Origin: Burkholderiales bacterium
GTDB taxonomy: Bacteria; Pseudomonadota; Gammaproteobacteria; Burkholderiales; WYBJ01
Reading direction: 5' to 3'
Length of the DNA stretch: 64,000 nt
Assembly (NCBI GenBank): GCA_020848435.1
Contig: JADLAC010000059.1
Span: 1 to 64,000 of the forward strand
Part shown: piece after piece, positions 1 to 64,000 of the stretch
Layout of the letters: each line of letters opens with the position of its first letter
How positions within the stretch are numbered: the stretch's first letter is position 1
Notes under the pieces: model-generated
The model's input: only the letters and a program-made list of their open reading frames with translations
Databases searched by the model: none
What the model was told of the DNA's origin: nothing
Made by a program: the position numbers and the translations under genes

Positions 1-2
1 CG

Positions 3-215
3 GTGCTGAACAACAGCGGCAGCTTCGATATCCGCAGCGATCGCACGTGGCGGCACTTCGCAGGCGCGGCCGGAAGCCTCACGCTCAACAACAGCGGCAC
101 GCTGAAGAAAAGCGCGGGCAGCGGCGACTTCAGCTTCCTCAGTACCGTGCTGAACAATACCGGGACGATCGCTATTTTGACCGGCCGAATCCTGGTGAAC
201 GGCACGCCGATCTGA
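3..215 (+). CDS. 3' end of a repeat-containing surface/autotransporter-like protein (5' truncated)
   Basis: The open frame runs in from the window edge and ends at TGA 213-215, giving about 70 residues. It holds two copies of a degenerate repeat of the type LNNSGTL-KKSAGSGDF and LNNTGTIAILTGRI, rich in Asn, Gly, Ser and Thr. This Asn-Ser/Thr-Gly-Thr periodicity is typical of beta-helical passenger or adhesin-like proteins. The protein stops right after NGTPI with no autotransporter barrel, PEP-CTERM tail or other anchor in view, so the gene may be decayed. Function is inferred only from repeat style. Confidence 0.45.
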   Translation: MLNNSGSFDIRSDRTWRHFAGAAGSLTLNNSGTLKKSAGSGDFSFLSTVLNNTGTIAILTGRILVNGTPI

Positions 216-562
216 TCCGAAGCGACCGGCTCGGCGGCCGCAGGAGGCGAGGAGATCGACCGTTCGCGCCTATGACCGGCGTGCAGCGGAAAACGGCAAC
301 TATTGGGTGAGCGACCGGTTCAGCGCGTTGTTCCGCCGGCGACATTGCTTCGTGCGCCTTACGGTCAGTGCTTGCCCAAAGTGAAGCCACGCCACCCGCT
401 CAATTCGCAGAAGTAGTGCGCCGCTTCGAGTTTCGACCCGTCGCTTGCGTGCCCGGAAACGTCGGACGCTCAGCCAGACGATCGTTGAGCACGGCGCGTG
501 CCCTGCGCGAAGATAGCGCGCCGACCTTGGCTTCATCGCGCAAACAGCCGCGGCCGCCCCGG
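216..562. other. Intergenic stretch without a recognisable gene
   Basis: These 347 bases separate the truncated repeat protein from the 3' end of the leftward enolase-superfamily gene. I see no convincing coding frame (frames here are antisense or out-of-frame continuations), no strong hairpin followed by a T-tract, and no RNA gene. Confidence 0.5.
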
Positions 563-1672
563 TCAGGCGACTCGATACTTGCGCACCAGCTCGCGATCGA
601 GCTCGATGCCGAAGCCGTTGCCTTGCGGCAACGCGAACAGTCCGTTCTTCACCCTCGGCCGGTTCACCCACACGCGCTGCCAGACCGGATCGCGCTCGGG
701 ATCGGCGAAGCACTCGACATAGGTGCCGTGCGGGATCGCGGTCAGCAGTTGGATGGCGATCTGCGATTCCTCGTGGTGCGCGATCTTGACGCCGGCCGCG
801 CCGCAGATCGCCGCGGCGCGGCGCCAGTCGGTCACGCCACCGCCTTCCGAGACGTCGTAATTCACGAGATCCACCGCACCGGCGTCGATCAGCCGGCGCA
901 CGCCGTGGCTCGTGATCTCGCTTTGACCGGCCGTGACGGGGATCGAGATGGCGGCGCGCACGCGCGCCATCATCGCGGCGTCGTCGTACCAATGGCACGG
1001 CTCTTCGAACCAGCGGATGTCAAGCGGCTCCACCAGGCGCGCGAAGCGGATCGCGTGCTCGACATCCCAGCCGCGATTCGCATCCACGGCCAGGATGAAA
1101 TCCTCGCCGGCGGCCTGGCGCGCGGCTTCGACCCGCTTGGCATCTTCCGCCGGCGCCAGCCCCCCGACCTTGAACTTGCACCCGGCCATGCCGGCTTCGC
1201 GGTACGCCTCCATCTCGCGCCCGATGTCGGCGTAGGTCTTGCCTTCGACGTAGTAGCCGCCGATCGAAATGATCGGCAGCGCGTCGCAGAATCCGCCGAG
1301 CAAGTCGCGCACTGGCTTGCCGAGGGACTTGCCCATGAGATCCCACAGCGCGCAATCGATGCAGGCGATCGCCTCCATGAGCAGCTTGCGATCGCCCGCC
1401 GCGATGGTCTGCGCGAACAGCTTCCCCCACAGCCGCTCGACCGCGAACGCGTCTTCGCCCACCACCAGGGGCGCAAGCTCGGTGGTGATCATGCGCGCGA
1501 TCCGCGGCGCGTGATCGCGGTTGTCGCCGTTGTAGACCTCAGCGACGAGACCTGTTTCGCCGTAGACGCGGGTGATCACGGTGCAGCGGCGCGTGACGTG
1601 ATACGTGCTGCCGCCGAAATCGCGCGTCAACGGAATCGACAAGGCTTCGGCTTCGATGCGCTCGATTCGCAT
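563..1672 (-). CDS. Mandelate racemase/muconate lactonizing enzyme family protein (enolase superfamily)
   Basis: A 369-residue protein of full family length. The N-terminal capping domain is followed by a TIM barrel with the superfamily catalytic set: KFK at about 166-168 (KxK base), metal ligands in DANRGW (Asp197), FEEP (Glu223/224) and AGQSE (Glu252), and a His in AHHEE (299-300). Members abstract the alpha-proton of a carboxylate using Mg2+ and act as sugar-acid dehydratases, racemases or cycloisomerases. The KxK plus distal His pattern fits the mandelate racemase subgroup, but the substrate cannot be read from sequence. It lies 60 bp downstream of metG on the same strand and could be read through from it. 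No transporter or regulator for a sugar acid sits next to it. Confidence 0.85.
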   Translation of the reverse strand: MRIERIEAEALSIPLTRDFGGSTYHVTRRCTVITRVYGETGLVAEVYNGDNRDHAPRIARMITTELAPLVVGEDAFAVERLWGKLFAQTIAAGDRKLLMEAIACIDCALWDLMGKSLGKPVRDLLGGFCDALPIISIGGYYVEGKTYADIGREMEAYREAGMAGCKFKVGGLAPAEDAKRVEAARQAAGEDFILAVDANRGWDVEHAIRFARLVEPLDIRWFEEPCHWYDDAAMMARVRAAISIPVTAGQSEITSHGVRRLIDAGAVDLVNYDVSEGGGVTDWRRAAAICGAAGVKIAHHEESQIAIQLLTAIPHGTYVECFADPERDPVWQRVWVNRPRVKNGLFALPQGNGFGIELDRELVRKYRVA

Positions 1673-1732
1673 GGAACCTGGGTCGACGGATCAAAGCATT
1701 CGATCTTGGTGCGTGCTCGCGCGGCGCGCCGC

Positions 1733-3847
1733 CTACTTCGCTTTCATGCCCGGCTTAGCGCCGTCGTCCACGGCGAGCAGGAACGGACCGCCGCTGTCGT
1801 CGCTGGCGGCGAGGATCATGCCCTCGGAGATGCCGAATTTCATCTTGCGCGGCGCCAGGTTCGCGACCATGACGGTCAGCCGGTCCTTCAGCGTGGCCGG
1901 ATCGTACGCCGCCTTGATGCCGGCGAACACGGTGCGCGTGCCGAGCGCGCCCACATCGAGCGTGAGCTTCAGCAGCTTGTCGGCCCCCTCGACGTGCTCG
2001 GCGTCGGCGATGCGCGCCACGCGCAAATCGAGCTTGGCGAAGTCTTCGATCGTGATATGCGCCGCGGTGGCTGGCTTCTCGGCATGTTGTTGCTGTTCGC
2101 CGTGGCGCGCGGGGGACGCCGGGAGTACCGGCTGCAAGCTTTCTTTGTTGGCTTCGATCAAGGCGCTCACCTGTTTGGCATCGATTCGGGTCATCAAGTG
2201 TCGATACGGCTGTATGCGCTCGGGCAGCGCCAGCGCGTCATCCCATGCGAAGTCGCGCTCCATGCCGAACAGCGAGCGTGCCACGTTCTGCGCGGTGCGC
2301 GGGAGCACGGGCGCGAGCAGCACGCTCAGCAGCTTGAAGCCGTACAGGGCGCGCGCGCAGCAATCCTGCAGCTCGCCGCGCCGCTGCGGATCTTTCGCGA
2401 GCAGCCAGGGCTGGTGCCGATCGTATTCCTGGTTGATGCGATCCGCCGTTTCCATGACTAGGCGCATGGCCTTGCCGAATTCTCGCGCATCGTACAGGTC
2501 GCGCACCGCGGCCGCCGTGGCGCGCGCGCCTTCGACCAGCGACACGGTATCGCCCGCATAAGCCAATTCGCCGTCAAACTGGCGGCTGATGAAGCCGGCG
2601 GCGCGGCTCGCGATGTTGACGTACTTGCCGACGAGATCGCTGTTCACCCGCGCGACGAAGTCATCGAGGCTCAGATCGATGTCCTCCATGGTCGAGCCCA
2701 GCTTCGCCGCGTAGTAGTAGCGCAACCATTCCGGGTTGAGCCCTAGCTCCAGATAGCTTTGCGCGGTGATGAAGGTGCCGCGCGACTTGGACATCTTCTC
2801 GCCGTTGACGGTGAGAAACCCGTGAGCGTAGACCTTGCTCGGCGTGCGGTAGCCCGCATGCTCGAGCATCGCCGGCCAGAACAGGGCGTGGAAATACAGA
2901 ATGTCCTTGCCGATGAAGTGGACCAGCTCGGTGTCGCCGCCAGGGCGAAGATAGGCGTCGATCTCGGCTTGCGACTTGCCCGTGCGCTCGCAGTAATTGC
3001 GGAAGCTACCGAAATAGCCGACCGGCGCATCCAACCACACGTAGAAGAACTTGCTGCCGCCAGTGTCCGGAATCGCGAAACCGAAATAGGGCGGATCGCG
3101 CGAGATATCCCAGTCGGCCAGCTTGTTCTCGCCCGGCGCCCCGAGCCATTCCTTGAGCTTGTTGCCCGCTTCCGGCTGCACGTGCTGCCCGCCCTGGGTC
3201 CAGGCGCGCAGGAACTGCTCGCAGCGCGGATCCGACAATCGGAAGAAGTGATGCTCGGACGCCTTGCGTACGGGCGCCGCGCCGGAGACCGCGGAATAAG
3301 GATGCTTGAGGTCGGTCGGGGCGTAGGTCGAGCCGCAGGCTTCGCACGAATCGCCGTACTGGTCCTTGGCGCCGCACTTGGGACACTCGCCCTTGATATA
3401 GCGATCGGGCAGGAACATCGCCTTCACCGGATCGAAGAACTGCTCGACCGAACGGATATCGATCAGGCCGCGTTCCTTGAGACGGCGGTAGATGTCCTCA
3501 CAGAACGCGCGGTTTTCGGGCGAGTTGGTGGTGTGATAATTGTCGAAGCTCACCATGAATCCGCCGAGCTTGCCGCCGGCAGCCGCACTCTCGCCGCCGA
3601 AGAAATCGCGCGTGTGCTCGCCGTAGACGCGCTCGATCAGCGCTTCGGGCGTGATGCCTTCGGCTTGCGCGCGCAGCATGATCGGTGTGCCGTGGGTGTC
3701 GTCGGCGCAGACGTAGAGGACCTCGTGGCCTTGCATTCGCTGGAAGCGCACCCAGATGTCGGTCTGGATGTACTCCACCAGGTGCCCCAGGTGAATCGCG
3801 CCGTTGGCATACGGCAGGGCGGAGGTCACCAGCAGTTTGCGCGGCAT
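1733..3847 (-). CDS. metG: Methionine--tRNA ligase
   Basis: Charges initiator and elongator tRNA-Met in the cytoplasm. With ATG at 3845-3847 ([16 protein letters not shown]) the protein is 704 residues. The open frame extends 30 codons further upstream, but family alignment favours this start. It has the class I HIGH motif as HLGH (19-22), a four-cysteine zinc knuckle (Cys155, 158, 168, 171), KMSKS at 351-355, and a C-terminal OB-fold tRNA-binding domain beginning near [14 protein letters not shown]. The C-terminal domain makes it the long dimeric type, like the E. coli enzyme. It is divergent from apbC across about 127 bp, the usual proteobacterial arrangement. Confidence 0.97.
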
Positions 3848-3941
3848 GAAGGACGCACCCGAACAAAGCCGCGATTCTAACAGGCCGATCCGCGCGCCCT
3901 GGGCCGAGAATGGCGGCGCTCGGCGCTGGATCCGCATTTGC

Positions 3942-3947
3942 TAGAAT
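3942..3947 (+). promoter_or_regulatory. Possible -10 box for apbC
   Basis: TAGAAT lies in the metG/apbC divergent spacer. It would start a transcript about 20 nt before the GTG of apbC, leaving room for the AGGAG at 3962-3966. No good -35 is seen 16-18 bp upstream, so this is only suggestive. Confidence 0.3.
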
Positions 3948-3974
3948 CATTCGAGAGCGACAGGAGCTAAACAC

Positions 3975-5063
3975 GTGGCCATCACCCGTGAGCAGGTCGA
4001 GGCCGTACTCGACAGCATCATCAATCCCGATACGGGCGTAAGTCATTGCGCCGGCAAGAGCGTGAAGGGCATCAAGATCGAAGGCGATGCGCTCTCGGTC
4101 GAGATCGTGCTGGGCTATCCGGCGAAATCGGTGCTCGACAGCACCCGCGAGACCATCGCCGGCAAGCTGCGTGCGTTGCCGGGCGCCGGGCCGGTGACGG
4201 TCAACGTCTCGAGCAAGGTCGTTGCGCACGCCGTGCAGCGCGGCGTCAAGCTCGTTCCGAACGTGAAGAACATCGTCGCGGTCGCATCCGGCAAAGGCGG
4301 CGTCGGCAAGAGCACGGTGGCCGTGAATCTCGCGCTCGCACTGGCCGCCGAAGGGGCGAGCGTCGGCATGTTGGATGCGGACATCTATGGCCCGTCGCAG
4401 CCGACCATGCTCGGCATCCTGGGCCGGCCCGAATCACGCGACGGCAAATCCATCGAGCCGATGGAGGGTCACGGCGTCCAGGCCATGTCGATCGGCTTCA
4501 TGATCGACACCGAAACGCCCATGGTTTGGCGCGGACCGATGGTGACCCAGGCGCTGGAGCAGTTGCTGAACGAAACGCGCTGGCGCGACATCGACTATCT
4601 CGTCGTCGATCTGCCGCCCGGCACCGGAGACATCCAGTTGACGCTGGCGCAGCGCGTTCCCGTCACCGGGGCGGTCATCGTCACCACGCCCCAGGACATC
4701 GCCCTGCTCGATGCGCGCAAGGGGCTCAAGATGTTCGAGAAGGTCAACATCCCGATCCTCGGCATCGTCGAGAACATGAGCACCCACGTGTGCTCGAATT
4801 GCGGCCACGAGTCGCATATCTTCGGCGCAGGCGGTGCCGCCCGCATGGCGGCGGACTACAACGTCGAAGTGCTCGGCAGCATTCCGCTCGATATCGATAT
4901 TCGCAGCCAAACCGATTCCGGCTGCCCGACGGTGGTGGCCGCGCCGCGCTCGCGCGTCGCCGACATCTACCGCCGGATCGCGCGCCGGGTCGCGATCAAG
5001 ATCGGCGACAAGCAGCAAGACCACTCGGCGGCATTTCCGAAGATCGTGGTGCAGAATACCTGA
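3975..5063 (+). CDS. apbC: Iron-sulfur cluster carrier protein ApbC (Mrp/NBP35 family)
   Basis: A P-loop ATPase that carries and transfers [4Fe-4S] clusters to apoproteins in the cytoplasm. The 362-residue protein has an N-terminal MIP18/DUF59 domain (about 1-90), the deviant Walker A GKGGVGKS at 106-113, a DADIYGPS switch region, and the CxxC pair Cys273/Cys276 (CSNC) that bridges a cluster across the dimer. The start is GTG at 3975, supported by AGGAG 8 nt upstream. It is divergent from metG, the classic mrp-metG pairing, and is followed by dcd. Confidence 0.93.
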   Translation: MAITREQVEAVLDSIINPDTGVSHCAGKSVKGIKIEGDALSVEIVLGYPAKSVLDSTRETIAGKLRALPGAGPVTVNVSSKVVAHAVQRGVKLVPNVKNIVAVASGKGGVGKSTVAVNLALALAAEGASVGMLDADIYGPSQPTMLGILGRPESRDGKSIEPMEGHGVQAMSIGFMIDTETPMVWRGPMVTQALEQLLNETRWRDIDYLVVDLPPGTGDIQLTLAQRVPVTGAVIVTTPQDIALLDARKGLKMFEKVNIPILGIVENMSTHVCSNCGHESHIFGAGGAARMAADYNVEVLGSIPLDIDIRSQTDSGCPTVVAAPRSRVADIYRRIARRVAIKIGDKQQDHSAAFPKIVVQNT

Positions 5064-5204
5064 GCGCGTCCGCCGCGGAGCGAATCGACGGCTGGCCCGG
5101 ATGGCGGGATGCCGTGTCTGGGAGTCGGTGCCATTCAGGGTAGCGCCGCCCGATTGGAGAATACGGCGACGAGCGTGAGACTCGGGACCAGGGAGCGAGC
5201 AAGC

Positions 5205-5777
5205 GTGAGCATCAAGTCCGATCGTTGGATCCGCCGCATGGCGCAAGAGCACGGCATGATCGAGCCGTTCGAGCCTGGGCAGGTGAAGGAGCTGCGCGGC
5301 GAGCGGATCGTTTCCTACGGCACTTCGAGCTACGGCTACGATCTGCGCTGCTCGAACGAATTCAAGCTCTTCACCAACCTCAACACGACCATCGTCGATC
5401 CGAAAGCCTTCGACGAGAAATCCTTCGTCGACGTGCGCGGCGAATACTGCATCATTCCGCCCAATTCGTTCGCCTTGGCGCGCACGGTCGAATACTTCCG
5501 CATTCCGCGCAACGTGTTGGTGCTGTGCCTGGGCAAATCGACCTACGCCCGCTGCGGCATCATCGTCAACGTGACCCCGCTCGAGCCCGAGTGGGAAGGC
5601 CACGTCACGCTCGAGTTTTCCAACACGACCCCCTTGCCGGCGAAGATCTACGCCAACGAAGGCGTGGCCCAGGTGATCTTTCTGCAAGCGGCGGCGGACG
5701 ACGTGTGCGAGACCTCGTATCGCGACCGCGGCGGCAAGTACCAGGGCCAGCGCGGCGTCACCTTGCCGAAGATCTGA
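5205..5777 (+). CDS. dcd: dCTP deaminase
   Basis: Deaminates dCTP to dUTP, the main source of dUMP for thymidylate synthase in proteobacteria. GTG at 5205 gives [11 protein letters not shown] and 190 residues, the normal length. An AGGGAG lies about 9 nt before it, whereas the longer open frame from 5109 has no family support. Signature segments are SSYGYDLRC (41-49), [10 protein letters not shown] (109-118) with the Ser/Arg substrate residues, and [11 protein letters not shown] (131-141) with catalytic Glu137. Its product pathway connects to thyA encoded about 2 kb away. Confidence 0.95.
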
Positions 5778-5799
5778 GCAGCGGAGCGCGCGCGCCCGC

Positions 5800-6462
5800 T
5801 CAGCGTCGCGTACCGCTCTTATCGATCCATGCGCGCGCCCGCGTGCGCGCTTGCGCGAGGCTGTCCGCGGGCAGCTTGTCCGCGAGCAGCCGCAGGGTGT
5901 GCTCGGCGCCTTCTTCGCCGTTCGCGGCGGCGATAGCGAGCCACGTGAGCCCCGTTGCCGGATCGCGCTCGGTGCCGCGGCCTTCGAAGTGCATCAAGCC
6001 GGCCATGCGCTGCGCCAGGACGTGACCGCGCGTTGCCGCCTGCGTGAACCAGTGCAAGGCGTGCACCGGATCGGCCGCTACGCCCTGGCCTTCGAGGTAG
6101 ACCACGCCGAGGTTGTATTGCGCGCCGGGGTCGTTCTGCGCGGCCGCGAGGCTCCACCAGCGGCGCGCCTGTGCCATGTCGGGCTTCACGCCCAGGCCGC
6201 GCGCGTACATCAAGCCCAGGCTCGTCTGGGCGGCGGCATCGCCTTGGGATGCGAGCTGGCGATACCAGTGCGCGGCCAGGACGTAATCTTGAGCGACGCC
6301 GCCGCGGCCGGCGTAATACGCCTGCGCCAGGGCGCGCGTCGCGGCCGTGTCGCCCGCGCTCGCGCGATGCGCCAATTGCTCGATGTCGATGGCCTGCTCG
6401 CCGGCATGCGCTGCCGCGGCAAGCGCGGCAGCGAGCACGACGGCGCCGAGCGCGCGCTTCAT
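5800..6462 (-). CDS. Exported Sel1-repeat (TPR-like) protein
   Basis: With ATG at 6460-6462 this is a 220-residue protein with an N-terminal Sec signal peptide (MKRALGAVVLAAALAAAAHA). It carries about four to five Sel1-like repeats of the form A-x-x-WYRQLASQGDAAAQTSLG-MYARGLGV. Such alpha/alpha repeats are protein-interaction scaffolds, and the signal peptide puts it in the periplasm. Its start overlaps the folA stop as ATGA, so it is probably translationally coupled and co-expressed with thyA-folA. Its partner and role are unknown; I see no reason in sequence why it should serve folate metabolism. Confidence 0.85.
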   Translation of the reverse strand: MKRALGAVVLAAALAAAAHAGEQAIDIEQLAHRASAGDTAATRALAQAYYAGRGGVAQDYVLAAHWYRQLASQGDAAAQTSLGLMYARGLGVKPDMAQARRWWSLAAAQNDPGAQYNLGVVYLEGQGVAADPVHALHWFTQAATRGHVLAQRMAGLMHFEGRGTERDPATGLTWLAIAAANGEEGAEHTLRLLADKLPADSLAQARTRARAWIDKSGTRR

Positions 6463-6977
6463 GGGCGCGCTTCGTTTTCCGCAATGCGATCGTGAATCTC
6501 GAAGCGCCACGCGAGCGGGCTCGACGTGGTCGCCGGATGGCTTTCGCTGCCCGTTCTGCGCCACCGGGTGGGGTCGATCGCGGGCATGTAGGTATCGCCC
6601 GGCACGTCGATATCGACGATGGTGAGATAGATCCGATCGGCGAGCGGCAGCGCCGCGCGGAAGATCTGCTCGCCGCCGATGATGAAGACCTCGCTGTCGT
6701 CGCGGCACAGGTCGAGCGCGTTCTCGAGGGAGCTCGCCATGAGCGCTCCGGGCACTTGCAGCCTGGGATTGCGCGTCACGATGACCGTCGTGCGGCCGGG
6801 GAGCAGCCGCCGGATCGAATCCCAGGTCTTGCGGCCCATCACGATGGCATGTCCCATGGTGAGCTGCTTGAAACGCTTCAGGTCCTCGGGCAGGTGCCAG
6901 GGCAGACGGTTGCCGGCGCCGATTACGCGCGAGCGGCTCATGGCGACGATGAGCGATACCCGCGGGGCCGCGTTCAT
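6459..6977 (-). CDS. folA: Dihydrofolate reductase
   Basis: Reduces dihydrofolate to tetrahydrofolate with NADPH, regenerating the cofactor oxidised by ThyA. The 172-residue protein has LPWHLPEDL at 25-33 (catalytic acid Asp32, aligned to Asp27 of E. coli), the GRKTWDSI segment and IIGGEQIF near the NADPH site. The start ATG at 6975-6977 gives MNAAPRVSLIVAMS. It sits 33 bp downstream of thyA and overlaps the Sel1-repeat gene by 4 nt, forming a thyA-folA-Sel1 operon. Confidence 0.95.
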   Translation of the reverse strand: MNAAPRVSLIVAMSRSRVIGAGNRLPWHLPEDLKRFKQLTMGHAIVMGRKTWDSIRRLLPGRTTVIVTRNPRLQVPGALMASSLENALDLCRDDSEVFIIGGEQIFRAALPLADRIYLTIVDIDVPGDTYMPAIDPTRWRRTGSESHPATTSSPLAWRFEIHDRIAENEARP

Positions 6978-7010
6978 GGTTGTCGCGATCGCTCGCCGCG
7001 CCCGATCGGC

Positions 7011-7805
7011 CTACACGGCAATCGGCGCCTTGATGGCCGGATGTGGGTCATAGCCGCTCAGCTCGAAATCCTGGTAGCGAAAATCGAACAAGCTCGATAC
7101 ATCCGGATTGAGCGTCATCCGCGGCAAGGCGCGCGGCGCGCGGCCGAGCTGCTCGCGTGCCTGGTCGAGGTGGTTGAGATACAGATGCGCATCGCCGAAG
7201 GTATGGATGAATTCGCCCGCTTTCAAGCCGCAGACCTGGGCGATCATCATGGTGAGCAGCGCATAGGAAGCGATGTTGAACGGCACGCCGAGAAAGACAT
7301 CGGCGCTGCGCTGGTAGAGCTGGCACGACAGCCGGCCGCCGGCGACGTAGAACTGGAACAGCGCATGGCACGGCATCAAGGCCATTCGCGGCAGGTCGGC
7401 GACGTTCCAGGCCGAGACCAGCATGCGGCGCGAGTCCGGGTTGGTCCTGAGCTCGGAGAGCACCTGCGCGATCTGGTCGATATGACGGCCCTCGGGCGCG
7501 GGCCAGGAGCGCCACTGGTAGCCGTAGATCGGCCCCAGGTCGCCGCGCGCGTCGGCCCACTCGTCCCAGATCGTCACCCCGTGCTGCTTGAGATAGCTTA
7601 CGTTGGTATCGCCCTGGAGGAACCAGAGCAGCTCGTGGACGATGGACTTCAGATGCACGCGCTTGGTGGTGAGCAGAGGAAAGCCCCGGCTGAGATCGAT
7701 CCGCATCTGGTAGCCGAACACGCTGAGCGTGCCGGTGCCGGTGCGATCGCTTTTGCGCTGGCCGCGTTCCAGCACGTGGCGCATGAGGTCGAGGTATTCG
7801 CGCAT
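7011..7805 (-). CDS. thyA: Thymidylate synthase
   Basis: Methylates dUMP to dTMP using methylene-tetrahydrofolate. From ATG 7803-7805 ([15 protein letters not shown]) it is 264 residues, the same length as E. coli ThyA. The nucleophile lies in [11 protein letters not shown] at Cys146, and DRTGTGT (20-26) is the phosphate-binding arginine loop. The frame is open for 36 more codons upstream but those residues do not match the family. It is first gene of the leftward thyA-folA-Sel1 operon and divergent from aroC. Confidence 0.97.
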
Positions 7806-7930
7806 GGCTCGCTTCGAGGATGGCTGCCATTCTACCGAGAAAGCGTTGCGTCGATGCGCCAAGCGAGCGCCGCCAGCGCGCGCTCGCCATGCTAAACTGA
7901 CCGGCCCTTCCACGCCGCAGCTACCGTCTC

Positions 7931-9094
7931 ATGTCCGGCAGTACCCTCGGCAGCTCATTCTGCGTCACCTCGTTCGGGGAGAGTCATGGCCCCGCGATCG
8001 GCTGCGTGGTCGACGGTTGCCCGCCGGGAATGGCGCTGGCAGCCGCCGATATCCAGCGCGAGCTCGACCGGCGTAAACCAGGCACCTCGCGCCACGTGAC
8101 GCAGCGGCGCGAAGACGACCTGGTGGAGATACTCTCCGGGGTGTTCGAGGGCCGCACCACCGGCACGCCGATCGGGCTGCTCATCCGCAACGTCGATGCG
8201 CGCAGCAAGGACTACGGCAAGATCGCCGACCTGTTCCGTCCCGGACACGCGGACTATACCTACTGGCAGAAATACGGCATTCGCGACTATCGCGGCGGCG
8301 GGCGGCAATCGGCGCGCGAAACGGCGGTGCGCGTCGCCGCGGGCGCGATCGCCAGGAAGTGGCTGCAAGAGCGCTACGGCATCGTGATCCGCGGCTATCT
8401 CGCCCAGCTCGGACCGAACGTGGTGGCCTTCAAGGACTGGGAGGCGGTTGGGCGCAACCCGTTCTTCGTCGCCGACGAGGCCGCCGTGCCCGAGCTCGAA
8501 GCCTTTATGGACCGCCTGCGCAAGTCCGGCGATTCGTGCGGCGCGCGCGTGAACGTGGTCGCGCACGACGTGCCGGTCGGTTGGGGCGAGCCCGTGTACG
8601 ACAAGCTCGATGCCGACATCGCCTACAACATGATGAGCATCAATGCGGTCAAAGGCGTCGAGATCGGCGCCGGCTTCGATTGCGTGCGCCAGCGCGGCAG
8701 CGAGCACTCGGACGAAATGACGCCCGAGGGATTTCTCAGCAACAACGCCGGCGGCATCCTGGGTGGCATCTCCAGCGGGCAGGACATCGTCGTCGGCATC
8801 GCGATCAAGCCCACCTCGAGCATTCGTCTTTCAAGGCGCACCATCGACAAGTCGGGCAGCGCCGCAACCATCGAGACCCACGGCCGCCACGATCCGTGCG
8901 TGGGCATCCGCGCGACACCGATCGCCGAAGCGATGCTTGCGCTCACGTTGATGGATCACGCGCTGCGCCATCGGGCGCAGAACGCAGACGTCGTCTGCCC
9001 GACGCCTCGCATCGCGGGGCGCGCGCCGCAAGACATGATCGATCGACTGCGCTTGGCCGGCTGCGTGGAGGACCCGGAGCCCGACGAGGCCTGA
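7931..9094 (+). CDS. aroC: Chorismate synthase
   Basis: Catalyses the last shikimate step, EPSP to chorismate, with reduced FMN. The 387-residue protein begins at ATG 7931 and carries the signatures GESHGPAIG (16-24) and [11 protein letters not shown], with both FMN-site regions intact and normal length. Chorismate made here feeds the trp genes about 11 kb downstream. The MFS gene follows 28 bp later on the same strand. Confidence 0.97.
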
Positions 9095-9122
9095 TGCGAT
9101 ATCGCCCGCATCGCGCGGCCCC

Positions 9123-10265
9123 GTGAGCCGGCTGCTGTACTGGCAACTCGCCGGCTTCTACTTCTTCTATTTCGCCTACATCGGCGCCTACGCCCCCTAC
9201 TTCACGCTCTATCTCGACGCGCTCGGTTACACGGCCGCGCTGATCGGCACCTTGATGGCGGTGCCGCAAGTGATGCGTATCTTCGCGTCGCACCTGTGGG
9301 GCTATCTCAGCGATCGTCACGCGCTGCGGGTGCGCATCGTCGTGCGCGCGGGGATCGTCGGGACCGCGTGCTATCTCGGCGTATTCGCCGGCACGAGCTT
9401 CGCATGGCTGTTCGCGTGCATCGCGCTGTGGAGCTTTTTCTGGAGCGCGGCGCTGCCGCTGATGGAAACGACCACGTTGAGCCACCTGGGCGAGCGCGGC
9501 GGCGACTACGGCCGCGTTCGACTCTGGGGCTCGGTCGGTTTCATCGCGGCCGTGCTCGGCGTCGGCTGGGTGCTCGATCGCGCCAGCATCGGCGTCCTGC
9601 TCTGGATCGTGGGCGCGACGCTCGCCGGCATCCTCGCCTGCGCCTGGCGCATTCCCGAGGCCCGCCACGACCGCCACGACGAGCGCGGCGAGCCGTTACG
9701 GCGCGTCCTGCGCCGCCCGGCGGTCATCGCCTTGATCTGTGCCTGCGCGCTCATGGCGATGGCGCACGGGCCCTACTACACGTTCTTCTCCATCCACCTG
9801 GTCGACTTCGGCTATAGCAAGACGGCGGTCGGCTGGCTGTGGGCGATCGGCGTCATCGCCGAAATCGCCGTATTCGCGTGCCTGCCGTGGCTGTACCGGC
9901 GTTTCAGCGCATTCGTGTTGCTGCTGGCGAGCTTCGCGCTCGCCGTGGTGCGCTTCGTCCTGATCGCCCATTTCGCGCACGTGCTGCCGCTGCTCGTGGC
10001 CGCGCAACTGCTGCATGCGGCAACCTTCGGCGTGTTCCATTCCGCCGCGCTCGCCGGCGTGCACCGGCTGTTTCGCGGTCCGAACCAGGCCCGTGGCCAG
10101 GCGGCATATTCGAGCTTGAGCCTGGGGCTGGGCGGAACCTTGGGCGGACTCGGCAGCGGCTGGCTGTGGGAGTCGTTCGGGCCGATGGCCACCTTCAACG
10201 TCGCGGCGGGCTGCGCCGCGCTGGGTCTCGTGCTGCTCGCGGCGTTGGGCCCACGCAAATTCTGA
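9123..10265 (+). CDS. MFS transporter, HcaT-like (MFS_1_like family)
   Basis: A 380-residue membrane protein with about 12 hydrophobic segments, starting at GTG 9123 (MSRLLYWQLAGFYFFYFAY). The N-terminal aromatic-rich first helix, the LWGYLSDRHALR loop between helices 2 and 3, and the YGRVRLWGSVGF segment are typical of the 3-phenylpropionate permease-like group. Members import small organic acids or sugars by proton symport; the substrate here is unknown. It follows aroC closely and may be cotranscribed, but nothing ties it to aromatic biosynthesis. Confidence 0.8.
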   Translation: MSRLLYWQLAGFYFFYFAYIGAYAPYFTLYLDALGYTAALIGTLMAVPQVMRIFASHLWGYLSDRHALRVRIVVRAGIVGTACYLGVFAGTSFAWLFACIALWSFFWSAALPLMETTTLSHLGERGGDYGRVRLWGSVGFIAAVLGVGWVLDRASIGVLLWIVGATLAGILACAWRIPEARHDRHDERGEPLRRVLRRPAVIALICACALMAMAHGPYYTFFSIHLVDFGYSKTAVGWLWAIGVIAEIAVFACLPWLYRRFSAFVLLLASFALAVVRFVLIAHFAHVLPLLVAAQLLHAATFGVFHSAALAGVHRLFRGPNQARGQAAYSSLSLGLGGTLGGLGSGWLWESFGPMATFNVAAGCAALGLVLLAALGPRKF

Positions 10266-10331
10266 TGCGGCGGTCTCGCCGCGGATGAACTATGCAATAA
10301 TTTCCAGCTTTCACCGCTTTCACCGGCAGCC

Positions 10332-11750
10332 ATGAGCGCGAAAACCCTCTACGACAAGCTGTGGGAGAGCCATCTCGTCCATACGGATGCGGACGGCACC
10401 GCCCTGATCTACATCGACCGGCACATGGTGCACGAGGTGACCAGCCCGCAAGCCTACGAGGGGCTGAAGCTCGCCGGGCGCAAAGTGTGGCGCATCGACT
10501 CGGTGGTGGCGACCGCCGACCACAACACGCCCACGCGCGATTGGGACCAAGGGCTCGACGGCATGCGCGACCAGGTCTCGCGCCTGCAAGTCGAAACGCT
10601 GGATCAGAACATCAAGGCGCACGGGGCCAAGGCCTACTATCCGTTCTTGGATGCGCGCCAGGGCATCGTGCACGTCATCGGCCCCGAGCTCGGCGCCTCG
10701 CTGCCGGGCATGACCCTGGTGTGCGGCGACTCGCACACCAGCACCCACGGCGCGCTGGGCTGTCTCGCCTTCGGCATCGGTACCACCGAGGTCGAGCACG
10801 TGCTCGCTACGCAATGCCTGATCGCCAAGAAGACCAAGGCCATGCTGGTCCGGGTCGAAGGCGAAACCGGGCCGGGCGTGACGGCCAAGGATATCGTGCT
10901 CGCGGTGATCGGCAAGATCAGCAGCGCCGGCGGCGCGGGCTATTCGATCGAGTACGCGGGCGCGGCGATTCGCGCCCTGAGCATGGAAGGGCGCATGACG
11001 GTGTGCAACATGTCGATCGAAGCCGGCGCCCGCGCGGGCATGGTGGCGGTCGACGACAAGACCATCGAATACGTGCGCGGGCGCCCCTTCGCGCCCAAGG
11101 GCGCGCAGTGGGACCAGGCGGTGGCCTACTGGCGCACGCTGCGCAGCGATCCGGGAGCGCAATTCGACCGGGTGGTCGACATGGACGCGGCGGCAATCCA
11201 GCCGCAAGTCACCTGGGGAACGAATCCGCAGATGGTGGCGCCGATCGACGGCCGCGTGCCCGACCCGGCCGAGGAGCGCGATCCGATCAAGCGCGAGTGG
11301 ATGCAGCGGGCGCTGAAGTACATGGGGCTCGAGCCCAACACGCCGATCAGCGGTATCGCGGTCGACAAGGTGTTCATCGGCTCGTGCACCAATTCGCGCA
11401 TCGAGGACTTGCGCGCCGCCGCTGCGATCGCGCGCGGGCGCAAGGTGGCGCCCAACGTGAAGCTCGCGATGGTGGTTCCGGGATCGGGCCAGGTGAAGCG
11501 CCAAGCGCAGGAAGAGGGGCTCGATCGCATCTTCACGCAAGCGGGCTTCGAATGGCGCGAGCCGGGCTGCTCGATGTGCCTGGGCATGAACGAGGATCAG
11601 ATCGCCGCCGGCGAGCGCTGCGCATCGACCTCCAACCGCAATTTCGAGGGCAGGCAGGGCGCGGGCGGACGCACGCACCTGGTGAGCCCGATCATGGCCG
11701 CGGCCGCCGCGGTGACGGGGCATTTCGTCGACGTGCGCACGCTCGCCTAG
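10332..11750 (+). CDS. leuC: 3-isopropylmalate dehydratase large subunit
   Basis: With LeuD it isomerises 2- to 3-isopropylmalate in leucine synthesis. The 472-residue protein has the three cluster ligands Cys352 (GSCTNSR), Cys413 and Cys416 (GCSMCLGMN) for a [4Fe-4S] cluster, and the [10 protein letters not shown] signature at 131-140. It starts at ATG 10332 after an AT-richer patch (10289-10303) that may hold a promoter. The order leuC-leuD-leuB-asd follows directly; no entericidin-type small gene is present in the 40 bp between leuC and leuD. Confidence 0.97.
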
Positions 11751-11790
11751 CGCCGCGCCGGCATCCGGAACAGCACAGGATCCACAGACC

Positions 11791-12429
11791 ATGGACAAGT
11801 TTCAATCGCGCGAAGGCCTGGTCGCACCGCTCGATCGGGCGAACGTCGATACCGACGCCATCATCCCGAAGCAATTCCTGAAAGCGATCGGCCGCAGCGG
11901 CTTCGGCCCCAACCTGTTCGACGAGTGGCGCTATCTCGATCACGGCGAGCCGGGGATGGACAACGCCAAGCGTCCGCTCAATCCCGATTTCGTCCTCAAC
12001 CAGCCGCGCTATCGCGGCGCGCAGGTGCTGGTGGCGCGCGAGAATTTCGGCTGCGGCTCCTCGCGCGAGCACGCCCCCTGGGCGCTGCAGGATTACGGCT
12101 TCACCACCGTCATCGCGCCGAGCTTCGCCGACATCTTCTTCAACAATTGCTTCAAGAACGGGCTGCTCGCGATCGTGCTCGATGCCGCCACGGTGGACAA
12201 GCTCATCAAGGAAACGCAAGCGAATCCCGGCTATCGGCTGGCGATCGATCTCGAGCACCAGACCATCACCACGCCGGGGCGCGACGAGATTCGCTTCGAG
12301 ATCGACCCGTTTCGCAAGCACTGCCTGCTGAACGGGCTGGATGAAATCGGGCTGTCGCTAGAGCACGCCGACAAGATCCGCGCCTTCGAGGCGAAGCACC
12401 GCCAGGCGCAGCCCTGGCTGTTCGGTTGA
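11791..12429 (+). CDS. leuD: 3-isopropylmalate dehydratase small subunit
   Basis: The swivel-domain partner of LeuC; together they form the active dehydratase. The 212-residue protein begins [30 protein letters not shown], with the [10 protein letters not shown] and [12 protein letters not shown] signatures that contact substrate. It lies 40 bp after leuC and 21 bp before leuB, so it is clearly one operon. Confidence 0.97.
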
Positions 12430-12450
12430 CTCGCCCGCGGCCTGTGAATC

Positions 12451-13524
12451 ATGAAGATCGCGTTGTTACCCGGTGACGGCATCGGCGCCGAGATCGTCGC
12501 CCAGGCCGTCAAGGTCCTGCGAGCGCTCGACGGCCTAGACATCGATTTGCAACAGGCCCCGGTCGGCGGCACGGCCTACGATCAAACGGGCGATCCGTTG
12601 CCGGCGGCGACGCTCGAGCTGGCGCGCAACGCCGATGCGATCCTGTTCGGTGCCGTCGGCGATTGGAAGTACGACAGCCTGCCGCGCGAAAAGCGGCCCG
12701 AACAGGCGATCCTCGGCCTGCGCCGCGAGCTCGGGCTGTTCGCCAATCTGCGCCCGGCGCTGGTGTATCCGGAGCTCGCGGGCGCATCGTCGCTGCGATC
12801 CGAGGTCGTCGCCGGGCTGGACATCCTCATCCTGCGCGAACTGACCGGCGACATCTATTTCGGCCAGCCGCGCGGCGTGCGTCGCTCGCACAGCGGCGAG
12901 CGTGAAGGCTTCGACACCATGGTCTACAGCGAGAGCGAGGTCCGGCGCGTGGCCGAGCTCGGCTTCGAGCTGGCACGCAAGCGCTCCCGCAAGCTGTGCT
13001 CGGTGGACAAGGCCAACGTGCTCGAGACCAGCCAGCTCTGGCGCGACGTCGTGAGCGAGATCGGCAAGCGCTACCCGGATGTGGCGCTGAGCCACATGTA
13101 CGTCGACAACGCCGCGATGCAGCTCGTACGCAATCCCAAGCAGTTCGACGTGATCGTGACCGGCAACATGTTCGGCGATATCCTCTCCGACGAGGCCTCC
13201 ATGCTGACCGGCTCGATTGGCATGCTGCCCTCGGCATCGCTGGATGCGCGCGGCAAGGGGTTGTACGAGCCGATCCACGGCTCGGCGCCCGATATCGCCG
13301 GCAAGGACGTCGCCAATCCGCTCGCGACCATCCTCTCGGCGGCGATGATGCTACGCTACACTTTCGACCGGCCGCAGGCCGCCGATCGCATCGAAGCCGC
13401 CATACGCCACGTGCTCAAGCAGGGCTATCGCACGCCCGACATCTACGAGGCCGAAATGCGCAAGGTCGGCACGGCCGAGATGGGCGATGCGGTGGTTGCC
13501 GCGCTGCGCGGCTCCAGCCGCTGA
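12451..13524 (+). CDS. leuB: 3-isopropylmalate dehydrogenase
   Basis: Oxidatively decarboxylates 3-isopropylmalate with NAD+ to 2-oxoisocaproate. The 357-residue protein begins [15 protein letters not shown] and carries the NAD/metal signature around [14 protein letters not shown] and the adenine-binding [15 protein letters not shown] region. Length and motifs are complete. The next gene, asd, follows after 26 bp. Confidence 0.97.
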
Positions 13525-13550
13525 CCGAGGCGGGTCCGGGAATAGCGATC

Positions 13551-14693
13551 ATGATGGACGTAGGATTCATAGGCTGGCGCGGGATGGTGGGCTCCGTGCT
13601 CATGCAGCGCATGCGCGAGACGGACGATTTCGCTGCCATCGCGCCGGTGTTCTTCAGCTCCGCCAAGCCGCTGCCGCAGCCCCCGGACATCGGCCGCGCA
13701 GTGCCGCCGATGCGCGACGCCCATGATCTGGACGCGCTCGCGCGGCTTCCGGTACTGGTGTCGTGCCAGGGCGGCGACTACACCAGCGAAGTGCACCCGA
13801 AGCTGCGCGCGCGCGGCTGGAACGGCTACTGGATCGACGCCGCATCGGCGCTGCGCATGAAGGACGACGCGGTGATCATCCTCGATCCGGTCAATCGCCC
13901 GGTGATCGACGCGGCGCTCGCGCGCGGGGTGAAAGACTACATCGGCGGCAATTGCACCGTGAGCCTGATGCTGATGGGCCTCGGCGGCCTGTTCCAGGCC
14001 GACCTGGTCGAATGGGCCACGGCCATGACCTATCAGGCGGCCTCGGGCGCGGGTGCCCAGCACATGCGCGAGCTGCTCGAGCAGATGGGCGACTTGCACC
14101 GCTCGGTCCACGGCCGTTTGAGCGACCCGGCAGCGGCCATACTCGATATCGACCAGACCGTGCATGCCGCGATGCGGCGCGCGGATTTTCCCCGCCAGCA
14201 TTTCGAGCACGCGCTGGCCGGCAGCCTGCTGCCGTGGATCGACAAGGACCTGGGGGACGGCCAGAGCCGGGAAGAGTGGAAGGCGCACGCCGAAGCCAAC
14301 AAGATCCTGGGGCGAACGAACGGCGCCGAGGTGATGCTCGACGGCATTTGCGTGCGCGTGGGGGCGATGCGCTGCCACAGCCAGGCGCTCACCATCAAGC
14401 TCAAGCGCGACCTGCCGCTGGCCGAAGTGGAAGCCATCATCGGATCGGCCAACGCATGGGTCAAAGTCGTCCCGAACGACAAGCGGGCAACGCTCGACGC
14501 CCTTACCCCGGCGGCGGTGACGGGCTCGCTGGACATCCCCGTGGGCCGGCTGCGCAAGCTGCCGATGGGCGGCGAATACCTCAGCGCGTTTACCGTCGGC
14601 GATCAGTTGTTGTGGGGGGCGGCCGAGCCGCTGCGGCGCATGCTCGGCATCCTGCGCGAGAGCGGGAATAGCGGCACAAGCAAGCTCAATTAG
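13551..14693 (+). CDS. asd: Aspartate-semialdehyde dehydrogenase
   Basis: Reduces aspartyl phosphate to aspartate semialdehyde with NADPH, feeding Lys, Met, Thr and diaminopimelate. From ATG 13551 it is 380 residues ([15 protein letters not shown]); ATG 13554 is equally possible. The catalytic cysteine is Cys135 in [10 protein letters not shown] and the NADP loop is [11 protein letters not shown]. An upstream in-frame extension into leuB is not family sequence. The link leuB-asd-fimV is typical of betaproteobacteria, and its product supplies dapB and metZ in this window. Confidence 0.96.
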
Positions 14694-14954
14694 GTGTGGC
14701 CCGCAGCCGCGCTCTGGCGTAAGCTTGAATCGAAGGGAGGGGTCGGAATCTGCCGATCGAGCCTGCGGTCGTTGCGCAACGTCGAGCAGGCGGTGCGCTT
14801 GCCGGCAGGCGATCTGATGATTCTCGGGCGGCAAGTCCCACGGCTGTGGCGTTTGCGCTACAGCGCGTGTGTTTCTTTTGCTCCCGCGCGGGGCGCAGGT
14901 CGAGGGTAAGACCGGCGCTTAGCTTGCATCCGTAACTCCATGATGTTAGCTTAA

Positions 14955-17774
14955 ATGTTACCGAAAACACTCAGGGTGGCGGGCGTGGGGAACAGATCCT
15001 TGATAGCGTCGTTGGTCTCACTGGCCATGGGTCTTGCGCCAGCCGCCGGCTACGCCGCGGGCCTCGGCCGATTGACCGTGCTGTCATCCATCGGCCAGCC
15101 TCTGGTGGGCGAGATCGAGCTCCTGTCGGTGCGCAAGGACGAGCTGACCTCGCTCGCGGCGCGCATCGCACCGCCCGATGCCTACAGCAATGCCAACGTC
15201 ACGCTCAATCCGGCGCTGGTCGGCGCCCGCGTGAGCGTCGAGCGCCGGCCCAACGGCCAGCCGTACTTGCGTGTGACGTCGAACCGGCCGGTCGACGAGC
15301 CTTACGTCGACTTGTTGGTCGAGCTGACCTGGAATACCGGGCGCCTGTTGCGCGAGTACACGGCCCTGATCGATCCGCCCGGATTCGGTCCGGCGCAAAC
15401 GGCGACGCCGGTTGCCGTGCCCGAGACACGGCCGGCGCCAGCGGCGCCGGTCGCTGCGCCGCTCGCTCCTGCGCGTGCGGCCAGCCCCGTGCCGGCAGCG
15501 CCGGCCGATGCGGGGGCACGCACCTATGGTCCGGTGCAACCGGGCGATACGCTGCGCAAGATCGCAGCCGGCGTGAAGCCTGAAGGCGTGAGCCTCGACC
15601 AGGCACTGGTCGCCATCTATCGCAGCAATCCCGACGCCTTCATCAACAACAACATGAACCTGCTGCGCACGGGGCGCATCCTGCGCATTCCCGATGCGGC
15701 CGAAGCGGGGCGCGTGAGCGCGGGCGAAGCGGCCAACGAAGTGCGCGTGCAGGCGGCCGACTGGAACGCCTATCGGAGCCGCGCGGCGGCCGCCGTTCCT
15801 GAAGTGCCCGCAGGCGAGGCGCGCGCCGCCGCCGGCAAGATCACCACGCGCGTGGAGGAGCCGGCACCGACCACGCCGGCCAAGGAAGTCGTGAAGGTTT
15901 CCAAAGGCGCGCCGGGCAAGGACGCGCCGGCGGACCGGGCCTTGCAGGATCGCATCCGGGTGCTCGAAGAGGAAGCGACGGCGCGCGAAAAGACGATCAA
16001 GGACGCGAACGATCGCATCGCCTCGCTCGAGAAGACGATCAAGGACATGCAGCGCCTGATCGAAATGAAGGGCGCCGTGCTTCCGCCCGCGGCCAAGCCT
16101 GCGGCCGAAGCCCCGGAAGCCAAGCCCGAGGCGGCGAAGCCCCCCGAGGCACCCAAGCCGGCGGTCGAGCCCGCCAAACCCGAAACCGCGCCGCTCGCGC
16201 CGCCCGTAGCCGAGACTAAGCCGGAGGTGGCTCCGCCGCCGGCGGAAAAACCGCCCGTGGCCGAGGCCAAGCCCGAGCCCAAGAAGGATGTTCCGCCGCC
16301 GGCTGCGCCTCCGGCCGTCGAGCAGGCGTGGTGGGAGGATCCCACGCTGCTGGGCGGTGCCTTGGCCGCGCTCGGCATCCTGGGCGCAGGCGCCTACTTG
16401 ATGTCCCGCCGGCGCCGGCAAGAACAGGCCGCGGTCGCCGAAATCGAGCCGGTGTTCCGGGCGCCCAGCGCAGCAGCCCCGGCAGCCGCGGCGGCTGCCG
16501 TCGCGGCGGCTGTGCCCGTCCCCAGCGTCACCACGGAAATGCCGGCGGCGGCGCCGCAAGCCGCGGCCGACGATGTCGATCCGATCGCCGAGGCCGACGT
16601 CTACATCGCTTACGGCCGCGACGCGCAGGCCGAAGAAATCCTGAAAGAGGCGCTCGCCCGGGATTCGAGCCGGCAGGAGATCAAGCTCAAGCTGCTGGAG
16701 ATCTACGCCGCACGCAAGAGCAAGAACGACTTCAATGCCCTGGCCGGCGAATTGCACGACTCGACCCAGGGCCGCGGCGATGTATGGCTCAAGGCTGCCA
16801 CCATGGGCTATGCGCTCGACCCGGACAACGCTTTATACGCGGCGGGCAAGGACAGCGCGATCCTGCCGCCGGTCGGCGTGGCGACAGACGTCAATCTCGA
16901 CTTCGACCTCGACATGGTGACCGCCGCCGGCGCACCGACCACGGTCACCGATTTTCCGCTCGACGCGGGCGAGGACAATGTCAAGACGACGGTGCTCTCG
17001 CCCGAGCGCATGGAGATGTTGCGCGCCGAAGGCGCCGCCATGGCAGCGAAGCGAGCGACCGATTCGCAGTCGATCGTGCCCGACTTCGACCTGGGCAGCG
17101 ACTTGAGCGCGCCACAGACCGACGTCACCCTCGAGCCGGCCTTGGCGCGCGGTCCGATCACGGACGTCAACCTGGACCTCCCTGCCGCAGCGACCGCAAC
17201 CGACTCGAACGTCATCGACTTCGAGTTCGATCCGGGCAAGACGATCAAGGTGGAGCCGGAGGCGGCCGCGGCGTTCGCGCACGATCAGACCGTGATCATC
17301 TCGCCCGAGCACCAGCAGCAGGCGAAGGATCTCGGCGTGGAAATCGATCTCGGGGCGCTCGATGCCGCCCCACCCACGATTCCGATGGGCTCGGAACAGA
17401 TCCCGATGGCCGAGCAGACGGCCGACATCTCCTTCGACTTCCAACTCCCCGACGAACCGGCGGCGACCACGGACATCGTGCCACCCACGGATATCAAGCT
17501 CGACGTGCCGGATCTCAAACCGGCCGCAGCCATGACGATGGATTTCGCGCTCGATACCGTATCGCTCGACCTCGGCGCCGCGGACAAGAAGGAAGCCCCG
17601 GCGCCGGTTCACGACGATCACTGGTACGACGTCCAGACCAAGTTCGATCTCGCCAAGGCCTACCAGGAGATGGGCGACAAGGACGGTGCGCGCGAGATCC
17701 TGGCCGAGGTGATCAAGGAAGGCGATGCGCAGCAACAAGCCGAAGCCAACGAATTGCTGGCCAAGCTCGGCTGA
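14955..17774 (+). CDS. fimV: FimV/HubP-type polar landmark protein
   Basis: A 939-residue inner-membrane protein that in related bacteria organises cell poles, type IV pili and motility. Visible parts are a signal sequence (hydrophobic core about 14-35), the FimV N-terminal domain (about 36-140), a LysM peptidoglycan-binding module (about 192-245), a coiled coil (about 330-372), a Pro/Ala/Glu-rich linker (about 373-455), one transmembrane helix (LLGGALAALGILGAGAYLM) followed by RRRRQE, an acidic cytoplasmic region, and the conserved C-terminal FimV motif (FDLAKAYQEMGDKDGAREIL). ATG 14955 has no clear Shine-Dalgarno; a GTG 30 bases further on would also leave a signal peptide. The 261 bp after asd hold no gene that I can support. 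A strong terminator follows the stop. Confidence 0.92.
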   Translation: MLPKTLRVAGVGNRSLIASLVSLAMGLAPAAGYAAGLGRLTVLSSIGQPLVGEIELLSVRKDELTSLAARIAPPDAYSNANVTLNPALVGARVSVERRPNGQPYLRVTSNRPVDEPYVDLLVELTWNTGRLLREYTALIDPPGFGPAQTATPVAVPETRPAPAAPVAAPLAPARAASPVPAAPADAGARTYGPVQPGDTLRKIAAGVKPEGVSLDQALVAIYRSNPDAFINNNMNLLRTGRILRIPDAAEAGRVSAGEAANEVRVQAADWNAYRSRAAAAVPEVPAGEARAAAGKITTRVEEPAPTTPAKEVVKVSKGAPGKDAPADRALQDRIRVLEEEATAREKTIKDANDRIASLEKTIKDMQRLIEMKGAVLPPAAKPAAEAPEAKPEAAKPPEAPKPAVEPAKPETAPLAPPVAETKPEVAPPPAEKPPVAEAKPEPKKDVPPPAAPPAVEQAWWEDPTLLGGALAALGILGAGAYLMSRRRRQEQAAVAEIEPVFRAPSAAAPAAAAAAVAAAVPVPSVTTEMPAAAPQAAADDVDPIAEADVYIAYGRDAQAEEILKEALARDSSRQEIKLKLLEIYAARKSKNDFNALAGELHDSTQGRGDVWLKAATMGYALDPDNALYAAGKDSAILPPVGVATDVNLDFDLDMVTAAGAPTTVTDFPLDAGEDNVKTTVLSPERMEMLRAEGAAMAAKRATDSQSIVPDFDLGSDLSAPQTDVTLEPALARGPITDVNLDLPAAATATDSNVIDFEFDPGKTIKVEPEAAAAFAHDQTVIISPEHQQQAKDLGVEIDLGALDAAPPTIPMGSEQIPMAEQTADISFDFQLPDEPAATTDIVPPTDIKLDVPDLKPAAAMTMDFALDTVSLDLGAADKKEAPAPVHDDHWYDVQTKFDLAKAYQEMGDKDGAREILAEVIKEGDAQQQAEANELLAKLG

Positions 17775-17811
17775 CGGGCGCCACCCTCCGGCACCAGCGC
17801 GCGGCTCCCGC

Positions 17812-17836
17812 AAAAGCCCCCGGTTCGGGGGCTTTT
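17812..17836 (+). terminator. Intrinsic terminator after fimV
   Basis: A perfect 11-bp stem (AAAAGCCCCCG / CGGGGGCTTTT) with a GTT loop, ending in TTTT, starts 37 bases after the fimV stop. The stem's A-run and T-run make it potentially bidirectional. It separates the leu-asd-fimV transcript from truA-trp. Confidence 0.85.
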
Positions 17837-17984
17837 CGCTTCCTGAGCTAAGCTGTCGAGCCGCCCGTGGCGTGCGCGCCTGGGCCGGCGGGGGATGCCT
17901 GTCGGCGCGCGCTTCGAGGTATTCCACGAAACAACCCCGACGGCTCGCGCGCCTGGGCTGGCGCGCATCGACCCTGAACCTGGC

Positions 17985-18794
17985 ATGAGAATAGCGCTGG
18001 GCGTGGAGTACGACGGCCGCGCATTCTGCGGCTGGCAAAGCCAGGCGAGCGGGTGCGGCGTGCAGGATGCCCTCGAGCGCGCGCTCGGGTCCATCTGCGG
18101 CCACCGGCTGCGGGTCGCGGGTGCCGGCCGCACCGACAGCGGGGTCCATGCCAGCGCGCAAGTCGCTCATTTCGAGACGACGGCAAGCCGGCCGCTGAGC
18201 GCATGGGTGCGAGGCGCCAACACGGCCTTGCCGCGCGGCGCGGCGATTCTGTGGGCGCAGCCGGTGGCCTCCGACTTCCACGCGCGCTTCTCGGCGACGG
18301 GCCGCGGTTACACGTATGTGTTGTTGAATCGACCCACGCGTCCCGGACTGCTTGCCGGGCGGGTCGGGTGGTTTCACCGCCCGCTCGATCTCGAGCGCAT
18401 GCGCGCGGGAGCGGCGCTGCTGCTGGGGACGCACGATTTCAGCGCGTTTCGCTGCGCCGAATGCCAGGCCGATTCGCCCGTGCGCGAGCTGCGCCGGCTC
18501 GACATCGAGCGCCACGGCGAGCTGCTGCTGTTTCGCTTCGCGGCGAACGCATTCTTGCAGCGCATGGTCCGAAACATCGTGGGTAGCCTGGTCTACGTCG
18601 GCAAGGGCAAGCAGCCGCCGAGCTGGATCGGCGCGGTACTCGCGAGCCGCGAGCGCTCGCTGGCCGCGCCTACGTTCGCACCGGACGGCCTGTACCTGTC
18701 GGCCGTGGAGTACGATAGCCTATGGAAGCTGCCCTCGTCTGGGAGCGCCGATTGGGGTGCGCTACTCGCTCATGCTGACGCGCCGAGAGCCTGA
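17985..18794 (+). CDS. truA: tRNA pseudouridine(38-40) synthase
   Basis: Isomerises uridines 38-40 in the anticodon arm of many tRNAs. ATG 17985 (MRIALGVEYDGRAFCGW) gives 269 residues. The catalytic aspartate is Asp51 in AGRTDSGVHA. The frame stays open 30 codons upstream, but the family begins at this methionine. truA between fimV and trpF is the expected betaproteobacterial neighbourhood. Confidence 0.95.
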   Translation: MRIALGVEYDGRAFCGWQSQASGCGVQDALERALGSICGHRLRVAGAGRTDSGVHASAQVAHFETTASRPLSAWVRGANTALPRGAAILWAQPVASDFHARFSATGRGYTYVLLNRPTRPGLLAGRVGWFHRPLDLERMRAGAALLLGTHDFSAFRCAECQADSPVRELRRLDIERHGELLLFRFAANAFLQRMVRNIVGSLVYVGKGKQPPSWIGAVLASRERSLAAPTFAPDGLYLSAVEYDSLWKLPSSGSADWGALLAHADAPRA

Positions 18795-18869
18795 CCCGCG
18801 CACGCCCATCGCCGCAGGCCGGGTCGCGGCTGCTCGCGGCATGGCCGCGCTTTCGTGCAAGGGAGCCTG

Positions 18870-19502
18870 GTGAGCGCCAAGCGCACGCGCGTGAAAATTT
18901 GCGGCATCACGCGCGCCGAGGATGCGCGTGCCGCGTGCGCTGCCGGCGCCGATGCGCTCGGCTTCGTGTTCTATGCACCGAGCCCGCGCAACGTCGAGCC
19001 CGAGCGGGTTCGCGACATCATGCGCGCGCTGCCGCCTTTCGTCGCGACGGTGGGCTTGTTCGTCGACCCCGAGCCCGAATTCGTGCGCCGCACGCTCGCG
19101 ATCGCGCCGCTCGACCTGCTTCAATTCCACGGCAACGAGGCGCCGGGGGCGTGTGTCGCGTACGGCCGGCCTTACATCAAGGCGATCCAGGTCCGGCCCG
19201 AGGTTGATTTGCTAGAATGCGCGCATCGATACGAGCACGCCCGCGGCCTGCTTCTGGACGCCTTCGTGAGCGGTATGCAGGGGGGCACCGGAACGCGCTT
19301 CGACTGGCGCCTGATCCCCACGCATCTTCCCCTGCCGATCGTCCTGTCGGGCGGGCTCGACCCGGACAACGTGCGCGAGGCCGTGCGCCGGGTGCGGCCC
19401 TGGGCGGTTGACGTCTCCAGCGGCGTGGAAGCGGCCAAGGGCGTGAAGGATCCGCGGCGGATCCTCGACTTCATTGCAGGAGTGCGCGATGCGGATGCAT
19501 GA
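18870..19502 (+). CDS. trpF: Phosphoribosylanthranilate isomerase
   Basis: Third step of tryptophan synthesis, an Amadori rearrangement of phosphoribosylanthranilate. GTG 18870 gives [14 protein letters not shown] and 210 residues; GGGAG at 18861-18865 lies just upstream (spacing is short). An earlier GTG at 18855 is possible. Signatures are KICGIT with the catalytic Cys, the LFVDP and LQFHG strands, and the C-terminal SGGLDPDNV phosphate-binding segment with Asp in VDVSSGVE. It overlaps trpB by 14 nt, so translation is coupled. Confidence 0.95.
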
Positions 19503-20688
19503 GCTTCCCGACGAGAAGGGACACTTTGGCCGCTACGGCGGGGTGTTCGTGGCCGAAACGCTCATGGCGGCGCTGGAGGAACTGAGGGATGCGTATTTTC
19601 GCTGCGCCGCCGATCCTGCCTTCCAGGCCGAGTTCGAGCACGATCTCGAGCACTACGTCGGACGCCCCAGCCCGATCTATCATGCGGCCCGCTGGTCGCG
19701 GCACCATGGCGGCGCCCAACTCTATCTCAAGCGCGAGGACTTGAACCACACCGGCGCGCACAAGATCAACAACGTGCTCGGCCAGGCGCTGCTCGCGCGG
19801 CGCATGGGCAAGGCGCGGGTCATCGCCGAGACCGGCGCCGGCATGCACGGCGTCGCGGCCGCGACGGTGGCTGCGCGCTTCGGGCTCGAATGCGCGGTCT
19901 ATATGGGCTCCGTGGATGTGCAGCGCCAGGCGGCCAACGTCGCGCGCATGAAGATGCTCGGGGCGAGCGTGATTCCGGTGGAAGCGGGCTCCAAGACCTT
20001 GAAGGACGCGCTCAACGAAGCGATGCGCGACTGGGTCACCAACGTCGATTCGACCTTCTACATCATCGGCACGGTCGCGGGCCCGCACCCTTATCCGATG
20101 ATGGTGCGCGATTTCCAGGCGGTCATCGGCCGCGAGTGCCGCAGCCAGATGCAGGCGCTCGCCGGGTGCCAGCCCGATGCGGTGATCGCTTGCGTCGGCG
20201 GCGGTTCCAACGCCATGGGCATATTCCATGCGTATATTCCGGACGCCGCGGTGCGGCTGATCGGGGTGGAAGCCGCCGGCGAGGGTTTGCACACCGGCAG
20301 GCACGCGGCAACCCTGTGCGCCGGATCGCCGGGGGTCTTGCACGGCAACCGCACCTACCTGCTGCAAGACGAGAACGGCCAGATCCTCGATACGCACTCG
20401 ATCTCGGCCGGCCTCGATTACCCGGGCGTCGGGCCCGAGCATGCGTGGCTGCGCGACAGCGGCCGTGCCGAGTACGTCAGCGCGAGCGACGACGAAGCGC
20501 TCGCCGCCTTCCACGCCTTGTGCCGGCTGGAGGGGATCATCCCGGCGCTCGAATCGAGCCACGCCCTCGCGCACGCGGCCAAGCTCGCACCGACCCTGCC
20601 CAAGGAGGCAATCCTGCTGGTGAACCTCTCCGGGCGCGGCGACAAGGACATGCACACCGTGGCGGCACGCGCTGGCATCACGCTGTAG
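19489..20688 (+). CDS. trpB: Tryptophan synthase beta chain
   Basis: Condenses indole with serine using PLP. ATG 19489 ([18 protein letters not shown]) has AGGAG at 19478-19482, 6 nt upstream, and gives 399 residues. The PLP lysine is in [10 protein letters not shown], with the catalytic Glu in [17 protein letters not shown] for the phosphate and [10 protein letters not shown] near the pyridine nitrogen. The carboxylate-binding loop reads GAGMHG, where E. coli and Salmonella TrpB have GAGQHG; the other loop residues are intact. It is co-transcribed with trpF and trpA. Confidence 0.97.
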
Positions 20689-20726
20689 CGCCTTTGAGCA
20701 GATACTTTTCGACGGAATCCTTCGCC

Positions 20727-21524
20727 GTGTCCAGAATCGCCGCGACCTTCCAGCACCTGCGCCAGGCGGGGCGCAAAGCGCTCGTTCCCTATTTCACCGC
20801 GGGCGACCCCGACCTGGCTTCGATCGTGCCCATCATGCACGCGCTCGCCCGCGCGGGCGCCGACGTGATCGAGCTCGGCGTGCCGTTCTCCGATCCGATG
20901 GCGGACGGGCCCACCATTCAGCGCGCCTCCGAACGCGCGCTTGCCAAGGGCGCCTCGCTCGCGCGCATCCTCGACGAGGTGGCGGGCTTTCGTCGCGCCG
21001 ACGCTGCGACCCCGGTCGTGCTGATGGGATACGCGAATCCGATCGAAGCGATGGGGGTCGCACGTTTCGCCGAGCGCGCGGGCGCGAGCGGCGTCGACGG
21101 CGTGCTGGTGGTCGACTATCCGCCCGAGGAAGCGCGCGAGCTGGCCGAAGCCGCCGCCGGCCAGGGCATCGACATGATCTTCCTGGTCGCGCCGACCACG
21201 ACCGAGGCGCGCATGCGCGAGATCGCCGCGGTCGCGCGCGGCTACGTCTACTATGTATCGCTGACCGGCGTGACCGGCGCGCGGCACCTGGATCTCGCCG
21301 CAGTGCAGGCGAAGCTCGCCCGCCTGCGGCAGTTGACGGTGTTGCCGATCGGCGTCGGCTTCGGCATTCGCGACGGGGAAACGGCGCGCGCCGTCGCCGC
21401 CTTCGCCGACGCGGTGGTGATCGGCAGCGCGCTGGTGGAGACCATCGAGGCGGCCGCTGCCGCGCACGCGCCCGAACGGGCGGGCGAATTCGTCGGCGCG
21501 ATTCGGCGCGCGCTGGATCGATGA
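20727..21524 (+). CDS. trpA: Tryptophan synthase alpha chain
   Basis: Cleaves indole-3-glycerol phosphate and channels indole to TrpB. From GTG 20727 ([28 protein letters not shown]) it is 265 residues. The catalytic pair is Glu in [16 protein letters not shown] and Asp in [11 protein letters not shown]. It lies 38 bp downstream of trpB and 37 bp before accD. The frame is open far upstream inside trpB, but only residues from the GTG onwards match the family. Confidence 0.96.
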
Positions 21525-21561
21525 CCTCGGCCCGCACGCAAGCGCGCGGCTGTACGCGCCG

Positions 21562-22431
21562 ATGAGCTGGCTGCAGAAGCTGCTGCCGCCGCGGATCAAG
21601 CGCGACGACGCCTCCCCGCGCAAGGCGGTCCCCGAGGGTCTGTGGTCGAAGTGCGAGGCGTGCGAGGCTGTCCTCTATCGCACCGAGCTGGAGAAGAATC
21701 TCTCGGTGTGCCCGAAGTGCGCGCACCACGCGCGCATCGGTGCGCGCGCCCGCATCGACGTGCTGCTCGATGCCGAGGGCCGCGACGAGATCGGCGCCGA
21801 CGTGCTGCCGATCGATACGCTCAAGTTCAAGGACAGCCGCCGCTATCCGGATCGGCTGCAGGAGGCGCAGCGCGAGACCGACGAGTCCGATGCCGTGGTG
21901 GTGATGCAGGGAAGCATCCTGGCCGTGCCGGTGGTCGTGGCCGCGTTCGAGTTCCGTTTTCTCGGCGGGTCGATGGGATCGGTCGTGGGCGAGCGCATGG
22001 TGCGCGGCCTCGATGTCTGCATGGAGCACGCCATCCCGTTCGTGTGCGTGGCGGCGAGCGGGGGCGCGCGCATGCAGGAAGGCTTGTTTTCGCTCATGCA
22101 GATGGCGAAGACCTGTGCCGCGCTCACCCGACTCGCCGACAAGCAATTGCCGTTCATTTCGGTGCTGACCGATCCGACCATGGGCGGGGTATCCGCGAGC
22201 TTCGCCATGATCGGCGATGTCGTGATTGCCGAGCCGCGCGCGTTGATCGGCTTCGCCGGCCCGCGCGTGATCGAGCAGACGGTGCGCGAAACCTTGCCCG
22301 AAGGCTTTCAGCGCGCCGAGTTCCTGCTCGCCCACGGCGCGATCGACATGATCGTCGACAGGCGCGAGTTGCGCGCCACTCTCGCGCGCCTGCTCGCGCT
22401 GCTCACCAACCGTCCGGCGCCGACGCTCTAG
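21562..22431 (+). CDS. accD: Acetyl-CoA carboxylase carboxyltransferase subunit beta
   Basis: With AccA it transfers the carboxyl group from biotin to acetyl-CoA for fatty-acid synthesis. The 289-residue protein begins [12 protein letters not shown] and has the N-terminal four-cysteine zinc ribbon (Cys31, 34, 50, 53), followed by the crotonase-fold core with [10 protein letters not shown] and [11 protein letters not shown]. Its stop is only 2 bp from the folC GTG, so the two are coupled. Confidence 0.96.
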
Positions 22432-22433
22432 CG

Positions 22434-23708
22434 GTGAAGTCTCTGCCCGAGTGGCTCGCGTATCTCGAGCGGCTGCATCCGCGGCCGATCGACATGGGCT
22501 TGGCGCGGGTGGAGCAGGTGCGCGCGGCGCTCGGGGTCGAATTGCGCATGCCCGTGATCACCGTGGGCGGCACCAACGGCAAGGGCTCAGTGTGCGCGCT
22601 GCTGGAAGCGATGCTGCGTCACGCGGGCTACCGCACCGGGCTCTATACCTCGCCGCACCTGCTGCGCTTCAATGAGCGCGTTCGGATCGACGCCGCGCAA
22701 GCGGCCGATGCACCGCTGATCGAGGCGTTCGAGCGGATCGAGGTCGCGCGCGGGTCGATTTCGCTCAGCTATTTCGAATTCGCGACGCTCGCCGCGGCGG
22801 CGTTATTTGCCGCGGCCGCGGTCGAGGTCGCCATCCTTGAAGTCGGGCTCGGCGGGCGGCTCGATGCGGTGAACGTCTTCGACCCCGATTGCGCGATCGT
22901 CGCGAGCGTCGACCTCGATCACATGGATTACCTCGGCCCCACGCGCGACGCCATCGGCCGCGAGAAGGCCGGCATTTTCCGTTCCGGCAGGCCCGCGATC
23001 TACGCGGCAACCGATCCGCCGTCGAGCGTGCTCGAGCATGCGCAGTCGATCGGCGCGCGCCTGCTGGTGGCGGGGCGGGACTTCGGCTACGAGCAAGCGC
23101 TGCACCAGTGGCGTTATTGGGGACCAGCCGGCAATCGCGGCGGCTTGCCGCATCCTGCGCTGCGCGGCGCGCACCAACTGGCCAACGCTGCTGCAGCCAT
23201 CGCCGCGCTGGACGAGCTGAAGCCGCGCCTGCCGACCGACATGCAAGCGATTCGCACAGGACTCGTCACGGCGAGCCTGCCGGGCCGGTTCCAAGTGCTG
23301 CCGGGGCGCCCGGCGATCGTGCTCGATGTCGCTCACAACCCGCACGCGGCGCGCGCCCTCGCGGCGAATCTGCGCGCGCACGGGCGCTTTAAGCGCACCC
23401 TGGCGGTGTTCGCCATGCTCGCCGACAAGGACATCGGCGGCGTCGTCGATACGCTCAAGGGACAGGTGAGCGCATGGTACGTGGGTGCCCTTGCCGGCAG
23501 CCGCGGCACCAGTGCCGCCACGCTGGCGACGCTCATCGCCGCGCACGATCCGGGCAAGCCCGTGGCGAGCTTCGAATCGCCGCTAGCGGCCCATGACGCG
23601 GCCTGCCAGGTTGCGGATGCGGATGATAGAATCCTCGTCTTCGGATCGTTTCACACCGTCTCCGAAGTGCTGATCGCGCGCGAGGCTCGAGCGAAGCCGG
23701 CGCCGTGA
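22434..23708 (+). CDS. folC: Bifunctional folylpolyglutamate synthase/dihydrofolate synthase
   Basis: Adds glutamate to dihydropteroate and to reduced folates. GTG 22434 (MKSLPEWLAYLERLHP) gives 424 residues, normal for FolC. The P-loop is GGTNGKGSVCALLE; SYFEFATLAA and EVGLGGRLDAVN are family signatures, VDLDHMDYLG holds the Mg2+-site His/Asp, and VLDVAHNPHAA belongs to the C-terminal Mur-ligase domain. accD-folC-SPOR protein-cvpA-purF is the standard proteobacterial cluster. Confidence 0.95.
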   Translation: MKSLPEWLAYLERLHPRPIDMGLARVEQVRAALGVELRMPVITVGGTNGKGSVCALLEAMLRHAGYRTGLYTSPHLLRFNERVRIDAAQAADAPLIEAFERIEVARGSISLSYFEFATLAAAALFAAAAVEVAILEVGLGGRLDAVNVFDPDCAIVASVDLDHMDYLGPTRDAIGREKAGIFRSGRPAIYAATDPPSSVLEHAQSIGARLLVAGRDFGYEQALHQWRYWGPAGNRGGLPHPALRGAHQLANAAAAIAALDELKPRLPTDMQAIRTGLVTASLPGRFQVLPGRPAIVLDVAHNPHAARALAANLRAHGRFKRTLAVFAMLADKDIGGVVDTLKGQVSAWYVGALAGSRGTSAATLATLIAAHDPGKPVASFESPLAAHDAACQVADADDRILVFGSFHTVSEVLIAREARAKPAP

Positions 23709-23760
23709 GAACGACCCTGAAGACATCCCTTTCCGATTGCCGCGGTGGCTGAGCGCGAGA

Positions 23761-24402
23761 ATGGCGAAGGCACCCACCGAAGAGCAAGCGCAACTGCGCC
23801 GGCGCGCGCGGCGGCGGCTGATCGGGGCCATGGCCCTGGTTACCCTGATTGCGGTCGTGCTGCCCTGGGTGCTCGAGAGCGAGCCACGGCAAGGCGATCA
23901 GGAGGTGTCGATCCAGATCCCGGCGCCGGAGTCGGCGGGCCCGTTCAATCCCAACGTGGCGCCAGGCAAGGCGCCGTCGGCCTCGGCCGATGCGGGACCC
24001 GCCGGTAGCGCCGAGACCAAGCCGGGCGCGCCCGCCGCGACCGACAACACCAAGGACGAGCCGGACAAGGCGCCGCCGGCGGCCAAGAGCGCGCTGCCGA
24101 AGCCGCCCGTGAAGGAGCGCGCGCCGGCCGAAGCGAAAAAGAAGACGCCCGATAAAGCCGAAGCCGGCGACAGCAAGCCCTACGTCGTGCAGATCACCGC
24201 GCTCGCCGATGCGGACAAGGCAGCCGAGCTTCAGCAGGAGCTCACGGCCAAGGGACTGCGCGCGTACACCGAGAAGGTCAAGACCGCAGCGGGCGAGGTG
24301 ACCCGCGTGCGCATCGGACCGTTTCCGAACCGCGACGCCGCCGACAAGGAGCGCGCGCGCATCAAGTCGCTCGGTGTCGATGGCAATGTCGTGCCCCGCT
24401 AG
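23761..24402 (+). CDS. SPOR-domain protein (DedD-like)
   Basis: A 213-residue bitopic inner-membrane protein from ATG 23761 (MAKAPTEEQAQLRRRARRR). A basic cytoplasmic tail is followed by one transmembrane helix (LIGAMALVTLIAVVLPWVL, about 20-38), a long Pro/Ala/Lys-rich periplasmic linker, and a C-terminal SPOR domain (about 138-213, beginning YVVQITALADADKAAELQ) that binds glycan strands stripped of stem peptides at the division site. Position between folC and cvpA matches E. coli dedD. A TTG 8 codons upstream is open but less likely. Confidence 0.88.
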   Translation: MAKAPTEEQAQLRRRARRRLIGAMALVTLIAVVLPWVLESEPRQGDQEVSIQIPAPESAGPFNPNVAPGKAPSASADAGPAGSAETKPGAPAATDNTKDEPDKAPPAAKSALPKPPVKERAPAEAKKKTPDKAEAGDSKPYVVQITALADADKAAELQQELTAKGLRAYTEKVKTAAGEVTRVRIGPFPNRDAADKERARIKSLGVDGNVVPR

Positions 24403-24550
24403 CGTCGGATTGGTCGCGGCGGCCGACGGCGCGCTGCGCTATTGCGCCGAGGCCAAGCGTTGCCATGAACGCAACAAGGCCACGAGGATTTCGTATGTTG
24501 CGTCGTGCCTGCAGCGCCCGCGGCCAGGCACTCTGACCCGTCGCTGACGC

Positions 24551-25042
24551 ATGACCGCATTCGACTACGCGGTTCTCGCCATCCTCGGGCTGTCCATCAT
24601 CGTGAGCGTCTGGCGCGGCGCGGTGCGCGAAGTGCTGGCGCTTGCCTCCTGGGTGCTCGCGTTTCTGGCCGCGCAAGCCTATGCGCCTCTGATGGCCGTG
24701 TATCTGCCCGCCTCGTTGGAGTCGGGATCTTTGCGCCTGCTGGCCGCATTCGCCATCGTGTTCGTGCTCGTTCTGGCGCTGAGCGCGCTCATCGCGATCG
24801 GCCTCTCGCGCCTGGTGCGTGCCGCCGGCTTGGGGCCGCTGGATCGGGGCCTCGGCGCCATGTTCGGCGTGCTGCGTGGTATGCTCATCGTGCTTACCCT
24901 GGTGTTGCTGTGCGGGCTCACGGCGGCACCGCGTTCGCCCGTTTGGCGTGACGCCATGCTCAGCCCCCCGCTGGAAGCGGCCGCGTTGTCGGTCAAGTCC
25001 TTTCTTCCCGAGGAGCTGTCGAAGCGGATCAGCTACGAGTGA
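24551..25042 (+). CDS. cvpA: CvpA family membrane protein
   Basis: A 163-residue protein with four hydrophobic helices (starting MTAFDYAVLAILGLSIIVSVWRG). It belongs to the colicin V production family, linked in other bacteria to envelope stress tolerance. The RGAVREVLALASW segment after helix 1 and RGLGAMFGVLRG before helix 4 are family features. It is immediately upstream of purF, as in E. coli. Confidence 0.92.
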   Translation: MTAFDYAVLAILGLSIIVSVWRGAVREVLALASWVLAFLAAQAYAPLMAVYLPASLESGSLRLLAAFAIVFVLVLALSALIAIGLSRLVRAAGLGPLDRGLGAMFGVLRGMLIVLTLVLLCGLTAAPRSPVWRDAMLSPPLEAAALSVKSFLPEELSKRISYE

Positions 25043-25099
25043 ACGGGCCCTCGCCGGCCGGGCAAAGCCGGTGCGGGCCATGCCTGTGGGAATCTTGAG

Positions 25100-26620
25100 A
25101 TGTGCGGAATCGTCGGGGTCGTCGCCAAAGGGCCCGTCAACCAGCTCCTCTACGATGCGCTGCTGGTGCTCCAGCATCGCGGGCAGGATGCCGCGGGCAT
25201 CGTCACGTGCGAAGGCGCATCGTTCCACATGCACAAGGGTCCGGGCTTCGTGCGCGACGTGTTCCGCACCCGTAATATGCGCGCGCTGCTGGGCCACATG
25301 GGCATCGCGCACGCCCGCTATCCGACGGCCGGATCGGCCTGGGCGGCGGCGGAGGCGCAGCCGTTGTACGTCAACTCGCCGTTCGGCATCGTGCTCGGTC
25401 ACAACGGCAATCTCACCAACACCGAGCAGCTCAAGAGCGAGCTGTTCCGCGAGGACTTGCGCCACGTCAACACCAACTCGGATTCCGAGGTGCTGTTGAA
25501 CGTGTTCGCGCACGAGCTGCAAGGGGCGGTCAACGGTCGCCAGCTCGATCCGGCCGCAGTGTTCCAGGCAGTGGCCGGAGTACACCGGCGCTGCCGCGGC
25601 GCGTACGCGGTGGTGGCGATGATCGCCGGTTTCGGCCTGCTGGCCTTTCGCGATCCTTATGGCATCCGCCCGATCGTCTACGGCAAGGCCGAGACCGACA
25701 AGGGCACGGAATACCTGGTGGCCTCGGAAAGCGTCGCCCTCGACACGCTCGGCTTCGAGCTGGTGCGCGACGTCGAGCCGGGCGAGGCCATCCTGATCGA
25801 TGCGGACGGCAACTTCTACCATCAGCAGTGCGCGCCGAATCCCTCGCTCAATCCGTGCATCTTCGAGTATGTGTACCTGGCGCGGCCGGATTCGCAGATC
25901 GACGGCATCTCCGTGTATCAGACTCGGCTCAACATGGGCGAGAGCCTGGCCGAGAAAGTCGAGCGCGAGTACCGCCATCTCGACATCGACGTCGTCATTC
26001 CGATTCCGGATTCGAGCCGGCCCGCCGCAATGCAAATGGCCAATCGGCTCGGCCTGGGGTATCGCGAGGGGTTCATCAAGAACCGCTACATCGGGCGCAC
26101 CTTCATCATGCCCGGCCAGGCGGTGCGGCGCAAATCGGTGCGGCAGAAGCTCAATGCCATCGGCCAGGAGTTCAAGGGCAAGAACGTGCTGCTGGTGGAC
26201 GATTCCATCGTGCGCGGGACGACCAGCCGGGAGATCGTGCAGATGGCACGCGAGTCTGGTGCGCGGCGGGTATTCTTCGCTTCGGCCGCGCCGCCGGTGC
26301 GCTATCCCAATGTCTACGGCATCGACATGCCGACCCGCGAAGAGCTGATCGCCACCAATCGCACCGCCGACGAGATCGCGCACGAGATCTGCGCCGACCA
26401 GCTCATCTACCAGGACATCGAAGCGCTGGTCGACGACGTGCGGCGCGTGAATCCGCGGGTGACGAGCTTCGAGACCTCGTGCTTTTCCGGGCGCTACGTC
26501 ACCGGTGACGTGACCGACGACTATCTCGCCGATGTCGAAGCGCAGCGCCAGCGCGGGTCCGCGCCGGGCGAGGAGCCCGCGACCACCCAGCTCGATCTGA
26601 ATCTCGTCATGAGCGATTGA
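25100..26620 (+). CDS. purF: Amidophosphoribosyltransferase
   Basis: Commits PRPP to purine synthesis by replacing pyrophosphate with ammonia from glutamine. The 506-residue protein starts MCGIVGVV, so the N-terminal Cys becomes the glutaminase nucleophile after methionine removal, with no propeptide. The phosphoribosyltransferase PRPP loop is [16 protein letters not shown], and NRYIGRTFI is the adjacent conserved segment. The stop codon overlaps a perfect TTGACA that probably belongs to the metZ promoter. Confidence 0.97.
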
Positions 26621-26646
26621 CAGCCATTGCCGGGGCACGGTAGTCT
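26617..26646 (+). promoter_or_regulatory. Candidate sigma-70 promoter for metZ
   Basis: A perfect -35 TTGACA (26617-26622) overlaps the purF stop. TAGTCT (26641-26646), an 18-bp spacer away, is a weak -10. The predicted start near 26653 falls exactly at the first base of the riboswitch P1 stem, which supports the assignment. Confidence 0.55.
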
Positions 26647-26653
26647 CGTGCTT

Positions 26654-26705
26654 GCGCCGATTTGATGCTTCAGCTTGCGGGCGCATTACAAATGCCGCTA
26701 AAGCG
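26654..26705 (+). promoter_or_regulatory. SAM-II (SAM-alpha) riboswitch
   Basis: The S-adenosylmethionine-sensing aptamer of the SAM-II class sits in the metZ leader. P1 is GCGCC (26654-26658) with GGCGC (26680-26684). The conserved GATTTGA follows P1, CTTGC precedes its 3' arm, and ACAAATGCCGCTAAAGC (26688-26704) is the conserved 3' segment. The class-defining pseudoknot can form between GCTTCAGC (26667-26674) and GCTAAAGC (26697-26704) with 7 of 8 pairs. The class is known mainly from alphaproteobacteria and controls methionine-synthesis genes. It should lower metZ expression when SAM is plentiful. Confidence 0.9.
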
Positions 26706-26709
26706 AGGG

Positions 26710-26772
26710 ATGGAAAGCCCGCTTTGGCCTAGCTGGAGCGGGCTTTTGCATTCCCGCGGGATACCATCATGA
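26710..26772 (+). CDS. Possible 20-codon leader peptide overlapping metZ
   Basis: AGGG closing the aptamer is followed at once by ATG 26710. The frame runs 20 codons through the terminator hairpin and stops at TGA 26770-26772, which overlaps the metZ ATG as ATGA. The peptide (MESPLWPSW...) resembles nothing I know. The spacing from AGGG to ATG is too short for a good ribosome site, so translation is doubtful. If translated, it would couple metZ translation to the riboswitch. Confidence 0.3.
   Translation: MESPLWPSWSGLLHSRGIPS
26714..26747 (+). terminator. Riboswitch-controlled terminator in the metZ leader
   Basis: AAAGCCCGCT (26714-26723) pairs perfectly with AGCGGGCTTT (26737-26746) across a 13-nt loop, followed by a short T-run (26744-26747). 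The aptamer's AAAGCG (26700-26705) can instead pair with CGCTTT (26720-26725) inside the left arm, which would break the terminator. SAM binding ties up the AAAGC in the pseudoknot and would free the terminator. The short T-run makes efficiency uncertain. Confidence 0.65.
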
Positions 26773-27950
26773 GCGACGACTACCGGTTCGAAACGCTGGC
26801 GCTGCGCAGCGGCATCCATCGCAGCCAATTCAACGAGCACAGCGAGGCGATGTACCTGACCTCGAGCTTCGTGTTCGACAACGCCGCGCAGGCCGCGGCT
26901 CGATTCGCCGAGAAGGAAGCCGGCTTCATCTATTCGCGCTTCACCAACCCGACGGTGTCGGCGCTGCAGGAGCGCCTAGCCGCCCTCGAAGACGCGGATG
27001 CCTGCATCGCCACCGCATCGGGCATGGCGGCGATCCTCGCCTGCGCCATGAGCCTTCTCTCCAGCGGCGACCACGTGGTCGCGTCCCACAGCATATTCGG
27101 CTCCACGGTGCAGCTCTTCGGCGGCATCCTCAAGCGCTTCGGCGTCGAGACGACCTTCGTCTCGCCGACCGACATCGACGCCTGGCAGCGTGCCTCGACG
27201 CCGCGGACCAAGCTCTACTTCCTCGAGACCCCGTCGAATCCACTCACCGAGATTTCCGATATCGCGGCGCTCGCCGAGCTGGCGCATCGCAAGGGCGCGC
27301 TGCTTGCCGTCGACAACTGTTTTTGTACGCCGGCGCTGCAACGCCCGCTCGCGTTCGGCGCCGACATCGTGATCCACTCGGCCACCAAGTATCTCGATGG
27401 CCAGGGCCGCGTGCTGGGCGGCGCGGTGCTCGGCAGCCGCGACTTCATCCAGGGATCGGTCTATCCGTTCTTGCGCACCGCCGGGCCGACCTTGAGCGCC
27501 TTCAACGCCTGGGTCATCTTGAAGGGGCTGGAGACGCTGCGCATCCGTCTCGACGCGCACGCGGCGAATGCCTTGGCGCTGGCGCGCTGGCTGGAGAAGC
27601 AGCCAGGCATCGAACGGGTCTATTACCCCGGCCTGGCCTCGCATCCGCAGCATGCGCTGGCGATGCGCCAGCAGCGCAACGGCGGCGGGATCGTATCCTT
27701 CAGCGTGACAGGCGGCCGCGAGTCGGCGTGGCGCATCGTCGATGCGACCCGAATGCTCTCCATCACTGCCAACCTGGGCGACGCCAAGAGCACCATCACG
27801 CACCCGGCGTCCACCACCCATGGGCGCATCAGCCCCGAGGCTCGGGCAGCGGCGGGCATCGGCGAAGGCTTGCTGCGTATCGGCGTCGGCCTGGAAGCGG
27901 TCGAAGACATCCAGAGCGATCTCGCGCGCGGCATGCAAGGCGGGCGGTGA
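26769..27950 (+). CDS. metZ: O-succinylhomoserine sulfhydrylase
   Basis: A PLP enzyme that makes homocysteine directly from O-succinylhomoserine and sulfide. The 393-residue protein starts at ATG 26769 (MSDDYRFETLALRSG). The Schiff-base lysine is Lys207 in HSATKYLDGQG, and the YSRFTNPTV segment is the phosphate-binding region. MetZ is favoured over cystathionine gamma-synthase by the SRFTNPTVSALQERLAALE pattern and the purF-metZ neighbourhood. A SAM-II riboswitch controls it. The stop overlaps the pcm GTG by 4 nt. Confidence 0.92.
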   Translation: MSDDYRFETLALRSGIHRSQFNEHSEAMYLTSSFVFDNAAQAAARFAEKEAGFIYSRFTNPTVSALQERLAALEDADACIATASGMAAILACAMSLLSSGDHVVASHSIFGSTVQLFGGILKRFGVETTFVSPTDIDAWQRASTPRTKLYFLETPSNPLTEISDIAALAELAHRKGALLAVDNCFCTPALQRPLAFGADIVIHSATKYLDGQGRVLGGAVLGSRDFIQGSVYPFLRTAGPTLSAFNAWVILKGLETLRIRLDAHAANALALARWLEKQPGIERVYYPGLASHPQHALAMRQQRNGGGIVSFSVTGGRESAWRIVDATRMLSITANLGDAKSTITHPASTTHGRISPEARAAAGIGEGLLRIGVGLEAVEDIQSDLARGMQGGR

Positions 27951-28696
27951 AAGCGCGCAGGCGTGCGCTTCTGAAATCGCTCGCGGCCGGCGCCATGTCG
28001 CTTCGGGACGCACCGGCGGGGGCAGGCGCCGGCGGCGAGTTCGGCACCGAGCGCGCGCGCATGGTGGCCGAGATCGCCGACATGGCGCGCCAGACCGGCC
28101 AGGAGACGGGGCGGCCGCGGTTCGCGGATGGCGTGATGGACGCGATGCGCGCGGTGCCGCGCCACCTGTTCGTGCCGCGCGAGCGCGCCGACTCCGCCTA
28201 TCGCAATCACCCCTTACCCATCGGCAGCGGACAGACGATTTCCCAGCCCTTCATCGTCGCGCTCACCACCGACCTGATCGAGCCGCGCAAGCATCACCGC
28301 GTGCTGGAGATCGGTACCGGCTCGGGCTACCAGGCAGCCGTCCTGGCCGAGCTGGTGCACGCCGTGGACACGGTGGAGATCATCGAGCCCTTGGCGCGCG
28401 AGGCGGCGCAACGGCTGCGTACGCTCGGCTACCACAACGTCTCGGTGCACGTTGGCGACGGCCACGCCGGTTGGCCGGCGCGCGCGCCGTATGACGGCAT
28501 CGTGGTGACCGCGGCGGCGTCGCACGTGCCGAGCGCCCTGGTGGCGCAGCTCAAGCCGGGCGCGCGCATGGTGATACCGGTCGGCCCGCAGCATAGCACC
28601 CAGGAGTTCACGCTGGTCGAGAAGCGCGCCGATGGCGGCATCGTAACGCGCGTGGTGCTGCCGGTTCGCTTCGTGCCCATGACGGGGGGCTCGTGA
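27947..28696 (+). CDS. pcm: Protein-L-isoaspartate O-methyltransferase
   Basis: Methylates isoaspartyl residues with SAM so that damaged proteins can be repaired. GTG 27947 overlaps the metZ stop and gives 249 residues. The core has PLPIGSGQTISQPFIVA, the SAM-binding VLEIGTGSGYQAAVLAEL and acidic VEIIEP loop, and a late IVVTAAASHVP strand, all typical. The first about 30 residues (MKARRRALLKSLAAG...) are longer than the family core and resemble a weak export signal. An internal ATG at about codon 17 would remove most of them. Coupling to riboswitch-controlled metZ ties a SAM-consuming enzyme to SAM supply. Confidence 0.9.
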   Translation: MKARRRALLKSLAAGAMSLRDAPAGAGAGGEFGTERARMVAEIADMARQTGQETGRPRFADGVMDAMRAVPRHLFVPRERADSAYRNHPLPIGSGQTISQPFIVALTTDLIEPRKHHRVLEIGTGSGYQAAVLAELVHAVDTVEIIEPLAREAAQRLRTLGYHNVSVHVGDGHAGWPARAPYDGIVVTAAASHVPSALVAQLKPGARMVIPVGPQHSTQEFTLVEKRADGGIVTRVVLPVRFVPMTGGS

Positions 28697-28723
28697 ATCG
28701 AGCGCCGCTGCACGCCGGCGAAG

Positions 28724-28752
28724 TTGAGCAAAGCGCTTGCGCGCGCTATGCT
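28724..28752 (+). promoter_or_regulatory. Candidate promoter for the transglutaminase-like gene
   Basis: TTGAGC (28724-28729), a 17-bp spacer and TATGCT (28747-28752) fit a sigma-70 promoter with 4 of 6 matches in each box. A transcript starting near 28759 would have a leader of about 180 nt, in which I see no convincing structure. Confidence 0.45.
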
Positions 28753-28942
28753 CCAAGCCTCATCCTGACCCAGAAGCGATCATGGCCTGCGCTATAGCCA
28801 CGTCGGTACTCGGCGTCCGCCCCGCGCGTTCGCGCCCCGTCTTCGTGAGCCGGCCACCGCGGCCGCCTTCCGTGTCCTAGCCCCGCAGTCGCGTCGTGTA
28901 CGTGGCGAGCCCTCGACTCCTGTAACCGTTCAAGGACTCCAC

Positions 28943-30052
28943 ATGAAAAGGCGCGATTTCATCAAGCTCGGAACCACGCTTCCCGTCGCTACGGCCTTCG
29001 GCGCCCTGCCGGACTTGGCTTGGCCGCAGCAGAAGCGCTTTGCGCCCCGGCCGGGCCAATGGCGCGCGTACGAAGTCACCACCCAGGTCGAAATCCTCAA
29101 GCCCGCGGGCGTCACCAAGGTATGGCTGCCGGTTCCGGCAATCAACTCCGACTACCAGAGATCTCTCGACAACAAGTGGAGCGCCCCTGGCGGGCAGGCA
29201 CGCCTGGTCGAGGACGGGAAGTACGGCGCCAAGATCCTGGCGATCGAGTTTCCGGCCGGCGTCGCGAAACCCAGCGTCGAGCTCGTCAGCCGGGTGCAGA
29301 TTCAGGATCGCGCGGTCGACTGGGGAAAGCGCGCGGCGGCGAAGGAGAATCCGGCGGCGCTCAAGCTCTGGCTCCAGCCTACCGATTTGATGCCGATCGA
29401 CGGCATCGTGCGTCGCACCGCGGAAGACGCGATCAAGGGCAAACGCGGCGATCGCGACAAGGCGCAGGCCCTGTTCGACTGGGTCGTCAACAACACCCAT
29501 CGCGAGCCCAAGACCCGCGGCTGCGGCGTGGGCGACATCAAGGCGATGCTCGAAAGCGGCAACCTCTATGGCAAGTGCGCTGACCTGAACGCGCTGTTCG
29601 TGGGCTTGGCGCGTGCCGTGGGCATCCCCGCGCGCGACGTGTACGGCGTGCGCCTGGCGCCCTCCGCCTTCGGCTACAAGGCGCTCAGCGCCAACAGCGC
29701 CAACATCAGCCGCGCGCAGCACTGCCGCGCCGAGGTCTACCTGGCCGACCAGGGCTGGAGCGCGATGGATCCGGCCGATGTCGCCAAGGTGATGCGCGAG
29801 GAGACCTCGGACTGGATCAAGAGCGCCGCGCATCCGCTGGTCGCTGCGGTGAAGCAGGGCTTGTTCGGAAGCTGGGAAGGCAACTGGCTCGCGTTCAACC
29901 TGGCGCACGACGTCGCATTGCCGGGCGCCAAGGGACCCAAGATCGGTTTCTTCATGTATCCCAATGCCGAGACCGAGAACGAGCGCCTCGACAGCCTCGA
30001 TCCGGACAACTTCAAGTACGTGATGAGCGCGCGCGAGATCAAGCAGGCTTGA
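28943..30052 (+). CDS. Tat-exported transglutaminase-like cysteine protein
   Basis: A 369-residue protein with a twin-arginine signal (KRRDFIKLG, then a hydrophobic stretch to about residue 25), so it is likely folded in the cytoplasm and exported. The transglutaminase-like papain fold has its triad visible: Cys212 in LYGKCADLN, His260 in RAQHCRAEVYL and Asp276 in SAMDPADV. Members act as proteases, peptide N-glycanases or cross-linking enzymes; the reaction here is unknown. ATG 28943 has AAGGA about 7 nt upstream. The TlpA-like thioredoxin gene follows after 32 bp, so the two may work together in the periplasm. Confidence 0.85.
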   Translation: MKRRDFIKLGTTLPVATAFGALPDLAWPQQKRFAPRPGQWRAYEVTTQVEILKPAGVTKVWLPVPAINSDYQRSLDNKWSAPGGQARLVEDGKYGAKILAIEFPAGVAKPSVELVSRVQIQDRAVDWGKRAAAKENPAALKLWLQPTDLMPIDGIVRRTAEDAIKGKRGDRDKAQALFDWVVNNTHREPKTRGCGVGDIKAMLESGNLYGKCADLNALFVGLARAVGIPARDVYGVRLAPSAFGYKALSANSANISRAQHCRAEVYLADQGWSAMDPADVAKVMREETSDWIKSAAHPLVAAVKQGLFGSWEGNWLAFNLAHDVALPGAKGPKIGFFMYPNAETENERLDSLDPDNFKYVMSAREIKQA

Positions 30053-30084
30053 TGCTCGGCCAGGGCGCCGGATGTCGATAGGCC

Positions 30085-30663
30085 ATGGCGAGCGCCGAGC
30101 GAATGTGGCGCAATCTCCGCGGCCCTGCACGCGCGGCGCGGTCGAGGGCGCGCGCCGGCTGCGTGCTCGCGATCGCGCTTTTCGCCGCTTGTGCCGCCGG
30201 CCTGGCGGCGCAACCGGCGAAGAAGCTGGTCGCTCTCGCGCCGCACGCCGCACCGGCGCTCGAGCTCAAGGACACGCAAGGCAGGCTGCACCGGCTCGCG
30301 GATTACCGCGGCAAGGTCGTGCTGGTGAATTTCTGGGCGACGTGGTGCGAGCCGTGCCGCGAGGAGCTGCCATCGATGCAGGCGCTGCGACGGCGTTCCG
30401 GCGCCGGCCTGGTCGTGCTCGCGGTCAACTATGGCGAGCGTGCCGCGCGCGTCGAGCAGTTCCTCGCGCAACAGCCCTTGGATTTCCCCGCGCTGCTCGA
30501 TGCCTTCGGCCAGGCGCGGCAGACATGGAAGCCACCGCTGCTTCCCGCGAGCTACCTGGTGGGGCGTGACGGGCGAGTGCGCTATCGCGCTCTTGGCGAG
30601 ATCGACTGGTCCGGTGCCGACGCCGAAGCCAGCGTGCGCCGGCTGCTCGCGGAGAGCCCCTGA
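30085..30663 (+). CDS. TlpA/ResA-type periplasmic thioredoxin
   Basis: A 192-residue protein with an N-terminal membrane/signal segment (core about 25-42) and a thioredoxin fold bearing WCEPC with redox cysteines 88 and 91. The preceding FWAT strand and the late LPASYLVGRDG with cis-Pro confirm the fold. Such proteins reduce or oxidise periplasmic thiols, for example in cytochrome c maturation. Here the neighbour is an exported cysteine-dependent transglutaminase-like enzyme whose active-site Cys could be a target; that link is inference from position. Confidence 0.88.
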   Translation: MASAERMWRNLRGPARAARSRARAGCVLAIALFAACAAGLAAQPAKKLVALAPHAAPALELKDTQGRLHRLADYRGKVVLVNFWATWCEPCREELPSMQALRRRSGAGLVVLAVNYGERAARVEQFLAQQPLDFPALLDAFGQARQTWKPPLLPASYLVGRDGRVRYRALGEIDWSGADAEASVRRLLAESP

Positions 30664-30689
30664 GCGCCGCCCGCGGATCGTGCTGCAGA

Positions 30690-31457
30690 TCAGGCGCAGG
30701 CGAGCCGGATCGCTTCGCACTCGCCGCGCTCGTCGCAGCGCAGGAACGATGCCGCGCCATACCAATCGCCGAGCACCCAGCGTTCTCGCCGCCGGCCGTC
30801 GACGACATGCTCATGCCGGGCCGGGCGATGGGTATGGCCGTGGATCATGCGCGTGCAGTCGTAGCGGCGAAATGCGTCGGCGACGGCGCGCGGTGCGACA
30901 TCCATGATTTCATCCGGCTTCGCTTTCTGGCTCGACTGGCTGTCGGCGCGTAGATCGAGCGCGATCGCACGCCGCTCGTCCAGGGACTTGGCCAGGAACG
31001 CGCGCTGAAAATCCGGGGCGTGAACCTTGCTGCGAAAGGCTTGGTAGTCCGGATCGTCGAGGCACAAGGTATCGCCGTGCAGGAGCAAAGTGCGCCGCCC
31101 CGGCCCGGCGATGACGGCGGCATCGGGCAGCAGCTCGAGCTTCGCGGCACGGGCAAAGTGCTCGCCCAGCAGGAAATCGCGGTTGCCTTGCATGAGGTGC
31201 AGCGCGCAACCGCGCTCGGCCAGGGCCGCCAGATCGGCAGCAACCGCGGCGTGAAAGGGATCGGCGAGATCGTCATCGCCGATCCAGTAGTCGAACAGAT
31301 CACCGAGTATGAAGAGCGCGTCCGCGGCGGGCGCTTGGCGCAGGAACTGGCCGAATACCCGGCGCATGGCCGGGCGCTCGGGCGAAAGATGCAGGTCGGA
31401 GACGAACCAGCTCGTTCGCTGCGCCGCCAGCTCGAGGGTGGGGACAGGCGCGATCAT
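30690..31457 (-). CDS. lpxH: UDP-2,3-diacylglucosamine diphosphatase
   Basis: Hydrolyses UDP-2,3-diacylglucosamine to lipid X in lipid A synthesis, at the inner membrane face. The 255-residue calcineurin-like phosphoesterase has all metal motifs: SDLHL (Asp21, His23), GDLFDYW (Asp53), GNRDF (91-95), LLHGDT (His127) and HGHTHR (His206, 208, 210). ATG 31455-31457 lacks an obvious Shine-Dalgarno. It is last in a leftward run after ppiB, the same ppiB-lpxH link seen in E. coli. Confidence 0.95.
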   Translation of the reverse strand: MIAPVPTLELAAQRTSWFVSDLHLSPERPAMRRVFGQFLRQAPAADALFILGDLFDYWIGDDDLADPFHAAVAADLAALAERGCALHLMQGNRDFLLGEHFARAAKLELLPDAAVIAGPGRRTLLLHGDTLCLDDPDYQAFRSKVHAPDFQRAFLAKSLDERRAIALDLRADSQSSQKAKPDEIMDVAPRAVADAFRRYDCTRMIHGHTHRPARHEHVVDGRRRERWVLGDWYGAASFLRCDERGECEAIRLACA

Positions 31458-31510
31458 CGCGAGCGGGCGCCGGCCGAGCTCACGAACGGCGAAGCGCGCG
31501 GGAATTTGCC

Positions 31511-31604
31511 GTGATTTCTGGCCCTCCGAACCAGGCCGCCTTCAGCGCGTGCGCGATCGACTGCATGAGCATGCCGTAGGTCATTTCCGGCGCCCCGAAC
31601 CAGG
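31511..31604. repeat. Imperfect direct repeat between ppiB and lpxH
   Basis: Two 25-nt copies (31511-31535 and 31580-31604) match at 21 positions and lie 69 nt apart, a multiple of three. On the minus strand both read in one frame as WFGGPEIT and WFGAPEMT. A 34-codon open frame from an internal ATG, ending about 22 bp before lpxH, carries one of the two units. No good ribosome site precedes it, so I do not call a gene. Confidence 0.5.
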
Positions 31605-31610
31605 ATGTCC

Positions 31611-32108
31611 TCAGGGTGCGACCACTTCGGCCCGCTCGATCACGACGTCGTCCTGCGGCACGTCCTGATGGCCGGCGCGCGCTCCGGTGCGCACTTTCTT
31701 GATCCGATCGACCACCTCCTGGCCCGCGACGACGCGGCCGAACACGCAATAGCCCCAGCCCTGCGGCGTCGCCGCCGTGTAGTCGAGGAAGTCGTTGTTG
31801 GCCACGTTGATGAAGAACTGCGCCGTGGCCGAGTGCGGATTGGACGTGCGCGCCATGGCGAGAGTGTAGGGCTCGTTCTTCAAGCCGTTGTCGGCTTCGT
31901 TCTTCACCGGCGCGCGGGTCGGCTTCTGTTTCATGCCGGGCTCGAAACCGCCGCCCTGGATCATGAAATCGTCGATGACGCGATGGAACAGCGTATTGTC
32001 GAAATGCTTATCCTCGACGTATTGCAGAAAGTTGGCGACCGTGAGCGGCGCCTTGTCGGCATCGAGCTCGATCGAAAGCTCGCCGTAGTTGGTATGCAGC
32101 TTCACCAT
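31611..32108 (-). CDS. ppiB: Peptidyl-prolyl cis-trans isomerase B (cytoplasmic cyclophilin)
   Basis: Catalyses prolyl isomerisation in the cytoplasm. The 165-residue protein has no signal peptide ([16 protein letters not shown]) and carries the cyclophilin core: [32 protein letters not shown] and GYCVFGRVV. It lies 18 bp downstream of a second, exported cyclophilin, so the two probably arose by tandem duplication and compartment specialisation. Confidence 0.94.
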
Positions 32109-32126
32109 GAAAACGACTCCTGGCAG

Positions 32127-32741
32127 TCAATTGGAAGATACGATGCGCACGCTCTGAATGACGATCGGCTTGAGCGGCACGTTCTGATGCGGCCCGCGGT
32201 TGCCGGTCGGCACCGCCACGATCTTGTTCACCACGTCCATGCCCTGCGTGATCTTGCCAAACACGCAATACCCGAACCCTTGCTGGGTCGGACCGGTGAA
32301 ATTGAGGAAGTCGTTGTCGGCGACGTTGATGAAGAACTGCGCCGTGGCCGAATGCGGATTGGGCGTGCGCGCCATGGCGAGCGTACCGGCGGTGTTCTTG
32401 AGGCCGTTCTGCGCTTCGTTGGCGATCGGATCGCGGGTCTTCTTCTGCTCCATGTCGGGCGTGAAGCCGCCGCCTTGCACCATGAAGCCAGGAATGACGC
32501 GGTGGAAGATCGTGCCGTCGAAGAATCGCTCCTTCGCGTACTGGAGAAAATTCTCCACCGTCTTCGGCGCCTTGTCGGCGTACAGCTCGGCCCGCAGGGT
32601 GCCGGCGCTGGTCGCTATTTCGACCACGGGATTCGCCGCCCAGGCAGGCAGGCAAGCGGCGAGGGCGACGGCGGCGCAAACGGCGCGCCTGGCCGCACGG
32701 CGAAACGAGGCAGCAAGCTCGAAGACGGGCACGATCATCAC
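32127..32741 (-). CDS. ppiA: Periplasmic peptidyl-prolyl cis-trans isomerase A (cyclophilin)
   Basis: A 204-residue cyclophilin with a signal peptide ending near LPAWAAN, so a periplasmic prolyl isomerase. The core has [31 protein letters not shown] and GYCVFGKITQG, closely parallel to the ppiB product next door. GTG 32739-32741 is favoured because GGAGG lies 9 nt upstream; the ATG one codon later is the alternative. It follows the TPR protein gene and precedes ppiB. Confidence 0.93.
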   Translation of the reverse strand: MMIVPVFELAASFRRAARRAVCAAVALAACLPAWAANPVVEIATSAGTLRAELYADKAPKTVENFLQYAKERFFDGTIFHRVIPGFMVQGGGFTPDMEQKKTRDPIANEAQNGLKNTAGTLAMARTPNPHSATAQFFINVADNDFLNFTGPTQQGFGYCVFGKITQGMDVVNKIVAVPTGNRGPHQNVPLKPIVIQSVRIVSSN

Positions 32742-32848
32742 GATTAGAAGCCTCCGCGGGCGATCAGGTTCAGACGGACATGCATTCCATGGCGGCGCGG
32801 CTTGCCTGCACGCAGCGCCGCATCGATTCGCGGCAACGCTTGCCGATC

Positions 32849-33367
32849 CTATTTGAGCACGCGCTCGATCTGCTCGCGCTTGGTTCGAACGCCGGCTGCC
32901 TTGGGATCGAGCTTGCCTGCGCGCTCGTAGGACTGCGCGGCCATGCGCGCATAGATGTCGCCCAAGTTTTCGTGCGCGAGCGCATAGCCGGGATGGGCAA
33001 GGATGGCCGTCTCCAGCACCCGGCGCGCATCTTCATAGCGCCCCTTGGCCGCGTACAGGACCGCGAGGTTGTTGTATGGCTCCGGCAATTCCGGCCGCTC
33101 TTCGTTCAAGGCCCTGAATGCGGCGATCGCCTCGTCCGACTTGTGTTGCTCGACGAGGATGACGCCGCGCAGAAAACGCCCGCGCGCATCCTTCGGGTTG
33201 TCTTTCAGGAACGCGTCGATCCGGCTCAGCGCCGCGGCGCTCTGGCCCTTGTTCAAGAGCGCACGCGCGTCGTCCACGCCATCCGCCCGCACCGCGACCG
33301 CGGCGGCGAGCAGCACCGCGGCGAGCAGCACCGCGGCGAGCCAGCCTGAGCGGGAGAGCTTACGCAT
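32849..33367 (-). CDS. Exported TPR-repeat protein
   Basis: A 172-residue protein with a signal peptide ([28 protein letters not shown]) and about three TPR units, the clearest being [23 protein letters not shown] and [17 protein letters not shown]. The signal-peptide core is built from a 15-bp tandem duplication that repeats LLAAV. It is probably a periplasmic scaffold; a pairing with the following periplasmic PpiA is plausible but unproven. ATG 33365-33367 lacks a ribosome site, and an ATG 14 codons upstream (33408-33410) is an alternative start. Confidence 0.85.
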
Positions 33368-33372
33368 CGTGC

Positions 33373-33426
33373 TATACTTTTTTCGATCCGCGACAGGGGG
33401 TTGCAACATGAACCCGGCGGATTCTA
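33373..33426. promoter_or_regulatory. Divergent promoter region, TPR gene / cysS
   Basis: TATACT (33373-33378, plus strand) could serve cysS. TAGAAT on the minus strand (33421-33426) could serve the TPR gene. Neither has a good -35, so only the -10 boxes support this. Confidence 0.3.
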
Positions 33427-33517
33427 CCAAATGGCAATTGGCGCGCACACCATTTCCGCGAGGGAGCGCCGTGGGAGATGGTGTGCGTCGTCGTTTCAGC
33501 GGGAGGAAGTTGGCCGC

Positions 33518-34888
33518 ATGCTGCGCATCTACAACACGCTCACGCGCTCGAAGCAGGATTTCGTGCCGCTGGTGCCGCGCCAGGTCCGCATGTACGTGTG
33601 CGGGATGACGGTATACGACTATTGTCATCTCGGCCATGCGCGCGTGATGGTGGTGTTCGATACGGTCGTGCGCTGGCTGCGCCGATCGGGCTTCGCGGTC
33701 GAGTATGTGCGCAACATCACCGACATCGACGACAAGATCATCAAGCGCGCGCTCGACAACAACGAGCCCATCGACGCGCTCACCGAGCGCTTCATCCAGG
33801 CCATGGATGAGGATGCCGCCGCGCTCGGTGTGATCAAGCCAGACCACGAGCCGCGCGCCACCGAGCACGTCGAGGGCATGCTCGCCATGATCTCGCGGCT
33901 GATGGATCGCGGCATTGCCTATGCCATTGCCGGCGGCGACGTGTATTTCTCGGTGCGCGACTTCCCCGGCTACGGCAAGCTGTCGGGGAAATCGCTGGAG
34001 GACCTGCGCGCCGGCGAGCGCGTCGAGATCGCCGGCGACAAGCGCGATCCGCTCGACTTCGTGCTGTGGAAAGCCGCCAAGCCCGGCGAGCCGGCGTGGG
34101 ACTCCCCCTGGGGCAAGGGCCGACCGGGCTGGCACATCGAGTGCTCGGTGATGAGCGAGCATCACCTCGGAGCGCACTTCGATATTCACGGCGGCGGCCA
34201 GGACTTGCAGTTCCCGCACCACGAAAACGAGATCGCACAGTCCGAAGGCGCGCACGGCCACACGTTCGTCAATTACTGGATGCACAACGGCTTCGTTCGC
34301 GTCGACGACGAGAAGATGTCGAAATCGCTCGGCAACTTCTTCACCGTGCGCGAGGTGCTCGCCAAGTACGATCCCGAGGTCGTGCGCTTTTTCATTCTGC
34401 GCGCGCACTACCGCAGCCCGCTCAATTATTCCGACCAGCACCTCGACGACGCGCGCGCGGCCCTCACTCGCCTGTATACCGCGCTCAAGACCACGCCCGC
34501 GGTCGCGGTCTCGATCGATTGGTCGGACCCGTATGCGGCCCGCTTCCAGGCGGCGATGGACGACGATTTCAATACCGCCGAAGCAATTGCCGTATTGTTC
34601 GAGCTCGCCAACGAGGCCAATAAGGTGCATTCGGCGCAGCATGCCGGCCTGTTGCGCGCGCTCGGCGCCGTCCTGGGCCTCCTTGAGCGCGATCCGACCG
34701 CGTACCTGCAAGCGGCGCCGGCCGCCGCCGGATTGGCGCCGGCGGATATCGAAGCGCGCATCGCCCAGCGCGTCGCCGCCCGCAAGGCGCGTGATTTCGC
34801 CGCCGCCGATCGCATTCGCCAGGAGCTGCTCGACGCGGGCATCGTGCTGGAAGACGGCCCGCGGGGCACCCTCTGGCGCCGCGGCTGA
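33518..34888 (+). CDS. cysS: Cysteine--tRNA ligase
   Basis: Charges tRNA-Cys in the cytoplasm. ATG 33518 ([15 protein letters not shown]) follows GGAGGA by 10 nt and gives 456 residues. Zinc ligands begin with the Cys of [18 protein letters not shown], which also holds the HIGH-type motif HLGH; later zinc ligands are in WHIECSVM and HHENE. The KMSKS loop is [10 protein letters not shown]. The open frame continues 39 codons upstream without family similarity. It is divergent from the TPR-ppiA-ppiB-lpxH run. Confidence 0.96.
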
Positions 34889-34958
34889 AGCGGTGCCTGA
34901 AATGGGCACGCATACCATTCCCCACATTGTCCTGTTACACCTGGCCGCGTTCTGAGCC

Positions 34959-36203
34959 ATGCCGGCGGCGCAGAGCGCACTGGGTCTCATCGCCTTGCTC
35001 GGGCTCGCCTGGCTCGCGAGCGAGCGCCGGCGCGAGGTGCCATGGCGCACGGTGCTCGCGGGGCTGGCGCTGCAAATCGCGCTGGCGCTCCTGCTGCTGA
35101 AGCTACCCGCCGCCAAGCAGGCCTTCCTCGCCCTCAACGAGACGATGTTCGCGCTCGACCGCGCGACCCAGGCGGGAACGTCGTTCGTGTTCGGCTACCT
35201 GGGCGGCGGCGCGTTGCCGTTCGCGGAGACGGCACCCGGCGCGAGCTTCGTCCTCGCGTTTCGCGCCTTGCCCCTGGTGCTCGTGATCAGCGCCTTGTCG
35301 GCGCTGCTGTTCCATTGGCGCATCCTGCCGCTGCTCGTGGGCGCGTTCGCGCGCCTATTGCAGCGGGCGATGGGCATCGGCGGCGCAGTCGGCGTGTCGA
35401 CCGCGGCCAACGTGTTCGTCGGCATGGTCGAGGCGCCGCTATTCATTCGGCCGTACCTGCGCCAGTTGAGCCGCGGCGAGCTCTTCATGGTCATGACCTG
35501 CGGCATGGCGAGCATCGCCGGGACGGTGATGGTGCTCTATGCCGCCGTGCTGGGCAATGCCGTGCCCGAGGCGCTCGGGCATATCCTGGCAGCATCGCTG
35601 GTGAGCGCGCCGGCCGCGATCGTGGTGGCGGCGCTCATGGTACCCCCGCACGGCGACCAAACCGCGGGCGGGCGCATCGCGCTCGAACGCGCCGACAGCA
35701 GCATGGACGCGATAACGCGCGGTACGCTCGCGGGGATCGAAATCCTGATCCAGATCGTCGCGCTGCTGATCGTACTGGTGGCGCTGGTCACGCTGATCAA
35801 CCTGGCACTGGGCACGCTGCCGCACGTGGCAGGCGATGCCGTGACCTTACAACGTGCCTTGGGTGCGGTGATGGCGCCCTTCACCTGGCTCGCCGGCATC
35901 CCCTGGGACGAGGCTGTTACGGCCGGTCGTCTCATGGGCATCAAGACCGTGCTCAACGAGTTTCTCGCCTATATCGAGTTGGGCAGGCTGCCTGCGGACG
36001 CCTTGTCCGAGCGCTCGCGCATCATCATGACCTATGCCTTGTGCGGCTTCGCCAACTTCGGCAGTCTCGGCATCATGATCGGCGGCATGGGCGCGATGGT
36101 GCCCGAGCGGCGCGCCGAAATCGTCGCGCTCGGCATGAAGTCGCTGCTCTCGGGAACGCTCGCCACCTTGGCGACGGGCGCCACGGTCGGGCTCATCTGG
36201 TAG
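34959..36203 (+). CDS. Concentrative nucleoside transporter (CNT/NupC family)
   Basis: A 414-residue inner-membrane protein with about 8-10 helices that imports nucleosides by ion symport. CNT signatures are present: GGAVGVSTAANVFVGMVEAPL, which contributes substrate-binding residues, and MGIKTVLNEFLAY in the second half. The late IIMTYALCGFANFGSLGI segment is also typical. It follows cysS by 70 bp. The unknown MSS51-like gene follows after 4 bp, suggesting they are transcribed together. Confidence 0.92.
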   Translation: MPAAQSALGLIALLGLAWLASERRREVPWRTVLAGLALQIALALLLLKLPAAKQAFLALNETMFALDRATQAGTSFVFGYLGGGALPFAETAPGASFVLAFRALPLVLVISALSALLFHWRILPLLVGAFARLLQRAMGIGGAVGVSTAANVFVGMVEAPLFIRPYLRQLSRGELFMVMTCGMASIAGTVMVLYAAVLGNAVPEALGHILAASLVSAPAAIVVAALMVPPHGDQTAGGRIALERADSSMDAITRGTLAGIEILIQIVALLIVLVALVTLINLALGTLPHVAGDAVTLQRALGAVMAPFTWLAGIPWDEAVTAGRLMGIKTVLNEFLAYIELGRLPADALSERSRIIMTYALCGFANFGSLGIMIGGMGAMVPERRAEIVALGMKSLLSGTLATLATGATVGLIW

Positions 36204-36207
36204 CGCC

Positions 36208-37338
36208 GTGGCGACGCTGGATCGGGCCCCGGTGATGAGCGCGAATTGGGACGCGCTCGTCGCGACACTCGCTCGCGAGCACTGCGCCGGCGCGCTGCAA
36301 GCCGCACCCGGGCCGACGGTGCAAGGCGTGCTGGCCGCGCCGGTGGCCATCGCCCGCTGGATCGCCTCGTCGCAGCCGGTGTTGGCCGAGCGGGATTGCT
36401 TGCGGCTCGTGGTGATCGGCGCGGAGAAGCTCGACGCCGTCGACGCCGGGCGCTGGTACCAATGGCTGCCCGCATTGCTCGGCAGCCCCGGCCGGGTCGA
36501 AGTCACGCTGATCGGCGATCGCCTGCAGACCCGCTTCGAGTCGCCCCTGCGCGCGCAGGCGCCGGCGCGCGCAGCCGAGCTTCGCATCGGCACCCTGGCG
36601 GATTGCTCGAGCGCGATCACGCCCGGCGGCTATGACCTCGCCGTGTTATTCCATCCCGGCTTTCAGAAGCACCGCGGCTGGCTCACTGACGGCAGCCTCG
36701 CGCACGTCCTTGCCGCCGGCATTCCGCTACTCGCGGCGTCCTTCGAGGCGGACGAGTACGAGATGGATCGGTGGGTGATCGAGTGCTACGGTTTTTCCGT
36801 GGCGGGCGCGCTGGTGCTCAACCCGCTGTGCGTCGACTTGAGCGAAGCGGACGCGGTCGTGCATTGGGGCGGTGCCTTGTGGCAATTCGGTCCGGCGATC
36901 CCTGCCGCGGGTCACGCGATCGATCGCGAGCGCCTCGCCGCGCTCGATCGCCTCGGCGACATGGTGATGCACTCGCTGCTCCTTCGCCTGCGGCCGCATG
37001 CGCCGTACGGCGTCGCCGTCCAGGCACGTACGGCGCAGGGCGGCACGCGCGCCCTGATCTATCTGTTCGACGATTACTTCGTCGACCCGCTCGATGGCAC
37101 GGTCCTGGCCTTGTCCGGCGCCGACTTCAAGCCGCTGGCGCGGCTCGATGCCGATGAGCTCGCACGCCATCCCGGCGCCGAGGCATCGGCGCTGGCAAAC
37201 GCGGTCTGGGCGGCAGGAGTGAAATACCGGCGCTTGCTGGGCACCTATCCGGCCATCGATGCCGAGGCTCGCCGCACGAGCGCCGGCGCGATGCATGCGA
37301 GCCTGGAGGACAAGATCCAGCGGCTGTTCGAGCCTTGA
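36208..37338 (+). CDS. Protein with MSS51-C-like domain, function unknown
   Basis: A 376-residue soluble protein, GTG start at 36208 or ATG at 36235. The middle part alternates strands and helices as LRLVVIGAEKLDAVDAGRWYQWLPALLG, VEVTLIGDRL, then YDLAVLFHPGFQKHRGWLTDG. I read this as resembling the C-terminal domain of eukaryotic MSS51/MYND-finger proteins, a Rossmann-like fold of unknown activity. No zinc finger is present. A late LIYLFDDYFVDPLDGTVL segment looks like a separate small beta unit. It sits 4 bp after the nucleoside transporter and converges on the GST gene. The family call is from pattern memory only. Confidence 0.5.
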   Translation: MATLDRAPVMSANWDALVATLAREHCAGALQAAPGPTVQGVLAAPVAIARWIASSQPVLAERDCLRLVVIGAEKLDAVDAGRWYQWLPALLGSPGRVEVTLIGDRLQTRFESPLRAQAPARAAELRIGTLADCSSAITPGGYDLAVLFHPGFQKHRGWLTDGSLAHVLAAGIPLLAASFEADEYEMDRWVIECYGFSVAGALVLNPLCVDLSEADAVVHWGGALWQFGPAIPAAGHAIDRERLAALDRLGDMVMHSLLLRLRPHAPYGVAVQARTAQGGTRALIYLFDDYFVDPLDGTVLALSGADFKPLARLDADELARHPGAEASALANAVWAAGVKYRRLLGTYPAIDAEARRTSAGAMHASLEDKIQRLFEP

Positions 37339-37373
37339 GCGCGAATGCGGCTGCGCTGCGGGTGTGCTCCGCT

Positions 37374-37994
37374 TCAGGTCAGCGGCAGCATGACGTGTTG
37401 CTGATACGCGGGACGCTCGGTGAGTCGGCGATACCAGGCTTCGACGTTGCGCATCGCCGGGCGCTCGAGGTTGAGCGCGAACCAGCGGTACGCGGCGACG
37501 CCGAGTGGAATGTCGCCCATGGTGAAGGTCGTTCCGCCGATGAATTTCTTGCCGGTGAGCTGGCCGTCGAGCAGGCTCAAGGACTTGATGAAGCGCAGCC
37601 GCGCGGCATCGACGGCAGCCATGTCGCGCTGCTCGGCCTGGGTGCGGATCAATTGCCAGAACACGACTCGCAGGTCAGCCTCGAAGCTGGTGTGATACCA
37701 GTCCATCCACCTGTCGATGTCGGCGAAGGCGCGCGGCGTAGCGGGCCACAGCGTGCCCAGGCCGTGCACCCCGGAGAGATAGCGCACGATCGCGTGCGAC
37801 TCCCACAACACCCACTCGCCCTCCTCGATCATGGGCACGCGGCCGTTCGGATTCTTGCCCAGGTATTCCGGGGTGTTGTTGATGCCGAACTCCATGCCGG
37901 CGTCGATGCGCTCGTACTGCAGGTTGAGCTCGCCGCAGCACCACAACACCTTCTGCACGTTGATCGAGTTCCTGCGTCCCCAGATCCTCAGCAT
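37374..37994 (-). CDS. Glutathione S-transferase family protein
   Basis: A 206-residue GST with an N-terminal thioredoxin-like domain (MLRIWGRRNSINVQKVLW; Ser near residue 10 as likely thiol-activating residue), the cis-Pro segment GRVPMIEEG, and the gamma-Glu binding ESHAIVRYL, followed by an all-helical C-terminal domain. Substrate is unknown. It lies 68 bp beyond coxG on the same strand, so it may ride on the cox transcript. Confidence 0.9.
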   Translation of the reverse strand: MLRIWGRRNSINVQKVLWCCGELNLQYERIDAGMEFGINNTPEYLGKNPNGRVPMIEEGEWVLWESHAIVRYLSGVHGLGTLWPATPRAFADIDRWMDWYHTSFEADLRVVFWQLIRTQAEQRDMAAVDAARLRFIKSLSLLDGQLTGKKFIGGTTFTMGDIPLGVAAYRWFALNLERPAMRNVEAWYRRLTERPAYQQHVMLPLT

Positions 37995-38062
37995 GCCTGG
38001 TCTCCCGCGCGGTGTTGTTGTGGCCGCCAGTATAGCCGCATAAGTCGCGCCGTCGCGTGGCG

Positions 38063-38536
38063 CTAGGACGCCGGTCCGGCCTCCTTGGCCGGCGCGGCGG
38101 CGCTCAAGTGCTTGTTGAATGCGCTGAAGAACTGGTCGGCGAGCTTGCGGGCCGTACCGTCGATCAGCCTGGAGCCGATCTGGGCGAGCTTTCCGCCCAC
38201 GTTGGCTTTCACGGCGTAAGCGAGCCGGGTCGTGTCGCCTTCGGGGCTCAACTTGACCGACGCTGCCCCCTTGGCGAAGCCCGCGACACCGCCCTGGCCT
38301 TCGAAGCTGAGGTTGTAGGAATGCGGCGGGTCGAGATCGGCCAAGGTGAGCTTGCCCTTGAAGCGCGCGCTCACCGGTCCGACCTTGGCCGTCAGCACGA
38401 CGTCGAATTGATTGTCGCCGTTGGGCGCGATCGATTCACAGCCCGGGATGCAGGCTTTCAGTATTTCGAGGTCGTTGAGCGCCTGCCACGTCGTTTCCTG
38501 TCGGACCGGAATGTGTTGCTCGCCTGTCATCTCCAT
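38063..38536 (-). CDS. coxG: CoxG-like SRPBCC-fold protein
   Basis: A 157-residue protein of the CO-dehydrogenase subunit G family (START/SRPBCC fold). The start MEMTGEQHIPVRQETTWQALND and the core LKACIPGCESI and FKGKLTLADL are family marks. Characterised relatives help bind the enzyme or its assembly proteins to the membrane. ATG 38534-38536 has an excellent GGAGG 7 nt upstream, yet both lie inside the coxE frame, giving a 101-nt overlap. It is the last cox gene of the cluster. Confidence 0.9.
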   Translation of the reverse strand: MEMTGEQHIPVRQETTWQALNDLEILKACIPGCESIAPNGDNQFDVVLTAKVGPVSARFKGKLTLADLDPPHSYNLSFEGQGGVAGFAKGAASVKLSPEGDTTRLAYAVKANVGGKLAQIGSRLIDGTARKLADQFFSAFNKHLSAAAPAKEAGPAS

Positions 38537-39764
38537 CGTGCAGCCTCCGTTTGCGAATAGGGTAGTGCGCTCGATGCAACCGCGGTGCCGGCTCGGCTGC
38601 GAGCGCGTGCGCCAGCTCGATCAAGCTCGTGATGTTGTGCGCCGGCAGGAAGATGTCGACGTAGGGCAGCATCGCGCGTATCCCGGCAGCCTTCGGCTCG
38701 AAGCCGGCGAATCGCAGCAGCGGATTGAGCCAGACGATGCGCCGGCACGAAGCCCGCAGGCGCGCCATGGCTTCGTCGAGCTGCGGCCCCGCGCCGCAAT
38801 CGAGACCATCGCTGACGACGAGCACGACCGCGCCTTGCCCGAGCAGCCGCCGTGCCCAGTGACGATTGAATTCGTCCAGGCATGCGCCGATACGCGTGCC
38901 GCCCGACCAATCGCGCACGACGCGGCTCACTTCGTCCAGCGCCTGGTCCACGTCGCGGTGACGCAGGGCGCGGGTGATGTTGGTCAGCCGGGTGGCGAAG
39001 GTGAAGGCGTGGACGCGGCCGCGCTCCGCGGCTACGGCGTGCACGAAGTGCAGCAGCATGCGCGAATAGCGCGCCATCGAGCCCGAGATGTCGCACAGCA
39101 CGACCAGGACGCTGGGGCGCGTGCGGCGTACGCGCTTGTACTGGATCAGCCACTCGCCGCCGAACTTGATGCTCTGACGCAGTGTCGTGCGCACGTCCAA
39201 CTGGCGCCCTGCGCGGTGGCGAGCGTAGCGCCGGGCCGGCACGCGCGGCAGCGGCAGATGCAGCATCCGCAGCATGCGCTTGGCTTGCGCCAGCTCATCG
39301 AGCGACATGGTCTCGAAATCCTTCGCTTGCAGCACCTCGGCCGCCGAAAAGCTGAGCGCCGCATCGAGCTCGATCGGGCCGGCGGGTTCGGGCGCGGCGG
39401 CGTGCTCGCGCGGCGCTGCGAGGGCTTGCGCCAGCCGATTGGCGGCGGGTGCTTCGTCATCGGGTCGCGCCAGTGGTCCCGGTGTCCGCGGCAGCAGCCG
39501 CTGCATGGCCCGCTCCATGAGCTTGGGATCGCGCCAGAAGTAACGAAAGGCCTGGTCGAATAAGGGACGCTGCTCGGCCCGATCGAGCAGCGTCGCGGCC
39601 AGGGCCGCGCGGAAGTCGTCCCGGCGCTGCGGCCCCACCCAGGCGGCTGCCTCGACTGCGGCGAGCGTCTTGCCGGGACCCACGGGCAATCCGGACCGGC
39701 GCAAGACCCGCGCGAACTCCATGACGTTCGCCGCCAGGCGGCTCGGCGGGGCCAGCGCCGTCAT
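38436..39764 (-). CDS. coxE: CoxE-like VWA-domain protein
   Basis: A 442-residue protein that with the CoxD AAA+ ATPase forms a MoxR/VWA pair, implicated in maturing the Mo-Cu or Mo active site of CO-dehydrogenase-type enzymes. The C-terminal von Willebrand A domain has the metal site DISGS at 225-229 and a later VVSDGLDCG. The last about 33 residues (from RRATHSGPTGN on) are low in hydrophobics, do not look like the family and overlap coxG, so the ancestral stop was probably lost. Its start overlaps the coxD stop as ATGA. Confidence 0.9.
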   Translation of the reverse strand: MTALAPPSRLAANVMEFARVLRRSGLPVGPGKTLAAVEAAAWVGPQRRDDFRAALAATLLDRAEQRPLFDQAFRYFWRDPKLMERAMQRLLPRTPGPLARPDDEAPAANRLAQALAAPREHAAAPEPAGPIELDAALSFSAAEVLQAKDFETMSLDELAQAKRMLRMLHLPLPRVPARRYARHRAGRQLDVRTTLRQSIKFGGEWLIQYKRVRRTRPSVLVVLCDISGSMARYSRMLLHFVHAVAAERGRVHAFTFATRLTNITRALRHRDVDQALDEVSRVVRDWSGGTRIGACLDEFNRHWARRLLGQGAVVLVVSDGLDCGAGPQLDEAMARLRASCRRIVWLNPLLRFAGFEPKAAGIRAMLPYVDIFLPAHNITSLIELAHALAAEPAPRLHRAHYPIRKRRLHDGDDRRATHSGPTGNDVAGAQRPRNTESLHPGL

Positions 39765-40666
39765 GCGCCACCCGCATTCGCCATGACCTGCGCCAGCAAG
39801 CGCTCGGCTTCGGCACCGCGTATGCGGGCGACATCATCCTGGTATTTCAACAGCGCTCCCAGCGTATCGTCGACGATCCGCGGGTCGAGCTGCATACGAT
39901 CCAAGGCCACGACGGCATTGCACCAATCGATGGTCTCGGCGACGCCGGGGTTCTTGAACAGCTCGCGGCCGCGCAGCGCCTGGACGAAAGCGACCACCTG
40001 CCGCGCCAAGGCGGCTGCTGCCGCCGGCGCCTTGCGGCGCAGGATCTCCAGCTCGCGCTGCGCGTCCGGATAGTCGATCCAATGGTAGAGGCAGCGGCGC
40101 TTGACCGCATCGTGAATCTCGCGCGTGCGGTTCGAAGTGATGATGACGATGGGCGGCGAGGGTGCCTTGAAGACGCCGAGCTCGGGCACGCTGACCTGGA
40201 AATCGGACAGGAGCTCGAGCAGGAAGGCCTCGAAGGGCTCGTCGGCGCGATCGAGCTCGTCGATCAACAGCACGGGGGCATCGGGGCCGCTGAAATCGAT
40301 CGCTTGCAGCAGCGGGCGCCGGAGCAGGAAGCGGGCACTGAATATGTCCGCGGCGAGCGCCTCGCGGGAGGTCACGCCGGCGGCCTCGGCCATGCGGATT
40401 TCCATCATCTGGCGCGAGTAATCCCATTCGTAGACCGCGGCGGCGAGGTCGAGCCCTTCGTAGCACTGCAATCGCACCAGCCGGCGGTCGAGCGCTTGCG
40501 CCAGGACTTTGGCGAGCTCCGTCTTGCCCACACCTGCTTCACCTTCGAGGAATAACGGCCGCCCCATGCGCAAGCCGAGGAAGACGACGGTCGCAAGCGC
40601 GCGATCGGCGACATAGTCCGCACGCGCGAGCAGCGTGGCGGTGGCATCGACGCAATCAGGCAACAT
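39761..40666 (-). CDS. coxD: CoxD-like MoxR family AAA+ ATPase
   Basis: A 301-residue ATPase, the chaperone partner of CoxE. ATG 40664-40666 gives MLPDCVDATATLLARADYVAD. Walker A is GEAGVGKT at 42-49, Walker B is LLIDELDRAD and sensor 1 is IITSNRTRE. In Oligotropha carboxidovorans CoxD is needed to insert sulfur and copper into the CO dehydrogenase cluster; a copper-free form II enzyme may need only sulfuration. The frame is open far upstream over coxM antisense frames, but only this part is family sequence. Confidence 0.9.
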   Translation of the reverse strand: MLPDCVDATATLLARADYVADRALATVVFLGLRMGRPLFLEGEAGVGKTELAKVLAQALDRRLVRLQCYEGLDLAAAVYEWDYSRQMMEIRMAEAAGVTSREALAADIFSARFLLRRPLLQAIDFSGPDAPVLLIDELDRADEPFEAFLLELLSDFQVSVPELGVFKAPSPPIVIITSNRTREIHDAVKRRCLYHWIDYPDAQRELEILRRKAPAAAAALARQVVAFVQALRGRELFKNPGVAETIDWCNAVVALDRMQLDPRIVDDTLGALLKYQDDVARIRGAEAERLLAQVMANAGGA

Positions 40667-40743
40667 GGCGGTTCGATTCAACGCGACGCAAAGCGAGCCG
40701 CCGTGGCGAGTGCCGCTCGCCGGCGCGCCGGCCGAAGCCGCTG

Positions 40744-41544
40744 TCAGAGCTTCGCGGCCGCCGTCACGGCTCGCTGCGCCATCACCGTCACCAGGTGCGC
40801 GCGGTAGTCGGCGGCAGCATGAATGTCGCTGTTCAGCCCCTCGGCCGGCAGCACGATCTTTTCGATCGCTTGCGGCGTGAAAGCCTTCGCCAGCACTTTC
40901 TCCATGCGCTTTACCCGGAATGCGCACGGACCCGCGCCGGTCACCGCGACCCGAACGCCACTCGTGGTATCGCACACGAACACGCCCACCAGGGCGAAGC
41001 GCGAGGCCGGATGGCGGAACTTGGCATAGCCCGCGCGCAGCGGCTGCGGGAAGTCGACGCGCACGATGATCTCGCCCGGCTTGAGCGCCGTCTCGAACAG
41101 CCCGAGAAAAAACTTGTCCGCGGGGATCTCGCGCTTGCTGGTGACGATGGTCGCGCCCAGGCCGAGCACCGCGGCGGGATAGTCGGCCGCGGGATCGGCA
41201 TTGGCCAGCGAGCCGCCGAGCGTGCCCTGGTTGCGGACCTGGCGATCGCCGATACCGGCCGCGACCCGCGCCAGCGCGGGAATGGCACGCTGCACCTCCT
41301 TGGCGGCTGCCACGTCCGCATGCCGGGTCATGGCGCCAATCGAAACGACGTTGTTCGCGACCCGAATGCCGTTCAGCTCGTCGATAGCGCGTAAATCGAT
41401 CAGCAGCGGCGGCCGCGCAAGCCGCAGCCGCAAGGCCTGCACGAGGCTCTGGCCACCGGCGAGAAACCGCGCCTGGTCGGATTTGCGCAGCGCCGCTGCC
41501 GCCTCCTTGAGCGTTTGCGGTCGAACATAGTCGAAGGCGTACAT
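40744..41544 (-). CDS. coxM: CO-dehydrogenase-type medium subunit (FAD-binding)
   Basis: The FAD subunit of the molybdenum hydroxylase, passing electrons from the Fe-S subunit to the acceptor. ATG 41542-41544 (MYAFDYVRPQTLKEAAA) gives 266 residues, slightly short of the usual about 285. FAD motifs LAGGQSL and RNQGTLGGSLANADPAADYP are intact. It lies 14 bp after coxL. Confidence 0.93.
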   Translation of the reverse strand: MYAFDYVRPQTLKEAAAALRKSDQARFLAGGQSLVQALRLRLARPPLLIDLRAIDELNGIRVANNVVSIGAMTRHADVAAAKEVQRAIPALARVAAGIGDRQVRNQGTLGGSLANADPAADYPAAVLGLGATIVTSKREIPADKFFLGLFETALKPGEIIVRVDFPQPLRAGYAKFRHPASRFALVGVFVCDTTSGVRVAVTGAGPCAFRVKRMEKVLAKAFTPQAIEKIVLPAEGLNSDIHAAADYRAHLVTVMAQRAVTAAAKL

Positions 41545-41558
41545 GACGGCTCCTCGCT

Positions 41559-43937
41559 TCAGGCCCGCGTGCCGCGCGGCTTGGGCGCGGATTGCAGCGC
41601 GCGCCACACGGTCTGGGGCGTCGCCGGCATCGGCAGGTCACGTATGCCCAAGGGCCACAGCGCGTCCGTGATCGCGTTCATCACGGCGGCCGGCGCGCCG
41701 ATCGCCCCTGCCTCGCCGCAACCCTTCACGCCCAGGGGGTTGTGGGTGCAGGGCGTCTCCTGGGTGGCGACGCGGAAGCTCGGCAGGTCGTCGCTGCGCG
41801 GCAGGGCGTAGTCCATGAGGCTGCCGGTGACGAGCTGGCCCGTCTCGCGGTCGTACACGCACGCTTCCAGCAGCGCCTGGCCGATGCCTTGCGCGAGTCC
41901 GCCGTGTACTTGGCCCTCCACGATCATCGGATTGACGACCTTGCCGAAATCGTCCACGGCAGTGAAATTCACGATGCGGGTTTCGCCCGTGGCGCGATCG
42001 ATCTCGACCTCGCAGATATGGCAGCCGGCGGGAAAAGTGAAGTTCGTCGGATCGTAGAACGCGGTTTCGTCGAGGCCTGGCTCGAGCTTGTCGAGCGGAT
42101 AGTTGTGCGGGACGTACGCGCTCAGGGCGACCTGGGCGAAGGGCAGCTCGCGGTCGGTGCCGGCCACGGTGAACTTGCCGCCGGCGAACTCGATGTCGCC
42201 CTCGGCCGCTTCGAGCAGGTGGGCCGCGATCTTCTTGCCCTTGGCGATCACCTTGTCCACGGCGCGGACGATGGCGGTGCCGCCGACCGCCAGCGAGCGC
42301 GAGCCGTACGTGCCCATGCCGAAGACGATGCGTCCGGTATCGCCGTGGACCACGTCGACATCCTCGACGCTCGATCCCAGCCGCTCGGCGACCACCTGCG
42401 CGAAAGTCGTCTCGTGACCCTGGCCGTGACTGTGCGAGCCGGTGAATACAGTGACTTTCCCGGTCGGATGAACGCGCACTTCCGCGGCCTCGAACAAGCC
42501 CGCGCGCGCGCCGAGCGAGCCGGCGACGTTGGAAGGCGCCAGGCCGCAGGCCTCGATGTAGGCCGAATAGCCGATGCCGCGCAGCTTGCCGCGGCTTTCA
42601 GCTTCCTTGCGCCGGGATTCGAACCCGGCGACATCGGCGAGCCGCAGGGCTTCGTTCAGCGTTGCCGGATAGTTGCCGGTGTCGTAGCACAAGGCTACCG
42701 GCGTCTGGTAGGGGAACTGGGTGATGAAATTGCGCCGGCGGATCTCGGCCGGATCGATCTTCAGCTCGCGCGCCGCCGTCTCCACCAGCCGCTCCACCAC
42801 GTAGGTCGCTTCGGGACGGCCTGCGCCCCGGTACGCATCCACCGGTGCCGTGTGGGTGAATACGGCTGTCACCTCGCAGTAGATCCGCGGGGTGCTGTAC
42901 TGGCCGGCCAGCAGCGTCGCATAGAGAATGGTCGGGATGCACGAAGCGAAAGTGGAGAGGTAGGCGCCCATCGCCGCGGTCGTGTGAACCCGCAGGGCGA
43001 GGAACTTGCCGTCCTTGGTCAGCGCGAGCTCCGCGCGGGTGACGTGGTCGCGGCCGTGGGCGTCGGCGAGAAACGATTCGCTGCGCTCCGCGGTCCACTT
43101 GATCGGCCGATTCACCTGGCGCGCGGCCCAGGTGAGCACCGTCTCTTCGGGGTAGAGAAAGATCTTGGAGCCGAAACCGCCGCCAACATCAGGCGCGATC
43201 ACCCGCACCTTGTGCTCGGGCAGGTTGAGGACAAATGCCGTCATGAGCAGCCGTTCGACATGCGGATTCTGCGACGTGACGTGCAGGGTGTAGCTGTCGT
43301 CGCCGCGGCTGTACTGCGCCAGCGCCGCGCGCGGCTCGATGGCGTTGGGGATCAATCGATTGTTGACGAACGCCAGCGTCGTGACGTGCCCGGCCTGGGC
43401 GAAGGCGGCGTCCACCGCCGCCTTGTCGCCGAGCCCCCAGACGTAACACGTATTGGCGGGGACCTCATCGTGCACGAGCGGAGCGCCTGGTGCGCACGCC
43501 TGCGCGGGATCGACCACCGCCGGCAGCACTTCGTAATCGACCGCGATCGACTCGGCGGCGTCCTTGGCTTGATCCAGGGACGCTGCGACGACCATGGCGA
43601 GCGCATCGCCCACGTAGCGCACCTTGCCTTGCGCCAGCGGCGGATGGGGCGGCTCTTTCATCGGCTGGCCGTCGAGGCCGGTGATGAGCCAGCCGCAGGG
43701 CAGGCCGTTCACTTGGCCGGCAAGATCGGCGCCGACGAACACGGCGGCGACCCCGGGCGCTGCGCGCGCCGCTTGGGTATCGATGGAACGAATGCGGGCA
43801 TGCGCGTGCGGGGAGCGCAGGAAATAGGCGTAGAGCTGTCCCGGCACGCTCACGTCGTCGGTGTAGGTGCCAGCGCCGGTCAGGAAGCGATAGTCTTCCT
43901 TGCGCCGGACCGATTGACCGAGAACGCTGGCGCTCAT
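41559..43937 (-). CDS. coxL: Form II CO-dehydrogenase-like large subunit (molybdopterin, xanthine dehydrogenase family)
   Basis: The 792-residue catalytic subunit that binds molybdopterin-cytosine dinucleotide. The active-site loop reads AYRGAGR (368-374), the form II signature; proven form I CO dehydrogenases carry a Cys-containing AYRCSFR loop that holds copper. GGGFGSK (252-258) and the C-terminal [12 protein letters not shown] with the catalytic Glu are present. The physiological substrate of form II enzymes is unsettled (CO, aldehydes or N-heterocycles), so coxL here names the family only. Gene order S-L-M is also the form II order. It follows coxS by 4 bp. Confidence 0.92.
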
Positions 43938-43941
43938 GGTG

Positions 43942-44415
43942 TCAGGGCCTCATGGCAGCGGCGGCGGCCAGCACCGCCTTGACGATGTTGTGGTAGCCCG
44001 TGCAGCGGCACAGGTTGCCGTCCAGGCCCTGGCGTACGTCGGCTTCGGATGGATTGGCGTTGTGCTTCAGCAAGTCGAGCGCGCTAATGACCATGCCCGG
44101 CGTACAGAAGCCGCACTGCAAGGCGTGATATTCCTTGAATGCCGCCTGCATGGGATGGAGCTCGCCGCCCGCTGTTGCGATTCCTTCGATGGTGGTGACC
44201 TCGCTCGCCTGCGCCTGGAGCGCGAGCACGGTACAGCTCTTGACGGCACGCCCGTCGAGCTGGACGGTGCAGGCGCCGCACTGGCCCGTGTCGCAGCCGA
44301 TGTGGGTGCCGGTGAGGCGCAGCGTGTCGCGCAGCAATTCGACCAGCAGGGTGCGCGGGTGGACCTCGACAGAGACCGCCTGGCCGTTGACTGTGAGGAC
44401 GAGCGGGGTAGTCAT
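43942..44415 (-). CDS. coxS: CO-dehydrogenase-type small subunit (2Fe-2S)
   Basis: A 157-residue protein with both [2Fe-2S] sites of the molybdenum hydroxylase family: plant-type Cys41, 46, 49 and 61 ([11 protein letters not shown]), and Cys101, 104, 136 and 138 (CGFCTPG, CRCTG). ATG 44413-44415 has a perfect AGGAGG 4 nt upstream. It is the first gene of the coxS-L-M-D-E-G operon. Confidence 0.95.
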
Positions 44416-44531
44416 CGAACCTCCTGGAAGCTTCAACGTGCGGCGCGGTCTCGAGCCATCTCTCGGCTGCGAGGACAGGGCCGGCCGGAAGCCTGGTTGT
44501 GCGGGGGCGCTTCGCACTTTGCTTGCGGCTA

Positions 44532-44560
44532 TGCTAGCGGGAAGGCTCAAGGGGTGCAAT
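44532..44560 (-). promoter_or_regulatory. Candidate promoter for the cox operon
   Basis: On the minus strand TTGCAC (44555-44560), a 17-bp spacer and TAGCAT (44532-44537) could form a weak sigma-70 promoter with a start near 44525, about 110 nt before coxS. Its poor -35 fits a promoter needing an activator. Confidence 0.4.
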
Positions 44561-44646
44561 GCGCGTTGCCCGAGGTCCGGGGCCTGGCGTTGTTGAGCAG
44601 CGTCATCTCGCCGACAGTGTCCGAGGGCTGTAATGCGCGTTCCCCG
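44556..44646. repeat. Pair of 18-bp direct repeats, likely regulator sites
   Basis: TGCAATGCGCGTTGCCCG (44556-44573) and TGTAATGCGCGTTCCCCG (44629-44646) match at 16 of 18 positions and start exactly 73 bp apart, close to seven helical turns. Each contains AATGCGCGTT, nearly palindromic (AA-n-GCGC-n-TT). The first abuts the putative coxS -35. This is the arrangement of sites for an activator dimer, identity unknown. Confidence 0.5.
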
Positions 44647-44959
44647 GCGTGCGGGCTTGACGTCCGGCCGTACGCGCAGTGCCATCGCGGCGCGATCCGG
44701 TCATGGACCGGCATCTCGCTTCATCGGCTCGGAGTGTCGGCTGAGCGCCTCGCGCGGCGATCCGATTGTGGACGGGCGCAGCGCACGAGCTCCCGCGTTT
44801 TCTGCGCCCTCACGATTGCCGCTTCTGTCGCTGCTTCGTCACGGCGCTGACCCTTTCCCGACACAGTTCTCGTCCATCATTTTCCGCGCCGATTCCGTGC
44901 TTGTGATTCAGTTCACGTCTCGGCCAGCCGTAATACGCGCAGTTTGGCGAAATCCGCTG

Positions 44960-44974
44960 CGGCACGCGACTTGC
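44960..44974 (+). promoter_or_regulatory. Sigma-54 (RpoN) promoter
   Basis: CGGCACG-CGAC-TTGC matches the -24/-12 consensus TGGCACG-N4-TTGC at every fixed position except the first T, with exact spacing (GG 44961-44962, GC 44973-44974). The start would be near 44986, leaving GGAGGA (45000-45005) well placed for the next gene. PEP-CTERM genes are known to be RpoN-dependent through PrsK/PrsR in other bacteria, which fits the PEP-CTERM gene downstream. Confidence 0.75.
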
Positions 44975-45013
44975 GACAGCAGCGTGCAGCAAGGCGATTG
45001 GAGGAACATAAAG

Positions 45014-45211
45014 GTGGGTCATATGGCGAGTTTGGAGCAGGTGATCGGGCAGTTCCGGCGCATGCTGCCCGAAGAGAGTGCAACCGCGCGGGCGATCGAC
45101 CAGCACGAGCCGTGGGAGCGGATCGCGTTGAACGCGGTGGACGACGGTTACATCGAATTCGCCAACGAGCTCGGTAGCTTCATAGAAGTTTGTTTGCGCC
45201 GCAGCAGCTGA
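45014..45211 (+). CDS. Small protein of unknown function
   Basis: A 65-residue protein from GTG 45014, 8 nt after GGAGGA; ATG 45023 preceded by AAGGTGG gives 62 residues. It reads MASLEQVIGQFRRMLPEES, then an acidic helical middle (IALNAVDDGYIEFANELG) and ends IEVCLRRSS with one cysteine. No signal peptide or known domain is recognised. It is first behind the sigma-54 promoter and 91 bp upstream of a PEP-CTERM protein gene, so it is probably co-expressed with it. Confidence 0.65.
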   Translation: MGHMASLEQVIGQFRRMLPEESATARAIDQHEPWERIALNAVDDGYIEFANELGSFIEVCLRRSS

Positions 45212-45270
45212 CCTTACTTGTTCCTCTCGCCTGGGATACGGGAGAGACCCGGGCTTGGCGGGAAGGCGAA

Positions 45271-45290
45271 CGGCGCGCTCGAACGCGCCG
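45271..45290 (+). repeat. Hairpin before the PEP-CTERM gene
   Basis: A perfect 7-bp stem CGGCGCG / CGCGCCG with a CTCGAA loop ends 2 nt before the GGAG of the PEP-CTERM gene. It lacks a T-tract. It could stabilise the downstream message or modulate ribosome entry. Confidence 0.45.
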
Positions 45291-45302
45291 GCGGAGAACG
45301 AC

Positions 45303-46184
45303 ATGCGTGGCATTCTTGCGGGCGGCGTGATGGCGCTCGCGCTTTGCGGCCCAGCGTTTGCGGGTCCGATCGTGGTGGACGGCAACTTGGCCGACTGGGG
45401 CGTCAGTGTCGGCGACAACAACACGAGCAACTTCACCGGCGCAGCCGTGACCGGGACGGTGCTCGACAAGACCCTCTACGTCACCCACGAAGATCAGCCC
45501 GACCTGGCGGGCGACGCCTACTTTCTCGACCCGAACTACGGCGGCCAGAACTATGACGCCGAGTTCATGGGCGTCGCGCTGCTCGACGACGTGCTCTATC
45601 TCGCCCTCGTGACGGGCCAGCGGCCCGACAACGGCCTCATGCGCTTCAGTCCCGGCGATATCCGGATCGTCGCCAGGAGCGGCAAGAGCGGGCCCGTGCT
45701 GGCCATCTATGGCATCGAGGTGGGTGGCGGGCCGGGTGGGGCGGCCAACGCCAACGCACTGACCGACGCCGGCGCGCCGGCCGGTTCGACCTACACCCTG
45801 GCGAGCAACGGCTTTACGCTATCGCATGCCTATAACGGTCGCGCGGTGGGATCCATCTGGCGCGACCCCGACTGGCTGCTCGATCCTTTGCCTCCTGCCA
45901 CGGCCGTGCAGCTCGCCGCGAGCGGGGGCACGCCGGTCGGCACCGCCGATTACGTCTATACGCGCGATGCCGGACCGGGCAGCCAGCACGCCGTCATCGA
46001 GCTCGCCTTCGATCGAGGCATCTTCGGCCACGCGAGCGCGCTCGATATCTACTGGGCGCCGAGTTGCGGCAACGATGTGCTCGAGATCAAGGACGACCTG
46101 CCTGGGCGCGTGCCCGAGCCCGGCACGCTGGCTGTGCTCGCTCTGGGCTTGGCAGGTTTGCGAATGGTGCGGCGGCGGCGCTGA
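45303..46184 (+). CDS. PEP-CTERM sorting domain protein
   Basis: A 293-residue secreted protein. ATG 45303 (6 nt after GGAG) opens a signal peptide (MRGILAGGVMALALCGPAFAG). The mature part begins VDGNLADWGVSVGDNN, reminiscent of beta-sandwich (DOMON/CBM9-like) modules, and ends with VPEPGTLAVLALGLAGLRMVRRRR: the PEP motif, a helix and an Arg cluster that exosortase cleaves. Such proteins are linked to exopolysaccharide and floc formation. No exosortase (EpsH/XrtA) or PrsK/PrsR gene lies in this window. A strong terminator follows. Confidence 0.9.
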   Translation: MRGILAGGVMALALCGPAFAGPIVVDGNLADWGVSVGDNNTSNFTGAAVTGTVLDKTLYVTHEDQPDLAGDAYFLDPNYGGQNYDAEFMGVALLDDVLYLALVTGQRPDNGLMRFSPGDIRIVARSGKSGPVLAIYGIEVGGGPGGAANANALTDAGAPAGSTYTLASNGFTLSHAYNGRAVGSIWRDPDWLLDPLPPATAVQLAASGGTPVGTADYVYTRDAGPGSQHAVIELAFDRGIFGHASALDIYWAPSCGNDVLEIKDDLPGRVPEPGTLAVLALGLAGLRMVRRRR

Positions 46185-46211
46185 CGCCGGCGCGTTCAAT
46201 GGTCCCCCTTG

Positions 46212-46234
46212 CCCCGCGAAAGCGGGGTTTTTTT
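46212..46234 (+). terminator. Intrinsic terminator after the PEP-CTERM gene
   Basis: CCCCGC / GCGGGG with a GAAA tetraloop followed by seven T. It ends next to the convergent SDR stop codon. On the minus strand no T-run follows, so it should act only rightwards. Confidence 0.9.
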
Positions 46235-47014
46235 CTACACCAGGCGCTCGGTATTGCCGCAGACGCCGAGCGATTGCCCGGAAATGTTGGCGCCCCAATC
46301 GGAAGCGGCGAACACCGCCATCGCGGCGACGTCGTTCGGACTGACGCGCCGGCGCAGCGACACCTTCTGGAACATCTCCTGCTCGATGAGATCCATGCTC
46401 ACCCCCCGCTCGGCGGCCTGGGAAGCGCGCAGCGCCCGGCTGCGCGGGCCATCGACGAATCCGGGCAGCAATGCATTCACCCGGATGTTGTGCGCCCCGA
46501 GCTCCATGGCAAGGCTCTGGGTGAAGCCGATCACCGCCCACTTCGATGCCGCGTACGGCGTGCGCAAGGGATAGCCCAGCCGCCCCGCGGTGGACGACAT
46601 GTTGAGGATCACGCCGCCGCCTGCCTTCTTCAACAGCGGAATGGCGCGGCGGGCGCAGTAGAACTGGCCATTGATGTTCACCGCCAGCGTGCGCTCCCAG
46701 TCCTGCGGCGCCATGTCTTCCACGCGCGTGAAGCGCGGGCCGGTGATGCCGGCATTGTTGACCAGGATGTCGAGCCCGCCGAGCAGGCGCTGCGCAGCGT
46801 CGAAGAGCAGATCCACCTGGGTCGCATCGGCCACGTCGCAGACGCTCGCGCCGGCCTCCGGGTGCGCTTGGCGGAACTCGGCCAATGCCGTATCCGAAAC
46901 GTCGCAAACATGCACCTTCGCGCCGTTGGCGATGAAAGCATCGGCGATCACCCGCCCGATGCCGGCGCCCGCGCCCGTGATCACTGCCCGTTTGCCCCTC
47001 AGCTGCACATCCAT
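46235..47014 (-). CDS. SDR family oxidoreductase
   Basis: A 259-residue classical short-chain dehydrogenase. The dinucleotide motif is TGAGAGIG (13-20), NNAG is at 86-89, the catalytic Ser is in NMSSTAG and Tyr154/Lys158 in TPYAASK. Asp39 after the second strand (CDVS) suggests NAD+ preference. Substrate is unknown. It is 20 bp downstream of an acyl-CoA ligase gene behind a Bug receptor gene, so a catabolic route for an imported organic acid is plausible. Confidence 0.9.
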   Translation of the reverse strand: MDVQLRGKRAVITGAGAGIGRVIADAFIANGAKVHVCDVSDTALAEFRQAHPEAGASVCDVADATQVDLLFDAAQRLLGGLDILVNNAGITGPRFTRVEDMAPQDWERTLAVNINGQFYCARRAIPLLKKAGGGVILNMSSTAGRLGYPLRTPYAASKWAVIGFTQSLAMELGAHNIRVNALLPGFVDGPRSRALRASQAAERGVSMDLIEQEMFQKVSLRRRVSPNDVAAMAVFAASDWGANISGQSLGVCGNTERLV

Positions 47015-47034
47015 CTCGGGTCTCCTGTCATTTG

Positions 47035-49137
47035 CTACGGCGTTGCGAGCTTAACCAGCGCGTCGACGGCCACGACGCCATCGGCGTGAACGATCAGCGG
47101 GTTGATCTCTGCTGCCAGCACCATCGGGGCGTCGGCCAAAGCGAGCAGCGACAGCCGATGCAGCGCTTGCGCCAAGGCGGCAATATCGCCCGCGGGACGA
47201 TTGCGGTAACCGCGCAGCAGCGCGAGGCTCGGCACGGCAGCGATCATCTCGTAGGCTGTCTCGATGCTGACCGGCGCCAGGCGAACGGCGTGACCGCCGG
47301 CCAGCTCGGCACCGATCCCGCCCGGACCGATCATCACCACCGGGCCCACGTCGGCGTCGCGGCGCAAGCCCACGATCACCTCGCCCGATCCGGCATGCAT
47401 GGACTGGATCAATATGCCGTCGACACGCGCCTGCGGCCTGTGGGCACGCACGCTCGCGAGCATGGTGTCGATTCGCAGGCGCAGGGTCGCGGCGTCAGGA
47501 ATGTCGAGGGCGACGCCGCCCACCTCGGTCTTGTGCGCAATATCGGGCGAGAGAACCTTCGCCGCCAGCGGGTAGGGAAGGTCGACCGGCTCGTCGGGGC
47601 GGCGAATGACGCGCGCAGGCGCGCACGCGATGCCGAGGGCGGCGATCAGCTTGGCGGCGGCAACCGAGTCCAGCAGGCCGCTGCCCACGGATCGAAGCGC
47701 GCGTCGGATCGTGTGCTGCCAGGCCGGGTCCTGCGTCACATCCGGCGCGGGCGTATGCCAGTCGCAATAGGCGCGGATCGCATCGGCGCAGGCCTCCGGG
47801 GTGCGAAAGCCGGCCACCGCGTTGTCCTGCAGGATGCGCAAGGCCCGATCGGCGCGGGGGCCGAGGAAGACTGCGAGCGGCTTGTCTCCGCGATTGGCCG
47901 CCAGCACGCGCTCGCGCACCGAGTCGGGATCGTAAGCCGCGTTGGATCCTTGCACGGCGAGCACCAGGTCGCAGTGATCCGAGGCGAGCAATCGCTCCAG
48001 GACCGCCGCATACGCGCCGCCATCGGCGCGTCCCATCGGTAGATCGACCACAGGTGTGCTGGCGATGCGAATGCGCTTGGCGGCGAGCCCGGCGACGATC
48101 GCGTGCGGCGCTGCGACGAGGTCGATACCGGCCATCCCCAATCGATCGGCGACCATGGCCGCTGCCCCCCCGCTCACGGTCACGGCGCCGACCCGCCGCC
48201 CCTTGGGAGGGCGATGACCCAGCACGAGCTGTGCCGTTTCGAACAGCGCCTCGAACACTTCGACCCGCAATATGCCGTGCGCGCGGAAGAAGGCATCGGC
48301 GGCAGCATCGGCACCGGCGATCGCGCCCGTATGCGTGGCGGCAATGTCGCGCCCGAGCGCCGAGCGCCCTAGCTTCAACGCGATTACCGGTTTACCGGCC
48401 GCGAATGCGCGTCGCGCGGCTTGTCCCAGGACAGGGGCGTCGCGCAACGCCTCGACGAAGAGCAGGATCGCCGTCGTGTCGGGGTCGTCCACCAGCAGGT
48501 GCACCAGCTCGCCCACGCGGATATCGCACTCGTTGCCCACGGCGACGAGCTTGGAGAAGCCGAGCCCGCGCTGCTGGGCGCGGCTGATGATCGCGCCGAC
48601 CATCGAGCCGCTTTGCGAGACGACGCTCAATCCGCCGGGGACGAGCGACTCGTGCTCGAGCACCGCGTTGGCCGAGAGCGTGACGCGCCCGGGAACGTTC
48701 ACCACCCCGAGGCTGTTCGGTCCGACGAGGCGGATGCCGGCTGCGCGGGCGGCAGCGACCAGCGCGTCCTCGCGCCGCTTGCCCGCGGCACTATGCTCGG
48801 CGAAACCGCTGCTGAGAATGGTGGCGACGCGCACCCCCGCCGCGCCGCAGGCCGCGATCGCGGAGGCCACCGCCGGCGCGGGCACCATGACGAATGCGTG
48901 GTCGATCTGCGCCGGGAAATCGTTTGCCTCGGTGTGCACTCGCTCGCCGCCGATTCCGCCGCGGGCGACCGGAACGATGCTGCCCGCGAAACCGTGACGC
49001 CGCAGCAGGCGTTCGGGACGCGATGCGAGCTTCGCCGGATCGACCGAAGCCCCGATCAGCGCGACGCTCGCGGGGGAGAACAGCGCGCGCGCGAGGGCCA
49101 CCCTCGCGCGCGCGTCAGTTGATCCTGATGCCCGCAT
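47035..49137 (-). CDS. ADP-forming acyl-CoA synthetase (acetate--CoA ligase family)
   Basis: A 700-residue single-chain enzyme that joins a carboxylic acid to CoA with ATP. It has an N-terminal CoA-binding Rossmann domain (SPASVALIGASVDPAKL), a succinyl-CoA-ligase-like middle with the phosphorylated His region ATHTGAIAGADAA, and a C-terminal ATP-grasp domain (YPLAAKVLSPDIAHKTEVGGV, late AAEINPLIV). The acid is unknown. ATG 49135-49137 overlaps the Bug stop by 23 nt; GTG 49099-49101 is another possible start and lies in the loop of a strong hairpin. It is grouped with Bug and SDR genes. Confidence 0.88.
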   Translation of the reverse strand: MRASGSTDARARVALARALFSPASVALIGASVDPAKLASRPERLLRRHGFAGSIVPVARGGIGGERVHTEANDFPAQIDHAFVMVPAPAVASAIAACGAAGVRVATILSSGFAEHSAAGKRREDALVAAARAAGIRLVGPNSLGVVNVPGRVTLSANAVLEHESLVPGGLSVVSQSGSMVGAIISRAQQRGLGFSKLVAVGNECDIRVGELVHLLVDDPDTTAILLFVEALRDAPVLGQAARRAFAAGKPVIALKLGRSALGRDIAATHTGAIAGADAAADAFFRAHGILRVEVFEALFETAQLVLGHRPPKGRRVGAVTVSGGAAAMVADRLGMAGIDLVAAPHAIVAGLAAKRIRIASTPVVDLPMGRADGGAYAAVLERLLASDHCDLVLAVQGSNAAYDPDSVRERVLAANRGDKPLAVFLGPRADRALRILQDNAVAGFRTPEACADAIRAYCDWHTPAPDVTQDPAWQHTIRRALRSVGSGLLDSVAAAKLIAALGIACAPARVIRRPDEPVDLPYPLAAKVLSPDIAHKTEVGGVALDIPDAATLRLRIDTMLASVRAHRPQARVDGILIQSMHAGSGEVIVGLRRDADVGPVVMIGPGGIGAELAGGHAVRLAPVSIETAYEMIAAVPSLALLRGYRNRPAGDIAALAQALHRLSLLALADAPMVLAAEINPLIVHADGVVAVDALVKLATP
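49084..49114 (-). repeat. 14-bp perfect GC hairpin at the Bug/acyl-CoA ligase junction
   Basis: Arms 49084-49097 and 49101-49114 are fully complementary (CGCGCGCGCGAGGG / CCCTCGCGCGCGCG) with a 3-nt loop. On the minus-strand message it starts right after the Bug stop codon and lies within the first codons of the ligase. With no U-tract it is not a standard terminator; it may protect the upstream 3' end or limit ligase translation. Confidence 0.6.
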
Positions 49138-50092
49138 CGCGGATGACTTTGCCCCATTTCGCCGATTCCGCCTTGATGTGCTCGGCAAGCTCGGAGGGCG
49201 TACTGCCCGTGCCTATCGAACCATCGCTCCTGAGGCGATCGAGAACGCCGGGGTCGCGCACGGTCCGCACCAACTCGGCGTTCAAGCGGGCGACGATCTC
49301 CGCGGGCGTCCCCGCCGGGGCCACCATGCAATTCCAGGAGCTTGCATCGTACTGCGGCAGCCCGCTTTCAGCGAAGGTCGGAACCAGTGGCAGCGCAGCC
49401 GATCGCTGCTGTCCAGTCACCGCGATACCCCGCAGCTTGCCATTCTTCACCAGCGGCGCGGACGCCAGCATAGTCCCGAACATGACATGCACCTGGCCCG
49501 CCGTCAGATCGGTAAGCGCCGGCGCGGCGCTCTTGTAGGGCACGTGAACCATGCGTACTTGAGTGACCGACTTGAACAATTCCCCGGCCAGGTGGCCCGA
49601 GCCGCCGATGCCCGACGAGGCGTAGTCGATCGCGCCGGGCTTCGCGCGCGCGAGCGCGATGAACTCTGTCACCGTGCGCACAGGCAACGCCGGGTGAACT
49701 GTCAGCATGATCGGCTGCTGGGTGAGCGTGCTGATCGGGGCGAAGTCCTTGAACGGGTCGTAGGCGAGGTTCCTGTGGAAGTGCGGCGCCATCGCGAGCG
49801 AGGTGATGCCGCCGAGGAAGAGCGTGTATCCATCCGCCGTGGCGCGTGCCGCGACTTGCGCACCGATCGTACCGCCGCCGCCCGCCCGGTTGTCGACCAG
49901 GAATTGCTGCCCGGTCGATTCGGACAAGCGCTGGGCGAGCAGGCGCGCCAGGATGTCGGTCGGTCCGCCTGCGGCAAAGGGAATGACTACGCGCACGGGC
50001 CGAGCCGGATAGTGCTGCGCGCTCGCCGCCGCGGCGCAGGCGATTGCGCCTGCGAGCATCACGCTGGGTAAGCCGATTCGCGTGCCTGACAT
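49115..50092 (-). CDS. Bug family tripartite tricarboxylate transporter substrate-binding protein
   Basis: A 325-residue periplasmic receptor with a signal peptide (MSGTRIGLPSVMLAGAIACAAAASAQ). The Bug signatures are YPARPVRVVIPFAAGGPTDILAR, VDNRAGGGGTIGA and DYASSGIGGSGHLAGELF. Members bind organic acids, and many are orphan receptors without TctA/TctB genes, as here. Its start is 25 bp beyond dnaJ, with only a 6-bp hairpin (50101-50115) between. Confidence 0.93.
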   Translation of the reverse strand: MSGTRIGLPSVMLAGAIACAAAASAQHYPARPVRVVIPFAAGGPTDILARLLAQRLSESTGQQFLVDNRAGGGGTIGAQVAARATADGYTLFLGGITSLAMAPHFHRNLAYDPFKDFAPISTLTQQPIMLTVHPALPVRTVTEFIALARAKPGAIDYASSGIGGSGHLAGELFKSVTQVRMVHVPYKSAAPALTDLTAGQVHVMFGTMLASAPLVKNGKLRGIAVTGQQRSAALPLVPTFAESGLPQYDASSWNCMVAPAGTPAEIVARLNAELVRTVRDPGVLDRLRSDGSIGTGSTPSELAEHIKAESAKWGKVIRDAGIRIN

Positions 50093-50100
50093 CGGTCTGC

Positions 50101-50115
50101 GCCGAGCTTCTCGGC
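50101..50115 (-). repeat. Short hairpin between dnaJ and the Bug gene
   Basis: GCCGAG / CTCGGC with a 3-nt loop lies in the 25-bp gap. There is no T-tract, so read-through from dnaJ into the Bug gene looks possible. Confidence 0.4.
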
Positions 50116-50117
50116 CC

Positions 50118-51233
50118 TCAAGTGCCGAAGAACTCTTTCACCTTGTCCATCCAGGATTTCGCCCGCGGGTTGTGACGTCCTTCGTGCGAGGCGCTGATCT
50201 CTTCGAGCTCCTGCAACAGCTCCTTCTGCCGTGCGGTCAGGTTCACCGGCGTTTCGACCACGACGTGACATAGCAAGTCGCCGTGTTGGGCCGAGCGTAC
50301 GCCCTTGATGCCCTTGCCGCGCAACCGGAAGATCCTTCCCGTTTGCGTCTCGGTCGGGATCTTGATCTTGGCCGAGCCGTCGAGCGTGGGTATCTCGATT
50401 TCGCCGCCCAGCGATGCTGTGGTGATGCTGATCGGCATCTCGCAATGCAAGTCGTTGTGGTCGCGCGTGAACACCGCGTGCTGGCGGATGTGTATCACGA
50501 CGTACAAGTCGCCGGGCGGGCCGCCGTTGACGCCCGCTTCGCCCTCGCCGGAGAGCCGGATGCGGTCGCCCTCGTCGACGCCGGCGGGGATTTTCACGGC
50601 CAGGGTCTTGTGCTTCTTCATGCGCCCTGCGCCGTGGCAGGTCGCGCACGGCGTCGGCACGACCTTGCCGCTGCCGTGACACTTGGGGCAGGTCTGCTGG
50701 ATCGAAAAGAACCCCTGCTGCATGCGCACCTGGCCGTGGCCGCCGCAGGTCGGACAGCTCACCGGCTGCGTGCCCGGTTTCGCCCCGGTGCCATGACAGG
50801 TCTCGCACTCCTCCAATGCCGGAATGCGGATCTTGGTCTCGGTGCCGCGCGCGGCCTCTTCGAGCGCGATCTCCAGGTTGTAGCGCAGGTCTGCGCCGCG
50901 GTAGACGTTGGAGCGGCTGCGCCCGCCGCCGCCGAAGATGTCACCAAAGATGTCGCCGAAGGCATCGGCGAAGCCGCTGAAGCCGCCGGCCCCGGCGCCG
51001 ACGGTCGGATCGACCCCGGCGTGCCCGTACTGGTCGTAGGCGGCGCGCTTCTGGCCGTCGCTCAGGATCTCGTAGGCTTCCTTCGCTTCCTTGAAGTGCT
51101 CTTCGGCCTTGGGATTGTCGGGGTTGCGATCCGGGTGGTGCTTCATCGCCAGGCGGCGATACGCCTTCTTCACCTCCTCGTCGGAGGCATCGCGGTTGAG
51201 GCCGAGTATTTCGTAATAGTCTCTCTTAGCCAT
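50118..51233 (-). CDS. dnaJ: Chaperone protein DnaJ
   Basis: The Hsp40 co-chaperone that loads substrates on DnaK. From ATG 51231-51233 ([18 protein letters not shown]) it is 371 residues. The J-domain has the HPD triad (KHHPDRNP), then a Gly/Phe-rich region ([12 protein letters not shown]), four CxxCxGxG zinc repeats (starting [32 protein letters not shown]) and the C-terminal substrate domains. It lies 159 bp after dnaK behind a strong hairpin. Confidence 0.97.
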
Positions 51234-51316
51234 CGTCTCGTGAAGCAATCAGTCGGACCGTAACGTGCCGCGCGGGGCGCACGTAGTCATATCAAGACGC
51301 GCCGCCAAAGCGACAA

Positions 51317-51346
51317 AGGGTACGGCGACCTGGGTCACCGTACCCT
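51317..51346 (-). terminator. Hairpin in the dnaK-dnaJ spacer (partial terminator)
   Basis: AGGGTACGG (51317-51325) pairs with CCGTACCCT (51338-51346), with an inner GAC/GTC extension. On the minus strand it is followed by TTTGTCGCTTT, a weak U-rich tail. It may attenuate dnaJ relative to dnaK or mark a processing site. Confidence 0.5.
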
Positions 51347-51392
51347 GCTTGTGCCTTGCTGCTGCGTTGCCTCTCCCCTTGCCGGCGAGGAG

Positions 51393-53336
51393 TTACTTCT
51401 TGTCCTTCACTTCCTCGAACTCGGCGTCGACCACGTTGCTGTCGTCGGGCTTCGCACCGCCGCCCGCGGGCCCTTGGCCGCCCCCGCTGGCGCCGCCGGC
51501 TTGCGCCTGCGCCTGCTGCTGCTCCTTGTACATCTGCTCGGCCAGCTTGTGCGCGGCTTGCGCGAGGGCCTGGGTCTTCGCTTCGATCGCCGCCTTGTCG
51601 TCGGACTTCAACGTCTCCTCGGCTTCCTTCAGCGCCGCCTCGATGCGCGCTTTCTCTTCGGCCGCGACTTTCTCGCCGTACTCCGCGAGCGACTTCTTCA
51701 CCGAGTGGATCATGCTGTCGCATTGATTGCGGGCATCGATCAGCTCGCGCGCCTTGCGGTCTTCCTCGGCATGCGCTTCGGCATCCTTCACCATGCGCTT
51801 GATCTCTTCCTCGGACAAGCCGGAGCTCGCCTGGATCTTGATCTTGTTCTCCTTGCCCGTCGCCTTGTCCTTGGCGGAGACGTGCAGAATGCCGTTGGCG
51901 TCGATGTCGAAGGTGACCTCGATCTGCGGCATGCCCCGCGGCGCCGGCGGGATGTCGGTCAGGTTGAACTGGCCCAGGCTCTTGTTGTGAGCCGACATTT
52001 CGCGCTCGCCTTGCAGCACGTGAATCGTGACCGCGGTCTGGTTGTCGTCGGCGGTCGAGAACACCTGGTTTGCCTTGGTGGGAATGGTGGTGTTCTTCTG
52101 GATGAGCTTGGTCATCACCCCGCCGAGGGTCTCGATACCGAGCGACAGCGGCGTCACGTCGAGCAGCAGCACGTCCTTCACGTCGCCTTGCAGCACGCCC
52201 GCCTGGATCGCCGCGCCCACGGCCACGGCTTCGTCCGGATTGACGTCCTTGCGCGGCTCGCGGCCGAAGAAATCCTTCACCTTGTCTTGCACTTTCGGCA
52301 TGCGCGTCTGGCCGCCGACCAGGATCACGTCCTCGATGTCGGTGAGCTTGATGCCTGCGTCCTTGATCGCCGTGCGGCACGGCTCGATGGTGCGCTCGAT
52401 CAGCTCCTCCACCAGGCTTTCGAACTTGGCGCGCGTGATCTTCACCGCCAGGTGCTTGGGCCCGCTCGCATCCGCCGTGACGTACGGCAGGTTGACTTCG
52501 GTCTGTTGCGAGGACGACAGCTCGATCTTGGCTTTTTCCGCCGCGTCCTTCAGCCGCTGCAGGGCGAGGATGTCCTTGCGCAGGTCGATGCCGCTGTCCT
52601 TCTTGAACTCATCGCACAGATACTCGATCAGGCGCTGGTCGAAATCCTCGCCGCCGAGGAAGGTGTCGCCATTGGTGGAGAGCACTTCGAACTGGTGCTC
52701 GCCTTCGACCTCGGCGATCTCGATGATCGAGATGTCGAAGGTGCCGCCACCCAGGTCGTAGACCGCGATCTTGCGATCGCCCTTCTTCTTGTCCATGCCG
52801 AACGCCAACGCGGCCGCGGTCGGCTCGTTGATGATGCGCTTGACCTCGAGGCCCGCGATGCGGCCCGCGTCCTTGGTCGCTTGGCGCTGCGAATCGTTGA
52901 AGTATGCCGGTACGGTGATGACTGCTTCGGTCACCGGCTCGCCGAGATAGTCCTCGGCGGTCTTCTTCATCTTCATGAGGACCTGTGCAGACACCTCCGG
53001 CGGCGCCATCTTCTTGCCGCGCGCTTCCACCCAGGCGTCGCCGTTCGATGCTTCCACGATCGCGAAGGGCGAGTGCTTGATCGCCTTCTGCACTTCCGCA
53101 TCCTTGAAGCGGCGGCCGATGAGCCGCTTGACCGCGAACAAGGTGTTCTTGGGGTTGGTCACGGCTTGCCGCTTGGCGGGCGCCCCGACCAGGACCTCGC
53201 CGTCTTCCGCATACGCCACGATCGAGGGGGTCGTGCGGGCGCCTTCCGAATTCTCGATGACCTTCGGCTGGCCGTTTTCCATGATGGCAACGCACGAATT
53301 CGTGGTTCCCAGATCGATGCCTATCGTCTTTGCCAT
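51393..53336 (-). CDS. dnaK: Chaperone protein DnaK
   Basis: The Hsp70 chaperone, 647 residues ([22 protein letters not shown]). The ATPase signatures [10 protein letters not shown] and [16 protein letters not shown] are intact, with the [15 protein letters not shown] substrate domain and the acidic C-terminal [16 protein letters not shown] tail. AGGAAAC precedes ATG 53334-53336. It has an RpoH-like promoter of its own in the spacer after grpE. Confidence 0.98.
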
Positions 53337-53435
53337 GTCCGTTTCCTATCTCAGCGATTGCTTTCCGGCCTGCCGGGGGCGTGTCTCGCGGTGCGCTATT
53401 CTCGCTCTCGGCACGCGCGCTCGAATGAACGTGAA

Positions 53436-53462
53436 GTTTGGGGTTTGAACGTCATTTTCAAG
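53436..53462 (-). promoter_or_regulatory. RpoH (sigma-32)-like promoter for dnaK
   Basis: On the minus strand CTTGAAA (53456-53462), 12 bp, then CCCCAAAC (53436-53443). The -35 is perfect and the -10 keeps CCCCA of CCCCATNT; the spacer is one base short of usual. It lies about 100 bp before dnaK. Confidence 0.55.
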
Positions 53463-53475
53463 CTCGAACGCGGCC

Positions 53476-54045
53476 TTAGCCTTGCTTGCCGCGCGCCACG
53501 CACACCAGCGCCGGGCGCACCACGCGCTCGTGCAGGGCGTAGCCTTTCTGCAGCACCTGCACCACGGTGTTGGGCGCCTGCTCGCTCTCGATCATGGTCA
53601 TGGCTTCGTGCCGGTGCGGGTCGAACTTCTCGCCCACGGGGTTGATTTCGGTCAGGCTGAACTTGTCGAACGCCGCCGCCAACTGCTTGAGGGTGATCTC
53701 GACGCCGCTGCGGATGCTCTCGACCGTGTTGTTCTCCGCGGCCAGCGCCGCTTCCAGGCTATCCTTCACCGGCAGCAGCGCATTGGCGAAGCTTTCGACG
53801 CCGAACTTGTGCGCATTGGCGACATCCGCCTGGGCGCGCCGGCGGACGTTCTCCGTCTCGGCCTTGGCCCGCAACCAGGCGTCGTGATGCTCCTGGGCCT
53901 GCAACTCCGCCTTGCGCAGCAGCTCCTGCAAGCCCGGCATGCTCTCGGGCTGAACCTCGTTGGCTACGGCCGCGGCGCTGCCCGGGGTCTCGCTACTGTC
54001 GCCTGCCGTCTGTGCAGATTCTTGATTCAATGGAAAGTCCTGCAT
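53476..54045 (-). CDS. grpE: Nucleotide exchange factor GrpE
   Basis: Releases ADP from DnaK. A 189-residue protein with an acidic disordered N-terminus, a long coiled coil (about 38-90; [25 protein letters not shown]) and the beta-domain signature ([35 protein letters not shown]). ATG 54043-54045 has AAGGAGG 8 nt upstream. An RpoH promoter lies directly before it. Confidence 0.96.
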
Positions 54046-54072
54046 GTATCTCGCCTCCTTGGGACAGGGGGC

Positions 54073-54101
54073 ACATGGGGCCTGGGCGGAGGTTTTTCAA
54101 G
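54073..54101 (-). promoter_or_regulatory. RpoH (sigma-32) promoter for grpE
   Basis: On the minus strand CTTGAAA (54095-54101), 14 bp, then CCCCATGT (54073-54080): a full match to CTTGAAA-N13/14-CCCCATNT. The start would be about 20 nt before grpE's ribosome site. It shows heat-shock control by RpoH for grpE and probably for the downstream chaperones. Confidence 0.85.
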
Positions 54102-54208
54102 CCGCGCCAGCGCGCTCGCCCCAGCGATTCGCGGCGGCTGGGTTCACGGCCTGCGGATCGACAGCACCCTGATCAGCGCGGGCCGCATCGATGCCGATGA
54201 TCGCCGGC

Positions 54209-55300
54209 TCAGCGCGGGGCCCCGAGCTCGAGCGCGCGGGCGCGTGCCGCCGCGAGGGCCTGGGCATCGGCCGACGGCATCCAGCCGTGCAGGTTGGTCC
54301 AGGCAATCTCGGTCAGCGCGTGCAGCCAGTCGTCGCGTTCGTTGAGACACGGGATATAGTGAAAAGCTTGGCCGCCGGCCTGCAGGAAGGTCGTCTTGCC
54401 TTCCAGCGCGATTTCCTCCAAGGTTTCCAGGCAGTCGGAAACGAAGCCCGGGCAGACCACGTCCACCCGCGCGGTCCGGGCGCGGCCGAGCTCGGCGAGA
54501 ACCTGAGCGGTGTAGGGCTGCAACCATTGGGCGCGGCCGAAGCGGGATTGGAAGCTCACCCGGTAGCGCTGTGGCGGCAAGCCCAGGGCTGTAGCGAGCA
54601 GACGCGCGGTGGCCTGACACTCGCAGTGATACGGATCGCCCGCGTCCAGCGTGAAGCGCGGTACGCCGTGAAAGCTCATCACGAGCTGATCCGGGCGCCC
54701 CGTATTCATCCAGTACTCGCTGATGTTTCGCGCCAGCGCGTTGATATACCCCGGGTCGTCGTGAAAGTGCTTGACCAGACGCATGCCCGGCACATTGCGC
54801 ATGCGGCGCGCTGCCTGCCCGACGGCGTCGAACACCGACGCGGTCGCGCTGGCCGAATACTGCGGATACAGCGGCAGCACCACGATGCGATCGCAACCGC
54901 GCGCTTTCAAGCCGGCGATCGCCTGCGCGATGGAGGGCTGGCCGTAGCGCATGGCGAAGTCCACTTCGATCCGCTCGCGCGTTCGTTGGCCGAGATAGCC
55001 GCGTAGCATGGTTGCTTGGCGTGCGGTGTGAACGAGCAGCGGCGAGCCCTCGGCGGACCAGATCGCGGCATAGCGCTTGGCCGAGGCGCGCGGGCGCGTG
55101 CGCAGGATCACGCCGTGCAACAGCGGCAGCCACAGGCCGCGAGGTAGCTCCACGACGCGTGGATCGGACAGGAACTCGCGTAGATAGGCCCGCACGGCCG
55201 CGGCTGTGGCTGCCTGCGGCGTGCCGAGGTTGACCAGCAAGACGCCCGGCGCGCAGGCGCTGCCGTGGGTATGCGGCGGCTCGGGCAGATAGCGCGGCAT
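54209..55300 (-). CDS. hemH: Ferrochelatase
   Basis: Inserts Fe2+ into protoporphyrin IX, the last step of haem b synthesis. The 363-residue protein has [14 protein letters not shown] at the N-terminus, [15 protein letters not shown], the metal-site His211 in MSFHGVP and the acidic LETLEEI (Glu292, Glu295/296). It sits between hrcA and grpE on the same strand, 53 bp from hrcA. Confidence 0.95.
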
Positions 55301-55353
55301 CGTCTTGCGAACTCGCGGAAGGCCGCTGCGGCTAGCGCCCCGCCGAGCCTCGG

Positions 55354-56388
55354 TCAGTCATCACCGCGCACGCGATGCGACAAGGCGCTCGACAGCAGCT
55401 TGGCGGTGATATCGACGATCGGGATGACACGCTCGTAGGCCATGCGCGTCGGACCGATCACGCCGACCGTGCCCACGACCTGGCCCTCCACCTCGTAGGG
55501 CGCGGTGACGACGCTGCATTCGTCGAGCGGCACCAGGCCCGACTCGTTGCCGATGAATATCTGCACGCCGTTCGCGCGGCTGGAAAGGTCGAGCAGCCTC
55601 AAGAGCTCGGTCTTCTTCTCGAACAGGCCGAAGAGCTGCCGCAGCCGGGCCATGTTGGAGGACAGATCCTGCACATCGAGCAAGTGACCTTCCCCCGAGA
55701 TGACGACATTGTCCAGTGGCTCGGACACTGCCTGGCTCCCCGCTTCCAGGGCGGCGGTCATAAGCACCGACATGTCGGCATGGAGCTGCTTCAACTCCTC
55801 GCGGATGCGCAGCCGGATCTCATCGAATTGCAGGCCGGCGTAGTTCAGGTTGACGAAGTTGGTCGCCTCCGTCAATTCGGCTGCCGTGTAGGCGCGATCG
55901 GTGAACAGCATCCGGTTCTGCACATCGCCTTCGGGAGTGACGATGATCAGCAGCACGCGCTTCTCGCTCAAGCCCACGAATTCGAGGTGGCGGAATACGA
56001 CGCTGCGCCGCTTGGGCGCCAGCACTACGCCCGCGAAGTTGGTGAGATCGGAGAGCAAGTGCGATGCCGCGCTCACCATGCGATCGACGGTGCCCGCTTG
56101 CAGCTGCCCCTCGAGCTGGTTGATCTCGATCTCGGCCAGCGGGCGCACGGTGAGCAGCGTGTCGACGAACAGGCGATAGCCGCGCGCGGTGGGCACGCGC
56201 CCGGCGGAGGTGTGCGGGCTGGTGATGAACCCCATCTCCTCCAGGTCCGCCATGATGTTGCGGATGCTGGCCGGGCTCAAGTCGAGCCCCGAAAAGCGCG
56301 ACAGCGCCCGCGACCCGACCGGTTGGCCCTCGGCGATATAGCGCTCGATCAAGGTCTTGAGCAGAGACTGTGCGCGCTCGTTGAGCAT
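55354..56388 (-). CDS. hrcA: Heat-inducible transcription repressor HrcA
   Basis: Represses chaperone operons by binding CIRCE operators. A 344-residue protein with an N-terminal winged helix ([38 protein letters not shown]) and the GAF-like core. I find no CIRCE operator (TTAGCACTC-N9-GAGTGCTAA) in the window, so its target, perhaps groESL, lies elsewhere. ATG 56386-56388 has no Shine-Dalgarno and a -10 box ends 6 bp before it, hinting at a leaderless message. Confidence 0.95.
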
Positions 56389-56394
56389 GGGACG

Positions 56395-56422
56395 ATTCTA
56401 CCGTCTCGCGCCCGATCGGCAA
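56395..56422 (-). promoter_or_regulatory. Candidate promoter for hrcA
   Basis: TTGCCG (56417-56422), 16 bp, TAGAAT (56395-56400) on the minus strand. The predicted start is at or within a base or two of the hrcA ATG. Confidence 0.5.
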
Positions 56423-56507
56423 GCCGGCCTATGACGCGATGCCTGCGTGCAATGCAAGGCGCGCGCCGCGCGTGGGCGCTGCTCGCCACGGCAAAGCGAG
56501 AGACAGG

Positions 56508-56537
56508 GCGACAGCGCGGCGCCGCTGCCTTTACAAT
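56508..56537 (+). promoter_or_regulatory. Candidate promoter for nadK
   Basis: GCGACA (56508-56513), 18 bp, TACAAT (56532-56537). The -10 matches at 5 of 6. The start would be near 56544, one or two bases before the nadK ATG at 56546. Confidence 0.5.
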
Positions 56538-56545
56538 CCAGCCGC

Positions 56546-57418
56546 ATGAGCACCCCGTTTCGCACCCTCGGACTCATCGGCAAGTACAACAGCCCTGATA
56601 TCGTCGAGCCGCTGCTGCGATTGGCCGCCTACCTCGAGGCGCGCGGGGTGCGCGTGCTGCTCGATCGTCTCACGGCGGGTCATGTCGGCCAGACCGCCTA
56701 TAGCGTCTTGCCGCTCGAAGACGTCGGCAAGCAGGCCGATCTCGCCGTGGTGATCGGCGGCGACGGCACCATGCTCAATATAGCGCGCACCTTCGCTCCG
56801 TTCGATACCGCGCTGGTCGGCGTCAACCTGGGCCGGCTCGGCTTTCTCACCGACATCCCGCTCGATGCGATGTGCGAGACCATCGGCCTTATCCTCGATG
56901 GCGATTACAGCGTCGAGGAGCGCATGCTGCTCGCGGCGCAGGTCTACAGCGAAGGCGAGCGCCGCTTCGAGGTGCTGGCGTTCAACGACGTCGTGGTAAG
57001 CAAGGGCGTCAAGGGCGGCATGATCGAATTCGACGTGCATATCGACGGCCAGTTCGTGTACACGTTGCGCTCCGATGGCATCATCGTCGCCTCGCCCACG
57101 GGCTCCACGGCGTATGCGCTGTCCTCGGGGGGGCCGATCCTGCATCCCTCGGTGAGCGTCATGGCGCTGGTCCCGGTGTGCCCGCACACGCTATCCAATC
57201 GTCCTATTGCCGTCGCCAGCACCGCCACGATAGAAATCACCATGCGTACCGCGCCGGACGCCCTGGCGCATTTCGACAACCACTCGCATTTCGCCTTGCG
57301 CGAGGAGGACCGGCTGGTGGTGCGGCGCTTCGATCATTGCACGCGCTTGCTGCATCCGCCCGGCTACAGCTACTACCACATGCTGCGGGAGAAGCTGCAT
57401 TGGAGCGAAACGTACTGA
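56546..57418 (+). CDS. nadK: NAD kinase
   Basis: Phosphorylates NAD to NADP. ATG 56546 (MSTPFRTLGLIGKYNSPD) gives 290 residues. GGDGT at 71-75 is the catalytic motif, followed by GVNLGRLGFLTD, FNDVVVSKG and SPTGSTAYALSSGGPILHP. The frame continues 33 codons upstream across the divergent promoter, but the family starts here. No ribosome site precedes it. Divergent from hrcA and 71 bp before recN, as in other betaproteobacteria. Confidence 0.95.
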   Translation: MSTPFRTLGLIGKYNSPDIVEPLLRLAAYLEARGVRVLLDRLTAGHVGQTAYSVLPLEDVGKQADLAVVIGGDGTMLNIARTFAPFDTALVGVNLGRLGFLTDIPLDAMCETIGLILDGDYSVEERMLLAAQVYSEGERRFEVLAFNDVVVSKGVKGGMIEFDVHIDGQFVYTLRSDGIIVASPTGSTAYALSSGGPILHPSVSVMALVPVCPHTLSNRPIAVASTATIEITMRTAPDALAHFDNHSHFALREEDRLVVRRFDHCTRLLHPPGYSYYHMLREKLHWSETY

Positions 57419-57489
57419 CGCACAGGCGTTTGGCCGCGGCCGAGGTCCGAACCACGCGGCGCGCGGGCACGACGCGCAGGCGCTGACTC

Positions 57490-59172
57490 ATGTTGCGGCG
57501 CCTGAACATACGCGACTTCGTCATCGTCGAACGGGCGCAGCTCGAATTCGAGCGCGGCTTCACCGTGCTCACCGGGGAGACGGGCGCCGGCAAATCGATT
57601 CTGGTCGATGCGCTCTCGATGCTGCTCGGCGAGCGCGGCGACGCGGCCATGGTGCGCGCGGGCGCCAAGCAGGCGGAGATCGCCGCGGAGTTCGAGCTCG
57701 ACGCGTCGGCGAGCGAGCCCAGCGACTGGCTCGCGCGTGCCGGTCTCGAAGGCGATCCGGGCTGCTGCCTGGTGCGGCGCGTGCTCGACGCCGGCGGGCG
57801 TTCGCGCGCGTTCATCAATGGCCATCCGAGCACGCTCGCACAATTGCGCGAGCTGGCCGAAATGCTGCTCGATATCCACGGCCAGCACGCGCACCAATCG
57901 TTGCTGCGTGCGGCAAGCCAGCGCGAGCTGTTGGATGCCTATGGGGGTAGCAGCGATCTGGTTGCGAACGTGGCCGCGGCGCATCGTCATTGGGCCGAGC
58001 TCCAAGGCCGGTACGACGCGGCGCGCCGCGACGAAGCGCGCTTGGGGCGCGAGCGCGAGAGCCTCGCGTGGCAGGTGGAGGAGTTGTCGCGCCTCGACTT
58101 GCGCGCCGGCGAATGGAGCGAGCTCAACGGCGAGCACGCGCGCCTCGCGCACGCCGCCGGCCTCATCGAAGCCGCGTCCGCGTCGATCGACGCTATGGCC
58201 GAGGACGAGCACGCCATCCTGCGGCTACTTAATGGCGTGCGTTCGCGCCTTGCTCGTGCCAGCGAATACGATGCGAGCCTGAAGTCGGTCACCGACCTCC
58301 TGGATACGGCACAGATCGAGCTGCAGGAAGCCGTCCATGCACTCGAGCGCTATCGGCTGCGGCTCGAGGTCGATCCCCAGCGCTTGCGCGTGGTCGAGCA
58401 GCGGCTCGAAGCCGTGCACACCGCCTGCCGCAAGTTCCACCTTCAGCCCGACACCCTGCAAGCGGCACTGGACGAGGCGCAAATGCGCCTGGCCCAGCTC
58501 GAGCTCGATCTCGATCTGGAGCGGCTCGGGCGCGAAGTGGCACAGGCGAAGCGCGGCTACGATCAGGCGGCCGGCGCGCTCACCCAGGCGCGGACGAGCG
58601 CCGCGGTCAAGCTCGGCCGCCAGGTGAGCAGCGTCATCCGGGGTTTGGCCCTGGCGGGAGCCAAGTTCGTAGTGCGGCTCGAAGTCCTGGCCGAGCCCAG
58701 CGCGCACGGCATGGAAAGAATCGAGTTCGACGTCGCGACCCACGCCGGCGCGGAGCCTGCGCCGTTGAGCAAAGTCGCCTCGGGCGGGGAGCTATCGCGC
58801 CTGAGCCTGGCCGTGCAGAGCGTGCTGTCGCAAGTCGCGCGCGTGCCGACGCTCATTTTCGACGAAGTCGATGCCGGCATAGGCGGGCGGGTCGCCGAGA
58901 TCGTCGGCCAGATGCTGCATCGGCTGAGCGCCCGCCACCAGGTGATGTGCGTGACCCATCTCGCCCAGGTCGCGGCTTGCGCCGACCATCATTACCGGGT
59001 GAGCAAGCGCGAGCAGGCGAGTGCCGTAACGAGCGAAGTCGAGGCGCTCGACGAGCGACAGCGCGTGCAGGAGCTCGCGCGCATGCTCGCCGGGCTGAAG
59101 ATCACCGCGGCGACGCTCGAGCACGCCGCGGAGATGTTGCGCGAGTCGAAGCGCCCGCTGTCCGAGGTCTAG
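57490..59172 (+). CDS. recN: DNA repair protein RecN
   Basis: An SMC-like ATPase that tethers broken DNA ends in recombinational repair. The 560-residue protein has Walker A GETGAGKS (29-36) in the N-terminal half, a central coiled coil (about 150-370) with a short turn, the ABC signature VASGGELSRLSLA and Walker B TLIFDEVDAGIGG. It begins MLRRLNIRDFVIVERAQL. It converges on fur with 23 bp between stops. Confidence 0.96.
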   Translation: MLRRLNIRDFVIVERAQLEFERGFTVLTGETGAGKSILVDALSMLLGERGDAAMVRAGAKQAEIAAEFELDASASEPSDWLARAGLEGDPGCCLVRRVLDAGGRSRAFINGHPSTLAQLRELAEMLLDIHGQHAHQSLLRAASQRELLDAYGGSSDLVANVAAAHRHWAELQGRYDAARRDEARLGRERESLAWQVEELSRLDLRAGEWSELNGEHARLAHAAGLIEAASASIDAMAEDEHAILRLLNGVRSRLARASEYDASLKSVTDLLDTAQIELQEAVHALERYRLRLEVDPQRLRVVEQRLEAVHTACRKFHLQPDTLQAALDEAQMRLAQLELDLDLERLGREVAQAKRGYDQAAGALTQARTSAAVKLGRQVSSVIRGLALAGAKFVVRLEVLAEPSAHGMERIEFDVATHAGAEPAPLSKVASGGELSRLSLAVQSVLSQVARVPTLIFDEVDAGIGGRVAEIVGQMLHRLSARHQVMCVTHLAQVAACADHHYRVSKREQASAVTSEVEALDERQRVQELARMLAGLKITAATLEHAAEMLRESKRPLSEV

Positions 59173-59195
59173 CCAGGTCAGGCGAGAACGCCGGC

Positions 59196-59633
59196 TCAGG
59201 CGCGCGGCGCGGCCTTGTTCGGGCAATCCTGCTTGGTGCAGTCCGCATACAGATAGAGCGAATGCTCGTGCAGCGCGAAGCCGCGATCGCGGGCGATGCG
59301 CTCCTGGCGCTGCTCGATCTCGGAATCGTAGAACTCCTCGACCTTCCCGCATTGCATGCAGACCAGGTGGTCATGGTGTCCGCCCTGGCTCAGCTCGAAT
59401 ACCGCCTTGCCGCCTTCGAAGTGATGGCGCTTGAGCAAGCCGGCCTGCTCGAACTGGGTGAGCACGCGGTAGACCGTCGCCAGCCCGATGTCGACCCCCT
59501 CTTGCATGAGCAGACGATAGATATCGTCTGCGCTCATGTGGCGCAGGCTCGCGCTCTCGAACAGCTTCAGGATACGCAACCGCGGCAGGGTTGCCTTTAG
59601 GCCGCTGCTCTTGAGCTCGTCGCTGGAGGTCAT
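59196..59633 (-). CDS. fur: Ferric uptake regulator Fur
   Basis: An Fe2+-responsive repressor of iron-uptake genes. ATG 59631-59633 (MTSSDELKSSGLKATLPRLRIL) with AAGGAAG upstream gives 145 residues. The winged helix (HMSADDIYRLLMQEGVDIGLATVYRVL) is followed by the metal site GGHHDHLVCMQCGKVEEF with the first Cys pair, and a second Cys pair (CTKQDC) near the end. It is divergent from bamE, a conserved fur-omlA/bamE pairing in proteobacteria. Confidence 0.95.
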   Translation of the reverse strand: MTSSDELKSSGLKATLPRLRILKLFESASLRHMSADDIYRLLMQEGVDIGLATVYRVLTQFEQAGLLKRHHFEGGKAVFELSQGGHHDHLVCMQCGKVEEFYDSEIEQRQERIARDRGFALHEHSLYLYADCTKQDCPNKAAPRA

Positions 59634-59708
59634 GGCTTCCTTGCCGGCTTCGCCCACGTTACGGCTATCATATTGAGTTTGCGCGTCCTTGGATACGGGG
59701 CGGGTTTC

Positions 59709-60188
59709 ATGATCGCTGTTCATTCGACGCTTCCCAGAGTGATCGGCCTGGCCGCATTGGTTGCGCTGGCTGCTTGCCAGCAGGTCCCGATGCTGCCCGG
59801 TTTGGTGCCGTACAGAATTGATATACAGCAAGGCAACGTCGTCACTCAGGACATGGTCGCGAAGTTGAAGCCCGGGATGACGCGCCAGCAGGTGCGCTAC
59901 GTTCTGGGCACCCCGCCCATCGTCGATGCCTTCCACCAGGACCGGTGGGATTACGTGTACTACCTCAGCAAGGGGGGCAGGGTGCACGAGCACCGCCGCC
60001 TGATCCTATTGTTCGAGGGCGACACCTTGAAGCGCATCGAGGGCGACGTGGTACCTGCGGCCGAGGGCGCCACCCCCGGCGCCAAGCAGCTCGCCGGCGA
60101 CGCGGGCGCCGATTCCGGCAAGAGCGCGGAGAAGCCCTCGGAGGATAAGGGCTTCTTCGGTCGCATGCTGGACAAGATCGGCCTTTAG
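59709..60188 (+). CDS. bamE: Outer-membrane assembly lipoprotein BamE (SmpA/OmlA)
   Basis: A lipoprotein of the BAM complex that inserts beta-barrel proteins. ATG 59709 gives 159 residues with a lipobox LAAC at Cys23. The BamE core is [32 protein letters not shown] and [13 protein letters not shown]. The C-terminal tail beyond about residue 115 is a Ser/Ala/Gly-rich extension ending [12 protein letters not shown]. Divergent from fur. Confidence 0.94.
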
Positions 60189-60295
60189 CGTCTTGCAGCG
60201 TTGGCCCTAGCAGCGACGAACCTCAGGCTCAGGACAAAAGCGCCGTCGCGGCGCCGCTCCATTCAACGACGAAAGACGGACTCGGGACAGCAGCC

Positions 60296-61102
60296 ATGGC
60301 GCAGATCAAACTCGTCGTCGCGGGGGCGACCGGACGCATGGGACGCGCCTTGCTCGAAGCGGTTTCGGCGGCAGCCGATCTGCGCTTGCACGGCGCGCTA
60401 GAGCGCTCCGGTCATCCTGCGATCGGGCGCGATGCCGGCGAGTTGATCGGGGCGGCGTGTGGCGTGACGGTGAGCGACGACCCGTACGCGGTCGTCGCCG
60501 GCGCTGACGTGCTGGTCGATTTCACGCGCCCGGAAGGCGCCTTGACGCATCTTCGAGCCTGCCGGGCCGCGGGGGTGAAGATGGTGATCGGCACCACCGG
60601 CTTTTCCGCGGATCAGCGCCAGGCGATCGCCGAGGCGGCCCGCGACGTCGCAATCGTGCTGGCGCCCAACATGAGCGTTGGGACCAACCTCGTCTTCAAG
60701 CTGATCGCCACTGCCGCCGAGGTGTTGAACGAGGGTTACGATGTCGAAATCATCGAAGCCCATCATCGCCACAAGGTCGATGCCCCGTCGGGTACCGCCC
60801 TGCGGATGGGAGAGATCGTCGCCGCGCGTCTGGGCCGCGATCTGGAGCGATGCGCGGTCTACGGCCGCGAGGGGGTGACCGGCGAGCGCGATCCGGCGGC
60901 GATCGGCTTTTCCGCAATTCGGGGCGGCGACATCGTAGGCGACCACACGGTGCTCTTTGCCGGCACCGGCGAGCGGGTCGAAGTGAGCGTGAAGGCATCC
61001 AGCCGCGCGACCTACGCCCAGGGCGCCCTGCGCGCGGTACGCTGGTTGCGGGCGCGCCCGAGCGGGCTCTACGACATGCAGGCGGTGCTCGGGCTCGATT
61101 GA
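60296..61102 (+). CDS. dapB: 4-hydroxy-tetrahydrodipicolinate reductase
   Basis: Reduces hydroxy-tetrahydrodipicolinate in the lysine/diaminopimelate route, using product made from Asd. The 268-residue protein has the nucleotide loop [15 protein letters not shown], the GTTGFS segment and the catalytic [18 protein letters not shown] 60296 gives [10 protein letters not shown]. It is followed by the carAB operon, as in many proteobacteria. Confidence 0.96.
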
Positions 61103-61130
61103 TTGCGGCGCTGTGAAGTCGGCCGCGAAA

Positions 61131-61160
61131 TTGCCGCGGCCGCGGGCTGTCGGATATAAT
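61131..61160 (+). promoter_or_regulatory. Promoter of carAB
   Basis: TTGCCG (61131-61136), 18 bp, and a perfect TATAAT (61155-61160). The start would be near 61167, giving a leader of about 68 nt that holds a strong hairpin. Confidence 0.7.
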
Positions 61161-61173
61161 CCCTCGCCTTGCG

Positions 61174-61204
61174 AGCGGGATGAGGCCACGAGGCGCATCC
61201 CGCT
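61174..61204 (+). promoter_or_regulatory. Leader hairpin of carA
   Basis: AGCGGGATG (61174-61182) pairs perfectly with CATCCCGCT (61196-61204) across a 13-nt loop, close to the 5' end of the predicted transcript and followed by TTGC. It may be an attenuator or a stabilising stem-loop; the T-run is too short for a confident terminator. Confidence 0.5.
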
Positions 61205-61234
61205 TTGCACGTCTGCCGGCTCCGGAGTCGCCCT

Positions 61235-62372
61235 TTGTCCGCCTCGAATGCCATTCTCGCTCTCGCCGACGGGACCGTCTTGCGTGGAACTTCCATCGGC
61301 GCCGAGGGCGCTTCCACGGGCGAGGTGGTCTTCAATACCGCGATCACCGGGTATCAAGAGATTCTCACCGATCCGTCGTATTGCCGGCAGATCGTGACGC
61401 TGACCTATCCGCACATCGGCAACACCGGGATCAATCCGGAGGACGTGGAATCGGGTCGCGTGTGCGTGGCCGGCCTGGTCATCCGCGAGCTCGCGCTCGC
61501 ACCGAGCAATTGGCGCAATCGAATGACGCTTTCCGACTACCTCAAGCAACAGGGCGTGGTCGGGATCGCGGGTGTCGATACCCGCAAGCTCACGCGGATT
61601 CTGCGTGACAAGGGCGCGCAGAACGGCTGTCTCATGGCGGGTCGCATCGATGAAGCGCAAGCGCTTGCCCAGGCGCGCGCATTTCCCGGCCTCGCGGGCA
61701 TGGATCTCGCCAAGGTGGTGACGTGCGCCTCGGCCGGCTCCTGGGACCAGACCGAATGGCAGCTCGACTCGGGCTACGGCCAGCAGGTCGAGCCGCAGCG
61801 CCACGTGGTCGCCTTCGACTACGGGGTCAAGCGCAACATCCTGCGCAAGCTCGCCGCGCGGGGCTGTTCCATCACGCTGCTGCCCGCCCAGACCGGCGCG
61901 CGCGACGTCCTCGCGCTCGCTCCCGACGGCGTTTTCCTGTCGAGCGGCCCCGGTGATCCGGAGCCGTGCGGGTACGCGATCGAGGCCATTCGCGAGTTGC
62001 TCGGCAGCGGTATACCCATGTTCGGTATCTGCCTGGGTCACCAATTGATGGGGCTCGCCGCCGGCGGGCGCACGCGTAAGATGAAGTTCGGCCACCACGG
62101 CGCCAATCATCCGGTGCTGGACGTGCAGAGCAAGCGCGTGCTGATCACCAGCCAGAACCATGGCTTCGAGGTTCCAGCCGATTCGCTTCCGGCCAATACA
62201 CGGGTGACGCACGTGTCGCTGTTCGACGGTAGCTTGCAGGGCTTCGCCTTTAGCGATCGGCCGGCGTTCTGCTTCCAGGGCCATCCCGAAGCGAGCCCCG
62301 GCCCGCACGACGTCGATTATCTGTTCGATCGCTTCGTCGCCATGATGAAGCAGCGCACGCAGCCGGGGAGTC

Positions 62373-62389
<17 letters not shown>
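61235..62389 (+). CDS. carA: Carbamoyl-phosphate synthase small subunit
   Basis: The glutaminase subunit that supplies ammonia to CarB for carbamoyl phosphate (arginine and pyrimidines). A TTG start at 61235, 7 nt after GGAG (61224-61227), gives [18 protein letters not shown] and 384 residues, the family length. An earlier in-frame TTG at 61205 lacks a ribosome site. The nucleophile is Cys266 in GICLGHQ, with His and Glu in GHPEAS. It overlaps carB by 17 nt. Confidence 0.95.

Positions 62390-64000
<1,611 letters not shown>

Follow-up and report, generated by a model that had tools for sequence, protein, structure and literature searches.

A probable SAM-II riboswitch upstream of metZ in a Burkholderiales bacterium, with a terminator hairpin complementary to its aptamer core

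The 148-nt gap between purF (25100-26620) and metZ (26769-27950), within the 64,000-nt stretch of Burkholderiales DNA analysed here (the window), very probably encodes a SAM-II riboswitch that turns metZ, and probably pcm as well, off at high SAM by premature termination. We computed a family match, covariation in P1, a conserved promoter and terminator, complementarity between hairpin and aptamer above chance, covariation with the variable loop and the succession of folds as the transcript lengthens; what we infer is that the RNA binds SAM, that it terminates transcription in vivo and that control runs in this direction.

The aptamer, its promoter and its target genes

When the leader was searched permissively with all 4227 Rfam families, RF00521 (SAM_alpha) matched the plus strand at 26644-26719 (33.6 bits, E 3.5e-6), 2.4 bits below its gathering score of 36 bits. 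A default Rfam scan of the window reported zero families because the leader scores under this cut-off, and we discarded the blank as evidence against an aptamer, given that the permissive match is significant; plus-strand leader matches to Trp_leader, rnk_pseudo, miRNA and CRISPR families were set aside as chance (E above 2). Across the whole 5.7 Mb genome the metZ leader is the best RF00521 match (E 1.8e-5), the second-best precedes metX (E 1.5e-4), with a GC hairpin and TTTTT behind the aptamer, and the third reaches only E 0.26. Since both good matches lie on methionine genes, this is not a chance arrangement. None of 14 control genomes gave an RF00521 match at E<=0.01, and matches appeared there only at E up to 10. 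An earlier, sequence-only reading of this DNA had assigned the leader to SAM-II and named a covariance-model search as the check; the match is significant, though under the gathering score, and together with a covarying P1 and an invariant core it bears the class assignment out.

All sequence elements listed by that reading are present where it placed them. P1 consists of a 5' strand, UGCGCC (26653-26658), and a 3' strand, GGCGCA (26680-26685), which the sequence, pairing among relatives and folding all indicate. Among 51 aligned leaders of the order, 100% of P1 cells are paired, and the outermost pair forms in 51/51 while varying between CG (21), UG (12), AU (10), UA (5) and GC (3), with 18 rows changed on both sides (P1 covariation score 0.166 vs. 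0.074 in shuffles and <=0.065 for slid partners). Between the two strands lie the conserved L1 strand GAUUUGA (26659-26665), part of the putative SAM pocket; the A strand GCUUCAGCU (26667-26675), which contains the outer pseudoknot 5' strand CUUC (26668-26671) and has an alternative partner at 26731-26739; and the inner pseudoknot strand UUGC (26675-26678), which adjoins the SAM site. The pseudoknot 3' strand GCUAAAGCGAGG follows at 26697-26708, its first nine bases forming the antiterminator B strand. GATTTG, TTGC and GCTAAAG are invariant in the 51 leaders, as is the inner pseudoknot UUGC/GC.AA, and the SAM-pocket bases GAUUU, UUGC and GCUAAA are all present in the window. The outer pseudoknot helix is paired in 61% of cells, with both-side changes in three of its four pairs, and in the window it is a short CUUC/GAGG with one G-U pair; the earlier description of an 'almost perfect' pseudoknot was too strong.

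A plus-strand -35 hexamer, TTGACA (26617-26622), overlaps the purF stop codon and is followed after a spacer of 18 by a -10 hexamer, TAGTCT (26641-26646), which ends 6 nt upstream of the first P1 base. This spacing predicts a sigma-70-like promoter with a start at ~26652-26654, at or next to P1, a placement that is well supported at the sequence level. TAGTCT, which recurs in 8 relatives, is weak against the -10 consensus, yet the arrangement TTGAC...TANNNT is conserved: TTGAC stands 40-50 nt upstream of GATTTG in 152/189 related leaders (vs. 4.2% for TTGAC anywhere in shuffled upstream regions) and is followed by TANNNT at spacer 17 (106 leaders) or 18 (32). This conservation supports the promoter proposed earlier, with a transcript start close to the first base of P1. 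A strict promoter and terminator scan of the window detected neither element, a negative that we regard as overridden by the conservation in relatives.

The downstream gene is metZ, as previously proposed; it encodes an O-succinylhomoserine sulfhydrylase (plus strand; NF006003, equivalog-level, 702.9 bits vs. a cut-off of 522). Behind it on the same strand, pcm (27947-28696) encodes a protein-L-isoaspartate O-methyltransferase (NF001453, 232.7 bits, cut-off 188), and it overlaps metZ, at the stop codon, by 4 nt (GTGA). The order metZ then pcm occurs in 4/4 genus members and in 0/42 named metZ loci outside the genus, while purF lies upstream of metZ in 28/42 of the latter. Because of the 4-nt overlap and the genus-wide position of pcm, the two genes probably belong to one operon, and in this genus a SAM-using methyltransferase probably shares the SAM-controlled metZ transcript.

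The terminator hairpin and its predicted pairing with the aptamer core

A hairpin of 16 pairs (26713-26747, plus strand, -24.2 kcal/mol) separates the aptamer from metZ and runs into a short U-tract, UUUU continuing GCAUU. The sequence-only reading had described a 10-bp terminator; the hairpin is there, but those 10 bp are the GC-rich base of a longer stem, and the U-tract is short. In TTTTGCATT 5 of 8 positions are T, where the median over 169 leaders is 7, and as UUUUGCAUU the tract is weaker than in 84% of relatives. Given this weak U-tract, and given that the strict terminator scan was without a match at the hairpin, termination here may be inefficient. An automatic rule found a hairpin and U-tract behind the aptamer in 50/52 leaders, of which one call (metX leader L012) is spurious, lying inside a coding region, and the two missed leaders have interrupted U-tracts; in a larger set the same features follow the aptamer in 169/190 leaders, in support of the terminator-type expression platform that had been suggested.

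Two segments of the hairpin can pair back onto the aptamer. In pairing B, GCUAAAGCG (26697-26705) pairs with CGCUUUGGC (26720-26728, the B' element, in the terminator left arm) over 9 bp, 8 of them Watson-Crick and 1 G-U; in pairing A, GCUUCAGCU pairs with AGCUGGAGC (26731-26739, the A' element, in the terminator loop and right arm) over a further 9 bp. Both elements lie on the plus strand within the terminator hairpin, which makes the terminator a complement of the SAM-binding core. An antiterminator between AAAGCG and CGCTTT, mutually exclusive with the terminator, had been noticed earlier and is real; it extends over 9 bp rather than 6 and is accompanied by the second 9-bp pairing. We also considered the 6-bp pairing of the P1 3' strand GCGGGC with terminator GCCCGC as the main antiterminator and set it aside, as minimum-energy folds prefer A and B.

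We folded successive transcript lengths from 26653, with energies that leave out the pseudoknot and SAM. Pairing B is in the minimum-energy fold for transcripts ending at 26728, 26732, 26736 and 26740, and P1 coexists with it as far as 26736; pairing A joins at 26740, and from 26744 onward the terminator is the minimum-energy state. Taken in isolation, the antiterminator hairpin at 26697-26728 has -14.8 kcal/mol. At transcript end 26747 the terminator state lies at -39.9 vs. -35.1 kcal/mol for the antiterminator, ~5 kcal/mol apart in this calculation without pseudoknot or SAM. Since the terminator is the more stable once 26744 has been transcribed, antitermination and readthrough would have to be kinetic.

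In the mechanism that we propose, transcription would begin at or next to P1, and bound SAM would hold CAGCUUGC and GCUAAAGCG in the pseudoknot, leaving the hairpin at 26713-26747 free to form, so that RNA polymerase would halt before metZ. Without SAM, the left arm and loop of the emerging hairpin would pair back on both pseudoknot strands, 26697-26705 with 26720-26728 and then 26667-26675 with 26731-26739; this antiterminator would ruin the pocket and delay the terminator, and metZ would be transcribed.

For related leaders we scored whether the hairpin carries ordered complements of B (GCTAAAGCG) and then of A (the variable loop plus CAGCTTGCGG), using 129 representative leaders with platform k-mer overlap below 35%. 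Composite complementarity reached 12 or more Watson-Crick pairs in 26.4% of them (vs. 0.74% of dinucleotide shuffles, 0.39% with A/B letter-shuffled, 0% with A/B reversed and 0% of 47 unrelated terminators taken from locus flanks). These percentages are descriptive, since the representative filter removes kinship among leaders only partly, some leaders were gathered by a pattern that fixes GCGAGG, and thresholds were set after inspection of the data. With a score of 16 the window ranks in the top five of the 129, and 0.22% of shuffles of its sequence score at least as high; in the metX leader from the same genome, complementarity is slight (S = 8). Most leaders fall below the composite threshold. 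A complement of B of at least 8 pairs occurs in 23% of metZ leaders (null 0.7%), and metX leaders use the A strand only, with a complement of at least 7 pairs in 31% (null 2.6%) and a B complement in none. When variable loops were swapped between leaders, pairing dropped, and 0/20,000 permutations reached the observed mean. We lean towards the reading that in beta- and gammaproteobacterial SAM-II the terminator hairpin evolved as an ordered complement of both SAM-core strands, the nucleotides of the pocket serving as those of the antiterminator, and that this is a general expression-platform design, with GCUAAAGCG the preferred strand in metZ leaders and CAGCUUGCGG in metX leaders. Such recurrent complementarity between hairpin and pocket offers a switching mechanism specific enough to be tested, for a class in which structural work has mostly dealt with translational control.

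Alternative readings and known systems

Control by termination has to be weighed against an aptamer whose main effect is on translation or mRNA stability, with the hairpin as a constitutive attenuator. The crystallised SAM-II aptamer occludes a ribosome site (PMC10907184), in S. meliloti metA a terminator accompanies a translational switch (PMC9373788), and the U-tract of the window is weak. A related leader also bears on the question: in L012, of the same order, the metX AUG lies 10 nt after GCUAAAGAGG, without a terminator between, and to judge from its sequence this leader is likely a translational SAM-II. The window is built differently, its pseudoknot ending ~60 nt upstream of the metZ start codon with the hairpin between, and 169/190 relatives retain hairpin and U-tract, in a sequence complementary to the aptamer core; we therefore consider a mainly translational switch unlikely. 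Still further down in probability is a degenerate SAM-II relic or a variant with changed ligand specificity, which we think very improbable. The sub-threshold Rfam score, and the fact that betaproteobacterial members all score far below alphaproteobacterial ones, might be taken that way, but the low RF00521 score follows from a model trained on alphaproteobacteria: a model of the relatives, trained on the window among others, gives the window 76.3 bits (E 1.4e-17), no SAM-pocket base varies among 51 relatives, and it is the same methionine genes that are targeted.

The other strand has a claim of its own, as Rfam family RF02424 (Bp2_287) matches the minus strand at 26620-26748, across the whole leader (23.8 bits, E 0.0013; below its gathering score of 70), and the founder of that family was detected by RT-PCR in Burkholderia (PMC3521395). 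On this view the functional RNA would be an antisense sRNA; yet RF00521 outscores RF02424, and does so on the plus strand, RF02424 lies opposite the SAM-II strand in 17/17 loci that have both (the window and 16 others), and promoter, P1 pairing and gene order suit the plus strand only. The reverse complement of the RF02424 consensus, taken from the alignment to the leader, itself reads as a SAM-II core, GCGUC-GAUUUGAU...CUUGC-GGACGC...GCUAAAGC. RF02424 is probably a wrong-strand model, which covers the same leader with the same purF, metZ and metX neighbours and differs in being modelled on the strand opposite the aptamer; a cis-acting methionine element had been proposed in its source paper (PMC3521395). 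We give an antisense RNA hardly any weight as the functional product, though a real antisense transcript may exist, and keep the plus-strand SAM-II riboswitch acting by termination.

The riboswitch shares with the founding SAM-II description (RF00521; PMC1273637) P1 and pseudoknot, the motifs GAUUUG, CUUGC and GCUAAA, a methionine target, a promoter just upstream of P1 and a putative intrinsic terminator; it differs in P1 (GCGCC/GGCGC vs. alphaproteobacterial CGUGG/CCACG) and in a short outer pseudoknot helix, and scores 33.6 bits against 50-88 for most alphaproteobacterial members. The sequence-only reading had argued that SAM-II, as a class known mostly from alphaproteobacteria, bears by its presence here on how the class spread, a claim to novelty that is overstated because beta- and gammaproteobacterial SAM-II with terminators had already been reported: Bordetella was already listed as a host, with promoters just upstream of P1 and putative intrinsic terminators (Corbino 2005; PMC1273637), terminators were described as prevailing among the SAM-II platforms of alpha- and beta-Proteobacteria (Barrick and Breaker 2007; PMC2258182), and SAM-II was called common in Alpha-, Beta- and Gammaproteobacteria (Meyer 2009; PMC2704228). 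Its remark that most studied examples act on translation holds for the structural and biophysical work, which used a translational example (PMC10907184). The S. meliloti metZ SAM-II, however, was studied as transcriptional, and its terminated ~100-nt RNA is found in greater amounts when SAM is high (PMC9373788). That system resembles ours in joining SAM-II and a terminator (putative in ours) on metZ, its terminated RNA accumulating in rich medium, and differs in being alphaproteobacterial, whereas the antiterminator of the window is a two-strand complement of the aptamer core.

A 'novel' beta-proteobacterial metXZ element with a pseudoknot, a terminator and a speculative antiterminator is described in Leyn 2014 (PMC4239095), in which SAM_alpha was found only in Rhizobiales and Rhodobacterales. 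The element agrees with the present leader in its genes (metXW and metZ), taxa, pseudoknot, terminator and six conserved regions, and differs in having been named novel; from this description and overlap it is almost certainly the SAM-II leader. Our search of the open-access literature brought up no paper in which metXZ is identified with SAM-II or the complement design is set out. SAM-II long loops (RF01726; PMC2864571), a SAM-II variant from Bacteroidetes and marine samples, has long loops where those of the window are ordinary.

Distribution, divergent cores and tandem arrangements

RF00521 matched 46/100 relatives and, at E<=1e-3, 137/300 genomes of the order, with only 51/300 above the gathering score. 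In a phylum sample most matches outside the window's class, presumably alphaproteobacterial, scored 50-88 bits and members of the order 28-36 bits; order-wide, scores range up to 52 bits. A covariance model of the relatives, built from 51 aligned leaders of the order (the window among them), recovered the element from 218/300 of the order's genomes and from 113/229 genomes sampled across the class, nearly all of other orders. As an independent check, ten loci from other orders all matched RF00521 (31-38 bits, seven of them below the gathering score). A named pattern scan returned Rhodocyclaceae, Gallionellaceae, Methylophilales, Thiomicrorhabdus, Chromatiales and some alphaproteobacteria, and metZ or metX lies downstream of 100/140 additional leaders. 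Given the order and class counts we discarded the view that SAM-II is rare in this group: the metZ leader is one member of a large population, and a single such switch is expected biology. Most beta- and gammaproteobacterial members escape the Rfam SAM-II model, and this accounts for the new name that the regulon study gave the element and, apparently, for an sRNA family built on the opposite strand; one corrected SAM-II model would settle three records.

With gene names assigned by eye from translations, canonical SAM-II also precedes metH (two loci), metK (five loci), an ABC transporter ATPase resembling MetN (one locus) and a homoserine dehydrogenase-like gene (one locus).

Other genomes have a divergent core that resembles SAM-II, P1-GA(T/G)TTAA..CGAC-AACTTGC-P1'...GCTAAAGCGTCG, in which an insert can measure up to ~50 nt. 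It stands either by itself upstream of metK, at 17 loci spread over many families of the order, or 80-200 nt behind a canonical SAM-II with terminator. With insert letters omitted, covariation supports its P1 and pseudoknot (0.231 vs. 0.087; 40 cells changed on both sides), and CAAC/GTTG and others replace CGAC/GTCG in the pseudoknot. With a model built from 13 variants, matches turned up in 49/200 genomes from the order and in 6/185 from the class sample. In the ten loci scanned, seven of which are among those before metK, the variant core had no match to any Rfam family at E up to 2, RF01726 included.

The tandem arrangement, a canonical copy with terminator followed by a variant without an obvious terminator, occurs at 25 loci in beta and gamma lineages; in the tandem loci scanned, only two second cores gave RF00521 matches, both weak. 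Genes downstream include metF and a MoxR-like ATPase, both recognised by eye, and one for a protein of ~95-118 aa that begins M[FY]DC and lacks a Pfam match; behind the latter lies, again by eye, a MATE-like transporter. To the eye, hairpins behind several second copies could hide the Shine-Dalgarno sequence, which suggests that tandems combine transcription control with subsequent translation control. Tandem SAM-II also occurs in two Planctomycetota MAG contigs (Pirellulaceae KatS3mg110 and Planctomycetota J052), before homologous proteins of ~110-170 aa; the same arrangement and homologous proteins in both suggest that tandem SAM-II genuinely occurs, or was transferred, outside Proteobacteria, in preference to mis-binning of both contigs.
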